Source: Saprospiraceae bacterium
GTDB lineage: Bacteria > Bacteroidota > Bacteroidia > Chitinophagales > Saprospiraceae
NCBI GenBank assembly: GCA_024762995.1
Contig: JANTGI010000006.1
Coordinates: 1 to 57,223, forward strand
Length of the DNA stretch: 57,223 bases
Direction of reading: 5' to 3'
How positions within the stretch are numbered: position 1 is the first letter of the stretch; every line of letters starts with the position of its first letter. The position numbers were made by a program, and so were the translations under genes. The notes beneath the pieces are model-generated. The model did not search any database. It was not told where the DNA came from and saw only the letters and a program-made list of their open reading frames with translations. This document shows, in pieces, positions 1 to 57,223 of the stretch.

Positions 1-13
1 TGTTTTTACAAAA

Positions 14-268
14 TCAAAAGCTCTTTTTGACTTTTATGTAAGTTATCAGAGAATAAATGAAATAAACCCACGGTGCTCCATGCAATACAAAATCAAACCA
101 ATCCAAAGGCTGCATCCCAACAGCACCACCTAATACCCATCTTAACTTCCCTACAATATGCGGCTCGGGATAAAAAGGAGCTAATCCCAAGGTCAAACTA
201 CCGACCAAACCGGTCATAAGTCTTGATTTAGCTTCTTCTAGTGGGCTCATTTTTGGTTTTGGCTCCAT
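14..268 (-). CDS. small conserved membrane protein
   Basis: An 84-residue protein with two likely membrane stretches (around residues 15-32 and 55-78) separated by a PEPH...GAVGMQPLDWFDF segment, ending in a basic tail. I do not recognise a function. The open frame extends upstream to 322, but a TAnnTTTG-type box (rc of 286-293) sits inside that extension, so the start at 268 (MEPKPKMSP) leaves a short leader and is preferred; 250 is another possible start. The gene stands alone, with a terminator-like hairpin upstream at 336-375. Seen: length, hydrophobicity, promoter position. Inferred: inner-membrane location. Confidence 0.6.
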   Translation of the reverse strand: MEPKPKMSPLEEAKSRLMTGLVGSLTLGLAPFYPEPHIVGKLRWVLGGAVGMQPLDWFDFVLHGAPWVYFIYSLITYIKVKKSF

Positions 269-285
269 TTGTTCTCTTCTTTCGA

Positions 286-293
286 CAAAAGTA
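286..293 (-). promoter_or_regulatory. candidate -7 box of the small membrane protein gene
   Basis: The minus strand reads TACTTTTG, a match to the Bacteroidota -7 consensus TAnnTTTG, about 18 bases upstream of the ATG at 268. No convincing -33 TTG was found at the usual distance. It is the main reason for rejecting the longer start at 322. Confidence 0.4.
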
Positions 294-335
294 GAATCAT
301 TGAGTAATGGATGGCGTGACAAGGGTCACATTTCC

Positions 336-375
336 AAAAAAAAAGCGAAATATCTCTTTCGAAATATTTCGCTTT
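336..375 (-). terminator. rho-independent terminator (minus strand)
   Basis: A perfect 12-bp inverted repeat (AAAGCGAAATAT at 342-353 and its complement at 364-375) is followed on the minus strand by a run of T (336-344). It would end minus-strand transcripts coming from the FKBP genes or from the repeat element at 387-671. Confidence 0.75.
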
Positions 376-386
376 ATATCGGAACT

Positions 387-671
387 TTGAATCCACTGTA
401 AAAAGTCGATAGTTCGCTTATTCGTCAAATTTTGTTTGGTTCGCCGTTTATTTTTATTTGGTTCAACCGTTCAATCGTAAAACTGTTAAACCTGCCCGTA
501 GCAGGCGGGCTGAATTAATTGATAATCAATAAGTTATGAAGTCAGTTGAACGATTGCACAGCCTGCCCGACGCAGGCGGGTTGACCGATTTAACAAAACT
601 CCCAAAAACCAAATAATATTCTATTAAACGAGAGCAAATCTTCCAAGATGGACTTTTTGCAGTGGACTCAA
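387..671. mobile_element. MITE-like element with 21-bp imperfect terminal inverted repeats
   Basis: Positions 387-407 (TTGAATCCACTGTAAAAAGTC-like end) and 651-671 are inverted repeats matching at 19 of 21 bases. The 285-bp interior has no ORF. It carries two direct copies of a GC-rich hairpin, CCTGCCCGNNGCAGGCGGG, at 491-509 and 562-580, and a 19-mer TTGATAATCAATAAGTTAT at 519-537 that recurs with one change at 13813-13831 inside another element. No clear target duplication is seen. The likely identity is a non-autonomous remnant of an insertion sequence; this is inference from structure. Confidence 0.55.
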
Positions 672-760
672 CTTTTAATCAATTCACTTAACTTTCGGCG
701 GTTTAGCCCCCGTGGTTATTAAGTTACTACTGTTCCGTTGTACCGTAGGACCAAATTAAA

Positions 761-1354
761 TCATCCCACTTTCAATAGCTCGACATCAAAAACCAAAGTC
801 GCATAGCCGGGAATAGCCGGTGGGGCACCACGCTCCCCATAAGCCAAGTTATAAGGGATATAAAAACGGTATTTGGCACCTTCTTTCATCAACTGCACGC
901 CTTCTGTCCAGCCCGGAATCACTTGGTTTAGACCAAAGGTCGCCGGCTCGCCACGATCCACAGAGCTGTCGAATTTGGTGCCATCCAACAATGATCCCGT
1001 ATAATGCACGGTCACCTTATCCGTCGCTTTGGGACTAGCGCCGCTTCCTTCCTTAAGGACTTCATACTGCAATCCGGAATCGGTAGTCACAACACCTTTA
1101 GCCTTCTTATTTTCCGCAAGGAATTTCTCTCCTTCTTCCAATACACCAGCATTTGCGGACTTAGACTCCTTCGCCTGAAAGTCTGTGATGAGTTGATTGA
1201 TCTCATTCACATCCACCTTAAAAGGAAGCTCACGAAAAAAGTCCGTCAGACCTTCCATAAATTTTTCTGTATCTATGCTACCTAGATTCTGTCCTGCCAA
1301 ATTGGAGGCAATAGACAAACCTAACGCATAACTTGCTTTTTCTTTCTCGTTCAT
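761..1354 (-). CDS. FKBP-type peptidyl-prolyl isomerase, cytoplasmic form
   Basis: A 197-residue protein with an FKBP N-terminal dimerisation-type region (KASYALGLSIASNL, residues 6-19) and a C-terminal FKBP catalytic domain (about 85-197) with the usual VTVHYTGSLLDGTKFDSS and GWTEGVQLMKEGAKYRFYIP segments. It catalyses cis-trans isomerisation of X-Pro bonds and probably acts as a folding helper. It has no signal peptide, unlike its two upstream paralogues, so it should remain cytoplasmic. It is the last of three tandem FKBP genes read leftward. The gap to the previous gene is 143 bases, so co-transcription is possible but not shown. Confidence 0.9.
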   Translation of the reverse strand: MNEKEKASYALGLSIASNLAGQNLGSIDTEKFMEGLTDFFRELPFKVDVNEINQLITDFQAKESKSANAGVLEEGEKFLAENKKAKGVVTTDSGLQYEVLKEGSGASPKATDKVTVHYTGSLLDGTKFDSSVDRGEPATFGLNQVIPGWTEGVQLMKEGAKYRFYIPYNLAYGERGAPPAIPGYATLVFDVELLKVG

Positions 1355-1497
1355 TGTTTAGTTTTTGTGGCTGATGCCACGATTTAAAAATTAGTAGCTG
1401 AATTCAAGTTTCGATTGCCTACCCGACCGCAAGTAGCGTGCAAAACCGCTACCGATGCACTTACAGCAACCATGCGCAAGGCAGGCCGAAACTAAAA

Positions 1498-2247
1498 CTA
1501 CTTATTACTGTCTTCGTCTCCAACTTTAAGCAATTCTACCTCAAAAATCAAAGTAGAGTACGGCGGAATATCAGCGCCTGCTCCCCGAGCACCATAAGCC
1601 AACTCGGAAGGAATGACAAAGCGATATTTCGCACCTTCCTTCATCAACTGAAGACCTTCTGTCCAGCCTTTTATGACTTGACCTAAACCAAAAGTAGTCG
1701 GCTGTCCTCTTTTGTAAGAACTATCAAAAACTTTTCCATCTAATAACATCCCTTTGTAATGTACGGTTACTTTATCGGACGCACTAGGTTTTTTACCTGT
1801 ACCGGGAGTAAGCACTTCATATTGAAGTCCGGATGCAGTCGTCTTCACGCCCGGCTTCTTGGCATTTTCCGTAAGGAATTTCTTAGCTTCCGCTTCGGCT
1901 TTTTCCTTAGCAGCAGCAGTTTGAGCTTTTTGGTATTCCGTAATAGCGGCGTTGGCATCAGCCAAAGGAATCTTTAATTCTTTGCCTTTCTTCACATCCA
2001 TCATCGCTTCCGCCAACAGATTAATATCAATATCCCCTAGAGCCTGACCCTTTAGATTATTGTATATGCTTACTCCTAGCGCATAACTTGCTTTTTCTCG
2101 TGGTGTCATAGGCTTTGGATGACTAAGCTCTTCCTTGCCGGGTGTGGTGGTGGTTTCTGCTTTAGTAGCAGCCGTTTTCTTAGTGCTAGAGCAACTCATG
2201 CCCACAAACATCAACCCCATAATCAAAATAATGAGTACTTTTTTCAT
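1498..2247 (-). CDS. FKBP-type peptidyl-prolyl isomerase, lipoprotein
   Basis: A 249-residue FKBP protein that starts with a lipoprotein signal (MKKVLIILIMGLMFVGMSC, Cys about residue 19). A Lys/Thr-rich linker follows, then the FKBP N-terminal domain (KASYALGVSIYNNL, about 50-65), an Ala/Lys/Glu-rich helix (about 105-130) and the FKBP catalytic domain (about 140-245). It should be anchored in the envelope and isomerise prolyl bonds in periplasmic or exported proteins. It is the middle member of the tandem FKBP trio, 100 bases after the largest paralogue. The arrangement suggests gene duplication followed by re-targeting to different compartments. Confidence 0.9.
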   Translation of the reverse strand: MKKVLIILIMGLMFVGMSCSSTKKTAATKAETTTTPGKEELSHPKPMTPREKASYALGVSIYNNLKGQALGDIDINLLAEAMMDVKKGKELKIPLADANAAITEYQKAQTAAAKEKAEAEAKKFLTENAKKPGVKTTASGLQYEVLTPGTGKKPSASDKVTVHYKGMLLDGKVFDSSYKRGQPTTFGLGQVIKGWTEGLQLMKEGAKYRFVIPSELAYGARGAGADIPPYSTLIFEVELLKVGDEDSNK

Positions 2248-2347
2248 TCTTCTTTTTTTTTAGTGCGCTTACGCAAAATTGATTTAAAAATTTCTTAGAT
2301 ATCCCATCTGCAATCACTACTATTAGCAGCGCAAAATCCAGGCAGGC

Positions 2348-3265
2348 TTATCTATTGACTTGCGGAGCCTTTGGTGCTTCGGGTGCGGACACCTTAAACA
2401 ATTCCACATCAAAAATCAAAGTAGAACCACCCGGAATCGCTTGATTACCGGCATCCCCATAAGCCAAATCTGACGGAATAAAAAACCGGTATTTTGCCCC
2501 TTCTTTCATCAATTGAACGCCCTCTGTCCAACCCGGTATCACCTGATTTAGACCAAATGTAGCGGGCTGTCCCCTATCCACCGAACTATCAAAAGTGGTT
2601 CCATCCAATAATTTACCGACATAATGTACAGTCACAACATCTGTGGCCTTTGGCTGTTTACCGGTACCTTCTTTAAGCACCTTATATTGCAGACCGGATG
2701 CAGTAGTTTTCACCCCTTCCTTAGTCGCATTTTCCGCCAAAAACGCCTTCCCTTCTTCTTTGGCTTTCTCTGCTTCTTTCATGCGTCTTGCTTGAATAAT
2801 TTCCATTTGAGATTTTTGGTATTCGCCGATTACCGAATCAACAGCGACCAACTCAAACCGTAAATCCTTTTTGCCAAAAAAATCATCACGTCCTTCCTGA
2901 AACTGTTTCAAATCTAAAGAATCAAATCCCATATGCGATAAATTCTGTGCGATAGAATAACCTAAGGCATAAGAAAACTTATCCATGGGTGGATTTTCGA
3001 TAGTATCCGTAAAATAAGCCCGTATCAAACGCTGAATTTCGCTATTAGAAAACTCACCATCCGCTTTCGCAAAAACGTCCTCCATCGCCTTATCCATTCT
3101 AGGAAATTCTAATTGAATGCTGTCCTCTTGCAATTTATTGGCATAATTGAGCCCAAGCGCATAGCTTGCATTTTCCAATCCGGAATAATCTTTTTTCTTC
3201 TTGTCTGTTTTGCAAGCGGCAAAAGAAATCATGGCGACCATCGCCAAAAACAATAATTTTTTCAT
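2348..3265 (-). CDS. FKBP-type peptidyl-prolyl isomerase, lipoprotein with duplicated N-terminal domain
   Basis: A 305-residue FKBP protein with a lipoprotein signal (MKKLLFLAMVAMISFAAC). It carries two successive copies of the FKBP N-terminal motif (NASYALGLNYANKL, then FSYALGYSIAQNL), a charged helix (RRMKEAEKAKEEGKAFLAEN) and a full FKBP catalytic domain. The frame is open up to 3334, but that extension runs into an intergenic repeat (3300-3342) and precedes the signal peptide, so 3265 is chosen; 3280 is also possible. It is the first gene of the FKBP trio, with a candidate -7 box at 3512-3519. It is probably envelope-anchored, and the doubled N-terminal module may alter dimerisation. Confidence 0.88.
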   Translation of the reverse strand: MKKLLFLAMVAMISFAACKTDKKKKDYSGLENASYALGLNYANKLQEDSIQLEFPRMDKAMEDVFAKADGEFSNSEIQRLIRAYFTDTIENPPMDKFSYALGYSIAQNLSHMGFDSLDLKQFQEGRDDFFGKKDLRFELVAVDSVIGEYQKSQMEIIQARRMKEAEKAKEEGKAFLAENATKEGVKTTASGLQYKVLKEGTGKQPKATDVVTVHYVGKLLDGTTFDSSVDRGQPATFGLNQVIPGWTEGVQLMKEGAKYRFFIPSDLAYGDAGNQAIPGGSTLIFDVELFKVSAPEAPKAPQVNR

Positions 3266-3299
3266 CTGTTTATTTTTCATTTTTTGTAACTGCATTGGT

Positions 3300-3342
3300 T
3301 GCCAAGTTTTTAGCAAAAACCTACGGGCGCCCAATCCGTTAC
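3300..3342 (-). repeat. GTAACTGTTTAGG-type intergenic repeat, diverged copy
   Basis: Read on the minus strand, the copy starts GTAACGGATTGGG, continues CCCGTAGGTTTTTGC and ends TAAAAACTTGGC. It aligns without gaps to the better conserved copies at 5961-6011 and 20138-20190. It lies just upstream of the chosen start of the FKBP lipoprotein gene. Confidence 0.55.
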
Positions 3343-3511
3343 CATTTTTTGATACCCAATAAATGCCTCAGCTTAGATTTTTACAAAGTAACTTCCTGTG
3401 GGCTTTACTTGGCTAGGTAATTTCGTAAGGACGAAGAAATAATTATTTTAGTATGGCTTTCGCAAAAAATTGAAAATCAACTAAAATGATATCCCCTTAT
3501 AAAAAACGGCA

Positions 3512-3519
3512 CAAAGGTA
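3512..3519 (-). promoter_or_regulatory. candidate -7 box upstream of the FKBP cluster
   Basis: The minus strand reads TACCTTTG, matching TAnnTTTG. It lies about 245 bases upstream of the first FKBP gene, so transcripts would have a long leader that includes the repeat at 3300-3342. No clear -33 element is seen. Confidence 0.35.
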
Positions 3520-3570
3520 GTGAAATATAATAAGATATACCTTAATATTTTGAAAACTATTTAGATACCC

Positions 3571-3607
3571 AAAAAAAAAGTCCTAAAAGCAGTGCTTCAA
3601 GGACTTT
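3571..3607 (-). terminator. terminator of the tRNA-Ser gene
   Basis: On the minus strand, AAAGTCCT (rc of 3600-3607) pairs with AGGACTTT (rc of 3577-3584), with an inner AAGCA/TGCTT stem, followed by a run of T. It begins about ten bases after the tRNA 3' end. Confidence 0.85.
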
Positions 3608-3617
3608 GACAAAAAAG

Positions 3618-3705
3618 CGGAGGAAGAGGGATTCGAACCCCCGGTACCCGTAAAGGTACGTCGGTTTTCAAGACCGGTGCATTAAACCAGCTCTGCCATT
3701 CCTCC
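3618..3705 (-). tRNA. tRNA-Ser (anticodon UGA)
   Basis: The minus strand folds as a class II tRNA of 88 nt. The acceptor stem GGAGGAA/TTCCTCC is followed by discriminator G (3618). The anticodon stem-loop CCGGTC-TTGAAAA-CCG contains TGA. A long variable arm (CGTACCTTTACGGGTACG type) and the TTCGAATCC T-loop are present. CCA is not encoded. It has its own promoter box (3717-3724) and terminator (3571-3607), so it is a single-gene unit. Confidence 0.95.
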
Positions 3706-3716
3706 GAATTGGGACG

Positions 3717-3724
3717 CAAAGGTA
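3717..3724 (-). promoter_or_regulatory. -7 box of the tRNA-Ser gene
   Basis: The minus strand reads TACCTTTG, a perfect TAnnTTTG match. It ends 11 bases upstream of the first tRNA base, which is the spacing expected for a promoter starting at or just before the tRNA. Confidence 0.7.
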
Positions 3725-4045
3725 AGCGGCTTTTTTGATAAAAAAAACATCTATACTAGAAAAAACAAAAAATAATCCAATAACCATGAAGGAAAATGAC
3801 TTTTTGAGCAAAAATAGGCTTTTTTAAGTTGGGTGTAACTATTCACCAAGTAAATCTATCACGGGTAAACTTTTAGCCCAAAAAATAGTTTTACCCTATA
3901 GTGCTAATGCTCCTAAGTTATGGTCTTTTTTTCGACTCCAAAACCATGGGCCAATTGACTAATGGCTCTGTTGGAGCATTTCTAAACCCAATTTCATCAC
4001 ACAAGGATGGCTGATAAAAAAAGCATCCTATCAAAAAACAGACTC
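3725..4045. other. gene-free stretch upstream of the YceI lipoprotein
   Basis: No gene or clear promoter is seen. Two inverted repeats are visible. GGGTAAAC/GTTTTACCC (about 3859-3895) could form a stem in either strand. ATGCTCC/GGAGCAT (about 3907-3980) flanks a region that includes CCATGGGCCAATTG. Their role is unknown. Confidence 0.35.
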
Positions 4046-4738
4046 ATGCAAAAAAGTATTTTCGTGCTGCTTTTCGCAGTATCTTCCCTATTTATCTTCT
4101 CTTGTAAATCAGAGACCAAAACTTCCGCAACAAGCCATTCTACCCCATCAACCACTCAAGAAACTCCACAAACAAAGGAAAAAGCTCCCGAGGTTAAGGA
4201 GGTATCTTTAGAAAATGCGAATTATGTCGTTAATCCTTCCAAAAGTATGATTACATGGGAAGGAAGTAAAGTAACCGGCAAAAAACACAACGGAACCATA
4301 AATCTGAGCTCAGGCTCTTTTGTCATTTCAGATGCAAAGGTAATGGCCGGACAAGCCACTTTTGACATGAATTCTATTGATGTTAAAGACTTAACCGGTA
4401 AATGGAAAACCAAATTAGAAGGACACTTGAAATCTCCGGACTTCTTTGATGTGACCACCTACCCAACTGCAACCATAACCGTCAAAAACAACGGCTCCGA
4501 TAGCTTTGAAGGTGTCCTAGACCTACACGGTATCAAAAAAACAATCCAAATTCCTGCGACTGTCACTCAAGAAGGAGAGCAATTTGTGGTGACTGTTAAG
4601 CCGACGACTATTGATAGAACCAACTGGGGCGTAAAATACAATTCCGCTAAGTTCTTCCAAAATCTAGGAGACAAGCTGATTAACGATGAGATAAATATCA
4701 GCGGCAAGCTTGTCCTTGAGAAAAAACCGAAAGGATAG
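4046..4738 (+). CDS. YceI-family lipoprotein
   Basis: A 230-residue protein with a lipoprotein signal (MQKSIFVLLFAVSSLFIFSC), a Thr/Glu/Lys-rich linker (about 22-55) and a YceI-like lipocalin-type beta barrel. Typical segments are YVVNPSKSMITWEGSKVTGKKH, SGSFVISDAKV, HLKSPDFFDVTTYPTA and GVLDLHGIKKTI. YceI proteins bind amphiphilic or isoprenoid ligands in the periplasm; the ligand here cannot be read. The frame is open from 4007, but the signal peptide begins at 4046, which is preferred. It converges on the small CPMCK protein gene; the palindrome at 4760-4787 lies between the two stops. Confidence 0.88.
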   Translation: MQKSIFVLLFAVSSLFIFSCKSETKTSATSHSTPSTTQETPQTKEKAPEVKEVSLENANYVVNPSKSMITWEGSKVTGKKHNGTINLSSGSFVISDAKVMAGQATFDMNSIDVKDLTGKWKTKLEGHLKSPDFFDVTTYPTATITVKNNGSDSFEGVLDLHGIKKTIQIPATVTQEGEQFVVTVKPTTIDRTNWGVKYNSAKFFQNLGDKLINDEINISGKLVLEKKPKG

Positions 4739-4759
4739 TTGACCGAAATTTTAAGATAG

Positions 4760-4787
4760 GTAGATACAAGGTGCGCCTTGTATCTAC
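4760..4787. repeat. REP-like palindrome, GTAGATACAAGG type
   Basis: A near-perfect 28-base palindrome with 12-bp arms GTAGATACAAGG and CCTTGTATCTAC around TGCG. It sits between two convergent genes and touches the stop codon of the minus-strand one. Similar palindromes occur at 23307-23333, 25914-25941, 46645-46672 and 50803-50830. It could act as a bidirectional transcript end, but it has no T-tract. Confidence 0.75.
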
Positions 4788-5056
4788 TATTCATCTAACA
4801 AGTCGATATAATCCCCGTTATCAAAGTTCTTTTTGTTGCGCCACCACATAAAAGCAATAAACCCGACAATAAGATAAGGTGCCGCAAACATATATAAAAT
4901 ACCGGTATTTAGACCATTGCCTGATTCTCCCCCATTTTCCATATTGGATTCTGCCGCAATTTTACACATTGGGCACTGTGCCATCACCTCTTGGAAGAAG
5001 ACCATTCCCAAAACAAATAGAGCCAAGACCAGGATTTTTTTCCGCAAGGAATTCAT
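4787..5056 (-). CDS. small membrane protein with CPMC motif
   Basis: An 89-residue protein with an N-terminal signal or membrane helix (LVLALFVLGMVFFQEVMA), then QCPMCK at about residues 27-32. A short polar loop (ESNMENGGESGNGLN) and a second membrane helix (LYMFAAPYLIVGFIAFMWW) follow, with an acidic C-tail. The CxxC pair just after the cleavage or membrane site could bind a metal or act in redox chemistry. Similar small proteins occur in Bacteroidota, but I cannot name a function. It converges with the YceI gene. Confidence 0.65.
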   Translation of the reverse strand: MNSLRKKILVLALFVLGMVFFQEVMAQCPMCKIAAESNMENGGESGNGLNTGILYMFAAPYLIVGFIAFMWWRNKKNFDNGDYIDLLDE

Positions 5057-5418
5057 CTTTATTAATTTAACAGTTTGTAGAAAGCACGAAGTTAACCTAT
5101 TCTTTGCAGAAATACCAAATCATCCACCTACAAATAGAAGAATAATTGCGTCTTAGCCCACCCCGTTTCGCCTCCTCCCCCATGAATGACCTTTTGATTA
5201 CATCCAAAAACCGTCCGTCTCCATACCCGACACTTTCTCATTCTCAAACAGCATGTAACAAAGCCAAGAATAAATAAAAAATTGTAATAATCCTTAATAC
5301 CACTTAGATAATCAACAAAGAATGGGGCAAAAATTTCATTCTGTATTGTCACAAACATAGGAAATATCAATTTTTTATCATATCTTTGCGTGAGAATAAA
5401 CTATTTTCTTTCCACAAA
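5057..5418. other. gene-free stretch
   Basis: The only sizeable frame (5128-5370, minus) has an unlikely composition (many Cys, Arg, Trp, GGGG) and overlaps the promoter side of the next gene, so I do not annotate it. The stretch ends with the promoter box at 5381-5388. Nothing else is recognised. Confidence 0.5.
5381..5388 (+). promoter_or_regulatory. -7 box of the LEA-like lipoprotein gene
   Basis: TATCTTTG matches TAnnTTTG exactly, 31 bases before the ATG at 5419. No -33 TTG lies at the usual distance; the nearest is at 5346-5348. Confidence 0.6.
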
Positions 5419-5790
5419 ATGAAAAAAATGAAAAAATCGACTCTTCAATTTTTTATCGCTCTTTTGGCTTTCGGTGCCTTTTTCTCTATGACTTCTTGCA
5501 AACAGGCCGCTGACAAAGCTAAAAGTGCTGCCGAGGCGACAACGGATGTTGTTAAAGATGCCGCCAATGCGACTAAAGATGCTGCCAAAGATGCGGCTAA
5601 CGCAACCGGCGAAATGGCCAAAGATGCCGTTGACGCCACTAAAGATGCGGCCAAAGATGCTGCTGATGCAACCAAAAACGCTGCCGAAAAAGTCGGTGAA
5701 GCCGCTAAGGAAACTGCCAAAGATGCTGCTAACGCAACCGGTGAAGCCATTGAAAAAACAGGTGAAGCCGTGAAAAAAATGGCCCATTAA
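5419..5790 (+). CDS. LEA-like/YtxH-like repeat lipoprotein
   Basis: A 123-residue protein with a lipoprotein signal ending in SMTSC. The rest is an uninterrupted low-complexity amphipathic repeat of Ala, Lys, Asp, Glu and Thr built on 11-residue units of the DAANATKDAAK kind. Such 11-mer repeats are typical of late-embryogenesis-abundant and apolipoprotein-like proteins, which form long helices on membranes or under drying. Here it would be envelope-anchored, possibly a stress or spacer protein; that is inference. The start at 5419 opens the signal peptide; an earlier in-frame start at 5386 overlaps the promoter box. A strong terminator follows at 5872-5905. Confidence 0.75.
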   Translation: MKKMKKSTLQFFIALLAFGAFFSMTSCKQAADKAKSAAEATTDVVKDAANATKDAAKDAANATGEMAKDAVDATKDAAKDAADATKNAAEKVGEAAKETAKDAANATGEAIEKTGEAVKKMAH

Positions 5791-5871
5791 TTTATTGCCT
5801 ATTTTTCCTACTTAGGAATACTTTCAAAATGGTTTTATGCTTATCTTGAATGTGTTTCTTTTGTTACAGTC

Positions 5872-5905
5872 AAAAGGGGTCGATGTCTATCATCGACCCC
5901 TTTTT
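5872..5905 (+). terminator. rho-independent terminator
   Basis: A 14-bp perfect stem (AAAAGGGGTCGATG and its complement) with a five-base loop and a T-run lies 82 bases after the LEA-like gene. Because the stem base is A/T-rich on both sides it could work in both directions. Confidence 0.88.
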
Positions 5906-5960
5906 CTATCCGGATGAATTGAATGGCGGTGCGAAACCTGCCTATTATGGACAAGATATC

Positions 5961-6011
5961 GCACAAAAAAGAAGTCCATGACAAAAAACCTTCGGGTACC
6001 TAAACAGTTAC
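5961..6011 (-). repeat. GTAACTGTTTAGG-type intergenic repeat
   Basis: On the minus strand it reads GTAACTGTTTAGGTACCC, then GAAGGTTTTTTGTCATGG and a CTTCTTTTTT tail. It is one of the best-conserved copies and lies directly upstream of the nnr promoter box at 6023-6030, in opposite orientation to the gene. Confidence 0.75.
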
Positions 6012-6022
6012 CAAATTACCTG

Positions 6023-6030
6023 TATATTTG
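6023..6030 (+). promoter_or_regulatory. -7 box of the nnr gene
   Basis: TATATTTG matches TAnnTTTG exactly, 78 bases before the ATG at 6108, just downstream of a dispersed repeat copy. Confidence 0.5.
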
Positions 6031-6107
6031 CCTTCATACCATAGGCCCCAAAATAAAACGCTCAGTTAATGAGTTCATTGGGCATTCTACCAAATTAACA
6101 AGCAACT

Positions 6108-7604
6108 ATGAAGATTTTTTCTCCCGACCAGATACGCCATATAGAACAAGCGACCTTTCAACATAAATCTCAACCTATCTCTTATTTGGAGTTGATGGAA
6201 GAAGCCGGTATTGAATTTGCCGATTCCTTTCAATTAAACTATCCTCCTGAAGACCGCGTAATTATTTTTTGCGGAAGCGGCAATAACGGGGGCGATGGCC
6301 TGGTCGTCGCGCGCCAACTCGCTCAAGAAGAGTACGATGTGACTGTTGTCCTACTAGAAATTGGCCAACCAACAGAAGGCAGGAAAACCAATCTCAAACA
6401 ACTCCCAAAACACAAAAAAGTAGAGGTCATCAAAATTAATAAAAATGATGACCTGCAAGTCTTGGAAGATTTATTGAAGGGGCCAAACAACCAAGTCATC
6501 ATTGATGCCATCTTCGGTATTGGCCTAAATCGTCCAATCACCGGTTATTGGGCAAAAGTCATTGAACTCATCAACCGACAGCCCTTCCAAATTGTCGCCA
6601 TTGACATTCCTTCCGGTATGTACGCCAATCAACCGACAGAAGGCACAGCCATCAAAGCGACACAAACCTATACTTTTCATTCTCCTAAGCTAAACTTTTT
6701 TTTCCCGGAAAATGAAGAATTTGTCGGAAACTGGGTCGTATTGCCCATCCCATTGGATGAAGAAACTTGCCGGAAGACCCCAACCGATTATCAACTCATT
6801 GCGGATGATATTCTCCCCGAAATACCCAAAAGAAAAATTTTTTCCCACAAGGGAACTTACGGACATGCCCTTTTAATTGGTGGACAATATGGAATGGCCG
6901 GTGCCGCCTTATTAGCGACTAGGGCAGCCTTGCGAAGTGGCTGTGGAAAGGTGACCGTTTTGACTCCTTCTTGCAACCAAGTCATCCTGCAATTGGGCGC
7001 ACCGGAAGCTCTTTTACTACCCACAGCTTCCGAAAGGCATTTGTCAGCGATGACCATTTTTACCGGTATTTATTCGGCCATCGGTATCGGACCGGGTTTG
7101 GGCAAACATGCAGACACCGTACAATTGATGCACAAACTTTGCAAAGCCAATGCTTCTTTTGTCTTTGATGCAGATGCCATTAATATCCTTTCGGAAAATC
7201 CAGACCTTCTCCAAATTTTGCCGCAAGGCAGCATTTTGACTCCACACCCAAAGGAATTTGAACGATTGGCCGGCTCCTGGAATAATAGTATAGAGAGATT
7301 GCAAAAGCAAATTGCCTTCTCGAAGAGCCATCAAGTTTATGTCATTTTTAAAAATGCAAAAACCACCATCACGACTCCTTCTGGAAAAGTATTTTTTAAT
7401 AATACCGGCAGTCCGGGCATGGCTAAAGGAGGAACAGGAGACATACTTACCGGATATCTAACCGGACTCTTAGCGCGTGGCTTGTCCGGCTTAGACGCTT
7501 GTCTTCGTGCTGTATATACCCATGGGCGGGCCGGAAACTTGGCAGCTGCGGATTCTAGAAGTACCGAAAGTATGAAGGCCGGAGACTTATTGGATTTCCT
7601 TTAA
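6108..7604 (+). CDS. nnr: bifunctional NAD(P)H-hydrate epimerase / ADP-dependent NAD(P)H-hydrate dehydratase
   Basis: A 498-residue fusion of the two NAD(P)HX repair activities. The N-terminal epimerase (YjeF_N, about 1-215) has the GSGNNGGDGLVVARQL nucleotide-binding loop and the IDIPSGMYA segment. The C-terminal ribokinase-like dehydratase (about 230-498) has HKGTYGHALLIGG, a DADAINIL segment, the LTPHPKEFERL segment and the GGTGDILTG signature around residue 441. It reconverts damaged hydrated NADH and NADPH in the cytosol. Length and domain order are normal. It is a single-gene unit with its own promoter box. Confidence 0.95.
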   Translation: MKIFSPDQIRHIEQATFQHKSQPISYLELMEEAGIEFADSFQLNYPPEDRVIIFCGSGNNGGDGLVVARQLAQEEYDVTVVLLEIGQPTEGRKTNLKQLPKHKKVEVIKINKNDDLQVLEDLLKGPNNQVIIDAIFGIGLNRPITGYWAKVIELINRQPFQIVAIDIPSGMYANQPTEGTAIKATQTYTFHSPKLNFFFPENEEFVGNWVVLPIPLDEETCRKTPTDYQLIADDILPEIPKRKIFSHKGTYGHALLIGGQYGMAGAALLATRAALRSGCGKVTVLTPSCNQVILQLGAPEALLLPTASERHLSAMTIFTGIYSAIGIGPGLGKHADTVQLMHKLCKANASFVFDADAINILSENPDLLQILPQGSILTPHPKEFERLAGSWNNSIERLQKQIAFSKSHQVYVIFKNAKTTITTPSGKVFFNNTGSPGMAKGGTGDILTGYLTGLLARGLSGLDACLRAVYTHGRAGNLAAADSRSTESMKAGDLLDFL

Positions 7605-7687
7605 TCTCCGACGAGAGATTGGCTCAAAACCCCATAAGTAAAAACCCGTAAATAAAACGAATACACTTAAAATCAAGTTAAAATATT

Positions 7688-7695
7688 TACCTTTG
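7688..7695 (+). promoter_or_regulatory. -7 box upstream of the large secreted protein
   Basis: TACCTTTG is an exact TAnnTTTG match. Transcription from here would place the repeat copy 7751-7800 in the leader of the gene starting at 7844. Confidence 0.55.
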
Positions 7696-7750
7696 TGCTT
7701 GCCTAATCGGCACATCCCCTGCTTTTGTAGTACAATAAACTTATCAAATG

Positions 7751-7800
7751 ATAACTGTTTAGGAGCCCCTGTTATTTGGCAGAGAATAAGCCATTTATGG
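7751..7800 (+). repeat. GTAACTGTTTAGG-type intergenic repeat, subtype with GGCAGAAAATA
   Basis: It begins ATAACTGTTTAGGAGCCCC, then TGTTATTTGGCAGAGAATA and AGCCATTTATGG. The GGCAGA.AATA box groups it with the copies at 36938-37017 and 46691-46768. It lies between promoter box and start codon, so it should be transcribed. Confidence 0.7.
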
Positions 7801-7843
7801 CATCAGTCTGCTGCGCCCCAAATGGTTACATCAAAACTAAACA

Positions 7844-10800
7844 ATGAGATTCATCTTACCATTCATCCTTTTAGGTATATGGACTATATCCCTAGGACAA
7901 GTTAGCTATACAGCCAATGACCAAGTCCAACCCTATACGGGCGTTTTTAGACAAGGCATCAACTTTGATTATTACCCACCTTACAGCGATATAGACTTAG
8001 CCAATATTGCGGCAGGCAATCCTAGCCTTGGACTTTCAGGGATAGGTGCAACCACCGCACGGCCGGCTTTATTTGAAAGTTTTATGGAGGCTTGGGGATA
8101 TGATTCTAGGGTTTTTACCTTCCAGCATATGAAAAACCTTGGGATGACCGATATGACTTGTATTGTTGGTTTCCCATCCGAAGCACACAGAGACCATACA
8201 GTTTATTGTTCAGATGGAATCACCGAGTCCGCGCTTTTTGCCAATCTTTACACACCCATTTGGGATGACGGTGAAAATGGAACGCCCTATAATGATGAAA
8301 ACTACTACGCAGCTTATCTATACAAAACGGTTTCTTTATACAAGGACCACGTAAAATTCTGGGAGATTTGGAATGAACCCGGATTTGATTTGACTTGGAA
8401 TACCGGCTGGCGCCCACCAGGTGATACGGAAGGCAATTGGTGGGATGAAAATCCCGATCCTTGCGACTACGTATTACATGCGCCGATTGAGCATTTTATC
8501 CGCACGATGCGAATAAGTTATGAAATCATCAAAACCGTCGATCCGGATGCCTATGTGGTTTTAGCCGGAGTGGGATTTGAGAGTTTTTTGGATGCGATGC
8601 TCCGCAATACGGACAACCCATTGGATGGTTCGGTGACAGATGACTACCCTTTGGGCGGTGGGGCTTATTTTGATGTAATGGGTTTTCACACCTATCCGGA
8701 TATTGATGGTACATTGGGTTATTTTGATGCCGGTATAAACGATTGGGTACGATATCGGCATTCAGATGCTGCGGTAGATGGCATGAGACTACGCCAAGAA
8801 AAATACCAAGATTTGTTGGCACAATATGGCTACGATGGCATCACCTATCCCAAAAAAGAATGGATTGTCACAGAAAACAATACCCCGAGAGTGGCTTTTA
8901 GCCCCATCACCATGGCTAGTGAAGAATCTCAAATCAACTACATCCTAAAAACCGTCGTCACCGCCATGCGACAAAATATCCGCCAAATACACCCTTATCA
9001 ATTAGCCGATCGCAAAACATTAGCGCAAGCAACCGATGAATACGATTTGATGGGTATGTACCTGAATTTTACAGGCACCACACCCTACCAAGCACTCGAA
9101 AAAACCAAAGAAGGTATCGCCTACAAATCCAGCTCTGACGCCCTTTTCAAAACCATTTTTGATACCGCCAGAACCGCCCAAATGAATATCCCGGACAGCT
9201 TAGACGGTGGCGCATTCCTTGACCCGATCAATAATCGTTACGTCTATGTGCTTTGGGCCAAAACAACAGTCGATCTCAGTGAAGAAGCGGAAGGGATGTA
9301 TTCTTTTCCCGCCCAGTGGGGTGACGACTCCCTGATTCTCAGACAATGGGATTATTCAGAAACCCATCAATCAACCTACATCTCCCCAACAAATATCCCA
9401 TTAAACGGTCGCCCAATCTATCTTTTTGACGGAGAAGATGTGGACTTTGGGGAGTTAACTCTGGTCTGTCCGGACACCATAAACATGGAAATTCCATCGG
9501 GAGACTCTAGTGTAGTCATTGATTGGACGGAAGCCTATGCCACGACGACTTGTCCTATGGATTCCGTCACTTCAGTGGTACTAACTACAGACTTACCATC
9601 CGGTTCTACTTTCACCGTCGGGCCACATACCGTTGGATATGAAGCGACGGATTCCTGCGGTAATTACCACTTGTGTAGTTTCCCCGTTTTTGTGACCATG
9701 GAGGACACTAGTTTTATTTCCATTCAATGTCCGGATGATATTATTGTCGTCGCTCCCGCAGGAGAAGACCGGGCCATCGTCACTTGGGAAGATGCCACAG
9801 GAAGTACTAATTGCATTGACGACAGTCTCACCATCAAACAAGTAGGCGGACAATATTCCGGGGCAACTTTTGTCATTGGCGGGCATACGATTGGGTATCA
9901 AGCCACTGATTTATGTGGCAATACGTCAAGTTGTCAATTTTTGGTCACCGTACAAGGGGCCGCAGGTTCCTGTCCAAACTCTATCTTGGCGTTCACCAAA
10001 CTTGGAGAGCAAAATGACCATGGCTACTATCTCTCTCAAAACAAAATGAACTGGCAACAAGCCCAAAGTTTAGCCACTTCTTCCGGTGGATACATCGCTT
10101 CCGTGAACTCCCTTACGGAAAACGAATACTTGCAATCCAACATCAACAGTGCCACATTCATCGGTTTAAATGATGCCCAAGTGGAAGGAGATTTAGTTTG
10201 GGATAACGGAGACTCGCTTGATTTTACCAACTACAACTCCATTTGTGATTGGTGCGGAAAAAATACACAAGAATTTGATTACGCAGTGATACTCCCTTGG
10301 GATGGTACGTGGGCCTTTGAAAGCCGATGGACCCAACGAAATTTTATCCTGGAGATGAATTGCATCGCGCCCGAAGAAATCATACTGAATTGCCCCAACA
10401 ATATAAGCATCACTACAACCACCGGCGAAGCCATTGCTTCCTGGGACACGCCCGTAGCCACTTCCTCATGTTCGTCCGGTAATGATGTCAATTTAACCCA
10501 ACTATCAGGTTTGCCTTCCGGTTCTTCCTTTTCTTTGGGAACACATACCATCACCTATCAAGCAAGCGATATTTGTGAAAACAATGTAAGCTGTAACTTT
10601 GACGTCACGGTGCTGGCAGGTACCGCCTCATGCGACTCTTTGGACGGCTTCACCCTTTTGGGCACTTACAACGGACACGGTTACTACCTTTCGGATGACT
10701 TGGAAAGGTGGGAAATTGCCCGTCTCCTTGCGGAAAATCAAGGGGGTTATTTGGCGACAATGAATGACTCTACGGAGAATTCCTTCGTGCAAAGCGTTTT

Positions 10801-11965
10801 AGGCAACGAAATGGCCTTTATCGGATATTCGGATGCCGTACACGAAGGCCTTCCGGAATGGGTCCATCAAGATGCCGGCTCCATAGATTTTAGCTACGAC
10901 AATGACGAAGACAATGATTATGCCGTCATGAATTTTTGGGCAGGCACCTGGGGCATGGTCAATTATCAAGTCCGCAAAAAATATATCATGGAAATGGAAT
11001 GTAATTCCAATATCCAACAAGGCTGCGGCACCAAGGATGGTTTTGAAAAACTCGGCGAATGGAACGGTAACGGATACTACATCTCTGACCAAAAAAATAC
11101 CTGGAACCAAGCACAAATCAACGCCCAAGCCAACGGTGGGCACCTAGCCACTATTCATTCCCAAGAAGAAAACGATTTTATCCAAAATCACTTAGCTAAC
11201 AATATGGCCTTTGTCGGTTATCAGGATGCCCATACAGAAGGAATTGGAGAATGGGGCAATCAAGAACCGGTTGATTTTGATTTAAGCTTTGATAACTCCG
11301 ATGAAAATGACTATGCAGTCATCAACTTTTGGGCCGGTACTTGGCAAATGGTCAACGAGTTAGTCATCAAAAAATACATTATGGAAGTCGGTTGCCCGGT
11401 TGACCATACGGCTTCTTCAGACATTTTCTTCCTGGCGCTTTCGCAAAATAAAAGAATCGCCAATTTGACATGGCAAATAAAAGAACCGCAAAACACCGCT
11501 TATTTCATTATTGAGCGAGCTATTGACGGGCTCCACTTTGAGCCTATCGCCCAAAAGACGGCTGACCAAGTCAATAGGTTGATTTCTTCCTATCATTTTA
11601 CGGATGCCGAACCCTTACCGGGATTTAATTTCTATCGGATTGTAGCGGTTTCCCTTACGGGTAAACAGACCATTTCTAACGTCACACAAGGGCTTTTTGC
11701 CGAAAGGCAGAACATCGCACTCTACCCCAACCCGGCCGGTGACCACGTCCAATTGGATTTACTCCCTTTCAAAGGGAAAAAAGTAAATATCAGCCTTACC
11801 AATCAATTGGGTATCCCGGTCAAAATGATTCAGGTGGACAAGGTGGATGCTGAACCACTATGGATTGATTTGCCCCACATGCGCAATGGAATCTATCAAG
11901 TAAACATTCAATCTTCCGACCACCAAACCGCTACAACCAAGCTAGTTATCGCGAAGTCCTATTAA
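7844..11965 (+). CDS. secreted multidomain protein: glycoside-hydrolase-like barrel, HYR and C-type-lectin-like domains, T9SS signal
   Basis: A 1373-residue protein. A signal peptide (about 1-19) is followed by a clan GH-A-like TIM barrel (about 20-500) with WEIWNEP at 173-179 (E178 as probable acid/base) and WIVTEN at 340-345 (E344 as probable nucleophile). Then come HYR domains at about 540-620 and 625-703, a C-type-lectin-like domain (about 709-840), a third HYR (846-924), two more lectin-like domains (929-1053, 1060-1184), a fibronectin-like region (about 1200-1280) and a T9SS type A sorting domain (about 1293-1373, LYPNPAGD). It is probably exported by the type IX system and anchored or released at the surface to bind and cut a polysaccharide; the substrate is unknown. 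The three lectin-like copies share the GYYLS...W..A...A...GG(Y/H)(I/L)A pattern. Confidence 0.85.
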   Translation: MRFILPFILLGIWTISLGQVSYTANDQVQPYTGVFRQGINFDYYPPYSDIDLANIAAGNPSLGLSGIGATTARPALFESFMEAWGYDSRVFTFQHMKNLGMTDMTCIVGFPSEAHRDHTVYCSDGITESALFANLYTPIWDDGENGTPYNDENYYAAYLYKTVSLYKDHVKFWEIWNEPGFDLTWNTGWRPPGDTEGNWWDENPDPCDYVLHAPIEHFIRTMRISYEIIKTVDPDAYVVLAGVGFESFLDAMLRNTDNPLDGSVTDDYPLGGGAYFDVMGFHTYPDIDGTLGYFDAGINDWVRYRHSDAAVDGMRLRQEKYQDLLAQYGYDGITYPKKEWIVTENNTPRVAFSPITMASEESQINYILKTVVTAMRQNIRQIHPYQLADRKTLAQATDEYDLMGMYLNFTGTTPYQALEKTKEGIAYKSSSDALFKTIFDTARTAQMNIPDSLDGGAFLDPINNRYVYVLWAKTTVDLSEEAEGMYSFPAQWGDDSLILRQWDYSETHQSTYISPTNIPLNGRPIYLFDGEDVDFGELTLVCPDTINMEIPSGDSSVVIDWTEAYATTTCPMDSVTSVVLTTDLPSGSTFTVGPHTVGYEATDSCGNYHLCSFPVFVTMEDTSFISIQCPDDIIVVAPAGEDRAIVTWEDATGSTNCIDDSLTIKQVGGQYSGATFVIGGHTIGYQATDLCGNTSSCQFLVTVQGAAGSCPNSILAFTKLGEQNDHGYYLSQNKMNWQQAQSLATSSGGYIASVNSLTENEYLQSNINSATFIGLNDAQVEGDLVWDNGDSLDFTNYNSICDWCGKNTQEFDYAVILPWDGTWAFESRWTQRNFILEMNCIAPEEIILNCPNNISITTTTGEAIASWDTPVATSSCSSGNDVNLTQLSGLPSGSSFSLGTHTITYQASDICENNVSCNFDVTVLAGTASCDSLDGFTLLGTYNGHGYYLSDDLERWEIARLLAENQGGYLATMNDSTENSFVQSVLGNEMAFIGYSDAVHEGLPEWVHQDAGSIDFSYDNDEDNDYAVMNFWAGTWGMVNYQVRKKYIMEMECNSNIQQGCGTKDGFEKLGEWNGNGYYISDQKNTWNQAQINAQANGGHLATIHSQEENDFIQNHLANNMAFVGYQDAHTEGIGEWGNQEPVDFDLSFDNSDENDYAVINFWAGTWQMVNELVIKKYIMEVGCPVDHTASSDIFFLALSQNKRIANLTWQIKEPQNTAYFIIERAIDGLHFEPIAQKTADQVNRLISSYHFTDAEPLPGFNFYRIVAVSLTGKQTISNVTQGLFAERQNIALYPNPAGDHVQLDLLPFKGKKVNISLTNQLGIPVKMIQVDKVDAEPLWIDLPHMRNGIYQVNIQSSDHQTATTKLVIAKSY

Positions 11966-12239
11966 TTTTACCCAACTTTCTGCGGTAAAAATCCCCCATG
12001 GTTAGTGGGTTATAGCTAAAAAAAGCGTAAAAGTGTAACGGTTTAGGAAGGGCTAGTTTTTGCCATAAAATGTCTGCTCCTACAGGCCTATTTTCACCCA
12101 AATATTGAGGGCAACGAACCCATGAGAACTATCACCCAACCGAGAAATAAAAGTTATTTCTTTTATTATAAAAAATATCTATACTTGTGAGGATAGGTCG
12201 GAACGCCGACCATGATTATTTAATTCTAAATCTCGACAA
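11966..12239. other. intergenic region with dispersed repeats
   Basis: There is no ORF. It contains an AACTTTCTGCGGT...CCCCCATGGTTA segment resembling 686-720, a repeat copy (12035-12085), an AAATAAAAG/CTTTTATT inverted repeat (12145-12167) and a near-match promoter box TATACTTG (12180-12187) about 50 bases before the next gene. Confidence 0.45.
12035..12085 (+). repeat. GTAACTGTTTAGG-type intergenic repeat
   Basis: It reads GTAACGGTTTAGGAAGGGC then TAGTTTTTGCCATAAAATG. The TTTTTGCCATAAAATG core matches copies at 20138-20190 and 46571-46620. Confidence 0.65.
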
Positions 12240-13481
12240 ATGAAAAACGTTATTGCTCTTTTGGGGCTTTTAGCCCTTTCCGTTGGGTTATGGGGACAAC
12301 AAACCGTTTACCCTCTACTCTCCATGGAGAAAATTTCTGCTTCGATAAAGAAAAATGCAGCCATAGAAAAATGGCAGCCTAGAGATTTGTTACAGGAGAT
12401 TTACTGTATTGATGAAGATGAAATGACCGACGAGTCGAATATGGGTCTTCAACCTACGTCAAAGACACACTATTCGCTTGACGAAACGAACGGTTACTAC
12501 ACAATGACCATTGAAAAAAAACAATATAATGATTCGACAGGAATCTATGAACCTTTTCTTAAGGGTTATGTCTATATGAGCAGTGCGAACGCTATTGATC
12601 AAATCAGCTTTTATAGTCTGGCAGATTCAACCATAACTATGGCTTGGGATGAATCAATAAATGATTTTAGTATTATTTTTAAAGGGTACAATGAATTTGA
12701 CGGTAGCGGAAAATTGCTTTCTGCGACAACCTATCTCGGTAGTGGACTTTTGTTTTCAAAATCTTTATTTTATTATACTAACGGTGGCTTTTTGATTGCC
12801 GAAACCAACTATGGTTTCGACTTTTTCTCCGGTGGTTTTGTCGTCGAAGATTCTACTGTTTATGAAAACAACGTGGCGGGGGACATTTTAAGCAGTACCA
12901 CCTATCTTTGGGATAGCAACACACACTTGTTTTTCGCAGACAAAAAAGCTACTTATTATTATTCAAATCAAACTCTTGATAGCATTGTCACTTTTACCTA
13001 TGAAGGAATGAACCTTACCCCTTGGCAAAAGGAAGTATATGAGTTTGACTCCCAAGACAGAGTGACCTATCTCCTTACGCAAAACATCTTAGCAGGAGAA
13101 TGGCAAGACAATTCCATCGACTCTTTTTATTTTGATGGGCTCAACTACAATTTCCCTTCACGCGAAGTCCACCTAGTTTCTGATTCAGGAAATTGGAGAC
13201 CCGAATCAGTTATAACGAGAAATACCTGTACAATGGTAGGCATGACATCCGCCAAACTATTGCCTTTTACTGCTCGTTTAGATGGCAACGATCTTATTTT
13301 AACTAATATTGAAGGCAGTGGCTTGGTCCGCATCGTAGATGTTAGTGGGAATGTACTCTTTGCCAAGCAATATGACGTAATCCCGAATAGGATTTTTGTT
13401 GGCTCCATCCAAACCGGAGTATATTTTGTAAACATCGAGAAAGGACAAGAGAGTAGTGTCCAAAAACTATTTGCCTTCTAA
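12240..13481 (+). CDS. secreted T9SS-targeted protein of unknown function
   Basis: A 413-residue protein with a signal peptide (MKNVIALLGLLALSVGLWGQ). Its long middle part is rich in Tyr, Asp and Thr with repeating YDSTGIYEPF-, YENNVAGDIL- and YEFDSQDRVTY-like strands, reminiscent of the beta-rich repeat bodies of T9SS cargo. A C-terminal sorting-type domain (about 335-413) has RIVDVSGNVLF and GVYFVNIEKG. I recognise no catalytic motif. It follows the large lectin-like protein but with its own upstream region, so joint export rather than an operon is suggested. Confidence 0.7.
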   Translation: MKNVIALLGLLALSVGLWGQQTVYPLLSMEKISASIKKNAAIEKWQPRDLLQEIYCIDEDEMTDESNMGLQPTSKTHYSLDETNGYYTMTIEKKQYNDSTGIYEPFLKGYVYMSSANAIDQISFYSLADSTITMAWDESINDFSIIFKGYNEFDGSGKLLSATTYLGSGLLFSKSLFYYTNGGFLIAETNYGFDFFSGGFVVEDSTVYENNVAGDILSSTTYLWDSNTHLFFADKKATYYYSNQTLDSIVTFTYEGMNLTPWQKEVYEFDSQDRVTYLLTQNILAGEWQDNSIDSFYFDGLNYNFPSREVHLVSDSGNWRPESVITRNTCTMVGMTSAKLLPFTARLDGNDLILTNIEGSGLVRIVDVSGNVLFAKQYDVIPNRIFVGSIQTGVYFVNIEKGQESSVQKLFAF

Positions 13482-13489
13482 GGTTCCGC

Positions 13490-13652
13490 TAAGGGACACA
13501 ATCAGAATAAATGTCCATACTTAGACGAGATTATTTTGGGATTAGACAAGGCGGGAAGAGCGATGGTAGCAGGGCTACCAGAGTGATGAGCAACGCAGTA
13601 TAGTCACAAAAGAAGCCGTATAAAATGGACATTTATTTTGGGCGTGTCCCTA
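13490..13652. mobile_element. 163-bp near-symmetric palindromic element
   Basis: The outer arms read TAAGGGACAC (13490-13499) and AATAAATGTCCAT (13506-13518) on the left, with inverted matches at 13625-13637 and 13644-13652 on the right. The exact centre (about 13572) is a perfect hairpin GGTAGC-AGG-GCTACC (13565-13579). The intervening arms also pair imperfectly (GACGAGATTATTTTGGGATTAGA side against TATAGTCACAAAAGAAGCCGTAT side). The whole element can therefore fold as one long hairpin. It starts 9 bases after the stop of the T9SS gene. It may be a MITE or a structured RNA. Confidence 0.6.
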
Positions 13653-13693
13653 AGTTCATTTGTTTGGCACAAAACTCTCGTCACTAGTTGAAG

Positions 13694-13736
13694 AAAAAAA
13701 GAGAAGATTACCCAATCGGTATTCTTCTCTTTTTTT
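13694..13736 (+). terminator. rho-independent terminator
   Basis: A 14-bp stem (AAAAAAAGAGAAGA and TCTTCTCTTTTTTT) encloses a 15-base loop, ending in a T-run. It is probably the transcript end of the T9SS gene at 12240-13481, and is symmetric enough to act on both strands. Confidence 0.75.
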
Positions 13737-13767
13737 GTAATTATTTTGGTATCCGCCGGTTTTCACC

Positions 13768-14066
13768 CGACATTTCCCATAGATTTTGCCAAACTAAACA
13801 TTTGCCAAAATATTGATAATCAATCAGTTATCCAGTTTGTCCGTTGCCCAAATTTTGGGAACTAGGCCAGCAAAATATTCTTTTTATCCGCAAGTCCCAT
13901 TTTAAGGGGACCTGCCTGACATGGCCAAAGCGGAGCTGTAGGCAGGCAGGTATTTGGGGTTAAAACCGAAGAATCAAAAAGGATATTTTGCGTCAAATTT
14001 AGTTCTACCATGATTTTTGTCTAGTTTTAAATGTTTTTTCAATCAATAAAGTGTGGGAAATGTCGG
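13768..14066. mobile_element. 299-bp MITE-like insertion with 13-bp TIRs and 7-bp target duplication
   Basis: The ends are the perfect 13-bp inverted repeat CCGACATTTCCCA (13768-13780) and its complement (14054-14066). The bases just outside are the same on both sides, TTTTCAC at 13761-13767 and 14067-14073, as expected for a target-site duplication. The interior has no ORF; it carries TTGATAATCAATCAGTTAT (13813-13831, shared with the element at 387-671) and an 8-bp CCTGCCTG/CAGGCAGG hairpin (13911-13950). This is strong structural evidence for a non-autonomous transposon. Confidence 0.75.
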
Positions 14067-14174
14067 TTTTCACCAAAAAAGTGCGACCAAATATCGCCAA
14101 AAGATAAAAACCCAATATCCCCCGGATTTAGCCAAGAATTTAGGAAATCTAAGTAACAAAACCCTAGATTTCCC

Positions 14175-14182
14175 TACCTTTG
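14175..14182 (+). promoter_or_regulatory. -7 box of the SDR gene
   Basis: TACCTTTG is an exact TAnnTTTG match ending 18 bases before the ATG at 14201, so the leader would be very short. Confidence 0.6.
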
Positions 14183-14200
14183 CCTGAGACCGAATAAAAT

Positions 14201-15247
14201 ATGGATAAAAACCAATTAATTCTTGTGACCGGTGGCACCGGATTACTAGGCAGTTACCTTTTGCGAAAGCTGATACTGGATGGCTATACAAATATTCGGG
14301 CCTTGAAACGCCCCACCAGCAGATTCGATTTAGTAGCGGATATCCACCCATCTATCGAATGGGTGGACTGCGATGTGTTGGATGTCATCGGACTCGAAGA
14401 AGCCATGAAGGGAGTTGCGCAGGTCTATCATTGTGCCGCCATCGTCTCATTCCATGCTCGTGGAAAAAGAAAAATGAAACAGGTCAATGTGGAGGGCACT
14501 GCCAATGTTGTCAATACCGCTTTGATTGAAGATGTTGCTAAGTTTGTGCATGTGTCCTCCATTGCGGCAATAGGCAGAAACGAAAAGCATCCCATCGTCA
14601 CAGAAAATTTAAAATGGGACAACAGCAGTCCCTTTAATACCGCTTACGCAAAAACCAAATATCTCGCAGAAAAGGAAGTTTGGCGGGGCATTGCCGAAGG
14701 ACTTGATGCCGTCATCATCAACCCGTCTATTATTTTGGGTAGTGGCTATTGGCAATCCGGCTCCACACAAATATTCCACGAAATATGGAAAGGCCTAAAG
14801 TTTTTTCCGATAGGAAAGACCGGCTTTGTGGATGTCAGGGACGTCGTCCAATTGATGATTCAGATGATGGAAAGTAATATTGTCGGTGAGCGATTTATTG
14901 CCAATGGAGCCAACTTAGCCTTTAAAGATTTTTTTGATAAGATCGCTCATACCATTCAAAAACCCGGTCCTAGCATCCCCGTATCTGAGACCATCCGAGC
15001 CATTGCTTGGCGTCTGGAATGGATAAAATCTAAAATCACCGGAAAATCACCCATGATAACCAAGGAAACGGCCATGATTTCCGCCCAGTCCTTTGCCTTT
15101 GACAATTCAAAATCCAAGACCACCTTCGGGTTTCAATATCGCCCTATTGAGTCCACCATCCATGCCATTGGTACTCAACTAAAAGAAGCTGCTCAACATC
15201 AATTTACACCACTCACCCTAGGATTTGATAATAAAGTAGTCAAATAA
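14201..15247 (+). CDS. NAD(P)-dependent extended short-chain dehydrogenase / epimerase
   Basis: A 348-residue extended SDR. The Rossmann motif TGGTGLLGSYL is at residues 10-20, HCAAIVSF follows the fourth strand, HVSSIAAIG supplies the catalytic Ser, and YAKTKYLAE supplies the YxxxK pair. The C-terminal half (INPSIILGSGYW, GFVDVRDVV) is that of NAD-dependent epimerase/dehydratase-like or dihydroflavonol-reductase-like enzymes. The substrate is not readable. It stands before pepA with its own promoter; pepA also has one. Confidence 0.85.
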   Translation: MDKNQLILVTGGTGLLGSYLLRKLILDGYTNIRALKRPTSRFDLVADIHPSIEWVDCDVLDVIGLEEAMKGVAQVYHCAAIVSFHARGKRKMKQVNVEGTANVVNTALIEDVAKFVHVSSIAAIGRNEKHPIVTENLKWDNSSPFNTAYAKTKYLAEKEVWRGIAEGLDAVIINPSIILGSGYWQSGSTQIFHEIWKGLKFFPIGKTGFVDVRDVVQLMIQMMESNIVGERFIANGANLAFKDFFDKIAHTIQKPGPSIPVSETIRAIAWRLEWIKSKITGKSPMITKETAMISAQSFAFDNSKSKTTFGFQYRPIESTIHAIGTQLKEAAQHQFTPLTLGFDNKVVK

Positions 15248-15279
15248 ACGGCGATTCACTCAAAAACCCAACAAAAACC

Positions 15280-15309
15280 TTGCTTATTCGCATGGTTTCC
15301 CTATCTTTG
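15280..15309 (+). promoter_or_regulatory. promoter of pepA
   Basis: TTG (15280-15282), 19 bases, then TATCTTTG (15302-15309) fit the Bacteroidota TTG-N19-TAnnTTTG promoter exactly. It lies 90 bases before the ATG at 15400. Confidence 0.75.
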
Positions 15310-15399
15310 CCGCTAGTCTTGTTGGCTCAAGACCTTATTCGCTTACAGAAAGAATAGAAAGCCGACATCAACCCCAATTTTCGAATTAAGCATCATTTT

Positions 15400-16875
15400 A
15401 TGAAAATTAACTTCACTTCCGCATTAAATAGATTACCTAAGACGGTTATTATCCCATTATGGAAATCAGAAAACACCCAAGAGATTCTACAACAAATAAG
15501 CCAAACCTATCAGGCACCGGATTCTTTTTCTTCCACCCAATGGGCCGGTGAAGAAAAGGATTCTTTGACCGTTTTTGCCGGAGATCGAGTGCTTTATTTG
15601 GTGGGGCTGGGTAAGGCCAAAGATCAAAATACCATCGCTACAAGCCTTCGTAGTTGTGTTTACAAAAACAAAAAATCTTTTTCAAGTACGGTGGGACTTG
15701 ATTTGCATTTTGCGAACGCACAAAAAAAATATGATGCGGATAAATTGCTGGCAGCGGGCGTCAATGGCATTTTACTCGGTCGTTACAGCAATAACCTTTA
15801 CAAAACCGATAAACCCAGAAAGTCCGGTTTCTTAGCGGCTTCCGCCAAAATAGCCATCTTCACCGATGCTAAAGGAGCAAAGGCCAAAAAATCTGTAGAG
15901 CAGGCCGTCATCCTTTCGGAAGCGCAACTTAGGGTTTTTGATTTAGTGAATAAACCCGCCAACAAAAAGATACCGGCCACATTGGTGGCTCACGCCCGAA
16001 GCAATGCAAAGTCAGCCGGCTACAAACTCACCGTCTTTAGCGGCAACGCTGCGGTAAAAAAAGGATTTCATGCCCTTCATGCCGTCGGTCAAGCCAGCCC
16101 CAATCCGTCGGCAATGATTGTCATGGACTACAAGCCTAAAAATGCCCCTATCACCGTCGCTTTGGTAGGCAAAGGAGTCACATTTGACACCGGCGGTGTA
16201 TCCCTAAAACCTAGCTCTAATATGCACTTAATGAAAAGTGATATGGGAGGAGCAGCGGCTGTTTTGGGGGCGATGGAAGTCATTGCCAAGATGAAACTAC
16301 CTGTTCGTGTGGTGGGTGTGGTCGCTTCCGCTGAAAATAATATCGGCAGTACTGCCATAAAACCCGGAGACATCATCAACTCCTATAGCGGCAAAACCAT
16401 CGAAGTCCTGAATACAGATGCCGAAGGGAGATTAGTGCTTGCTGATGGTTTAGCTTACGCAAAAAAAGCTTATAAGCCGGATATTATGATTGATTTGGCC
16501 ACCTTGACCGGCAGTATTGTCCGGGCAATTGGCAAACCGGCAGCCGGCTTATTTACCAAAAATGATGAACTCTCCCAGCAACTTTACAATGCCGGCCTAA
16601 AATCCGGTGAACGCCTTTGGCCCATGCCCATGTGGGACGAATATGCCGATGAGATGAAATCTGATATTGCCGACATCAAAAATCTAGCTTCTTCCCCCAA
16701 TGCCGGCTCCATTACCGCCGCCAAATTTTTGGAAGTCTTTACCGACAAACATCCCAAATGGGCGCACTTGGATATTGCCGGACAAGCAATGAATGAAAAT
16801 GAATTTAGCAACCAAGCCAATGCCACCGGTTTTGGTGTCCACCTATTGGTGGCTTTTGTCAAAGCTCTTTCCTAA
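15400..16875 (+). CDS. pepA: leucyl aminopeptidase, family M17
   Basis: A 491-residue cytosolic aminopeptidase. The N-terminal regulatory or DNA-binding-like half is diverged. The catalytic half has the M17 metal site: GKGVTFDTGGVSLK (K258 as likely metal-binding and catalytic Lys, plus Asp) and the signature NTDAEGRLVLADGL starting at N338. The expected companion segments KSDMGGAAAVLGA and ATLTGSIVRAIG are present. It releases N-terminal residues from peptides using two divalent metal ions, probably as a homohexamer. The S8 peptidase gene follows after 66 bases, so the two may be co-transcribed. Confidence 0.93.
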   Translation: MKINFTSALNRLPKTVIIPLWKSENTQEILQQISQTYQAPDSFSSTQWAGEEKDSLTVFAGDRVLYLVGLGKAKDQNTIATSLRSCVYKNKKSFSSTVGLDLHFANAQKKYDADKLLAAGVNGILLGRYSNNLYKTDKPRKSGFLAASAKIAIFTDAKGAKAKKSVEQAVILSEAQLRVFDLVNKPANKKIPATLVAHARSNAKSAGYKLTVFSGNAAVKKGFHALHAVGQASPNPSAMIVMDYKPKNAPITVALVGKGVTFDTGGVSLKPSSNMHLMKSDMGGAAAVLGAMEVIAKMKLPVRVVGVVASAENNIGSTAIKPGDIINSYSGKTIEVLNTDAEGRLVLADGLAYAKKAYKPDIMIDLATLTGSIVRAIGKPAAGLFTKNDELSQQLYNAGLKSGERLWPMPMWDEYADEMKSDIADIKNLASSPNAGSITAAKFLEVFTDKHPKWAHLDIAGQAMNENEFSNQANATGFGVHLLVAFVKALS

Positions 16876-16941
16876 AAAATAAGTAGAGTCTAGCCTTTCT
16901 AACTGCGGAAATGTCCTAATCTCGCTCAAAATAAACCAAAC

Positions 16942-18513
16942 ATGAAGCACTTCATTCTTTCCATTCTTCTTCTAGCAATGGGTCATTCCTTATATGCCCA
17001 AGACGCCCCGCCAAAGGATTGGTTTCATTTAGATATGAAAGACAACAACTACATGGGGATTAGCTCCTATAAGGCTTACAATGAAATCCTAAAAGGCAAA
17101 AAACCTAAGACCGTTATTGTGGCCGTCTTGGACTCCGGGGTAGATGATCACCATGAAGACCTAAAAGACATTATGTGGACGAATCCGGGGGAAATTCCCG
17201 GCAACGGTATTGATGACGACCACAATGGCTATATTGATGATATTCACGGCTGGAATTTTATCGGTGGAAAAGATGGCAAAAACGTGGGTGAAGAGCAATT
17301 AGAGCTAACTCGCCTTTATGTTTATTACTCCAAAAAATTTAAAGACACCGACCCCAATACACTTTCGCGAAAGCAAAAAAAAGAATATGACCGATACAAA
17401 ACCATCAAAAAAGATTTTGACAAGGCACGCAAAGATGCCCAAGAGAATCTCAATAGGATGGAAGGCCTTCTCGATGCCTTGACAGAACTCCAAAAAGCCT
17501 ATGGCAAAGATGAATTTACCGCAGCTGATTTGCCTGAAATAAAAGCTAAAAACCCAATGGCCGGTCAAGTCATCCAAATCCTTCAAAAAGGGGGAACATC
17601 TGCAGAATTGCGCAAGGGACTCCAAGGAGCCTATGATTATTATCACAAAAATGTGATGGTCTATTACAATCCCGATTTTAATGCTCGCAAAATTGTAGGA
17701 GATCATTACGAAGACAGCTATGAAAAATTTTATGGTAATAATGACTCCAAAGGTCCCGACTCCTCGCATGGCACACACGTATCCGGAATTATCGCCGCCA
17801 AACGAAACAATGGTATCGGTATCGATGGCATCGCAGATAATGTACAAATCATGTCCATCAGAGCCGTACCCGACGGAGACGAAAGAGATAAAGATGTTGC
17901 CAACGGTATCATCTACGCCGTCGATAATGGAGCCAAAATCATCAATATGAGCTTCGGCAAACCGTACTCTTGGGATAAAAAAGCAGTGGACAAAGCCGTA
18001 AAATATGCCGCCAAACATGGCGTACTCCTTGTTCATGCCGCTATGAATGACTCCAAAAATGTAGATGAAAAAATTGTTTTTCCCAACGACCGATACGACA
18101 AAAAAGGTCTTTTTGGCCCAAGATATGCCAAAACATGGCTGGATGTAGGCGCTTTATCTTGGAAAAAAGGCGAAGATGCCGTAGCGACATTCTCCAATTA
18201 TGGGCAAAATAATGTTGATGTATTTGCACCGGGCGTCGCGATTTACTCGACGACTCCGGAAGATACTTACGCAAGTTATAACGGAACCAGCATGGCCACT
18301 CCCGTCACAGCCGGTATAGCTGCCGTACTCATGGGCTACTACCCCAACCTATCCGCCAAAGATGTCAAAAAAATCATCATGGATTCTACGGTCCCGCTTA
18401 CGCAAAAAGTCAAAAAGACAGATACCCATGCGTTGGCACCCATGAAGGAATTATGTCGCACAGGTGGAGTGGTTAATTTGTACCGGGCATTGAAATTGGC
18501 GGAAACTTATTGA
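16942..18513 (+). CDS. S8 (subtilisin-type) serine peptidase with inserted helical region
   Basis: A 523-residue secreted peptidase with a signal peptide (MKHFILSILLLAMGHSLYAQ). The catalytic triad is D64 (AVLDSGVD), H276 (SSHGTHVSG) and S450 (NGTSMATP). About 212 residues separate D and H, far more than in simple subtilisins. The insertion (about 115-245) is rich in Lys, Asp and Glu and looks helical (KKEYDRYKTIKKDFDKARKDA). There is no T9SS tail, so a periplasmic or outer-membrane-associated location is likely. It lies 66 bases after pepA. The two peptidases could share peptide turnover, which is inference only. Confidence 0.92.
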   Translation: MKHFILSILLLAMGHSLYAQDAPPKDWFHLDMKDNNYMGISSYKAYNEILKGKKPKTVIVAVLDSGVDDHHEDLKDIMWTNPGEIPGNGIDDDHNGYIDDIHGWNFIGGKDGKNVGEEQLELTRLYVYYSKKFKDTDPNTLSRKQKKEYDRYKTIKKDFDKARKDAQENLNRMEGLLDALTELQKAYGKDEFTAADLPEIKAKNPMAGQVIQILQKGGTSAELRKGLQGAYDYYHKNVMVYYNPDFNARKIVGDHYEDSYEKFYGNNDSKGPDSSHGTHVSGIIAAKRNNGIGIDGIADNVQIMSIRAVPDGDERDKDVANGIIYAVDNGAKIINMSFGKPYSWDKKAVDKAVKYAAKHGVLLVHAAMNDSKNVDEKIVFPNDRYDKKGLFGPRYAKTWLDVGALSWKKGEDAVATFSNYGQNNVDVFAPGVAIYSTTPEDTYASYNGTSMATPVTAGIAAVLMGYYPNLSAKDVKKIIMDSTVPLTQKVKKTDTHALAPMKELCRTGGVVNLYRALKLAETY

Positions 18514-18678
18514 GGAGATTGGGAGGAAATTCCATCTGTGCCATACGAAGCAAAGGGTCTTGCAAACCTGCCTTCTGCAGAAAGGTTTATTTGCAAGTGT
18601 AGGAAAACAGCGAAGCAATTGTCCGCCACATGGAGATTTTGAAATCGAGTCAGGGCATAAATAAAACTTAAAGCCACA

Positions 18679-19137
18679 CTACCGTAACCGATCCGCAGAA
18701 CGGACCAATTTCTCATCTTTAGAAATAGCCCGATTAGCCATAAATAAAAAGATAAAACTAAGAATCGGAGCGGCTAATCCAAATCCTGCCTGCGCTTGAA
18801 CGACCGACTGCACGGGCTCATAGGCCTGATAAAAGAAATACCCTCCCACAATCAACAAGGCCAAACCTACTAAAACAGCGAAACGGTCTAAACTCATCTG
18901 CAGTTTACGGTTTTTAAACAAAAAGATACTCACTATCGGCACGAATCCCAATAACACCGCCAAAACAGTCAAAGAAATATGATCGTGCACATCAAAAATT
19001 CCGTCTGCCAACATCGCCTGTACTTCTTGCGACTTACCGGCCCCATTGAGTAAGGCAAAATCCATTGGCTTCAAAAATAAGGAAAAGCCACTTAACCCCG
19101 CTAAAGCGAGAAAAACCGTTTGAATTCTTTGTATCAT
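18679..19137 (-). CDS. DUF4293-family membrane protein
   Basis: A 152-residue protein with four predicted membrane helices and the characteristic N-terminus MIQRIQTVFLALAGLSGF. The DUF4293 family is a Bacteroidota membrane protein of unknown function. The frame extends to 19248, but the canonical MIQRIQ start is at 19137 and a TTG-N19-TATCTTTG promoter at 19161-19190 fits that start. It is divergent from the DMT transporter gene. Confidence 0.85.
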   Translation of the reverse strand: MIQRIQTVFLALAGLSGFSLFLKPMDFALLNGAGKSQEVQAMLADGIFDVHDHISLTVLAVLLGFVPIVSIFLFKNRKLQMSLDRFAVLVGLALLIVGGYFFYQAYEPVQSVVQAQAGFGLAAPILSFIFLFMANRAISKDEKLVRSADRLR

Positions 19138-19160
19138 TGTTAATTTCTGTTTCTTTGCGG

Positions 19161-19190
19161 CAAAGATAGTACTTTTGTGCCTATTTTCAA
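19161..19190 (-). promoter_or_regulatory. promoter of the DUF4293 gene
   Basis: On the minus strand, TTG (rc of 19188-19190), 19 bases, then TATCTTTG (rc of 19161-19168) fit the consensus exactly, 24 bases upstream of the ATG. A plus-strand TACTTTTG (19170-19177) in the same place may serve the divergent transporter gene. Confidence 0.75.
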
Positions 19191-19235
19191 CAACCGTCAC
19201 CAAACACTGCGACAAATACAGAAGTAGAAAATAAA

Positions 19236-20117
19236 ATGGAGCAAACAAACCAAAGAAGCATTAAAAGTTGGGTGTCCTTGATTTTTCTAGGGATATTGTG
19301 GGGCAGCTCCTATATTTTCATCAAAAAAGGGTTGGAGTCCTTTAGCCCAACTCAAGTAGCTACCATCCGGATTGTGACCACCGGAGTCGCCTTCTTGCCC
19401 ATAGCGATTTATCACTTTCGTAAAACGGCGAAGTACTTTCTACCCTACATCGCAGCGGTAGGATTCATTGGCTCTTTTTTCCCGGCGTTTTTTTTCTCAT
19501 TTGGCCAAACCCATGTGGGCAGTGCGATGGCAGGAGTTTTGAGCTCCCTAACCCCATTATTCACCTTGATTATCGGGGTATTCTTTTTTAAGCAAAGGGG
19601 TGGGTATCGCAAACTCATAGGAGTTATACTAGGACTTGTGGGGGCCAGTTGGTTAATTATTTATGGAAATGGTCGCTTATCCGGTGACTGGCGATATGGT
19701 TTATTCATCATTGCGGCCACCGCCTTCTATGCGACGAGCAGCAATATCATACATACTCGGTTAAAAAAGTTAAACCCTATTGCCCTTGGAGCCATTTCCT
19801 TCGTCATAATTGCCATACCATCGGCGATTATTCTAGCACAAACCAACTTTGTGGAAATACTACAAACCCATACAAACGCCTGGCATTCACTATATTACAT
19901 CCTATTTTTAGCCATTTTTGGAACCTTTTTTGCGACTATGGTCTTCTTTAACCTAGTCCAAAAGGAAGGAGCGGTGTTTAGTACGATGGTTGGTTATTTC
20001 TTTCCGTTAGTCGCTACTTTTTTGGGATATTTGGATGGAGAGATGATACGATTGCCCCATTTTGTAGGCATGGCGTTGATTCTAAGCGGCGTATATATCT
20101 TAAGAAGAGTGGACTGA
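19236..20117 (+). CDS. EamA/DMT-superfamily transporter
   Basis: A 293-residue integral membrane protein with ten predicted helices in two EamA repeats (about 10-145 and 155-290). GILWGSSYIFIKKGL opens the first repeat and GAISFVIIAIP the second. The drug/metabolite transporter family exports small metabolites or amino acids; the substrate is not readable. The promoter is probably in the shared divergent region (TACTTTTG at 19170-19177). A dispersed repeat follows directly after the stop. Confidence 0.88.
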   Translation: MEQTNQRSIKSWVSLIFLGILWGSSYIFIKKGLESFSPTQVATIRIVTTGVAFLPIAIYHFRKTAKYFLPYIAAVGFIGSFFPAFFFSFGQTHVGSAMAGVLSSLTPLFTLIIGVFFFKQRGGYRKLIGVILGLVGASWLIIYGNGRLSGDWRYGLFIIAATAFYATSSNIIHTRLKKLNPIALGAISFVIIAIPSAIILAQTNFVEILQTHTNAWHSLYYILFLAIFGTFFATMVFFNLVQKEGAVFSTMVGYFFPLVATFLGYLDGEMIRLPHFVGMALILSGVYILRRVD

Positions 20118-20137
20118 ATCCAAAACTTATAAAAAAG

Positions 20138-20190
20138 GTAACTGTTTAGGTAACCGCAGGTTTTTGCCTTAAAATGCCCTTTTTTTTTCC
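20138..20190 (+). repeat. GTAACTGTTTAGG-type intergenic repeat
   Basis: It reads GTAACTGTTTAGGTAACC, then GCAGGTTTTTGCCTTAAAATG and CCCTTTTTTTTT. It is among the most complete copies, in the leader of the gene at 20223. Its T-rich end might also work as a weak terminator for the DMT gene. Confidence 0.75.
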
Positions 20191-20222
20191 TAAAAACAGG
20201 AATACAGAAACAACAACGAAAA

Positions 20223-20600
20223 ATGAAAAGAGAACTCGTACCCAAAAGCTTGTTAGATGATTTGAAGACCTATTCGCCAATGATGGTAGAAGCCACCAAA
20301 GCGATATTAGATGAAGGAGTGACCAAATACCCAATATTTGTGGCTGTCTTAGACCATTTCAAAGCCGGCGTCCCCCTTATCAACGGTAATGACCACCAAA
20401 AAACTTGGAATATCAACGCTTCCTCGCTAGAAGAGTTTTATGCAAAAAAAATCATGAACAAGGAGGCCGTGGACAATTTCCGCAAGGTTTACAAAGATCC
20501 TAAAAGATATTTTTGTGTCTTTTTGGTGGAAGATGATGACGCTAAAATGCTTTTTATCCCGATTGACAAGCAATTTATCCATCAAGAATCCGGCAAATAA
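20223..20600 (+). CDS. conserved hypothetical protein
   Basis: A 125-residue soluble protein with no signal peptide and mixed charge. It begins MKRELVPKSLLDDL and ends DDAKMLFIPIDKQ. It looks like a single small alpha/beta domain; I recognise no motif or function. It sits between a DMT transporter and a hybrid histidine kinase, with the dispersed repeat 20138-20190 in its leader. Codon use looks ordinary for the window. Confidence 0.6.
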   Translation: MKRELVPKSLLDDLKTYSPMMVEATKAILDEGVTKYPIFVAVLDHFKAGVPLINGNDHQKTWNINASSLEEFYAKKIMNKEAVDNFRKVYKDPKRYFCVFLVEDDDAKMLFIPIDKQFIHQESGK

Positions 20601-20688
20601 TCTCATTTTTTTGTAGGAATTAGTTGTTTTTTTCTGTTTTTTGGTTAACTTGGTATCATTTTTAAGGGATTTAAGGGAGACTAAATTC

Positions 20689-22944
20689 ATGGAAAACAGA
20701 AACACTATCGACATTTTAATCATTGATGATACGGCAGCTGATGCTCGATTATTTCAGCTCATGCTGGAAGACCAGAGTCCGCTCATTGGTGATATCACCT
20801 TACTGACCGGCTCCCAAGCGGCCTTCCGTACTTTTACCGATCAATTTCCGGAAATAATATTTATGAATATCGGTGCCTTTTCGGAAGATCAAATAGAGTC
20901 GCTTGAAAAATTGGTTCATCAATCTCAATCCTACGTCATCGCCACATCGGACATTGATGACCATAGCTTAGCGGAAAAAGCAATACGCGCCGGCGCACAA
21001 GATTTCTTGGTCAAGGGTCAATTTACCAGCGAAGAGCTCATCAAAATGGTAGAGTTGGCACATATCAAGCACCGACGAGACAAAAAAATCCGTTGGGCCC
21101 AAAAAACAGGCAAACTAGCTGCTTGGTCTTATCAAGCTTCTACCCAACTGGTTGACTTATCGGATGCTTCCATTTTCCTGTCGGAAGCCCAACTCGATTT
21201 TTTAAGAGTAGAAGTCGTCCAAGCCGTAGAGGATGCCCTTGCGGGAAAATCATGGAAGAAAGAAATCCCTTACACCCTTGCCGGAGATGACGATGTGGTC
21301 AAAGAGAAAAAATATTTTCTGCTCCATCTTGAACCTTTTTCGCAAGAAAGCCATCCGGATATCATTCAGGGCACTATTCAAGACATTTCCGAAAGGAAAA
21401 AAACACTGGAATTACAAGAAGAGACCCATCAAAAATATATGGACATCTTTGCCAATTCCAGTGACGGCATATACTTAAGCACCGTCCTAGGGCTCCCCAA
21501 AGAATGCAATAAATCCGGTCTGGAAATTTTTGGTATTTCAGCGGATTCCATGTCCCAAACTAATCTCCATCATTTCTTTGACCCCAAAAAAGGGCACGAA
21601 GTCCTCGTGGATATCGGATACAAAAAACCCATCAAAAATAGGGAGATTGAAATTATCCGAAAGGACGGGAGCGTCCGCAACTGTCTTATTTCAGTGGTCT
21701 ATTTTTCCAATGAATCGGACATGTACACCGGCATCCTTAGGGACATTACCGAAAGGAAAATTGCTGAAAAAATTAAAAGAACTAGGCTTTTAGAGTTAGA
21801 ATCGAACCAGCTTAAGGAAAAATTTATCGCGGCCATCAGCCACGAAATGCGCACACCCATGAATGCCATCGTGGGATTAAGCAATCTGCTTTTGGACACT
21901 TCGCTCAATGACGAACAACGCGGCTATCTCAAATCTATTCATCACTCTTCCGAGCAATTATTGGGTATTTTAAATGATATTCTGGACATTTCTTCCTTAA
22001 AAAACGGTAAAATTGTCTTTGAAAATAAAAACTTCGACATCCATGATTTACTGCACAATATAGTCCATAACCTTTCCTACAAGGTAGCTGATAAAGACGT
22101 GCGATTGGAATTGTCCATCGACCCCCAGCTACCCAAAATCCTAAAAGGCGATAAGCTTCGAATCAATCAAATCCTCTATAACTTGGCCGGTAATGCCGTA
22201 AAATTTACGGATAAAGGCTTTGTCAGGATAAACTGCAGCCTGCTGGGTCAAAGTGGAGATACCGTCTTGGTCAAGTTTTCCATCGCAGACTCCGGTATCG
22301 GTATCCCCGTTGAAAAGCAAAAAGCCATTTTTGATTCTTTTACAAGAATCAAGTACAAAGAACGGATTTTTGAAGGAACCGGGCTTGGGCTGGCTATTTC
22401 TAAAAACTTAATCGAACAGCAAGGTGGTAAAATTTGGGTCACCAGTAAACCCAACGAAGGTTCAACCTTCTTTTTTGATATGGTGCTGGAAATTGGGGAA
22501 GAAACCACTCCAGAGACCCACACCCAACAACCTTCGGAGACCCTGATTATTCATCCAAATCGTATCATGATTGCCGAAGACAACAAGATGAATCAACTCG
22601 TCGCTCGAAAACTTTTGACCAAGCGCTGGCCGGAATTAGAAATCGTTATCGCCAACAACGGTCAAGAAGCGCTTGATTTAGTCGATGAGCATTTTGACGT
22701 AATTTTGATGGATTTGTATATGCCGGTCATGGATGGATATGCAGCGACCAAAGCCATCCGTGAGCACCACAACCCGAATATCAGCACTCTTCCCATACTG
22801 GCAATGACTGCGGATGCCCAAATCCAAGAAGGCGACAAATATCTAAAATATCACTTGGACGGCTTTATTGTCAAGCCTTTCGACCCAAGTGTCTTATATG
22901 AAAAAATCCTTGCACACTTAAATCGCACACATGCTAAACTCTGA
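20689..22944 (+). CDS. hybrid sensor histidine kinase with degenerate N-terminal receiver
   Basis: A 751-residue cytosolic protein. It has an N-terminal receiver-like domain (about 8-125), a PAS domain (about 250-365), HisKA with H385 in AAISHEMRTPMN, HATPase_c (about 495-610, with N, DSGIGIP and GTGLGLAIS boxes) and a C-terminal receiver (about 625-745) with D675 in VILMDLYMPVMDGY. In the first receiver the phosphoacceptor position reads EIIFMNIGAF, with N60 in place of Asp, while the acidic pair (IIDD) and Lys (FLVKG) remain. The frame is open from 20641 (TTG), but the ATG at 20689 begins the receiver fold and is preferred. It overlaps the Hpt gene by 14 bases, pointing to one phosphorelay. 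Confidence 0.92.
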   Translation: MENRNTIDILIIDDTAADARLFQLMLEDQSPLIGDITLLTGSQAAFRTFTDQFPEIIFMNIGAFSEDQIESLEKLVHQSQSYVIATSDIDDHSLAEKAIRAGAQDFLVKGQFTSEELIKMVELAHIKHRRDKKIRWAQKTGKLAAWSYQASTQLVDLSDASIFLSEAQLDFLRVEVVQAVEDALAGKSWKKEIPYTLAGDDDVVKEKKYFLLHLEPFSQESHPDIIQGTIQDISERKKTLELQEETHQKYMDIFANSSDGIYLSTVLGLPKECNKSGLEIFGISADSMSQTNLHHFFDPKKGHEVLVDIGYKKPIKNREIEIIRKDGSVRNCLISVVYFSNESDMYTGILRDITERKIAEKIKRTRLLELESNQLKEKFIAAISHEMRTPMNAIVGLSNLLLDTSLNDEQRGYLKSIHHSSEQLLGILNDILDISSLKNGKIVFENKNFDIHDLLHNIVHNLSYKVADKDVRLELSIDPQLPKILKGDKLRINQILYNLAGNAVKFTDKGFVRINCSLLGQSGDTVLVKFSIADSGIGIPVEKQKAIFDSFTRIKYKERIFEGTGLGLAISKNLIEQQGGKIWVTSKPNEGSTFFFDMVLEIGEETTPETHTQQPSETLIIHPNRIMIAEDNKMNQLVARKLLTKRWPELEIVIANNGQEALDLVDEHFDVILMDLYMPVMDGYAATKAIREHHNPNISTLPILAMTADAQIQEGDKYLKYHLDGFIVKPFDPSVLYEKILAHLNRTHAKL

Positions 22945-23305
22945 AAACACAATGTTTGAAATCATTAATCTGGATTATCTCAACTCTATTCTTGAAGATG
23001 ATGCAGAAACCAAAGAAACCATGTTGACCATGCTTCTGGTAGAAATTCCGGATGAAATCAAAAAAATCAATGATGCGCATCTCTCAAATGATATTACGAC
23101 ACTAAAAAATGCAGCGCATAAGTTAAAATCTACCTTGGCTTTTATCGGCAACAAAAAATTGATCGAAACCAATATCGCCATCGAACAGATTGCCAAATCC
23201 AATGATGGTCTGGAGCAACTACCCCATCTCATCAAGATTATGAATGACCTAGAGCCACAAGTCATTCGGGAAGTAAAACTGGCCGTTGATGCCATGCAGA
23301 AATAA
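22931..23305 (+). CDS. Hpt-domain phosphotransfer protein
   Basis: A 124-residue, all-helical Hpt protein. The phosphorylatable histidine is H63 in NAAHKLKSTLAFIG. It would take phosphate from the receiver of the kinase encoded immediately upstream and pass it to an unlinked response regulator. The start overlaps the kinase by 14 bases; an internal ATG at 22952 (MFEIINLDYL) is an alternative. A GTAGATAC palindrome lies 2 bases after the stop. Confidence 0.88.
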   Translation: MLNSENTMFEIINLDYLNSILEDDAETKETMLTMLLVEIPDEIKKINDAHLSNDITTLKNAAHKLKSTLAFIGNKKLIETNIAIEQIAKSNDGLEQLPHLIKIMNDLEPQVIREVKLAVDAMQK

Positions 23306-23306
23306 A

Positions 23307-23333
23307 GTAGATACTAAGCACACCGGTATCTAC
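23307..23333. repeat. REP-like palindrome, GTAGATAC type, diverged
   Basis: The arms GTAGATAC and GTATCTAC are 8 bp, with a diverged centre (TAAGCACACCG). It starts 2 bases after the Hpt stop codon and is followed by AAAAAAATTGGGCA, which also follows the palindrome at 46645-46672, so the two share a longer composite. Confidence 0.6.
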
Positions 23334-23360
23334 TTGCGTAAAAAAATTGGGCAAGTACAC

Positions 23361-23394
23361 GTACAAAAGGGCATTTTATGACAAAAAAGCCCCT
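23361..23394 (-). repeat. partial copy of the intergenic repeat (GTCATAAAATG core)
   Basis: On the minus strand it reads GGGCTTTTTTGTCATAAAATG then CCCTTTTGTAC. It matches the second half of the GTAACTGTTTAGG repeats; the first half is missing or diverged. The following promoter (23395-23421) abuts it. Confidence 0.5.
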
Positions 23395-23421
23395 TTGTAC
23401 AAGATAAAATGTGTATATTTG
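23395..23421 (+). promoter_or_regulatory. candidate promoter of the 23589 gene
   Basis: TTG (23395-23397), 16 bases, TATATTTG (23414-23421). The spacing is slightly short but within the known range. The leader to the ATG at 23589 would be about 160 bases. No further element was recognised in that leader. Confidence 0.5.
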
Positions 23422-23588
23422 GTGCAAAAACATCAGGAGATAGTAATGGATATTAATTAATCGGTAATGGCGGGACGCCCCATATTCTGACTTTGTTTTC
23501 TGAATCCAAAGATTTAGTCAAATCTCAGATGAATCATTCCGTCCATCCAATCTTTCTTCTGCATTTACTAAACCAACCCATTTATACA

Positions 23589-24254
23589 ATGAAAAATATT
23601 ATTTCATTAGGTCTATTCACATTATTCTTCTTTTTTCACGTAAGTGACGCACACGCTGCTCTTTCCTTAAAATCTCCCACGGTTTCCACCGAAAAGGCAT
23701 TCCAAAAACAGAAAACGAATTGGAGACAAAAGGCAACCATTTGGTTTCTAAAAAGAAAAATTAAAAAATATCAAAAAAAACACCACAAGATTTTTGCGGA
23801 AGATACAACGGGATGTGCCACCATTTTGCTAAAAACCGGAGACAAAATCAAAGTTAAGCTCATAGGCACCACCGGTTCGGAAGTTCGTTTTTTTCGGTGC
23901 GGGGAGCAAACCGGTGAAGTAATATTAAGCAAATCGGACATCCAACAAATCACCCTATCCGGCGGCGAAATGATTTATGATTCAGCCATTAATTATGCAA
24001 ACAACAAGAAGAAAAAATCTAAACGTAAATCGCCCAACCAAGGCTACGGCATCCTATCCATTATCACTAGTTTATTGTCCACATTCATCGTTTCTAGTTT
24101 TCCGGCTGCTGCGATAATCATCTATTTGCTAGCCCTATTAAGTGCCGGTTTAAGCATAAAAAGACACAAAAAAGGGAAGAAAACGATTGGCCTGGTGGGT
24201 ATTATCTTTGCGCTTATTGGCATTATGTTGGTCATTGCCACAGCCTTTTTTTAA
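23589..24254 (+). CDS. exported protein with C-terminal membrane helices, unknown function
   Basis: A 221-residue protein with a signal peptide (to about residue 23, HVSDAHA), a very basic stretch (about 40-68, KRKIKKYQKKHHK) and a small beta-rich domain (CATILLKTGDKIKVKLIG...EVILSKSDIQQITL). Two or three C-terminal membrane helices (about 145-221) are separated by KRHKKGKK. The layout resembles Bacteroidota proteins with a DUF4190-like membrane tail, but I cannot assign a function. The frame runs from 23493, but the signal peptide starts at 23589, which is chosen. Confidence 0.65.
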   Translation: MKNIISLGLFTLFFFFHVSDAHAALSLKSPTVSTEKAFQKQKTNWRQKATIWFLKRKIKKYQKKHHKIFAEDTTGCATILLKTGDKIKVKLIGTTGSEVRFFRCGEQTGEVILSKSDIQQITLSGGEMIYDSAINYANNKKKKSKRKSPNQGYGILSIITSLLSTFIVSSFPAAAIIIYLLALLSAGLSIKRHKKGKKTIGLVGIIFALIGIMLVIATAFF

Positions 24255-24263
24255 ATAAAAGGC

Positions 24264-24310
24264 AATAGTTTAGGCACCCCGGTTTTTTGTCAAAAAAAAG
24301 CTTTTTCCCC
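24264..24310 (+). repeat. GTAACTGTTTAGG-type intergenic repeat, diverged
   Basis: It reads AATAGTTTAGGCACCCCGG then TTTTTTGTCAAAAAAAAGC. It lies 10 bases after the stop of the previous gene and upstream of the promoter box at 24359. Confidence 0.5.
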
Positions 24311-24358
24311 TCAAAAACAAAGCGCTCCAAAACTTACCATAAAACCAACAAAATCCAG

Positions 24359-24366
24359 TAACTTTG
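24359..24366 (+). promoter_or_regulatory. -7 box and unusual leader of the CCA-type gene
   Basis: TAACTTTG is an exact TAnnTTTG match. The leader is only about 15 bases. AAAGGAG (24378-24384) sits one base before the ATG, too close for a normal Shine-Dalgarno, so initiation is probably leader-poor as usual in the phylum. Confidence 0.5.
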
Positions 24367-24385
24367 CCGGTCATATTAAAGGAGA

Positions 24386-25807
24386 ATGATTTTTAACGTC
24401 CACGAAAAAGAACGCAAAATATTAGCCCTGATTGGTCAAGCCGGTCAAGAACTTGGATTTCCGGTATATATCGTCGGGGGCATAGTTAGAGATCGTTTTC
24501 TAGGTCGTTCGTCACAGGATATTGATATTGTCTGTGTGGGAAGTGGCATCGCTCTTGCGAAAAAAGTCCAAAGTCTCTTGCCGGGTAAGCCCAAATTGGC
24601 CATTTATCAGCGGTTTGGGACAGCCATGTTATTAACTAAATCCGGATTAGAGCTTGAATTTGTGGGCGCACGCAAAGAGTCCTATCGCTCTGATTCGCGT
24701 AAGCCCTCCGTAGAGAACGGAAGTATTGAAGATGACCAAAACCGGCGCGATTTTACCATTAATGCCATGGCGGTCAGCCTAAATCCCGAAGATTTTGGCG
24801 AAGTGATTGATCCGTTTAACGGACTGGAACATTTGCAGCAAAAATTACTCGTGACTCCACTAGAGCCGGGCAAAACGTTTAGCGATGACCCCTTGCGGAT
24901 GTTGCGCGCCATTCGTTTTGCCACTCAATTGGGTTTTACCATTGAAGAAAATACCTTCAGAGCCATCCAACAATACAAAAATAGGATAGCCATCGTCTCC
25001 CAAGAGCGAATCACCATCGAATTGCAAAAAATAATGGCTTCACCCAAGCCTTCTACAGGTTGGATCCTGCTTTTTAAGTCGGGTCTCCTTGAAATTATTT
25101 TTCCGGAGCTGTATGCCATGCATGGGGTCTCCATTAAAAATAATATCGGGCACAAAGACAATTTCTATCATACCGTCCAAGTATTGGACAACCTTGCGGC
25201 AAAATCCGATAATATTTGGCTTCGGTGGGCCGCCCTATTGCATGACATTGGAAAACCGGTCACCAAACGGTGGTCTGATGAGTCGGGATGGACTTTTCAC
25301 GGACATGAAGCCATCGGTGCCCATATGATTAAGCGTATTTTCAAACGGCTAAAATTACCACTTGGCTCTGAAATGCGTTATGTGCGACATCTCGTCCGAC
25401 TCCATCAAAGACCCATCGCTTTGACGAATAAGGAGATTTCGGAATCTGCCATTCGACGTATCATTTTTGAAGCCGGAGACGCTTTGGATGACTTAATGGA
25501 ACTTTGCGAAAGCGACATCACTTCCAAAAGCCAAGAAAAAGTACAAAGATACCTTCGGAATTATAAAAAACTCCGCGAAAAGTTTAAAGAAGTCGAACAA
25601 AGAGACAAAATCCGCAATTGGCAACCACCTATCAACGGGGAAGAGATTATGACCACATTTAATATCCCGCCCGGGCGGGTGGTGGGCTTGATTAAAGACC
25701 ACATTCGAGAAGCCATTTTGGATGGTGTCATCCCAAATGATCATGATGCCGCTCGCCAATTGATGTTTGCCAAAGCGAAGGAACTCGGACTTAAAAAGGT
25801 AGAGTAA
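24386..25807 (+). CDS. CCA tRNA nucleotidyltransferase / poly(A) polymerase family, with HD domain
   Basis: A 473-residue class II nucleotidyltransferase. Motif A is GGIVRDRFLG with DIDIV (about 31-53), RRDFTINAMA follows (about 122), and the neck (SDDPLRMLRAIRFATQLGF) and HD domain (LLHDIGKP, about 288) are present. It adds or repairs the 3'-CCA of tRNAs, which fits the tRNA-Ser here lacking an encoded CCA. The HD domain suggests 2',3'-cyclic phosphodiesterase or phosphatase side activity, by family knowledge. It converges on the large esterase gene with a REP-like palindrome between. Confidence 0.92.
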   Translation: MIFNVHEKERKILALIGQAGQELGFPVYIVGGIVRDRFLGRSSQDIDIVCVGSGIALAKKVQSLLPGKPKLAIYQRFGTAMLLTKSGLELEFVGARKESYRSDSRKPSVENGSIEDDQNRRDFTINAMAVSLNPEDFGEVIDPFNGLEHLQQKLLVTPLEPGKTFSDDPLRMLRAIRFATQLGFTIEENTFRAIQQYKNRIAIVSQERITIELQKIMASPKPSTGWILLFKSGLLEIIFPELYAMHGVSIKNNIGHKDNFYHTVQVLDNLAAKSDNIWLRWAALLHDIGKPVTKRWSDESGWTFHGHEAIGAHMIKRIFKRLKLPLGSEMRYVRHLVRLHQRPIALTNKEISESAIRRIIFEAGDALDDLMELCESDITSKSQEKVQRYLRNYKKLREKFKEVEQRDKIRNWQPPINGEEIMTTFNIPPGRVVGLIKDHIREAILDGVIPNDHDAARQLMFAKAKELGLKKVE

Positions 25808-25913
25808 GGGAGAAACGAACATGGCAGTCTATCCAATACCATTGATTATCAAGCCCAATCGACATTCCCCGTTGAAAAATAAAATCTGACTCCATCTTAT
25901 AATATTGACTCAA

Positions 25914-25941
25914 GTAGAGACAAGACATGCCTTGTCTCTAC
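25914..25941. repeat. REP-like palindrome, GTAGAGACAAG type
   Basis: A 28-base palindrome with arms GTAGAGACAAG and CTTGTCTCTAC around ACATGC. It lies between convergent genes and includes the TAG stop codon of the minus-strand esterase gene. Confidence 0.75.
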
Positions 25942-28900
25942 TCTCGCAAAATCAATTTTTCTGTCAAAGGTGCATGTCCTTCTGTTTGGATATGCACAAA
26001 ATACAATCCTTTTTTCATCCCAAAAATATCCAGAGATAGCAGTGTTTCGTTGACGGAATCCAACTGCCAATGCTTCACTACTTGGCCCGTTGCGTTGATT
26101 AAGTCAATTTTTGCCGCAAGGCCACGATAGTCACTCAAATCCAGATTAAATACACCGTTTGTAATCGTCGGAAATAATACAACATTGGATTGGGGCTCCT
26201 TAGATGGTAGTATTTGTACCGAAGCAATGGGCGAATAAAAGACAGAGCCATTCTGATAGACTAGCTTCAAGCGATAATAATTCATGCCGACTGCCGGATT
26301 AGGATCCCAATATTCGCGTTGATTTTCTCCCGGTATATGGTCAAACTGTTGAATAGCAACAAAGTCAGCCCCTTCGGCCCTTTCCAAAACGAAAAAATCG
26401 GGATCAGCCATATTATCAAAAGTCCATTGAGTCTTGACACCTGTATGAAAATTATTTGCCCCAAAATCCAACAAATGCGTATAAACTAAGTTATTGGTCG
26501 GCGCCAAAATATTAACGGTATAGTCTTCCACTTCTCCAAAACCGGTCGTTTCACAAGGGTTTCCTGTTTTATTGTCTCGTCTCATGGACACACGCATTCT
26601 GGTCTCTCCGTTCAAGGCATTGGAAGGTATCAAAATAGACCCTAATACCGGTGCCGGATTACTACCATTGGCCCCTCCTACCACAGATTGAGAAAACAAC
26701 AATTCGCCGTCATCCGTAAAATCTCCGTCCTGATTCAAATCAATCCAAATATCATAGTGCTCATCATATATCCAATATCCATGACCGAGCGTTATCGTTA
26801 TTTGACTAGGAATACCTTTGTAAACATCCGTAGAATAGGCCGTAAAATCTCCATATCCTTCTTTGACCGAAGCATGATTAATATTAAGATAGTGCACCCT
26901 GGCTATCCACTCATGCCATGGCGTAGCAGCGGGCACACAATAATCTGTTGGCCCAGAAGTACCACCGGCAATAATGTTTAAAGTGTAATCTTCTACTTCT
27001 CCATTACCTCCTTGATTACAAGCAGTACCATAGCTGTCCCGATGCAAACTGACACGCATCCGGGTCGTACCCAAAAGAGCATAATCCGGGATATGGATAC
27101 TTCCCGTCAAAGCCGGCGGGTTGGTTCCATCGCCGGACGAAGGCACTAACTTACTCATTACCAACTCATTAGCATCATCAAAATCTCCATCCTGATTGAT
27201 GTCAATCCACATGCGATAATATTGGTCATAAATAAAATATCCGTGTCCCAAGGTAATAGAAATAGTTGTATTGGCTCCTCTTTGGACATCCGTTTGAAGA
27301 TTGGTGAAATCTCCATATCCATCTTTGCCGGAACTATTATTGATGTCATTTAATTGAACCCGTGCAATCCAATCATTCCAAGGAGTGGAAGAACTCGCGC
27401 AATAGGTGCCCGGGTTGACATTACTTCCACCAATATTCACAGAATAATCTTCATACTCGCCATATCCATCTTGACCGCAAGGCAAAGGTTGCCCGGCTCT
27501 ATTTAGCGCCACCCGCATTCTTGTCGCACCGGAAGTCGCATCATTAGGAATATCAATTGTACCGACAAAATCCGCCGGATTGGTACCATTGGCTACAGGT
27601 GGCACATAAGCATCCAATACCAACTCTCCGGGATCATTAAAATCATTATCATGATTCAAATCAATCCAAACGCGGTAATATTGGTCAAAAATCCAATAGC
27701 CGTGTCCAAGGCCAATAGTTATTTCCGTACTAGAGCCTTTAGCGACATCGGTAGATAAATCTGTAAAATCAGCGTAACCTTCTTTGTTTGAATATTTATT
27801 GATGCTGCCAAAGGCGACATGCTTTATCCAATCGTTCCAAGGTGTTGCACTAGGCGTACAATATTCTCCGGAAGGAGTTGTCGCATACTGCACACTCAAT
27901 GTATTAGAAACTTCGTTTCCGAGTCCTGAAGCCGCATGGGCCGCATTGACAGGTAAACTAACGGTCACATTTCCGACAACGGTAGGGGTCACCGTCACCA
28001 CATAGGTATCTCCGCTTCCGCTAAAAGCCCCTAAACTTCCATTGGCTACGATAAAATCACTTGCGCTCAAACCCGTCACTGATTCCGAAAACGTAGCGGT
28101 CACCACGAAAGAACCGGATACAGTATTAGAAGGCGTGGACAGCACCACAGTCGGTGGCGTACCGGCACTTCCTGTAGTGATAGTCACTGCGGCTTCATCA
28201 TCTTCAGTAGGAACCGGTCCGGCATTATTGTTGGGTGATGAATCTATATCTTGTTCTTGTGCCGCTGTCACTTGCGTAAAAAATGGCGCCGGCGAAGAAG
28301 TATTTACATTTGCCGTCAAATGAACTTCCGCAGATGCTCCCGCAGCCAACTCATCTAGGGTCCATACACCCGTCCAAGAATTATAACTACCCATCGTAGG
28401 AAACGAAGACAACAAACCAAACCCTTGCGGAAGCTTAAAACTTACCGTCACGTTATGCGCTGCTACATCACCGGAATTGGACAGCGTCAACTTAAAATCA
28501 ACCGGAGAAAATAAAGCCACTGTCGTATGATTCGCTGTCAAATCCAAGGCTAAATCAATGGATTGATTCTGAATGGTGCTGTATTGTACCACTAAGGTAT
28601 TTGAAGCCATATTCCCTTGATTATCTGCATCATACGCTTTGTTTGCCGGCAAGAAAATAGTCACTTGCCCGACTGCAGACGGCGTCACGGTAAAAGTATA
28701 GGTACTACCCGTACCTGTTAGATTGCTCAAGCTCCCATTACTTACCGTAAAATCCGATAAAGTCACATCCGTTACACTTTCGCTAAAACTAGCCGTCACT
28801 TGAAAGGCACTATTTACAGTCGTCGAAGGAGTCGATAGGTTAACCGTTGGAGCGGGATTACCCGAGCCACCCCCGACTGTCACGACAATCCTATCAGAAA

Positions 28901-30425
28901 TCGTATAAAATAGTTTTTTACTACCCAACAAGCCCGTATCCTTGCCCCTAAATTCTAACTCGTAAGTTCCATTTTGCCCAAAAGTGGCATTAGTATTATA
29001 AGCGTTGGGAGAAGAAAAGCTCACACTACCGGGCCCCGAAACTTTTCGCCAAGTCACCGGAATGGATGGATTCGTAGTCGTATTATCTTCAATGCTTGCG
29101 GTCAAGGCTATAGGTACCCCAACCGTAGCGGTTTGGTCATTTCCGGCATTGGCCATATACCCTTTATCCGTACTGGACCAGGGGAATGGCGGATTGTTGG
29201 AAGACGGAAAATATCTTCTCAAATAATTAAACCGGCCAAATAAATACTCTTCAGGACGATTATCATGCCCTCCGGGAACATTATGCAAGATGACCTTTCG
29301 ACCATCAAAAAAGTTGGAAGCTATAAATTGAGTTTCCGGAATCGTTACATCATCATTATAGCTTGTCAATAAAAATACAGCACCATGGTATCTTTTGGCG
29401 GCAGTCGATGCCTCATAATATTTAGTCGCTTGCAATACGTCCGCTATTTCTTGTTGATCGTTATTAATGATGGGGATCCGTAGATAAAAAGGAAATCCAC
29501 TAGGATGTCCATGTAACATCCCCGCATGACTTGCCATCGTCGGAGTACCAATAGCCAATAACTTAACCCGGCTATCCAATCCGGCCACCAATAACCCAAT
29601 ACCGCCTCCCTGACTCACTCCGGTAACGGCGACATCCGTCCCATTAAAATCCGGACGAGATGTCAAATAGTCAATAGCTCGAATCCCCGCCGTCACAGAA
29701 TGCTTATGATAAATCAAATCCCGATCCGATGGGTCATTCGGACTGTAGGCATTCGGGTCTGTTTGCGTAGCCGGAGCATTATGAATGGTGATAGACAAGG
29801 TAATGGCATTGGTCCTTTCGGCAAATTGCGTTTCCGGCTGAATAGGGAAACTACCGTAAGGAGGGAGTTTTAACACCACCGGAAAAGGCCCTACTCCTTT
29901 TGGCACCGTAAGCATACCATAAACATGCCGCCCATCAATATTACCCAAACTCACGGTATAAGAATCTGAATAAGACGTACTATTGTATGGGACGACTTGC
30001 GGATTCATCGGTACTTGGGCCAATTGCCCTTTGACTCCGTTCCAATACGCATCAAAATCTGCCGGCTCCGACTCAAACGGCACCATTTCATCCGCTCCAA
30101 CCATCACCGTGGCCACAGCACTTGCAAATCCCGTAGAAATATTAAAATGTAAATTCTCAGGTACCGCACCCAAAATAGGGACATCAGTAGTCGCTCCTGC
30201 CGTCAATTGTACCGTACCTGAAGCCAAGGCATCCGTATATTTCCCCCGCGTAACCGTATAGGTCGCACTCGACGTAATGGTCGAATGTACCTGAAAATGC
30301 ACCGTCTCGCCGACCGCATAGTTGGCATCCGGATGATCCATAGTGATGGTCAACTGTGCCGTAAGCCTGAGAGATAAGAAAAGAAAAATGAAAACTGAAA
30401 ATCTAGTCGTTGAAAAATGCTTCAT
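25938..30425 (-). CDS. secreted acetyl-xylan-esterase-like protein with Ig-like, GEVED and T9SS domains
   Basis: A 1495-residue protein with a signal peptide (to about 24). An alpha/beta-hydrolase of the AXE1/cephalosporin-C deacetylase type (about 105-430) has nucleophile S271 in GVSQGGG and PGGHDN near its end. Then come a PKD-like domain (425-512), an Ig-like domain (522-617), a DUF11/CARDB-like region (620-746), a second Ig-like domain (755-848), three GEVED domains (about 852-998, 1005-1155, 1160-1305) and a T9SS sorting domain (about 1400-1495). Each GEVED copy has YC.P..TPW..WI and a Ca-loop-like D(L/I)N.D.DF.D. It probably removes ester groups from polysaccharides at the surface. The start at 30425 opens the signal peptide. 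Confidence 0.85.
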   Translation of the reverse strand: MKHFSTTRFSVFIFLFLSLRLTAQLTITMDHPDANYAVGETVHFQVHSTITSSATYTVTRGKYTDALASGTVQLTAGATTDVPILGAVPENLHFNISTGFASAVATVMVGADEMVPFESEPADFDAYWNGVKGQLAQVPMNPQVVPYNSTSYSDSYTVSLGNIDGRHVYGMLTVPKGVGPFPVVLKLPPYGSFPIQPETQFAERTNAITLSITIHNAPATQTDPNAYSPNDPSDRDLIYHKHSVTAGIRAIDYLTSRPDFNGTDVAVTGVSQGGGIGLLVAGLDSRVKLLAIGTPTMASHAGMLHGHPSGFPFYLRIPIINNDQQEIADVLQATKYYEASTAAKRYHGAVFLLTSYNDDVTIPETQFIASNFFDGRKVILHNVPGGHDNRPEEYLFGRFNYLRRYFPSSNNPPFPWSSTDKGYMANAGNDQTATVGVPIALTASIEDNTTTNPSIPVTWRKVSGPGSVSFSSPNAYNTNATFGQNGTYELEFRGKDTGLLGSKKLFYTISDRIVVTVGGGSGNPAPTVNLSTPSTTVNSAFQVTASFSESVTDVTLSDFTVSNGSLSNLTGTGSTYTFTVTPSAVGQVTIFLPANKAYDADNQGNMASNTLVVQYSTIQNQSIDLALDLTANHTTVALFSPVDFKLTLSNSGDVAAHNVTVSFKLPQGFGLLSSFPTMGSYNSWTGVWTLDELAAGASAEVHLTANVNTSSPAPFFTQVTAAQEQDIDSSPNNNAGPVPTEDDEAAVTITTGSAGTPPTVVLSTPSNTVSGSFVVTATFSESVTGLSASDFIVANGSLGAFSGSGDTYVVTVTPTVVGNVTVSLPVNAAHAASGLGNEVSNTLSVQYATTPSGEYCTPSATPWNDWIKHVAFGSINKYSNKEGYADFTDLSTDVAKGSSTEITIGLGHGYWIFDQYYRVWIDLNHDNDFNDPGELVLDAYVPPVANGTNPADFVGTIDIPNDATSGATRMRVALNRAGQPLPCGQDGYGEYEDYSVNIGGSNVNPGTYCASSSTPWNDWIARVQLNDINNSSGKDGYGDFTNLQTDVQRGANTTISITLGHGYFIYDQYYRMWIDINQDGDFDDANELVMSKLVPSSGDGTNPPALTGSIHIPDYALLGTTRMRVSLHRDSYGTACNQGGNGEVEDYTLNIIAGGTSGPTDYCVPAATPWHEWIARVHYLNINHASVKEGYGDFTAYSTDVYKGIPSQITITLGHGYWIYDEHYDIWIDLNQDGDFTDDGELLFSQSVVGGANGSNPAPVLGSILIPSNALNGETRMRVSMRRDNKTGNPCETTGFGEVEDYTVNILAPTNNLVYTHLLDFGANNFHTGVKTQWTFDNMADPDFFVLERAEGADFVAIQQFDHIPGENQREYWDPNPAVGMNYYRLKLVYQNGSVFYSPIASVQILPSKEPQSNVVLFPTITNGVFNLDLSDYRGLAAKIDLINATGQVVKHWQLDSVNETLLSLDIFGMKKGLYFVHIQTEGHAPLTEKLILRE

Positions 30426-30600
30426 CGAATTTTTTTTAGTTGGTTCAAGTCTTATAGACACTTGGACTTGAATCGAAAACTGTTCTCATGGTAAAATTAC
30501 AACAATGAAAACACAACACATAACAAACAATAAAAAACTAAGGGAAATTACTTAACACCCTTTTAACCTGCTTCCCTCCTTCCATTTAGGGCCCAAGTTT

Positions 30601-32751
30601 TTACTTACCAACCAACGAAACCATCCTAAAATAAGACTTTCTTCCATCTGAAAAACGGAAAAAATAGTTGCCCGGCGGTAATTTTTCCAAATCCAAGACT
30701 TCCTGATCTTGAACTTCACTAACCAATACCGTTCTACCCCACTGGTCTAATACGTTTAGCATAAAGATTTCCTCCCCCAAACCCGAAAATTGTAATGATT
30801 TGTTGGTTGGATTCGGGTATAGCACCGGATCCACCTTCGTTTTTTTAGCAAAAACGATGTCCTTTATTTCCGAAAGGTGCTCCTGACCATCCAAGTCTAA
30901 TTGGATAAGTCGGTAGTAATTGATTCCCGTATTCGGGCTGCGATCTATCCATTCATAGCCCTTGAGAGAAGTAGATTGCCCACTGCCTTTGACAAATCCA
31001 ATCTCTTCCCAACCGAAAGCATCCGTACTTCTCATCACCCTAAAACCCGCATTGTTCTTTTCGGAAGCAGTATGCCACACCAAATCAACTTGGCTCTCTA
31101 GTTTCCTTGCGGAAAAATCCGTCAGCTCTATGGGTAATGGGGCACAATTATTTGCCGGACATATATTTAAGGCAACGACATCCTCAATGGTCGTGTATTT
31201 GGATTCAGTCGTCAAATCTGAAATCTCCTCCCCCACAAATCTCAAATAATACAACCCGGATTCGCTAAATGTAGCCGTAGTCACATAATCGTTAGGACTG
31301 GTAAACGAAACCGTACCGGGCCCCGCAACCAACTCCCAGTGAACCGGAATATTAGCCGGGTTGGTGGTACCATTATCATCAATCGTCCCGGACAAAACAG
31401 CCTGTAAACCCGAACTTGTCTGATCATTGCCGGCATCGGCTTCATAGCCGGTCTCATTTACATGATATTGCGCATTCGGCCAGGAATAATTAGTTGGAAA
31501 ATATCTCCGAATCATATCAAACTTTCCCTCCCAATATTCCGGTGGATTATCCGCATGCAAGCCTTCTAAATTATGCAAATGCACGACCTTCCCATCCATC
31601 TGATTGTAGGCCACATAAGAAGTTTCGGAAGGAGTCACCTCATCCTTCACACTCGTTGCGGTCAAAAAAGGTCCATGAAAATTTTGCATGGCAAATACCG
31701 CATCATAGTACTTGACGGCATTCAAAATGCGATCCACCTCCGTAGGATTATTCAAATAATTTCTTATATACTCCGGAAAACCACTTGGTTTGGCATACTT
31801 CAACCCATCATGCTGACTTAAAATAGGATTGCTTACCGCCACCAAATCTACCCGACTATCCACTCCCGCCAACAACATCGCCAAGCCGGCTCCCTGACTC
31901 ACTCCATACACACCTACATGACTTCCGTCAAAATCAGCACGCGTTTCCAAATAATCAATGACTCGCATACCTGCAGCCATTGCCCATTGATAATAAACCG
32001 TATCCGTTGTCGTAATATCCGGTACATAGAGCTGATTTTGCGGTAAATTTACATTGACCGGAGAATTATGGATACTCAACGAAATAACAATAGCACCTAA
32101 TCTCTCAGACATCGGCAAATCCGGCTGCGCCGCATCCGAATTACCAAAAGCCGGAAACTTAATCAATCCTGTAAAGACGCCCGATGTCTCCGGCACCGTC
32201 ATATATCCATACGCCCGATGCCCATCAATACTTCCCAAACTCAACCGGTAAGTCTTTGAATAGGCCGATTGAAAATTGACATTCGTATCCAAAACAACCT
32301 GCGCATCGATAGGTATGGTATCCAACTGCGCCCTAATCCCGGCCCAATAGGCATCAAAATCAGCCGGTGCATTTTGAATTGGGGCCAGCCCGCGTCTATC
32401 ACTCACTGCCACCGTACTTGCCGATTCAGTCGCCGTAGATACTGTACAAAAATAATTTCCCGGCTCGGTAGGTGTATATTCAATTTCCGTCACTTGATTG
32501 GCGGTGACAGCGACCTTTCCTTGCGCCAAAGAAGGGAGCAAAGGATCTCGTTTGATTAAAAAATCCACGTCACCGGAAGTAGAAGAAAGCACTTGATACT
32601 TGATGGTGTCACCGGCACTATACCGATGGTAAAGATTATCCGGCTGCACAGAAAGCTGGCCAAAACCGGCAAAGGAAATACTGAAAAGGCACAATAAAGC
32701 GATTCCCCATTCTCCCTTTCGGGAAAAAAGCGCATAGATAGGATTGTTCAT
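30601..32751 (-). CDS. secreted acetyl-xylan-esterase-like protein with T9SS domain
   Basis: A 716-residue protein with a signal peptide (to about 32), an N-terminal beta domain and an AXE1-type alpha/beta hydrolase (about 115-440). The nucleophile is S285 in GVSQGAG, and APADFDAYWAGIR opens the domain. A PKD-like domain (about 450-540), a fibronectin-like stretch (about 560-630) and a T9SS sorting domain (about 640-716, LYPNPTNKSLQFSG) follow. The hydrolase is clearly homologous to the one at 25938-30425, which lacks this simpler tail and carries GEVED domains instead. The two genes are adjacent, same strand, 175 bases apart: a duplication with different tails. Confidence 0.87.
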   Translation of the reverse strand: MNNPIYALFSRKGEWGIALLCLFSISFAGFGQLSVQPDNLYHRYSAGDTIKYQVLSSTSGDVDFLIKRDPLLPSLAQGKVAVTANQVTEIEYTPTEPGNYFCTVSTATESASTVAVSDRRGLAPIQNAPADFDAYWAGIRAQLDTIPIDAQVVLDTNVNFQSAYSKTYRLSLGSIDGHRAYGYMTVPETSGVFTGLIKFPAFGNSDAAQPDLPMSERLGAIVISLSIHNSPVNVNLPQNQLYVPDITTTDTVYYQWAMAAGMRVIDYLETRADFDGSHVGVYGVSQGAGLAMLLAGVDSRVDLVAVSNPILSQHDGLKYAKPSGFPEYIRNYLNNPTEVDRILNAVKYYDAVFAMQNFHGPFLTATSVKDEVTPSETSYVAYNQMDGKVVHLHNLEGLHADNPPEYWEGKFDMIRRYFPTNYSWPNAQYHVNETGYEADAGNDQTSSGLQAVLSGTIDDNGTTNPANIPVHWELVAGPGTVSFTSPNDYVTTATFSESGLYYLRFVGEEISDLTTESKYTTIEDVVALNICPANNCAPLPIELTDFSARKLESQVDLVWHTASEKNNAGFRVMRSTDAFGWEEIGFVKGSGQSTSLKGYEWIDRSPNTGINYYRLIQLDLDGQEHLSEIKDIVFAKKTKVDPVLYPNPTNKSLQFSGLGEEIFMLNVLDQWGRTVLVSEVQDQEVLDLEKLPPGNYFFRFSDGRKSYFRMVSLVGK

Positions 32752-32911
32752 AGTTTGTTTGTGTTTGCTTGGTCACCATAAATCTACAGTAAAACCAAAT
32801 TTACCGGAGAAGCTTATCGTACACAACTGGGGGAAGGAAGGCCAAAGATAATTGTAATACAAGAAATATGCAAGAACCTATAGTTTTTGGGTAGTTATGA
32901 GACACAGTTCC

Positions 32912-33253
32912 CTATTTTCTCTTCCCTGCAGATTTCAGTTGCTCAATCGCAGACAACGCCCTCGTATATACCGAATCCATCCTTACGGGATCAGACTCCA
33001 AACGCTTTCGTTCCGCACTGACCCAGTCCGCATCCACCTGATGAATTTGATATAATTGCTCAAAATAGGCCTGCTTCAAACTGTCTTTGAGATGTAAGTC
33101 CCGATAATCCCGCAAGGCAGCATCCGCCGTATAAATATCAACAAGGACATCGACCATCTTTAAATCATTTTCCGTAAGGGAAAAATCCGGCTTCTTTTGG
33201 CAACTTACCAAACCGACCATAGAAAACCATAAAATGAGATGAATTACACGCAT
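32912..33253 (-). CDS. DUF4296-family lipoprotein
   Basis: A 113-residue lipoprotein (signal MRVIHLILWFSMVGLVSC) with the DUF4296 pattern LTENDLKMVDVLVDIYTADAALRDYRD. It is a Bacteroidota family of unknown function. The frame is open to 33295, but 33253 begins the signal peptide. The C-terminus is basic and helical. It lies upstream of nothing in the same operon; a dispersed repeat is found in its 5' region (33361-33413). Confidence 0.8.
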   Translation of the reverse strand: MRVIHLILWFSMVGLVSCQKKPDFSLTENDLKMVDVLVDIYTADAALRDYRDLHLKDSLKQAYFEQLYQIHQVDADWVSAERKRLESDPVRMDSVYTRALSAIEQLKSAGKRK

Positions 33254-33360
33254 AAAAGCAAAGATATTCCTTTTTAGGCAATGAAGAACATTCACTTACG
33301 CAAACAGTCCGATTATCCCCATAAAGAACTAAAAGGAAAGAATTATTCCTCTAAAAACAG

Positions 33361-33413
33361 ATAACTGTTGCGGGCCTCCTGTTATTAGGCAAAATAATCA
33401 TTTTTGCGTAAGC
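33361..33413 (+). repeat. GTAACTGTTTAGG-type intergenic repeat, GGCAAAATA subtype
   Basis: It reads ATAACTGTTGCGGGCCTCC then TGTTATTAGGCAAAATAATC. It ends in TTTTTGCGTAAGC, a copy of the separate CTTNCG motif. It lies upstream of the DUF4296 gene, in opposite orientation. Confidence 0.65.
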
Positions 33414-33539
33414 TAGAAAAATCAGATAAAAATAATCGCAGCATTTTTTATCAAAATTGCCCTACCTAAATAATCAAAAAACCAGTTTCCAAGGGAATAG
33501 TTGAGCCCATTTTTAAATATAGAGCCTACAATTGGCGCA

Positions 33540-34004
33540 TTACTTATTGGTCTTCCCCCCCATAGCCGTAAAAACGCTATCAACAGGCTCCCAAAGCTCT
33601 ATCTTATTTCCATCATTATCCATAATATGGACAAACTTACCATAATCATAAGTGACTATGGAGTCTAGAACGGTAACCCCGTTGGAGACTAATTTGTCCA
33701 AAAGTGCCTCTATATTTTGAACACGATAGTTCACCATAAACCCTTTTTGAGACGGGGAGAAATACTCACTACCTTTTTTAAACGGACTCCACTGCAGATA
33801 ATTGATCTCCTCCGGTCTATGGGCATTCCTAAATTCAAAACTTGCTCCCCACTCATTGGTCACCAAACCCAAATTTTCCTCATACCACTTCTTGCTTTCT
33901 TCCGGACTCTCCGCAAAGAAGAAAATCCCACCAATCCCTGTCACTCTAGGCGCTGGATCTTTGGGAGTGGATTCCTTTTTTTCAGGGTTCGTTTTATCTT
34001 GCAT
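33540..34004 (-). CDS. VOC-family (glyoxalase/bleomycin-resistance-like) protein
   Basis: A 154-residue soluble protein. A Lys/Pro/Glu-rich N-terminus is followed by one VOC fold (about 22-145) with VTGIGGIFFFAESPEESKKWYEENLG and a C-terminal KFVHIMDNDGNKIELWEP metal-site-like strand. The family binds a divalent metal; the substrate is unknown. The frame is open to 34061, but the internal ATG at 34004 (MQDKTNPEKK) gives the family's usual length. It is a single gene divergent from 34300. Confidence 0.85.
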   Translation of the reverse strand: MQDKTNPEKKESTPKDPAPRVTGIGGIFFFAESPEESKKWYEENLGLVTNEWGASFEFRNAHRPEEINYLQWSPFKKGSEYFSPSQKGFMVNYRVQNIEALLDKLVSNGVTVLDSIVTYDYGKFVHIMDNDGNKIELWEPVDSVFTAMGGKTNK

Positions 34005-34088
34005 TTTGATTTCATTTTTTGGTTCGTCAATGAGCAGTTGGTGAAAATTAAAACAAAGCAACTACCTCAATAGTAACCGATAATCAAC

Positions 34089-34130
34089 ATAACTGTTTAG
34101 ATTACCCGATTTTTTGGCAAAACAGGCTTT
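34089..34130 (+). repeat. GTAACTGTTTAGG-type intergenic repeat, short
   Basis: It reads ATAACTGTTTAGATTACCCG then ATTTTTTGGCAAAACAGGC. It lies in the divergent region between the VOC gene and the 34300 gene. Confidence 0.6.
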
Positions 34131-34154
34131 GGGGGGTAAAGGATAAAACTTAAA

Positions 34155-34186
34155 TGCTCCAAAGAAAGCCAGTATTTTTTGGAGCA
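34155..34186. repeat. inverted repeat, possible hairpin
   Basis: TGCTCCAAA (34155-34163) and TTTGGAGCA (34178-34186) form a perfect 9-bp stem with a 14-base loop upstream of the promoter box at 34216. It might be an operator or a transcript end; nothing decides between these. Confidence 0.4.
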
Positions 34187-34215
34187 ACCATACCCCACCC
34201 TTGACGTATAATCAT

Positions 34216-34223
34216 TACCTTTG
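34216..34223 (+). promoter_or_regulatory. -7 box and leader hairpin of the 34300 gene
   Basis: TACCTTTG is an exact TAnnTTTG match. A start site near 34230 would coincide with an inverted repeat, GTAACTAT (34231-34238) and ATAGTTAC (34270-34277), so the leader may fold into a long stem-loop before the ATG at 34300. Confidence 0.5.
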
Positions 34224-34299
34224 CTGCAAAGTAACTATTCATTTTTAGTCCTGATGTAGGGACATCTGTATAGTTACCCTATTTTAATCAACCGTACCT

Positions 34300-35700
34300 A
34301 TGCACCAAATCATCGAGCCCGAACACAAAGCACTGACCATCAACCTAAATGAGCACATTTACGGAACTTTCGCAGAAATCGGTGCAGGGCAAGAAGTTGC
34401 CAGACACTTCTTTCAAGTCGGAGCCGCTGCGGGCACTATCGCCAAGACCATGTCGGCCTATGACAAAGTGTATTCCGATCAGATATACGGACGAGAAAAA
34501 AAAGGAAGATATGTTTGTCAATCTCGTCTGATCAAAATGCTTGACCATGAATATGAACTCATGGAAGACCGATTGGGCAAAGAAAGGCCGGAGACAAAAT
34601 TCTTTGTCTTTGCAGATACCGTAGCCACCGTCAATTATTCACGCACCATCAAAGGAGACGGCTGGCTTGGGTTAAGATTTCAGCTAAGCCCTGACGGCCC
34701 TGCTAATCAGATCATCCTTCATGTCAAAATGCACGACAATCACAGTCAACAACAGCAGCAAGCGGTGGGCATCTTGGGTGTCAATCTACTCTATGGCTGT
34801 TACTATTACAACGATGATATCGAAATCTTATTAACCTCCCTGATGGATACCTTGCAAGGGCGAATTTCTATTGACATGGTGGACTTACAAGGTCCTGATT
34901 TTCAGCATATTGACAATCGGTGGCTAAGCTATTTAATTGTCAAAAAAGGATTAACCAATGTAGCCATGTTTGGGCCTGACGGTAAAAATCGCCATCCTTC
35001 CGAGTTCCTGTATAAAAAGAGTTTATTGATTGTTCGCGGTAATTTCTTGCCCCCGACCAAGGTCAATATGGACATGTTAGATTCCGGGCTTCAACAATTC
35101 ATCGACGAACCGGAAGTAGATCCCCAAGCGGCTGTCCCGATGGTTGAAATCACCTTAAATCACCTACACTTTTCTGAAAATATCAAAAAGGATTTTTTGG
35201 ATAGGGCCAATTTACTATGCGCTTTGCAGCAAACTGTCATCATTTCCAATTGCGAAGAGCGCTATAAATTAATCCATTATCTCGCCGATTACAAAATAAA
35301 AAAAATCGGTCTGGTCATCGGTGTCGAAGAACTTAGGGACATTTTCACGCAGCATGATCACGAAGATGATGATGGGGCGCTTTTAATTTCTTTGGGGAAA
35401 CTATTTTCCAAAGAAACCAAAATCTACGGTTACCCTTCCATAGATCGCCAAACGAAAAAATATCTGAATTGCATCAATATGTCCTTGCCGGACGGCATTA
35501 CGTTCCTTTTTAGCCATCTTATCAAGAAAGGAAAAATCGAAGACATCCATCATGTAGATCGCAATATCCTTTCGATTTGGTCGCAGGTTGCCTTCCAAAA
35601 GATTCAAGCCAATGACGAACAGTGGGAAAAGATGGTTCCCCAAAAAGTCGCAGATTTAATCAAGGAGCAGGGGTTATTTGGCTATCAATTAACTCACTAG
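34300..35700 (+). CDS. large conserved protein of unknown function
   Basis: A 466-residue soluble protein without a signal peptide. It has highly constrained segments: HIYGTFAEIGAGQEVARHFF, AGTIAKTMSAYDK, KMLDHEYELM, FFVFADTVAT and GWLGLRFQ. I know this pattern from a widespread bacterial family whose database names (TonB-dependent receptor, nicotinate-nucleotide adenylyltransferase) are not supported by anything I can see here. It is neither a barrel nor carries an HxGH site. Its stop is one base from the convergent stop of the glycosyltransferase gene. Function open. Confidence 0.75.
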   Translation: MHQIIEPEHKALTINLNEHIYGTFAEIGAGQEVARHFFQVGAAAGTIAKTMSAYDKVYSDQIYGREKKGRYVCQSRLIKMLDHEYELMEDRLGKERPETKFFVFADTVATVNYSRTIKGDGWLGLRFQLSPDGPANQIILHVKMHDNHSQQQQQAVGILGVNLLYGCYYYNDDIEILLTSLMDTLQGRISIDMVDLQGPDFQHIDNRWLSYLIVKKGLTNVAMFGPDGKNRHPSEFLYKKSLLIVRGNFLPPTKVNMDMLDSGLQQFIDEPEVDPQAAVPMVEITLNHLHFSENIKKDFLDRANLLCALQQTVIISNCEERYKLIHYLADYKIKKIGLVIGVEELRDIFTQHDHEDDDGALLISLGKLFSKETKIYGYPSIDRQTKKYLNCINMSLPDGITFLFSHLIKKGKIEDIHHVDRNILSIWSQVAFQKIQANDEQWEKMVPQKVADLIKEQGLFGYQLTH

Positions 35701-35701
35701 C

Positions 35702-36934
35702 CTATCGCAACGGCAAAACCCGATTCGCTTCCACTCCTTGCTGACTATGTACTCCATCCACCAAGACTTGGGCGATTGCTAAATTACTAAATTGCTTCAA
35801 AGCAAAATGGCGGGCATGCTCCCCAATCTTAGATAATTTTTGTGGGTTCTCCATACAAAAACGGATATTATCCACAAATTCTTGAGGAGTATCAGCAATT
35901 AATACATGCATTAAGTGGGTAGCCGCAATGCCTTCCAAGCCCAATCGAGTCGTGATAATCACCTTACCCAGCATCATCCCTTCGATAATCTTCGCTCTAA
36001 TACCACTGCCCGAAAGCAAAGGCACAATCATCACCGAATGTTGATTGATAAAGTCGGGCGCACTCTCCACTTCCCCATGAATAGTAACATTGGGAATTTT
36101 CAAGTTTATCAAGGAAGTCGGCGTTTTTTTGCCGGCTACATGGAAAGTCAATTTCGGATACAACTTGGAGATAGTAGGCCAAGCAGTCTTCAAAAACCAT
36201 TGGAGACCTTCTACATTTGGCATCCAATCCAGAGAGCCTATAAAAGACAGGGACAAAGGACGCTTAAAAGACTTATTATCAGGATGATACAAGCTTTCAT
36301 CTAATCCAATCGGGACCACAATACTTTGCCTTTGCAACCCCAATTTCTTGAATTTCTTCAAATCCGATTCCGATATGGCCACAAACAAATCTACCTTATT
36401 CATGGCATTCAACTCAAATTTGCGCAAGCGGGCAGATGCTTGATTCAGGATGATTTTTTTCGGTAAAAATTTTGAATTGCTCGCTATATGCGCCCATATT
36501 TCATGCTCTACATTGTGGGTACGCATAGCCACCAACGCATCAGAATGGGTGCGAATAATATCAATGTAGGGAGCTAAAATAACCGTCTCCAACAAGACCA
36601 TATCAAATGCCCCGGCATCCAAAATATGTACTAATTTTTGACGAAAGTCATCAGTGATAAAACGACTGACATGAAAACTCTTCTTGGAAAAAAAATTAGA
36701 TAAGACATTAAAGTAATTGACCGAATTATCCAAATAAGAAGTCTCTATTTGCTCATAATAATCAAAATCCGCCGGTAATCGGGTCAAATCAAAGAAATGC
36801 TTCTTGGTATTCATAGACAACAGCGTCACTTCATGCCCTAAATCACGCAAGGCCTTAGCCAAAAAAGTGACCGCGATAGACTCGCCATCATTCAAAGGAT
36901 AAGGAAATTTTTTGCAGAGTTGAAGTATTCTCAT
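35702..36934 (-). CDS. glycosyltransferase, family 4-type (GT-B)
   Basis: A 410-residue GT-B enzyme. The N-terminal half opens with MRILQLCKKFPYPLNDGESI, and MRTHNVEHEIW is typical of family 1/4 transferases. The C-terminal half has the nucleotide-sugar site (SFIGSLDWMPNVEGLQWFL, then VPLLSGSGIRAKIIEGMMLGKVIITT, with the EX7E-like Glu). It probably adds a sugar to a lipid-linked or surface polysaccharide in the cytosol. A copy of the dispersed repeat begins 4 bases upstream of its start codon, so the repeat forms its 5' leader or promoter region. Confidence 0.88.
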   Translation of the reverse strand: MRILQLCKKFPYPLNDGESIAVTFLAKALRDLGHEVTLLSMNTKKHFFDLTRLPADFDYYEQIETSYLDNSVNYFNVLSNFFSKKSFHVSRFITDDFRQKLVHILDAGAFDMVLLETVILAPYIDIIRTHSDALVAMRTHNVEHEIWAHIASNSKFLPKKIILNQASARLRKFELNAMNKVDLFVAISESDLKKFKKLGLQRQSIVVPIGLDESLYHPDNKSFKRPLSLSFIGSLDWMPNVEGLQWFLKTAWPTISKLYPKLTFHVAGKKTPTSLINLKIPNVTIHGEVESAPDFINQHSVMIVPLLSGSGIRAKIIEGMMLGKVIITTRLGLEGIAATHLMHVLIADTPQEFVDNIRFCMENPQKLSKIGEHARHFALKQFSNLAIAQVLVDGVHSQQGVEANRVLPLR

Positions 36935-37266
36935 TTAGTAACTGTTGTAGGTACACCTGTTTTTAGGCAGAAAATAGGCATTTTTTGTGTCTGTTGCCTC
37001 CTGCCTACCGGCAGACCAAAAATGCACGTATCCGTTGATCTATTCGGGCCATTATTCTCTCATTCCGTAAGCTATGAAACCAAACATCAAGTTCCTCCAT
37101 TCGCTGACTTTATAACGTACCGACACTCTATTCATTGCGGAGACATGATGACTTCTTCCAATTTATGGTTCGTTTTTTCAATATTTTCCATGGTCTCACG
37201 AAGTCATATAACCGCTCCGACACCTAAAAACTATCACAAATTCCACCTTTCCGAAAGGCAATGATA
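36935..37266. other. gene-free stretch with long repeat copy
   Basis: A frame across 36920-37264 reads through the repeat and has no protein-like features. The stretch holds the repeat copy 36938-37017 and a match of the CTTNCG motif at 37249-37258. I see nothing else. Confidence 0.5.
36938..37017 (+). repeat. long GTAACTGTT-type intergenic repeat copy
   Basis: It reads GTAACTGTTGTAGGTACACC, TGTTTTTAGGCAGAAAATAG, GCATTTTTTGTGTCTGTTGCC, then CTGCCTACCGGCAG. The whole stretch of about 75 bases aligns to the minus-strand copy at 46691-46768, including the TGTGTCTGTT and CTGCCTACCGG blocks. It abuts the start codon of the glycosyltransferase gene. Confidence 0.75.
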
Positions 37267-38376
37267 CTACATTTCGCCCATTTCATCCCCAAAAAGACGG
37301 CTAATTCCTTCTTTACTCGCCTTACAAACCCCTTTTTCGGTAATCAAACCGGTCACCAAACGGGCGGGCGTCACATCAAAGGCATAGTTAGCGGCTAGAC
37401 TTCCCTCCGGCGTCAATCGCACTCGGGTCAGCGCTTGGTCGTGCAATCCATCAATAAAAGTCACCTCATCCGGACTACGCTCTTCAATCGGTATTTCGGC
37501 CAATCCGTCATCCAGCGTCCAATCAATGGTGGAAGACGGCAGCGCCACATAAAACGGCACCCCATTGTCTTTCGCCGCCAATGCTTTCAGATAAGTCCCT
37601 ATTTTGTTGGCCACATCACCCGACCGCGTGGTCCGATCACTACCCACCAAGACCATATCTACCAGATGATGTTGCATCAAATGCCCGCCGGTATTATCGG
37701 CGATAACCGTATGGGGCACACCATGCTGCCGGAGCTCCCAAGCGGTCAGCCGAGCCCCTTGATTGCGCGGACGAGTCTCATCCACCCACACATGCACGCG
37801 GATACCCCGATCATGGGCCAGATAGATGGGCGCCGTTGCCGTTCCATAATCATCCGTAGCCAACCACCCCGCATTACAATGAGTCAAAATATGAACGACT
37901 TCCCCACCCTTTTCATCTGCGATATTTTGGATAATTTCGAGACCATTTTCACCGATGGATTTACAGTTTTGGATATTTTCTTTTTGATAGGTCAGAGCCG
38001 CCGTCGTTGCTTTCGCCAAAATGTGATTATCCACTGCTTGCGCCAAAATGTAAGCCTCCATTCGGTCAATGGCATAAAATAAATCTACCGCAGTCGGACG
38101 AGAAGTTTTGAGATAATTGGCCGCTTCCTTCAAGGACTTGGCAAAGTCATCCGTCAGCAAAGCTTCGCGAGTCGCGACCATCATCCCAAAAGCAGCGGTC
38201 GTGCCAATCAATGGAGCCCCGCGCACTTTCATCTGCCGGATGGCCTGATAAAAATCCTCTACCGTCGATAAGGTTTCAATCACCCAATCAAACGGCAATT
38301 TGCGCTGATCGATGATCTTCACATCACCCTTTTCTTCCATCCAGATGGACGTAAAATGTTTTCCATTTATATTCAT
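37267..38376 (-). CDS. mtnA: S-methyl-5-thioribose-1-phosphate isomerase
   Basis: A 369-residue enzyme of the methionine salvage pathway that converts methylthioribose-1-phosphate to methylthioribulose-1-phosphate. Visible family marks are MKVRGAPLIGTTAAFG, ILTHCNAGWLATDDYGTA (catalytic Cys), DETRPRNQGARLTAWEL and LVGSDRTTRSGDVANKIGT (catalytic Asp). Length is normal. It overlaps tilS by 4 bases (ATGA type), so the two are translationally coupled; no other mtn gene is in the window. Confidence 0.95.
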   Translation of the reverse strand: MNINGKHFTSIWMEEKGDVKIIDQRKLPFDWVIETLSTVEDFYQAIRQMKVRGAPLIGTTAAFGMMVATREALLTDDFAKSLKEAANYLKTSRPTAVDLFYAIDRMEAYILAQAVDNHILAKATTAALTYQKENIQNCKSIGENGLEIIQNIADEKGGEVVHILTHCNAGWLATDDYGTATAPIYLAHDRGIRVHVWVDETRPRNQGARLTAWELRQHGVPHTVIADNTGGHLMQHHLVDMVLVGSDRTTRSGDVANKIGTYLKALAAKDNGVPFYVALPSSTIDWTLDDGLAEIPIEERSPDEVTFIDGLHDQALTRVRLTPEGSLAANYAFDVTPARLVTGLITEKGVCKASKEGISRLFGDEMGEM

Positions 38377-39719
38377 AACTTGCGGGCGATTTTTAATTCT
38401 AAAATCTCTTGGGTACTTCCCAAAACCTTAAACCGCTCATCAATCCGAAGTCCCACAACCCAACAAATCTTTCCGTCACCGGATTCCAATACCCAAATTT
38501 TCTCTTTTTCCGGAAGGCTTAGTTTCAGGTTGGACAAAAAATCTTTTAGTTTCTTGCTTCTCCCGCCCATCCCAAAAGGTTGGAATCGGTCTCCTGCTTT
38601 TCGCTTCCGCAAAACAAGTGGAAAAACCATCCTATCCTTGGCAAGCCATACTAAGCCGTCTTCCTCCGGCGGACGTTGACCATGGTAGTTTTTAACCGTC
38701 CAAGAAAGCTCAAATTCTGGAGTATCAATGGGCATCTTTCTCCAAGCCTCCAGTTGATATTCCACCCCCGTATCTTCCGCAAAATCCGTCACCAAAAGCG
38801 AGTCTCCATGAATAACTGCCCTTTTTTGACCGGATAAAAATACTTTTCCGGTTTCCTTCGCCCCCAAAATATCTACAACCAGACTTTCATTAAATCCATA
38901 TTCTTTAAGCAAATAATACAATACCGATTTGGCGGAAGGCAAAGCACGGATGGCTTTTAAATCCAAGCGAATTTCCTGAGCTTCCCGGCGCATATATTTT
39001 TGCCTTATTGTTTCCACAAAATCTTCCAACATCAATTCTAACTCACTCATTATCTGTGCATTATGCGCTAGATTTTGGATGACAGCCGGATTAATAGACT
39101 CCAACAATGGGAGGACTTTGTGACGAATTAAATTCCGAGCATACTTTGTTTTCTGATTGGAGCTGTCTTCGCGCCAAGTGACATCATTTTCTTTAGCGTA
39201 TGCCAAAATATCTTGCCTTTCGGCGAAAAGTAAAGGACGAACCAGATGCCCCGACTTAGATTTAATCCCGTGCAACCCGGCCATCCCGGAACCACGAATC
39301 CAATTAAAAATCATCGTCTCCGCTATGTCATTCTTTTGGTGCGCGACCAAGATCCATGAAGCTCCCACCTCCTTCCGTTTTTTCTCCAGCCATTCATAAC
39401 GCAATTGTCTAGCTGCTTGCTGAATAGAAATTTTGTGGGCTTTGGCGAAAGCATCAGTATCCACATCCAACTGATGGAAATTTAACCCATTCTCATCTGC
39501 AAACCTTTTCACGAAAGTGGCATCCCCGTCTGATTCCTGACCACGAAGATGAAAATTGACATGCGCCACATCAAAATCATATCCGGCATCCAACAAAAGA
39601 TGACCCAAAACCATCGAATCCAGTCCCCCACTAATCCCCACCAATAGCTTATCATCTGTCTGCATCAATTGATGTTTGCGGACAAATTCAAGAAAATCAC
39701 CTAATAACCGGGTATGCAT
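38373..39719 (-). CDS. tilS: tRNA(Ile)-lysidine synthetase
   Basis: A 448-residue PP-loop ATPase with VGISGGLDSMVLG (about 27-39), VAHVNFHLRG, RQLRYEWLE and LVAHQKNDIAETMIFNWIRG, followed by the TilS C-terminal domain (GDRFQPFGMGGRSKKLKDFL). It converts C34 of the CAU-anticodon tRNA-Ile to lysidine so that it reads AUA, and is normally essential. It is the first gene of the tilS-mtnA pair, divergent from the lipoprotein at 39895. Confidence 0.95.
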   Translation of the reverse strand: MHTRLLGDFLEFVRKHQLMQTDDKLLVGISGGLDSMVLGHLLLDAGYDFDVAHVNFHLRGQESDGDATFVKRFADENGLNFHQLDVDTDAFAKAHKISIQQAARQLRYEWLEKKRKEVGASWILVAHQKNDIAETMIFNWIRGSGMAGLHGIKSKSGHLVRPLLFAERQDILAYAKENDVTWREDSSNQKTKYARNLIRHKVLPLLESINPAVIQNLAHNAQIMSELELMLEDFVETIRQKYMRREAQEIRLDLKAIRALPSAKSVLYYLLKEYGFNESLVVDILGAKETGKVFLSGQKRAVIHGDSLLVTDFAEDTGVEYQLEAWRKMPIDTPEFELSWTVKNYHGQRPPEEDGLVWLAKDRMVFPLVLRKRKAGDRFQPFGMGGRSKKLKDFLSNLKLSLPEKEKIWVLESGDGKICWVVGLRIDERFKVLGSTQEILELKIARKL

Positions 39720-39894
39720 AACTCAAGTTTTGAGCGAAATGATGTCCCCAACCAAATAGAGAGAACATCATCAAAATTCGTTTGCAAATATGCCAATAAT
39801 CTACTTACTTTGTAGCAAATACAGCAAATCATTTGATTGACTTGGTTGTTTTTTTCACATGAAGTCCTTTTTTCACCCGTCTAATCCTATTCCT

Positions 39895-40446
39895 ATGACC
39901 CGCTTACTCTTGATAGCAGTGATGTCCTTGTTGACCCTTACCCAGTGTAAAACCACCAAAAAACCGGAAAATGAAACCACTACAAAGGTAGAGACAACGA
40001 CAAAAACAGAAACCAAGGAAGCCGCCCCTACCCAAAACGACACCAAAACCCCACCACCGGAAGGGAAAAAATACACCCAAGGTCAAGAAAACGGTCCGTC
40101 CAACAATGTTTTAGAGTTTTTCTCTACGGACTATTGGCTCCCCCAATTTGCGGTATCCGGCTTATCAAAAGATGCCCATCTCCCCTATCAAGGCATGTGG
40201 CTAAAATTTGACAAATCAGGTCAATTTAAAGGAGGAATCAATGACACCGATAATATTCGGGGCAGTTGGCGATTTGATACCAAAAGCAACCACTTGTTCA
40301 TCATTTCAAACAACCCTGATTTGGAAGGTAAGTGGCAGGTGAATCGTTCAGGATTTGCCATGGTGTGGTTTGCCAGAGAAGGACAAAAATTACAGGACAT
40401 CCAAATAAAATTGGTGAATAGCAGCTATAAACCCGGCGAAGAGTAA
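39895..40446 (+). CDS. lipoprotein, unknown function
   Basis: A 183-residue lipoprotein (MTRLLLIAVMSLLTLTQC) with a long Thr/Lys/Glu/Pro linker (about 20-70) and a compact C-terminal domain. That domain has NVLEFFSTDYWLPQF, MWLKFDKSGQFKGGIN, RGSWRFDTKSNHLFI and GKWQVNRSGFAMVWF, a strand pattern like small META/lipocalin-type stress lipoproteins. The frame runs from 39859, but the signal starts at 39895. The role is not known. Confidence 0.7.
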   Translation: MTRLLLIAVMSLLTLTQCKTTKKPENETTTKVETTTKTETKEAAPTQNDTKTPPPEGKKYTQGQENGPSNNVLEFFSTDYWLPQFAVSGLSKDAHLPYQGMWLKFDKSGQFKGGINDTDNIRGSWRFDTKSNHLFIISNNPDLEGKWQVNRSGFAMVWFAREGQKLQDIQIKLVNSSYKPGEE

Positions 40447-40698
40447 GAGTATCTATCAGCGGAATCACTTGGTCAATTCAAGCGCCAAAGGAGTCACATC
40501 TTTGTAGCCCGTAATGTGGTGGCGGGATAAGAGCATGCCCAACTGCGGGTCATAGCAAGTTATGACTACTGCTAGCCCTTTCCGGAATATTGTTTTTATA
40601 CAATCTGTTATACACTAGCCCCATTAACATAAAAAGTAACTTTTCATAAAAAAACCTTACCTTTACCGCTTATTTTTTTCTTACTGACCGAGTACCCC
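40447..40698. other. intergenic region, unresolved
   Basis: There is no ORF. The first half (about 40460-40590) is more GC-rich than other intergenic regions and may be a decayed mobile-element end, but I could not match it to another copy in the window. A near-match promoter box TACCTTTA lies about 35 bases before the spoT-type gene. Confidence 0.35.
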
Positions 40699-42888
40699 AT
40701 GGAAGACGAAATTATCATACAAGAAGCCTATGCGAAACTACTCGAAGCTATCCGTCCCAAGATGGATAATGAAGACCGATTGAATATTCAGAAAGCTTTT
40801 GAGTTAGCCAAAGAAGCACACAAAGACCAACGCCGCAAATCGGGTGAGCCTTATATCACTCATCCTATTTCTGTGGCCATCATTTGTGCCGAAGAAATTG
40901 AACTTGGCCCAACAGCAGTCATTGCCGCTCTACTTCATGATGTGGTAGAAGACACGGCCATTTCTTTAGAAGAGTTACGCCAAGAATTTGGGGACAAAAT
41001 TGCCACCATTGTAGATGGACTAACTAAACTGGATTCTAATCATACTTCAAAAAGTCCGCAAGCTGAAAATTTTCGGAAGGTACTACGCACCCTTTTAGTG
41101 GACGTAAGAGTCGTATTAATCAAAATTGCCGATAGACTCCATAATATGCGGACTATTGGCTCTATGCCCAAGCATAAACAACAAAAAATCGCCGCAGAAA
41201 CCAAGTATATCTATATCCCCTTAGCGCACAGACTCGGTATCTATAACATCAAATCAGAACTTGAAGACCTTTGGCTAAAAATCACCGATAGAGAAACATA
41301 TAACGAAATTAGCCGAAAACTCAACGAGACCAAAAAAGATAGAACGGAATATATTAACAACTTTGTACGTCCGCTTCACCGCGCCATCAAAGCGCTGGAT
41401 GTTCCTTTTGAAATTATTGGTCGCCCCAAGTCCATTTTTTCGATTCACAACAAAATGCTGGGGAAGGAAGTCGAATTTGAAGAGATTTACGACTTATTTG
41501 CCATTCGGATTATTATTGATGTACCTATTTCGTTAGAGAAGTCGCTTTGCTGGCAAGTATATTCTATAATTACGGATTTTTATAGTCCCATTCCCGAAAG
41601 GTTAAAAGACTGGGTGACCACTCCAAAATCCAATGGATATGAATCCCTGCATACGACTGTCATTGGACCTTACGGCCGATTTGTGGAGGTACAGATTCGT
41701 ACCAAACGGATGAATGAGATTGCAGAGCGCGGATTTGCGGCCCACTGGAAATACAAAGGAGTAAAGGACAATGACGACAATGTCTATGAAAAGTGGTTGG
41801 AAACCGTTCGGGACACCATTGAGAGCTCGGACCATAATGCACTTGAGTTTTTATCTGATTTTAAGTCTCATTTATTTAGTGAAGAAGTCCACGTATTTAC
41901 GCCGAAAGGCGATATGAAGGTTTTACCACTTGGAGCGACTGCATTGGACTTTGCTTTTTCGATTCATAGTGAAGTAGGGATTACTTGTTCGACCATTAAA
42001 GTCAATAGCAAGCTTGTGCCATTTAGTTACTTACTAAAAAATGCCGACCAAGTATCTGTCACCACATCCAAAAAAAGAAAACCCAATAAAGATTGGTTGA
42101 ATTTTGTCGTTACCGGAAAAGCTAAATCTAGGATTAGAGCTGCCTTGCGGGAAGAGAAAAAAACACAGGCTTCATTTGGTAAGGAAGCCCTTTTGCGCAA
42201 GCTGGCAGCACTCAAAGTTGCCTTAGAACCCAATGTGGACAATCTCGCTAGATTCTACGGATTTGAAAACCGTTTGGATTATTACTTTGCCATCTCGGAA
42301 GGACATATTAACTTACTAGAACTCAAGAAATTTCCTATAGTTGACGGTAAATTTGATCTAACTAAAAAGAAATCCGAAGAGGAAAAACCTTTGGTACTTC
42401 CCAAGGCACCAAAACACGACTTTGAAGCCATCAAACAAAGTCAAATCATCATTGATGGTCAAGCCGGAGACAAGTTTGCTTATACTTTGGCTCCTTGTTG
42501 TAATCCGGTATTGGGCGACGAAATCTTTGCTTATGTCTCGGCTTCCGGTATGAAGATTCACCGTACTTCCTGCCCCAATGCAGAAAACCTTTTGGCGAGT
42601 ATGGCCAATAATGTACACAAAGCCGAATGGGGCAAGAGTTCATCTAACTTATACTACACAGACCTAGTCATTACGGGTGTGGATAAAGGCGTTGGTGTCA
42701 TACAAGCCATCTCAAGTACCATTTCTTCCAGCCTTGGCCTGAATATTAGATCCTTTTCCATTGACGGGCATGATGGCTTTTTTGAAGGACGTCTCCGACT
42801 GGTCGTCAACAACAATAACCAACTTCATAAGGCCATCAGCGAACTAAAAAAAATTGATGGCATCAGGAATGTGGTACGGGAAGCATAG
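40699..42888 (+). CDS. bifunctional (p)ppGpp synthetase/hydrolase, RelA/SpoT family
   Basis: A 729-residue long-form RSH protein. The N-terminal HD hydrolase domain has the intact HDVVED motif at H80-D81 (with RKSGEPYITHPISVA and ADRLHNMRT). The synthetase domain (about 235-370) has GRPKSIFSIHNKML and TTPKSNGYESLHTTV. A TGS domain (about 395-460), a Cys-rich or helical region with APCCNPVLGDE and a C-terminal ACT domain (about 650-727) follow. Both activities look intact. It controls the stringent response in the cytosol. It converges on secDF, with a shared terminator. Confidence 0.95.
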   Translation: MEDEIIIQEAYAKLLEAIRPKMDNEDRLNIQKAFELAKEAHKDQRRKSGEPYITHPISVAIICAEEIELGPTAVIAALLHDVVEDTAISLEELRQEFGDKIATIVDGLTKLDSNHTSKSPQAENFRKVLRTLLVDVRVVLIKIADRLHNMRTIGSMPKHKQQKIAAETKYIYIPLAHRLGIYNIKSELEDLWLKITDRETYNEISRKLNETKKDRTEYINNFVRPLHRAIKALDVPFEIIGRPKSIFSIHNKMLGKEVEFEEIYDLFAIRIIIDVPISLEKSLCWQVYSIITDFYSPIPERLKDWVTTPKSNGYESLHTTVIGPYGRFVEVQIRTKRMNEIAERGFAAHWKYKGVKDNDDNVYEKWLETVRDTIESSDHNALEFLSDFKSHLFSEEVHVFTPKGDMKVLPLGATALDFAFSIHSEVGITCSTIKVNSKLVPFSYLLKNADQVSVTTSKKRKPNKDWLNFVVTGKAKSRIRAALREEKKTQASFGKEALLRKLAALKVALEPNVDNLARFYGFENRLDYYFAISEGHINLLELKKFPIVDGKFDLTKKKSEEEKPLVLPKAPKHDFEAIKQSQIIIDGQAGDKFAYTLAPCCNPVLGDEIFAYVSASGMKIHRTSCPNAENLLASMANNVHKAEWGKSSSNLYYTDLVITGVDKGVGVIQAISSTISSSLGLNIRSFSIDGHDGFFEGRLRLVVNNNNQLHKAISELKKIDGIRNVVREA

Positions 42889-42937
42889 GTCTGAAGTCGA
42901 TTAATCCCTCGGATTCATAATGCAAGAGCTACTAAAC

Positions 42938-42973
42938 AAAAAAAAAGCAATCCATTTGGATTGCTTTTTTTTT
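42938..42973. terminator. bidirectional rho-independent terminator
   Basis: A perfect stem AAAAAAGCAATCCA-TT-TGGATTGCTTTTTT lies between the convergent RSH and secDF stop codons, with T-runs in both directions. Confidence 0.9.
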
Positions 42974-42992
42974 ATCTCGATGTATTCAGTGC

Positions 42993-45900
42993 TTACTTTG
43001 CAGAAACTTTCTTAACACCTTTCTTTTTATCGTATGTGGATTGGGCAGCTTTAGGGGCCATCGGATTCCATCCGGGAGTTAGGTCCACAACCGATGCAGA
43101 TGCAATAAAAATGGAAGAATAGGTACCAAAGATAATACCCCACATAATCGCAAAGGCAAATCCCTTGATACTAGAACCACCGAATACTAAAAGTATTACA
43201 ATAACAATCAAAGTAGTTAAAGAGGTAATCAAAGTTCTACTTAAAGTACGATTAATCGCTAAGTTAAACACTTCTTTCTTCGTAGTACCACGATGTTCAT
43301 CGATAAACTCACGAATACGGTCATATACAATTACTGTATCGTTTACAGAATAACCAATTACCGTCAAAATGGCCGCCACAAATGCTTGGTTAATCTCCAT
43401 GGAGAAAGGCATCAAATGCTCCAAAATCAAGAACATACTCAAAGTAGCCAAGACATCATGGAACAAGGCAATAACCGCCCCCATACTAAATTGCCACTTA
43501 CGAAAACGTATCGCCAAGTAAATAAAAATTAACAATAGCGCCACTAAAGCCGATTCAAATGAGCTCTTACGAATATCATCCGCAATGGTCGGTCCTACCT
43601 TACTAGAGCTAATAATCTTTGTCCCTTTGGAGGAAACATCCTTAAAGGCTTTTTCATTTACCTGTCCACCGGCAATGGCATTTACACCCTCGAATAATTT
43701 ATGTGTAACAACATCAATAGCATTATCTTCCGGGCTATCAATCATATACTTCGTCACGATATTAAAGGTGTTGTCTGTACTGACGACCTTTACTGTTGGT
43801 TCAGAGCCAAATTGCTCCTTGAGTTGCTTACGAATCACATCCGCATCCACGTTCACATTCTTATCAAACTGAACGTTGTAGGAATATCCCCCCGTAAAAT
43901 CTACACCTAAGTCAAAACCACGAGTAAAAAACAATGTCGCCCCAACCAAAATCAAGACAGAAGAAAAGATGTATCCGTATTTGCGTAAGCCAATCCAATC
44001 AACCTTGGTCTTTGTCAAAATGTTAGCAGACCAAGAATAGCTGAAAGAAGCATTCCGTCCTTTCTCTATCCACCAATCTATAATCAACTTGGTCAATACC
44101 AAAGCCGTCAACATAGAACTCAATATACCAATAATCAATACAACCGCAAAACCTTTAATCGGTCCTAAACCGAAGTAAGAAAGTACCATTGCAGTCAACA
44201 AGGACGTCACGTTGGCATCTATAATGGCCGAATACGAATGCTTAAAACCATCACTAATGGCTGCTTTCATAGACTTGCCCGCTCGTAATCCTTCCCTTAT
44301 CCTTTCGTAAATAATGACGTTGGCATCTACCGCCATACCCAAAGTTAATACGATACCGGCAATACCCGGCAAGGTCAACACCGTACCATATGAAGCTAAA
44401 GCACCAAAGATAAAGAACAAGTTGGCCAACAAGGAAATCACCGCAACCACACCTCCAAAAGCATAGTATGCAATCATAAATAACAACAACAAAACAAAAG
44501 CTAAAGCAACAGAGTTAAAACTCTTCTGAATGTTCTCTTTACCCAAAGAAGGGCCAATCAATTGCTCTTCAATAATTCTTACCTTCGCCGGCAACTTACC
44601 GACTTCAAGGATATTAGCTAATTCATCGGCATCCGCTACGGAGAAATTACCGGAAATTTGAGTATTTCCACCCAAGATGGCACTTTGTACACTCGGAGAA
44701 GAAACTACATCATCATCCAATGCGACTGCGACTTCTCTTTTACCGTTGGCAAAAGCCTTAGAAGTCATATCGCCCCAGATTTTAGCCCCTTGATTATCCA
44801 TAGTTAGGGTAACCACAATCTCGTTAGTGGTTGGATTGGTGCTGGTGGCGGCATTCGTGACGTGATCTCCACCCAAAGGAGCCGTATTTTTGCCGTAAGG
44901 CATCTTAATGGCATAAAGCATATAAGTATTCTTGCCGTCTTTATCGTCATAGGGCTTATAAGACCACAAAAACTTAACATCCGGCGGAAATAAAGCCTTT
45001 ACTTCCGGTTTCTTTAATAAATCAGAAATGGCTTTCCTTTGATTTTTATTGGCATATCCCATGATAGGAGAAGCCGGCAAGCCACCACTTTGAAGGACAG
45101 CCAATTGAAGTTTAGAGAACAACGGGCCAATATCCTGACTCGGACGCTCCATGACCGTCCAAACAGAATCAACGACATTTCCTAAAGAATCAAATTTTGG
45201 CTCTCTAATACTGTCTAACTTCGCTTCAATGGTTTTGGAAGCGCCCATCATATCTTTGAGCTTCTTATCGGCTGCTACAAAGGCATCCGCAATACCCGGA
45301 TCATTCAAACGGTAAGTATCCCAAAACTCCAACTTAGCGATTTTGGTAAAATACTGTCTGGCCCGTTCAGGATTTTCCATGCCCGGTAGTTCTACCACAA
45401 TCAAATTTCTACTCTTATCCAGAGAGACGTTAGGTTGTACGACTCCGAGCTTATCAATCCGCTTACGCAAACGCAAAAAGGTTTGGTTAACGGCTTCGTC
45501 CGCTTTAGTACGCAAAAGATTCAAGACATCCGCATCAGAAGCATTGTTGGTGATTTCGTCTCTGAGAGATTCATTTCTGCTAAAAATATCCGCCAACTTA
45601 GTCCCATTAGAATATTTCTTGTAGGCAGTTCCGAAGGCATCAATGAAATTACCACCATTGGCCATCGCCGCTTGGGCTTCATCCAATGCCTTGGCAAATC
45701 CCGCATCCGTATTGCTGCCATCGTCCTTGGACAAATCCAAGAAGAAACTCTTTAAGTCTATTTGAAGGATGACACTCATACCCCCTTTTAAATCAAGTCC
45801 AAGAGCCAATTGCTGAGCCTTTAGGTCATTGTAAGTAAATTCTTTAAGCAAAGGTAACTTCAGCGCAGTCTCCGTAGAAGCGGAGTCCAAAAATTGACTT

Positions 45901-46079
45901 CTAAACTGCTTGTACATCGAATCCTGCTGGGCCGGATCCGTAAAAGAAGCAACGTGTTCACTAGCAAAGGTGTCTGCTTTCTTCTCGACCTTTCTTGTTG
46001 GGAAAATTAATAAGTACTGATACAAGCAGACAATCGTCAACAAGACCAATAATACTTTGAACAATCCTTTAGTTTGCAT
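42993..46079 (-). CDS. secDF: fused protein translocase subunit SecDF
   Basis: A 1028-residue membrane protein joining SecD and SecF, as usual in Bacteroidota. The SecD half has LALGLDLKGGMSVILQI (about 88), a large periplasmic region enlarged between about 245 and 430, and helices with VLTLGMAVDANVIIYERIREGLRAG (about 590). The SecF half starts near 690 with TRGFDLGVDFTGGYSYNV and has VIGYSVNDTVIVYDRIREF (about 925). It uses the proton motive force to pull proteins through SecYEG. A leader of about 237 bases holds two short hydrophobic ORFs (46136-46186 and 46213-46257). Confidence 0.96.
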   Translation of the reverse strand: MQTKGLFKVLLVLLTIVCLYQYLLIFPTRKVEKKADTFASEHVASFTDPAQQDSMYKQFRSQFLDSASTETALKLPLLKEFTYNDLKAQQLALGLDLKGGMSVILQIDLKSFFLDLSKDDGSNTDAGFAKALDEAQAAMANGGNFIDAFGTAYKKYSNGTKLADIFSRNESLRDEITNNASDADVLNLLRTKADEAVNQTFLRLRKRIDKLGVVQPNVSLDKSRNLIVVELPGMENPERARQYFTKIAKLEFWDTYRLNDPGIADAFVAADKKLKDMMGASKTIEAKLDSIREPKFDSLGNVVDSVWTVMERPSQDIGPLFSKLQLAVLQSGGLPASPIMGYANKNQRKAISDLLKKPEVKALFPPDVKFLWSYKPYDDKDGKNTYMLYAIKMPYGKNTAPLGGDHVTNAATSTNPTTNEIVVTLTMDNQGAKIWGDMTSKAFANGKREVAVALDDDVVSSPSVQSAILGGNTQISGNFSVADADELANILEVGKLPAKVRIIEEQLIGPSLGKENIQKSFNSVALAFVLLLLFMIAYYAFGGVVAVISLLANLFFIFGALASYGTVLTLPGIAGIVLTLGMAVDANVIIYERIREGLRAGKSMKAAISDGFKHSYSAIIDANVTSLLTAMVLSYFGLGPIKGFAVVLIIGILSSMLTALVLTKLIIDWWIEKGRNASFSYSWSANILTKTKVDWIGLRKYGYIFSSVLILVGATLFFTRGFDLGVDFTGGYSYNVQFDKNVNVDADVIRKQLKEQFGSEPTVKVVSTDNTFNIVTKYMIDSPEDNAIDVVTHKLFEGVNAIAGGQVNEKAFKDVSSKGTKIISSSKVGPTIADDIRKSSFESALVALLLIFIYLAIRFRKWQFSMGAVIALFHDVLATLSMFLILEHLMPFSMEINQAFVAAILTVIGYSVNDTVIVYDRIREFIDEHRGTTKKEVFNLAINRTLSRTLITSLTTLIVIVILLVFGGSSIKGFAFAIMWGIIFGTYSSIFIASASVVDLTPGWNPMAPKAAQSTYDKKKGVKKVSAK

Positions 46080-46135
46080 TCGTAAAAAACTTTTTGTCGA
46101 AGTCGGTCTTTTCCTCGCTTAGTCACTGATTATAG

Positions 46136-46186
46136 TCAATAATTCTCTATAAAAGAGAAAAACCAAATACAAAATGAAAGTTTCAT
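46136..46186 (-). CDS. putative 16-residue hydrophobic leader peptide in front of secDF
   Basis: A 16-codon ORF, MKLSFCIWFFSFIENY, ends 56 bases before the secDF start. Its start codon lies inside the perfect palindrome AAAATGAAAGTTTCATTTT (46171-46189), and TTCTC/GAGAA flanks its end. It is located in the transcribed leader if the box at 46316 is the promoter. Expression is not shown; chance is possible in AT-rich DNA. Confidence 0.25.
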   Translation of the reverse strand: MKLSFCIWFFSFIENY

Positions 46187-46212
46187 TTTATAATCGGTTA
46201 AAACTGAATTAA

Positions 46213-46257
46213 TTACGAAACTAAAGCTAAAAAAAAAATGATGGACCAACCTTTCAT
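46213..46257 (-). CDS. putative 14-residue hydrophobic leader peptide in front of secDF
   Basis: A 14-codon ORF, MKGWSIIFFLALVS, lies in the secDF leader. It has the layout of a minimal signal anchor: one Lys, then a hydrophobic run. Together with 46136-46186 it could sense export capacity, but this is inference and the peptide is very short for classical arrest peptides. Confidence 0.2.
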   Translation of the reverse strand: MKGWSIIFFLALVS

Positions 46258-46315
46258 CTGTTGCCAAAAATTTGGCGAAAATTATATTTTGTGGTTCACT
46301 TTTTCAAAAGTAGCG

Positions 46316-46323
46316 CAAATATA
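46316..46323 (-). promoter_or_regulatory. candidate -7 box of secDF
   Basis: The minus strand reads TATATTTG, an exact TAnnTTTG match, 237 bases upstream of the secDF ATG. The expected -33 TTG is not at the normal distance. Confidence 0.45.
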
Positions 46324-46514
46324 GTGGTTTTACCCAATTAATACCTAAAATGTTGCAGGTTGTTTTTGTGCTATTTTTCAAAATACAGAGAATAAAAATT
46401 AAGGCAACTGTTTTCAACCGACGATTATTCCCAAAACACGCTCTTTGGCTTCATTTTTTTATAGAATTTGTACTAAACCAACTGATTATGTGTGAAAACT
46501 ATCCCGAAAACAAC

Positions 46515-46522
46515 TATCTTTG
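46515..46522 (+). promoter_or_regulatory. candidate -7 box upstream of the BON-LysM gene
   Basis: TATCTTTG is an exact TAnnTTTG match, 260 bases before the ATG at 46783. The intervening DNA is mostly the composite repeat 46571-46768, which would then be transcribed as a structured leader. Confidence 0.4.
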
Positions 46523-46570
46523 TAACAGAAACAGGCGTTTTACGTCTCTTTTCTTATTCATCATTAACCA

Positions 46571-46768
46571 GTGACTATTTAGGTATCCGCAGGTTTTTGT
46601 CATAAAGTGCGCTTTTTGCGCAGGTCTGTTTTTGCCCTATTTTTGTAGATACCAGGCATGCCTTGTATCTACAAATCAAAAAATTGGGCACTGCCTTACC
46701 GGTAGGCAGGCGTAACAGACACAAAAATGACTATTTTCTGCCTAAAACAGAGACACCTAAACAGTTAC
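46571..46768. mobile_element. 198-bp composite element: inverted repeat copies flanking a REP palindrome
   Basis: The left end (46571-46620) reads GTGACTATTTAGGTATCC, GCAGGTTTTTGTCATAAAGTG. The right end (46691-46768), on the minus strand, reads GTAACTGTTTAGGTGTCTC, TGTTTTAGGCAGAAAATAG. So the GTAACTGTTTAGG ends point outward as terminal inverted repeats. The middle contains the REP-like palindrome 46645-46672 and AAAAAATTGGGCA, both also found together at 23307-23358. This suggests that isolated copies elsewhere are halves of such an element. No ORF. Confidence 0.6.
46645..46672. repeat. REP-like palindrome, GTAGATACCAGG type
   Basis: A 28-base palindrome with arms GTAGATACCAGGCA and TGCCTTGTATCTAC (one mismatch), inside the composite element 46571-46768. 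It is the only one of the five copies not placed just after a gene. Confidence 0.7.
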
Positions 46769-46782
46769 AAAAATTAAAAAAA

Positions 46783-47250
46783 ATGGGTCTATTTGATTTT
46801 CTTAAGAAAAACAAAAAAGTGAACACACCTACTCCACCTAAGCCTGATGTCAGTGCGAAGGCTGATGAGATGATTCGGCAACAAAAGTTGATGGTCATAG
46901 ACAATACCATTGCCGCACTTGGCTTGGATATTGAAAACTTGAATATCGACTTTTACAATAATTCTGTGACAGTCAGTGGTTTGGTTCAATCGGATGCCGA
47001 CCGTGTCGCTGTGGTGGAAGCATTGAATACCGTTGATGGGGTGTATAGCGTGGATGATCGTTTGGAAGTAGCCGCACCAAAAGTGGAGATTTACGTCATC
47101 CAAAAGGGCGACTCTTTGTCTAAGATTGCCAAACATTACTACGGAGACCCTATGAAATATAAGGAGCTTTTTGAGTTGAACAAAGATGTGTTAAAAGATC
47201 CTAATACTATTTTTCCGGGTCAAGAAATCAAAATCCCTAAGGAATTATAG
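46783..47250 (+). CDS. BON- and LysM-domain protein (YgaU/Kbp-like)
   Basis: A 155-residue protein. A short basic N-terminus (MGLFDFLKKNKK) precedes a BON domain (about 45-103, VTVSGLVQSDADRVAVVEAL) and a C-terminal LysM domain (about 105-153, YVIQKGDSLSKIAKHYYGDP...FPGQEIKIP). The architecture equals that of E. coli YgaU/Kbp, a potassium-binding protein; by family knowledge, ion or peptidoglycan binding. The frame is open to 46663, but that part is the repeat element, so 46783 is chosen. Confidence 0.9.
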   Translation: MGLFDFLKKNKKVNTPTPPKPDVSAKADEMIRQQKLMVIDNTIAALGLDIENLNIDFYNNSVTVSGLVQSDADRVAVVEALNTVDGVYSVDDRLEVAAPKVEIYVIQKGDSLSKIAKHYYGDPMKYKELFELNKDVLKDPNTIFPGQEIKIPKEL

Positions 47251-47411
47251 TTTTTTTGCTTCCTTGCGGAAAAATACCGCTCATCAACTATCTGTCCCGG
47301 ATGTGTAGCTGTTTGGGATGGATGTTTTTAGACGCATTCAGGTAACATTTTACAGCTGTTTCTTTGACACTATTCGGTGTTGAAAATAGCTTTTGAATAT
47401 GTCCAACCGGA

Positions 47412-47445
47412 CGCACCCAAGTCAATACTTGGGTGCGTTTTTTTT
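47412..47445 (+). terminator. rho-independent terminator
   Basis: A perfect 11-bp GC-rich stem CGCACCCAAGT with loop CAAT and an 8-base T-run. It is the strongest terminator in the window. Confidence 0.92.
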
Positions 47446-47464
47446 AACCTGAGTTCGATTAAAG

Positions 47465-47518
47465 CAAAAAAAAGCCTTTTTCTGCTTCCCGGTAAGTATC
47501 GGTAAACAAAAAAGGCTT
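47465..47518 (-). terminator. terminator of the rhodanese operon
   Basis: On the minus strand AAGCCTTTTT (47509-47518 side) pairs with AAAAAGGCTT (47472-47481 side), with a 27-base loop and a T-run. It lies about 100 bases after the rhodanese lipoprotein stop. Confidence 0.65.
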
Positions 47519-47620
47519 CTTAGTAACAACCATTGTTTTAAGTGAAATGAAATAAAATCCATCTCAAATTTCCATAGCCCATCAATCGCTTTTGGCGATG
47601 CTCAGGCAATTATAATCCCA

Positions 47621-48046
47621 TTAGAATCCTGCTCCTTTCCACCCTCTATATCCACCTTTAAGGTTATATAGGTGCTTAAAGCCCATAGATTCCATTATTC
47701 TAGCCGCATGACTACTTCTTGCACCGGAAAGGCAATACACTAAATAGGTCTTATCCTTGTCTAGTTTGCCGATTTCCGTTTTAAAGTTACGGTCTGAAAC
47801 ATTTACATTTAGTTTTGTACCGGGTATGGCACCTGCTTGAAACTCTCTAGGTGTCCGAACATCAATCAGTGTCCCGGCATTTTCATCCATCAGCTTCTTA
47901 AAAGTTGCTGCATCCACGTTGCTCACCGCACCGACGGTGGTCGTTTTTGTATTAGACTTCGTATCTCCTTGAGCGGAAGACCCCCCGCAAGAAGATAAAA
48001 AAGTCAAGCTAAGTATCGTAATGATTAGATAAATAGTATTTTTCAC
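47621..48046 (-). CDS. rhodanese-domain lipoprotein
   Basis: A 141-residue lipoprotein (signal to LSSC, about residue 20) with a single rhodanese domain (about 42-140). It has LIDVRTPREFQAGAIPG and the active-site loop YCLSGARS with the persulfide-forming Cys. It would handle sulfane sulfur or act as a redox partner in the periplasm. It is the second gene of a two-gene operon, 10 bases after a cytosolic rhodanese with the same CLSGAR loop. Confidence 0.9.
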   Translation of the reverse strand: MKNTIYLIITILSLTFLSSCGGSSAQGDTKSNTKTTTVGAVSNVDAATFKKLMDENAGTLIDVRTPREFQAGAIPGTKLNVNVSDRNFKTEIGKLDKDKTYLVYCLSGARSSHAARIMESMGFKHLYNLKGGYRGWKGAGF

Positions 48047-48056
48047 ATCTAGGATA

Positions 48057-48371
48057 TTAAGCTAATGAAGAAGCCATGGCTTGGATACCACCACCGTTAT
48101 AAGTTTCGATGCCTTGTCCTTCTAAGAAGCTTTTGGCGCTACCTGCACGGGCTCCACTAAGACAATAGACAATCACCGGTTTATTAAAAGCTTTGATTTT
48201 AGCGACTTCTTGTCCTATGACCTGTAAAGGAATATTTATCGCGTTATCTACGTGTCCTTGTGCAAATTCACCCGGTGTCCGCACATCAATTAATACGGCT
48301 CCATTTTGGACTAATTCTTTGTAGTTGACATCATCCATGCCACCGCCAAACATTCTATTGAAAAAACTCAT
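48057..48371 (-). CDS. rhodanese-domain protein, cytosolic
   Basis: A 104-residue single-domain rhodanese without a signal peptide. It has LIDVRTPGEFAQGHVDNAINIPL and the loop YCLSGARAGSA (catalytic Cys). It is paired with the downstream lipoprotein rhodanese, giving one enzyme on each side of the inner membrane. A 14-bp perfect palindrome GTGATTTTCATCAC (48437-48450), 66 bases upstream, is a candidate Crp/Fnr-type operator. Confidence 0.9.
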   Translation of the reverse strand: MSFFNRMFGGGMDDVNYKELVQNGAVLIDVRTPGEFAQGHVDNAINIPLQVIGQEVAKIKAFNKPVIVYCLSGARAGSAKSFLEGQGIETYNGGGIQAMASSLA

Positions 48372-48436
48372 TTTCGATTTTTTTAGTGTGAGTAATAAAT
48401 TCAGTGCAAAGTTGCAGGTACTTATTTTTATAATGT

Positions 48437-48450
48437 GTGATTTTCATCAC
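48437..48450. promoter_or_regulatory. candidate Crp/Fnr-family operator
   Basis: GTGAT-TTTC-ATCAC is a perfect 14-bp palindrome with the half-site spacing of Crp/Fnr-family operators, upstream of the rhodanese operon. No regulator gene is in the window. Its distance to the gene (66 bases) suits either activation or repression. Confidence 0.4.
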
Positions 48451-48552
48451 GTTATAAAATGAAAGGTAATGGGAGATGGGCTGAAGGGTGGAGAAGTCCC
48501 AATCAAAGATTTACAAAATTTTGGGTAAATTAGTGAAGAGCAAAAAAGCATT

Positions 48553-49713
48553 TTAAACTTTAGCCCCACTATCCACAATAACAAACTTCTTTTTCAGCTT
48601 TAAAAACTGCTTTTCAAAGTATTCATAGGACAAGGTGGCAAAAATTACAGAAACAATCACAGATAAAGGATAAAGCAAATAATCATGATATATGTCCATT
48701 TTCTGCAAAGTTTTCAAAACAATAAGAATGACCAACGAGTGATACATATACAGACCATAAGATATTTTCCCTGCGTATTTGAGCCATTTATGCTCCAGAT
48801 TAAGAACTGAATGGGGATTTGAAGCCAAATTCATTATCAATATCGTAAACAACACCCCATATATCTCGAAATGCAAAACCGGAAAATGTACCCCCAAACC
48901 TATCAATAAAATAATAATGGCCAGGTTGATATACTGGGTGGTTTTGCTGAAAAGCACCTTCAAAATCCTATCCCTTTTTTCATAAACTAATACAGAAGCA
49001 ACTCCACCAATAGCCATTATGTCAATATTGAATACTCCCCAAAATCGCTTTGCAAGCTGATAAATATAACCATCACTTAGATGGGCATTCAATAGTCCCG
49101 AAATCACCAAATAAACAATGATAATCGTCCATAAAACCGCCATTTTATTTTTTGCCTTCTTCATAATCCATGGCCACATCAAGTAAAATTGCTCTTCGGT
49201 ACCAATGGACCAGGTCTGACCCGCAAAAGGAATAATCCCCAGCCCTACCATCAACAAATTGGGCAAAAAGAATAAAAATAAAAAGGCTTTTATCCATAAA
49301 TGCGCCTGCACGGTCGCTATATCATATTCCGGAATCGATAAAAATTCAATGTGCGGAGCAATAAAAAGAGAAAAGATCACAATCAAGAAGTACAAAGGCC
49401 ATATCCGCATGACCCGACGCAAATAGAACTTACCCACGGCGATGGTATTCGTCCGCTCTTTTTCAATCATCAAAAGATAAGTAATCAAAAAACCACTTAA
49501 CGAAAAAAACAAGACAACCCCCAGCTTCCCAATCACATGTACAACGGATTCGATAGTCCCTATTTGATAATCCGAATCAACCCCATTGCCAAAGATATTG
49601 GGCAAACCCATTTCTCCTTTGCTCAACTCAATATGATGTACAATCACCAATAAAGCCGCAATAAAGCGTAAGCCATCTAAATTAGGAAAATAAACCTTTT
49701 TACCTTTAGCCAT
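48553..49713 (-). CDS. acyltransferase family 3 (OafA/YrhL-type) membrane protein
   Basis: A 386-residue protein with about ten membrane helices. The N-terminal NLDGLRFIAALLVIVHHIELS carries the family's catalytic His, and WSIGTEEQFYLMWPW is typical. Family 3 acyltransferases O-acetylate surface polysaccharides, LPS or peptidoglycan; the acceptor is not known. It starts 24 bases after the MCE gene's stop on the same strand, so it may be the distal gene of the amidase-MCE unit. Confidence 0.9.
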   Translation of the reverse strand: MAKGKKVYFPNLDGLRFIAALLVIVHHIELSKGEMGLPNIFGNGVDSDYQIGTIESVVHVIGKLGVVLFFSLSGFLITYLLMIEKERTNTIAVGKFYLRRVMRIWPLYFLIVIFSLFIAPHIEFLSIPEYDIATVQAHLWIKAFLFLFFLPNLLMVGLGIIPFAGQTWSIGTEEQFYLMWPWIMKKAKNKMAVLWTIIIVYLVISGLLNAHLSDGYIYQLAKRFWGVFNIDIMAIGGVASVLVYEKRDRILKVLFSKTTQYINLAIIILLIGLGVHFPVLHFEIYGVLFTILIMNLASNPHSVLNLEHKWLKYAGKISYGLYMYHSLVILIVLKTLQKMDIYHDYLLYPLSVIVSVIFATLSYEYFEKQFLKLKKKFVIVDSGAKV

Positions 49714-49736
49714 AAGATTATTTAGGCAGTCTGTGA

Positions 49737-50783
49737 TTAATTGTTTTGTGCCGGATCGTTTTGGGGTAGTTGATATTTCTTCTGCTTTTTACCAAACACA
49801 GACACGTTTACGTATCTTTTTGGATTTAGGCGAAAGTCTTGAAGAAGAAAATTTAGATTGTGGAGACTATTATCCAGATTATTGTACAAATTGGGGTCAT
49901 TAATTAATTGAGCAATGGAGCCTTCGCCACTGTTGGCCTTCTCCAGTATTTTGTCGAAAGACGCTAAGGATTTTTGAGTCGATTCAAGAGTCGTTTTAAG
50001 AGTGGCCACGGCATCATTCGTTTTCATGATGGTTTCGTCAAGGCCCGCACTATCTAATTTAGCCGTCAGACTGGCGCTATGGTCAATAATTTTTGTAATA
50101 GAAGCATTAGATTGCCTTAAATTGGCAGTAATGGCTGCCAAATCATTCATCACAAGTGTCACTTGTTGATTAGAGTTCGCAATCAATTTATTCAGATTCC
50201 GGGTGGTCACCTTCATATCCGCCAAAATAATGTCCATATCATAAAACATTTTTCCGACCCCGGGTGCAGTAGGATCTTTTGCTTGCGCAGAAATGGTATC
50301 GTAAGCACTAATCAAACCATTCTTAATGACTTGGGTATAGGGACTAAGTTCTTCAGGTCCACCCACCATCGCTTCGAGCATACTCAAAGACCGACCTTTC
50401 AAAGTAGCGCCACTTTTGGCAATGGGGGCGTTGGAATTAGGGTCAATTTGGATACGAACGGCTTTGCCCCCGACAAATCCGGTCTCCAAGATTTCGGCGA
50501 CCGCATCGGTTTTGACATCAACAGGCTCATCGATGCGCATTTGGATTTTCACCTTAGAGTTTTTCTCCGCATCCACGGTAAAAGCAATATCCGTCACCGT
50601 ACCGACCTGAAACCCTTTGACAAAAACGGGAGAAGAACGAATCAAACCTTTGGCATTATCCACAAAAATATTGTAATACTTTGAGCTCCCGAAAAGGTTC
50701 TCTCCTGCCAAAAAACGATAGCCAAACACGGTGGCTCCGATGACAATGATTCCAAAAATTCCCAATTTTACTTCCTTTGACAT
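49737..50783 (-). CDS. MlaD/MCE-domain protein
   Basis: A 348-residue protein with an N-terminal membrane anchor (VKLGIFGIIVIGATVFGYRFL) and one MCE domain (about 35-125, YNIFVDNAKGLIRSSPVFVKGFQVGTV). A long helical tail (about 150-320) follows. MCE proteins bind lipids and form rings or tubes that carry phospholipid between membranes. It follows the amidase gene, a common Bacteroidota envelope arrangement. A REP-like palindrome lies just upstream (50803-50830). Confidence 0.92.
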   Translation of the reverse strand: MSKEVKLGIFGIIVIGATVFGYRFLAGENLFGSSKYYNIFVDNAKGLIRSSPVFVKGFQVGTVTDIAFTVDAEKNSKVKIQMRIDEPVDVKTDAVAEILETGFVGGKAVRIQIDPNSNAPIAKSGATLKGRSLSMLEAMVGGPEELSPYTQVIKNGLISAYDTISAQAKDPTAPGVGKMFYDMDIILADMKVTTRNLNKLIANSNQQVTLVMNDLAAITANLRQSNASITKIIDHSASLTAKLDSAGLDETIMKTNDAVATLKTTLESTQKSLASFDKILEKANSGEGSIAQLINDPNLYNNLDNSLHNLNFLLQDFRLNPKRYVNVSVFGKKQKKYQLPQNDPAQNN

Positions 50784-50802
50784 ATTGATTTTTTATGATG
50801 TA

Positions 50803-50830
50803 GTAGAGACATAGCAAGCCTTGTCTCTAC
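50803..50830. repeat. REP-like palindrome, GTAGAGACATAG type
   Basis: A 28-base inverted repeat with arms GTAGAGACA and TGTCTCTAC around a diverged centre, between the amidase stop (50894) and the MCE start (50783). Confidence 0.65.
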
Positions 50831-50893
50831 AACATTTAAAGACAAATTTCGGCAGTTCAACGGATTTATAGAAACATTGTTGAGTCAAAACCT

Positions 50894-52408
50894 TTATTTA
50901 TTCATGTCTCTGGCTTCTTGCAGACCAATACGATGACCATTTAAGTAAGCCACGATAAAACCATCGAAACCCTTGTTTTTGAGTACTTTAAAGACACTGG
51001 TTATATCAGACCAATGCTTGGAGTGACCGGTCAAGTACTTAAAGTAACCTTCTTCATAGACGACTTCTACGTTGGATAATGCTGCGTACTTTTTTGTCCT
51101 TATGTTTAAAGGCTTTTTAGAAGCCGCTATTTGAATTTTGTAAACGGGCTCCATTTTTAGCTTGTCCAAATCAATAATTTGTTTTTTGACGGGACCAACA
51201 CCGACCGGGGATGGAGCGGTTGTTGCCTTTTTTGGTGCCACCGGATTAGATTCTTGGGGCGAATCGTTTTTTTCGTGTCTCTCGCCTTCGGAAACGGAGA
51301 GTATTTTGGGACCGGCAATTTGAGTAACAGGTCTAATGGATTCATAGGTACTTTCCGAAGGAAGACTCATCACTGCTTGACTCAGCTCGGCTGTTTTCTT
51401 CGATTTTGTGGGGGAAGCAGCCATTGCTGTACTGACTTTTTTAGAGACCGGGTGCTGTTTTGGGGCTGTTTTTTTAATTTTTCGCTTGATGATGGGCTTA
51501 GGTATATCCTTTTCCGCAAGGACAACTGATGCCGGAGCAGAATTAAAGAAGACCGGTTTGTCCGTTTCGACACTCATTTTGTACTCATAAAATGCATCCG
51601 CAATCGATTGGGCAATTTGCTCTTGCCCGGCTTCACTGGCTAGGTATTTTTCATCACCGGAATTGGACAAATATCCGGTCTCAATCAAGACACTAGGCAT
51701 GGCGACTTCACGCAAGACATGAAAATTAGCCTGCAACACTCCCCTACTTTTGCGTTGAGTGTAAGATTTGAATTTTTTTTCTACCCTTTCGGCAAATTGG
51801 ATGCTTCTGTCCAGATAATTTTGTTGGTACATACTCATAAAAATATGCCATTCAGGAGACTCCGGATCGGAGAATCCATACTCATCTTGATGCTGATCCA
51901 AGAAAAGGGCTTCATTTTCCCTTTTGGCAATGACCAGATTCCGCTCTTTTTTGGCAGCTCCCAAAACGTAGGTTTCCGAGCCATGTATCTTACGACCGAC
52001 GACGCCGGCAGGCATGGCATTGCAGTGGATGGAAATAAACAAATCCGCGTGAGCATCATTGGCGATTCTTGCCCGTTTGGCAAGTGGGACATAGACGTCT
52101 GTTTTTCGGGTATATAGAATTTCAATTTCGGGAAACTGGGCAGCAATGGCCTTACCAAGGAGCAAAGCAATCTTTAGAGTCAGGTCTTTTTCGGCCGTCA
52201 ACTGACCGGAAGTGCCCCCATCGCGTCCACCGTGACCGGCATCAATGACAATTTTTTCGATTTTAGAGTTGGAAAACTCCTTCCACATAGGGTCAAAAAT
52301 GTTAATTTTTTTCACCTTTGCCCTAGAAAACGTGCTTTTAGCCGTTAAATTTACGTTAAATGTGGCCAAACACAAAAAAAGTATTCCATAGAAGTGGTAG
52401 TTTCGCAT
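50894..52408 (-). CDS. N-acetylmuramoyl-L-alanine amidase with SPOR domain
   Basis: A 504-residue secreted amidase with a signal peptide (to about residue 23). The Amidase_3 domain (about 50-275) has IVIDAGHGGRDGG and SIHCNAM (zinc ligands) and VLIETGYLSNSGDEKYL (catalytic Glu). A low-complexity Lys/Pro/Ser linker (about 290-415) and a C-terminal SPOR-type domain (about 420-500, VYKIQIAASKKPLN...GFIVAYLNG) follow, which would target denuded septal glycans. It cleaves the amide between MurNAc and the stem peptide in cell division. It is divergent from lptD. Confidence 0.93.
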   Translation of the reverse strand: MRNYHFYGILFLCLATFNVNLTAKSTFSRAKVKKINIFDPMWKEFSNSKIEKIVIDAGHGGRDGGTSGQLTAEKDLTLKIALLLGKAIAAQFPEIEILYTRKTDVYVPLAKRARIANDAHADLFISIHCNAMPAGVVGRKIHGSETYVLGAAKKERNLVIAKRENEALFLDQHQDEYGFSDPESPEWHIFMSMYQQNYLDRSIQFAERVEKKFKSYTQRKSRGVLQANFHVLREVAMPSVLIETGYLSNSGDEKYLASEAGQEQIAQSIADAFYEYKMSVETDKPVFFNSAPASVVLAEKDIPKPIIKRKIKKTAPKQHPVSKKVSTAMAASPTKSKKTAELSQAVMSLPSESTYESIRPVTQIAGPKILSVSEGERHEKNDSPQESNPVAPKKATTAPSPVGVGPVKKQIIDLDKLKMEPVYKIQIAASKKPLNIRTKKYAALSNVEVVYEEGYFKYLTGHSKHWSDITSVFKVLKNKGFDGFIVAYLNGHRIGLQEARDMNK

Positions 52409-52470
52409 AATTATCGTTTTGGGATATTCAGTAGGTCATCACCTCAACCAATCACCTAATTTCTATTCAC

Positions 52471-55227
52471 TTGAAAGTCAACCTAAATAAGCATTTTAAC
52501 TCCTTCATCCGGCTTATATCGGTTTTGTACTACAAATATAATTCCTTAATTGGAGTAATATGGTCTTTTCCCGTAATATTTTTGTTTATCTTGTTTTTTG
52601 CGCAAGCGGGATATGCACAAGTGAATGATACATTGGCAGTCGATTTGACAGATTCGCTGTCGCAAAAAATGGATACCGTCTCCGCAGTAGATACCCTAAA
52701 ATTGCCGTATCAAATTTCGCCAGACAGCTTGGATGCCCCGGTTTTCTTTGACGCTCGTGACTCCATTGATTACGATTTAAAAAACAAAAAAATATACCTT
52801 TACGGGCAAGCAAAAGTCAAATATACGACCATTTCACTCGAAGCCGGCTTCATTGAATTGGATTGGGAGTCCAATATACTTACCGCTACTTACATCACTG
52901 ACAGTCTCGGAAAACCTATAGAAAAGCCCAAGTTTGCGGATAATAATCAAGAGTTTACGTCTAACAAGCTCCGATATAACTTTAAGTCCAAAAAAGGACA
53001 AATAATAGATGCTCGAACCTTTGAGAGCAATTTATATGTCCTTTCGGAAAAAGCCAAGTTTTTTGCCAAGGACAGTACCAACAAACAAGACTATGTTTTT
53101 AGCAGTAATGCGACATTTACCACCTGTGATGCGGAGCATCCGCACTATGGGATTGTCAGTAAAAAACAAAAAGTCGTACCCAACAAGCTGATTGTAGTGG
53201 GGCCATCCAATCTGGAAATAATGGGTGTGCCTACCCCGTTATTTTTACCTTTCGGTTTTTTTCCTGTTTTTTCCAAAAGACACGCGGGCCTGATATTTCC
53301 GCAAGATTACGAAAATTCTCCGGAATTAGGCTTCGGCTTGCGCAATGTGGGCTATTATTTTCCTATCGGGCAAAGCTATGACCTAAAATTAACGACCGAT
53401 CTCTACATGAAAGGGAGCTGGGGCGCCCAAGCTCAAATTAAATATAAAAAACGCTATAAATATGACGGGGAATTCACCTTAGCGACATCCACCATCAAGA
53501 CAGAAGCACCATCTGAGCTAGAACCACAGATTAAACGACCCAAAAAAATTATTTGGTTGCATCGTCAAGGCCAACATGCCCACCCTTACAATTCATTTAC
53601 CGCAAAGGTAGATATAGAGTCTGAAAATTTTGAGCAAACAACGCTCAACCAGGCGAGAAACGTACTCCACAACACCTATGAATCACGAGTCACTTTTCGT
53701 CGCAAGTTTCCTTCATCGCCATTTTCTCTAACAGCTAGTTTGGGTCATTCGCAAAACATCCAAACCGGAGCGATGACGTTGAATTTGCCTACCATAGACG
53801 TACGAATGTCCCAAATCTACCCATTTAAGCGCAAATCATCCATCGGCAAGGAAAAATGGTACGAAAAATTCTCTTTAACCTATTCTGCCCAATCCAAAAA
53901 CACCGTAAGGACCTCCGATAGTACGCTGTTTGACAAAAGCACTTGGACGGACTTGAATATTGGAGCCAAGCATAATTTAAGTACCAGTGCAGCCTACAAA
54001 GTTTTCAAATATTTTAACTTCTCGCCCAGTGTCCGTTATCAGGAATTATGGTATTTAAAGGGGGAAGAGTACGAATTTAATCCAACGTTAAGTATTCGCC
54101 ACGATACTCTCTTTAATGATGACAAAACCATTCTGGATATTATACCGGACACCACCTTTGGTCATGTGGACACCATCCCCACCAGGGGTTTTGGAGCAGT
54201 CAGGACATTTAGTATGAATGCCGGTTTAAATACCAAGGTGTTTGGGACGCTACAATTTAGGCGGGGATTTTTGCGCGGCTTGAGACATACCATCAGTCCC
54301 AGTATTGGCTTCAACTATACTCCGGACTTCACGACTTCACCCTATAATTATTATACTCGAATCCAGACTGATACGCGCCAAGCACCGCATGAATATCAAC
54401 AATACTATCGGTATCCAAATGGAATTTATGGTCGCCCACCAAGTAGTGGAAAACAAATGGCCATAAACTATAGTTTCGGGAATCTCTTTGAAGCCAAATA
54501 TTTTTCCCGCAAGGACTCCACGACCAAGATAACCCGGATTTTTGATAATATTTCGGTGGGTGGCAGCTATAATTTTGCGTCGGACAGCCTGCGGTTCAGT
54601 AAAGTATCTATCAATGGACGCTCGAAACTTATCAAAAACTTATCGAATATGACCATGACCGCAATATTTGACCCTTATGCGGTCAATGAAGAAGGCACCG
54701 TCATCAATAAATTCTATTGGCAAACCAACCATAAGATTTTGCGTTTTTACAAATTTAACATGTCTTTTTCTACTAGTTTTTCACTAGAACAACTCCGTAA
54801 TGCGCTTAAAGGAAAAACTCAACAATCCGCCCAAAAGCAAGATAAAAAACTTCCGCAAAAAGACTATCTATTTGATTGGTTTAAAGATTTTAGGATTTCT
54901 CATAATTTTAGGCTCTCTTTTCAAGAACGGGGCGACCGGGTCAAAGGCATTGTCACCCTACACACTGTAAATACCAGTGGGCGGATACCCCTTACACGAC
55001 ATTGGAAGTTACGAGTTGGTAATATCGGATATGATTTTAAGGCCCAAAAAATTACGTATCCTGATTTTGGTTTTTCACGCGATCTCCATTGCTGGGATAT
55101 GGGGGTCAATTGGCAGCCGCAAAGGGGCACCTATTCTTTCTTTTTGAAGGTAACTTCTCCGCCTTTGGATTTCTTAAAACTACCCTACAATCGAAATTAT
55201 TTTGATGCACAAAGAGTCATTTTCTAA
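52471..55227 (+). CDS. lptD: LptD-like LPS assembly outer-membrane protein
   Basis: A 918-residue outer-membrane protein. A hydrophobic signal (about 28-50) sits behind an N-terminal extension, so the true start may be an internal ATG. An OstA/LptA-like jellyroll (about 90-240, DSIDYDLKNKKIYLYGQAKVKY) precedes a large beta barrel (about 255-918). Features typical of the Bacteroidota LptD type are TFTTCDAEHPHYGIVSKKQKVVPNKLI (residues about 213-240) and FPVFSKRHAGLIFPQ. It inserts lipopolysaccharide into the outer leaflet. It pairs divergently with the amidase gene, as in related genomes. Confidence 0.9.
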   Translation: MKVNLNKHFNSFIRLISVLYYKYNSLIGVIWSFPVIFLFILFFAQAGYAQVNDTLAVDLTDSLSQKMDTVSAVDTLKLPYQISPDSLDAPVFFDARDSIDYDLKNKKIYLYGQAKVKYTTISLEAGFIELDWESNILTATYITDSLGKPIEKPKFADNNQEFTSNKLRYNFKSKKGQIIDARTFESNLYVLSEKAKFFAKDSTNKQDYVFSSNATFTTCDAEHPHYGIVSKKQKVVPNKLIVVGPSNLEIMGVPTPLFLPFGFFPVFSKRHAGLIFPQDYENSPELGFGLRNVGYYFPIGQSYDLKLTTDLYMKGSWGAQAQIKYKKRYKYDGEFTLATSTIKTEAPSELEPQIKRPKKIIWLHRQGQHAHPYNSFTAKVDIESENFEQTTLNQARNVLHNTYESRVTFRRKFPSSPFSLTASLGHSQNIQTGAMTLNLPTIDVRMSQIYPFKRKSSIGKEKWYEKFSLTYSAQSKNTVRTSDSTLFDKSTWTDLNIGAKHNLSTSAAYKVFKYFNFSPSVRYQELWYLKGEEYEFNPTLSIRHDTLFNDDKTILDIIPDTTFGHVDTIPTRGFGAVRTFSMNAGLNTKVFGTLQFRRGFLRGLRHTISPSIGFNYTPDFTTSPYNYYTRIQTDTRQAPHEYQQYYRYPNGIYGRPPSSGKQMAINYSFGNLFEAKYFSRKDSTTKITRIFDNISVGGSYNFASDSLRFSKVSINGRSKLIKNLSNMTMTAIFDPYAVNEEGTVINKFYWQTNHKILRFYKFNMSFSTSFSLEQLRNALKGKTQQSAQKQDKKLPQKDYLFDWFKDFRISHNFRLSFQERGDRVKGIVTLHTVNTSGRIPLTRHWKLRVGNIGYDFKAQKITYPDFGFSRDLHCWDMGVNWQPQRGTYSFFLKVTSPPLDFLKLPYNRNYFDAQRVIF

Positions 55228-55633
55228 GATAATTATCCGCATTATTTGGCTCTAATTTCGGCTAACCTGCAGCAATGCCAAAGATTTCTTTTTTTGCTCC
55301 AAATTGCCATGAATCGAATTTTTAAAGATGAAGATAATCAGACTTTTCCGTGCTATCTGTTGCCAAATAAAAAGCCGGCCAATGCCTACTTTTGAGTTTG
55401 GCCGGGCGACAGAAAAATTACTTGATAGTTAACGGTTTATACATCAAAACAATTCAACCGGAAAATCGTTAGAAAAACAACCGAAATGATGATAGAGCCT
55501 TGTAGGCTTGTATGTTCCTGTGACTAAAAGCTAATTGAAGTCATTGGAGACTTTACAACCCATGTAACCGACAGTTGGGACATTTGTTTCGGGAGTGTAT
55601 TTGCAACCATTATCACATCAAAAAACGACTAAA
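55228..55633. other. gene-free stretch
   Basis: No ORF. An 8-bp inverted repeat CCGGCCAA (55375-55382) / TTGGCCGG (55398-55405), flanked by A-rich DNA on the left, could end minus-strand transcripts. The right end carries the promoter of the DUF3467 gene. I see nothing else. Confidence 0.45.
55575..55603 (+). promoter_or_regulatory. candidate promoter of the DUF3467 gene
   Basis: TTG (55575-55577), 18 bases, then TGTATTTG (55596-55603, one mismatch to TAnnTTTG), 30 bases before the ATG at 55634. Confidence 0.45.
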
Positions 55634-55945
55634 ATGTCAGACAAGCCAGAAAATAAACTCAATATAGAATTGCCGGAAGAAATTGCGGAAGGTATTTACT
55701 CCAATCTTGCGGTCATTGCTCACTCCAATTCGGAGTTTGTGGTTGACTTCTTAAGATTGATGCCGAATGTACCCAAGGCCAAAGTAAAGGCTAGAATCGT
55801 CATTACCCCCCAACATGCCAAACGTCTTTTGAGTGCCCTTGCGGAAAATATCCAGCGATTTGAAGCGCAATATGGACCGATTAAAGAGGCCGGAAACCCC
55901 AATTTGCCCCCAATGAATTTTAATACACCAACGGCTCAAGCATAG
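55634..55945 (+). CDS. DUF3467-family protein
   Basis: A 103-residue cytosolic protein with the DUF3467 core: EEIAEGIYSNLAVIAHSNSEFVVDFLRLMP, KVKARIVITPQHAKRLLSAL and NIQRFEAQYG. The function is unknown; the family is small, widespread and usually encoded alone. The frame is open from 55595, but the ATG at 55634 (MSDKPENKLNIELPEE) matches the usual N-terminus. pdxH follows after 19 bases and may be co-transcribed. Confidence 0.9.
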   Translation: MSDKPENKLNIELPEEIAEGIYSNLAVIAHSNSEFVVDFLRLMPNVPKAKVKARIVITPQHAKRLLSALAENIQRFEAQYGPIKEAGNPNLPPMNFNTPTAQA

Positions 55946-55964
55946 TGCTGGCCAAATCGTCGGT

Positions 55965-56600
55965 ATGGATTTATCTAACTTTAGGGAGAATTATACAAAA
56001 GGTGGCTTAAAAAGAAAGGACCTTTTAGATGATCCTATTGAGCAATTTGAGCTATGGTTTCGCCAGTCTTTGCAAACGGATATTGCAGAGCCAAATGCCT
56101 TTAGCTTGGCGACTGTTTCTCCGGAAGGAATACCAAGTTTACGGACGGTTTTGCTAAAAATATTTGATAAAAAGGGATTTGTTTTTTTTACAAATTATAA
56201 GAGTAAAAAGGCGCAAGACATCCATTCCAATCCCAATGTTGCGATGCTTTTCCCTTGGGTTAGCTTAGAGAGACAAGTAAAAATTATCGGAAAAGCGGAA
56301 AAAATATCCACCGCTGCTTCTTTAAAATACTTTTTGAGCCGTCCACATGGCAGCCAATTAGGAGCGTGGGTCTCACAACAGAGCCATGTTATTTCATCTC
56401 GGAGTATTTTAGAAATAAAATTAGCGGAGATGAAACGAAAGTTTTTAAATAAACAAGTCCCCTTGCCCGATCATTGGGGCGGTTACCGAGTTATCCCGGA
56501 AATTATTGAATTTTGGCAGGGCGGTGAAAATAGATTACATGATCGTTTTGAATATCATTTAATTAATGGAGAATGGCAGATAAATCGATTGGCACCTTAA
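55965..56600 (+). CDS. pdxH: pyridoxamine 5'-phosphate oxidase
   Basis: A 211-residue FMN enzyme that oxidises pyridoxamine or pyridoxine phosphate to pyridoxal phosphate. Visible family segments are NFRENYTKGGL, NAFSLATVSPEGIPSLRTVLLK, GFVFFTNYKSKKAQDI, RPHGSQLGAWVSQQS and the C-terminal WQGGENRLHDRFEY...RLAP. The length is normal. Its stop codon overlaps the convergent Rpn-like fragment by 4 bases. Confidence 0.96.
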   Translation: MDLSNFRENYTKGGLKRKDLLDDPIEQFELWFRQSLQTDIAEPNAFSLATVSPEGIPSLRTVLLKIFDKKGFVFFTNYKSKKAQDIHSNPNVAMLFPWVSLERQVKIIGKAEKISTAASLKYFLSRPHGSQLGAWVSQQSHVISSRSILEIKLAEMKRKFLNKQVPLPDHWGGYRVIPEIIEFWQGGENRLHDRFEYHLINGEWQINRLAP

Positions 56601-56860
56601 GTTTTTATATCCATTTGATGACGAACTTCTTCTATAAAAGCCAGTTCTACTCCCAGATACTTCATAATTGTTTCATCGGAAATGCCATCTAAAATCATAT
56701 TTCTTACGGCTTCAGATGCTTTAGCCTTAGCTCCTTGCTCTATTCCTTGCTCTATTCCTTGCTCTATCCCTCGTTTAATTCCTTGTTCAATTCCTTCATT
56801 AACAATCTGATGATAAGTACTAAGACTTGCCTCTCTTATGGGTTTTGGAAGTGTGGTCAT
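56597..56860 (-). pseudogene. 3' fragment of an Rpn/PD-(D/E)XK transposase-like gene, copy 1
   Basis: An 87-residue frame that matches only the C-terminal end of Rpn-family proteins: TTLPKPIREASLSTYHQIVNEG, six IEQG-type repeat units (56730-56801), then MILDGISDETIMKYLGVELAFIEEVRHQ. The nuclease domain expected upstream is absent. Immediately upstream lies a second copy of the same 3' end (56874-57223). The frame before the ATG stays open (residues FEIYEI before MTTLP), consistent with a duplication of the gene's tail. It is probably non-functional alone. Confidence 0.65.
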
Positions 56861-56873
56861 TATTTCGTAGATT

Positions 56874-57223
56874 TCAAATATCCATTTGATAACGAACTTC
56901 TTCTATAAAAGCCGGTTCTACTCCCAGATACTTCATAATTGTTTCATCGGGAATACCATCTAAAATCATATTTCTTACGGCTTCAGATGCTTTAGCTTTA
57001 GCTCCTTGTTCTATTCCTTGTTCTATTCCTTGTTCTATTCCTTGTTCTATTCCTTGTTCTATTCCCTGCTCTATTCCTTGTTCTATTCCCTGCTCTATTC
57101 CTTGTTCTATCCCTTGCTCTATTCCCTGCTCTATCCCTCGTTTAATTCCTTGTTCAATTCCTTCATTAACAATCTGCTGATAAGTACTAAGACTTGCCTC
57201 TCTTATGGGTTTTGGAAGTGTGG
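56874..57223 (-). CDS. Rpn/PD-(D/E)XK transposase-like gene, C-terminal part, copy 2 (runs off the window)
   Basis: A near-identical second copy of the Rpn-like tail, with the stop TGA at 56874-56876 and the 5' part beyond the window. It differs from copy 1 mainly in the repeat: 14 units of 12 bases (57001-57168) against 6. The Rpn family (recombination-promoting nuclease) includes PD-(D/E)XK nucleases related to transposases. Whether this copy is complete cannot be seen here. Confidence 0.55.
   Translation of the reverse strand, partial: TLPKPIREASLSTYQQIVNEGIEQGIKRGIEQGIEQGIEQGIEQGIEQGIEQGIEQGIEQGIEQGIEQGIEQGAKAKASEAVRNMILDGIPDETIMKYLGVEPAFIEEVRYQMDI
57001..57168. repeat. 12-bp minisatellite coding for IEQG repeats
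   Basis: Fourteen tandem 12-base units of the ATTCCTTGTTCT type (minus strand coding Ile-Glu-Gln-Gly), with variants CCCTGCTC and CCTCGTTT. The shorter homologue in copy 1 spans 56730-56801 with six units. The period is a multiple of three, so changes in unit number keep the frame. Confidence 0.9.

Follow-up and report, generated by a model that had tools for sequence, protein, structure and literature searches.

Introduction

In Porphyromonas gingivalis, the bacterial MITE BrickBuilt carries a minisatellite and is a precedent in Bacteroidota for a repeat inside a MITE (PMC4596501). MITECca01 of Cardinium, also lineage-specific, exists in many copies, and its parent, of the IS982 family, is named (PMC9769881). 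REP elements within palindromes were described in 2013 (PMC3733652), and a table of insertion sequence (IS) families gives IS1634 the ends C-----YT and direct repeats of 5–6 bp (PMC2266710). No publication on MITEs of Saprospiraceae was found in the one open literature collection covered.

The DNA analysed here (the window) is a stretch of 57,223 nucleotides, contig C6 of the Saprospiraceae genome G000 (3.68 Mb, 241 contigs; GCA_024762995.1). As far as the published descriptions go, its MITE resembles BrickBuilt and MITECca01 in being short, non-coding, intergenic and lineage-specific, with inverted ends (PMC4596501, PMC9769881), and resembles BrickBuilt in having another repeat inside (PMC4596501). 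In contrast to the two as described there, its ends and sequence differ and its inner parts are mobile palindromes. Unlike MITECca01 as reported, it has few copies, and a search for its parent found none (PMC9769881). It is a new genus-restricted MITE family of a known kind, composed of nested mobile palindromes and unusual in its degree of nesting. With it, a little-studied group gains a MITE family and a clear example of a MITE that contains two further dispersed repeats; for at least one of these, the route of insertion is a different one that does not duplicate the target.

The MITE and its target duplication

The element comprises 300 bp (13767–14066) in an intergenic region, between an ORF (413 aa) ending at 13481 and an ORF (348 aa) starting at 14201, whose translation reads as a putative NAD-dependent epimerase. 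It is bounded by the terminal inverted repeat CCGACATTTCCCA, at 13767–13779 on the plus strand and 14054–14066 on the minus strand. The two are exact reverse complements (13/13 bp), and TTTTCAC lies flush at both (13760–13766 and 14067–14073). The aligned ends further define a subterminal box, AACATTT, at 13797–13803 (plus strand) and 14029–14035 (minus strand). The original prediction was right about the perfect 13-bp repeats, the abutting 7-bp duplication and the lack of an ORF (none of ≥50 aa inside the 300 bp). Its right-hand coordinates, 14066 and 14073, are correct, whereas 13761 and 13768 on the left are one base too high.

The longest direct repeat across the element is 11 bp (CGGTTTTCACC, at 13757–13767 and 14064–14074). 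It exceeds 7 bp because CGG, the last three letters of the right inverted repeat, also stands in the left flank. If the element ends are CCG..CGG, as the copies in relatives indicate, the duplication would be 7 bp. The window contains five 13-bp inverted-repeat pairs within 1 kb, and a flush 7-bp direct repeat accompanies one of the five. This arrangement occurs at a single place in the window and in none of 200 dinucleotide-preserving shuffles.

Copies of the outer element

When the 300-bp sequence was compared with its own genome, 18 matches were obtained. Besides the element itself, one of them, a right end of 71 bp on C179 with 90% identity, could be clearly assigned to the outer element. 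A perfect 13-mer without a second end (C92:12352–12364) may be a solo end. Another candidate, a one-mismatch end match on C33, was set aside because it looks like coding sequence and is probably due to chance. The copy number in the own genome is therefore low, at one complete copy, the 71-bp end and one doubtful solo end.

Matches to the element were found in three of five genomes of the genus. In G002 (Saprospiraceae MAG JALVCY01, same genus), C600 and C256 each carry a left and a right end, and C258 and C291 have one end each; G004 had a single end at C316. The complete C600 element is 267 bp long with ATAATA on both sides, and the complete C256 element is 859 bp long with CGTTAT/CATTAT (5 of 6 positions). 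A third complete element, of 430 bp with TCAAAA on both sides (C66, 4343–4772), was found via a model of the aligned ends; its own ends are more divergent (CCGATATTTCTCA and CCGACATTCCCGA). These three elements lie in unrelated flanks. Together with the window copy, there are four complete elements in two species, with direct repeats of 7, 6, 6 and 5-of-6 bp (the length is not constant), in addition to four or five solitary ends. Nine aligned ends have CCGACATTYCCCA in common and, around position 31, an invariant AACATT box. C600 and C256 are 95–97% identical over their shared parts and differ in their flanks. The family has therefore moved within G002 in the fairly recent past.

The MITE reading was thus borne out by near-identical ends that bound three more complete elements at unrelated sites with direct repeats. 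It would have been weakened had the ends not been found elsewhere, and they are present in a same-genus genome. Among the features by which MITEs are recognized, short length (< ~600 bp), absence of coding sequence, terminal inverted repeats and target duplication were found for the window element, and dispersed copies for its family.

Very probably, then, the locus is a non-autonomous DNA transposon (MITE) that was moved in trans, most likely by a DDE transposase, into an intergenic TTTTCAC, and its interior consists of other mobile palindromes stacked within it. We infer the DDE type from the bipartite inverted ends and the short duplications. Such an enzyme, supplied in trans, would recognize CCGACATTYCCCA together with AACATTT ~30 bp further in, and its insertion between two genes would duplicate 6–7 bp of target, here TTTTCAC.

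The same copies bear on two other explanations. The outer element could have moved as single-stranded hairpin DNA, by a Y1/HUH or attC-like route, rather than via a DDE enzyme. The element is indeed a long fold-back, and Y1 transposases are encoded in G000. However, all four complete copies have flush direct repeats of 5–7 bp, and to our knowledge Y1 elements do not duplicate their target, which makes this route highly unlikely. It is extremely improbable that the whole 300 bp is a host structured RNA or regulatory stem-loop, with the ends forming the base of the stem and the flanking repeat a coincidence. The folding of the 300-nt strand would fit this explanation, as it beats 200 of 200 shuffles (z = -4.6) and has a basal stem of 15 pairs. 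The inner arms of related G002 repeats, which keep their complementarity despite changes on both sides (see below), would fit it as well. Against it, the same ends are found on elements that range from 267 to 859 bp and lie at unrelated sites, where each has a direct repeat of its own. In addition, the window element has no match to an Rfam family, and its position beside the same gene is not conserved among same-genus genomes. For annotation, the MITE interpretation carries a warning: intergenic fold-backs like these are composites and not one RNA or one element.

Search for an empty site and for a parent

The downstream epimerase gene is kept in all four same-genus genomes. The DNA upstream of this gene is unrelated in the four, with nothing upstream of ~14169 aligning in any, and for this reason no empty site is readable in them. 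The original prediction had called the insertion probably recent. The insertion stands; it may be recent, but no empty site is readable, and the nearest other copy in the own genome is only the 71-bp right end at 90%.

A MITE usually, but not necessarily, has ends that match those of a transposase-bearing parent. Searches of the own genome, of its genus and of 199 family genomes with end patterns of 13 and 15 bp detected no such parent, nor did a 48-position end model among 398 family genomes. The searched genomes are drafts, and the parent may therefore be absent from the data. Across genome contigs, the ends with AACATTT were found in four stretches, all in MAG JALVCY01 and none within a transposase-bearing element, and plasmid and phage collections contained no match. 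A scan of viral contigs returned 40 stretches with single ends. Only one of these 40 loci (L077) had a facing end pair with ≤2 mismatches, 9 kb apart, and the viral ends were rejected as family members in favor of chance or phage genes. These searches agree with the original prediction, which had found the parent transposase family not to be evident.

IS1634-like parentage is a weak lead suggested by the ends. The window ends, CCGACATT, match the three conserved positions in the tabulated IS1634 ends, and duplications of 6–7 bp are close to the tabulated range (PMC2266710). On the other hand, the 7-bp duplication is outside the 5–6 bp given in that table (PMC2266710), and a three-position fit is expected by chance in about 1/32 of cases.

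The inner stem-loop repeat

A stem-loop repeat at 13869–13995 on the plus strand (element positions 103–229) takes up the middle of the MITE. It stands alone, with 91% identity, at G000:C127:3620–3749. Its arms in the window (13870–13885 and 13976–13991) are GCAAAATATTC and GGATATTTTGC, with one mismatch of the G-T type, and at C127 the arms form a perfect pair. Inside this repeat lies a 40-bp CCTGCC..GGCAGG hairpin, which is REP-like (13911–13950, plus strand). The original prediction had reported this hairpin, CCTGCCTG, as the MITE's own part. The hairpin is present, but it is a separate repeat inside another repeat. According to the order of insertions that we infer, the stem-loop repeat would have come to occupy the middle of the MITE, and the 40-bp hairpin would have entered the stem-loop repeat without target duplication, in the manner of REP-like elements moved by Y1 (HUH) transposases.

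G000 also contains a second repeat of greater length, with ends near CTTTGTACAGGACAAAA and direct repeats of its own, among them CAATTAAC (C23) and AATTAACAG (C137). Its core is that of the inner unit, but its arms differ (AAACCAAGTA/TACTTGGTTT). The core palindrome was also found inside all four complete MITE copies. C256 corresponds to C600 with an additional ~590 bp. This additional DNA is another element, bounded by inverted ends of its own and inserted within the core, where a 10-bp direct repeat that is almost a palindrome, CCTTAGAAGG, flanks it. The joint recurs in C258, and the composite may therefore have been mobile as a whole. In C66, the interior includes a member of another repeat family, with ends GGCTCCGAAAAGT..ACTTTTCGGAG and the core inside. 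At C256 (L312, 3296–4154), the element inserted in the MITE core holds two more palindromic stem-loops.

The middle repeats could instead be the leftovers of one decayed, internally deleted IS rather than later insertions. Internal deletion of an IS is a common origin of MITEs, and the window and G002 copies share subterminal sequence (~74 bp on the left, 41 bp on the right), as such an ancestry would predict. We consider it unlikely, as the middle unit is found alone at C127, the hairpin is seen in unrelated contexts, the middle of C66 and that of C256 contain different repeats, bounded by ends of their own, and no ORF of ≥50 aa remains.

A core palindrome shared by several repeat families

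At least four repeat families, with different ends and different self-complementary arms, have one and the same palindromic core, about TTTTTnGCCATAAGTCCCC..GGGGATATTTGGGGTTA, at their apex. A core model (E up to 0.01) matched 24 times in G000, 108 times in G002 and 16 times in G004, counts that include some halves and some both-strand matches of one place. Forty of the 108 G002 matches were read and divided into 14 copies of arm type X and 26 of arm type Y. Two Y copies cut by contig ends (L250 and L266) were left out of the alignment. In the remaining 24, the inner arms pair in 99.6% of cells and three pairs have changed on both sides, although this pairing reflects few independent events because the copies are related. 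When the pairing was shifted, whole-structure pairing of the Y copies fell from 91% to 37–54%. The inner arms that change together are ATTCTG/CAGAAT, ATTTGG/CCAAAT and GTTTTG/CAAAAC. Y copies in G002 (within L237–L266) also have their own inverted ends, CTCCGAAAAGT..ACTTTTCGGAG.

The core may be explained either by insertion into loops or by exchange of MITE ends around it. It is unlikely that a dedicated process places hairpin modules in the loops of existing hairpins, or swaps MITE ends around a conserved apex, to yield nested palindromes whose arms stay complementary via correction or selection. Counting against it, two of the 14 X-type copies (L234 and L244) have no matching left arm, and several core copies in the own genome are only halves. 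The occurrence of the same palindromic core in elements with unrelated ends raises the question of whether hairpin loops are favored landing sites in bacteria.

The CCTGCC hairpin and Y1 transposases

The CCTGCC hairpin pattern gave 109 matches, often on both strands of one place, compared with two control matches. The hairpin at 13911–13950 has the properties expected of a REP: it is a palindrome of 40 bp (REPs, 20–40 bp), it has many copies, and its insertion is without target duplication. Copies of the second repeat without the hairpin (C49, C31 and C13) read GGGGGA|TATTTGGGGG. In C23, C96, C110, C11 and the window element, the hairpin is present at the GGGGGA|TATTTGGGG joint with nothing duplicated (C110 has one base different at the joint). 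The same mode of insertion is seen for a 25-bp hairpin of this kind at AAG|TCCCC in C23 and C137. The site in the second repeat is a fixed joint, so a single insertion, multiplied later as the host repeat was copied, may account for the copies with the 40-bp hairpin.

We rejected the idea that the hairpin always chooses palindrome loops, as 8-bp complementary flanks were found only at C127:4219, C28 and C87 among the 54 matches listed, where nested matches of one hairpin are counted separately. The remaining listed hairpin matches lie in other contexts, among them CTCCTAAAC-like tracts. At G000:C127:4218, G000:C28:17798 and on G000:C87 (L187), three solitary CCTGCC hairpins each occupy the loop of a palindrome of the CTTGCAAA..TTTGCAAG type.

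Clean joints are a mark of Y1-type insertion, and those of the hairpin suggest that a Y1/HUH enzyme was its mover. G000 encodes two Y1 transposases, one IS200-type and one RAYT-like, the latter (L098, G000:C88:105–602) scoring 76.3 bits, below the curated cut-off of 80. No CCTGCC hairpin was found in the 820 bases around the RAYT-like gene, and the linkage between REP and RAYT is therefore lacking at this gene. The gene adjoins short CGAACnTTGGGG tandem repeats. Compared with REPs as far as their 2013 description goes, the hairpin is similar in being a small palindrome inside a longer palindrome and in its Y1/RAYT association, but the single RAYT-like gene found in G000 is not flanked by these hairpins (PMC3733652).

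Neighboring repeats upstream of the MITE

An unrelated second repeat of the window lies at 13490–13653. It is 158 bp long, from GGGACAC to GTGTCCC (13493–13650), with TAA on both sides. At least 40 copies with 85–98% identity are present in the genome, and the same 3 bp, in most cases TAA or TTA, flank both ends at 21 of the 27 fetched two-ended loci. These features suggest a much more successful and more recent MITE, perhaps with an IS5-type parent. Between the two elements, at 13694–13736, a near-perfect 19-bp inverted repeat with A/T-rich ends encloses a 5-bp loop and may serve the upstream gene as a two-way terminator.
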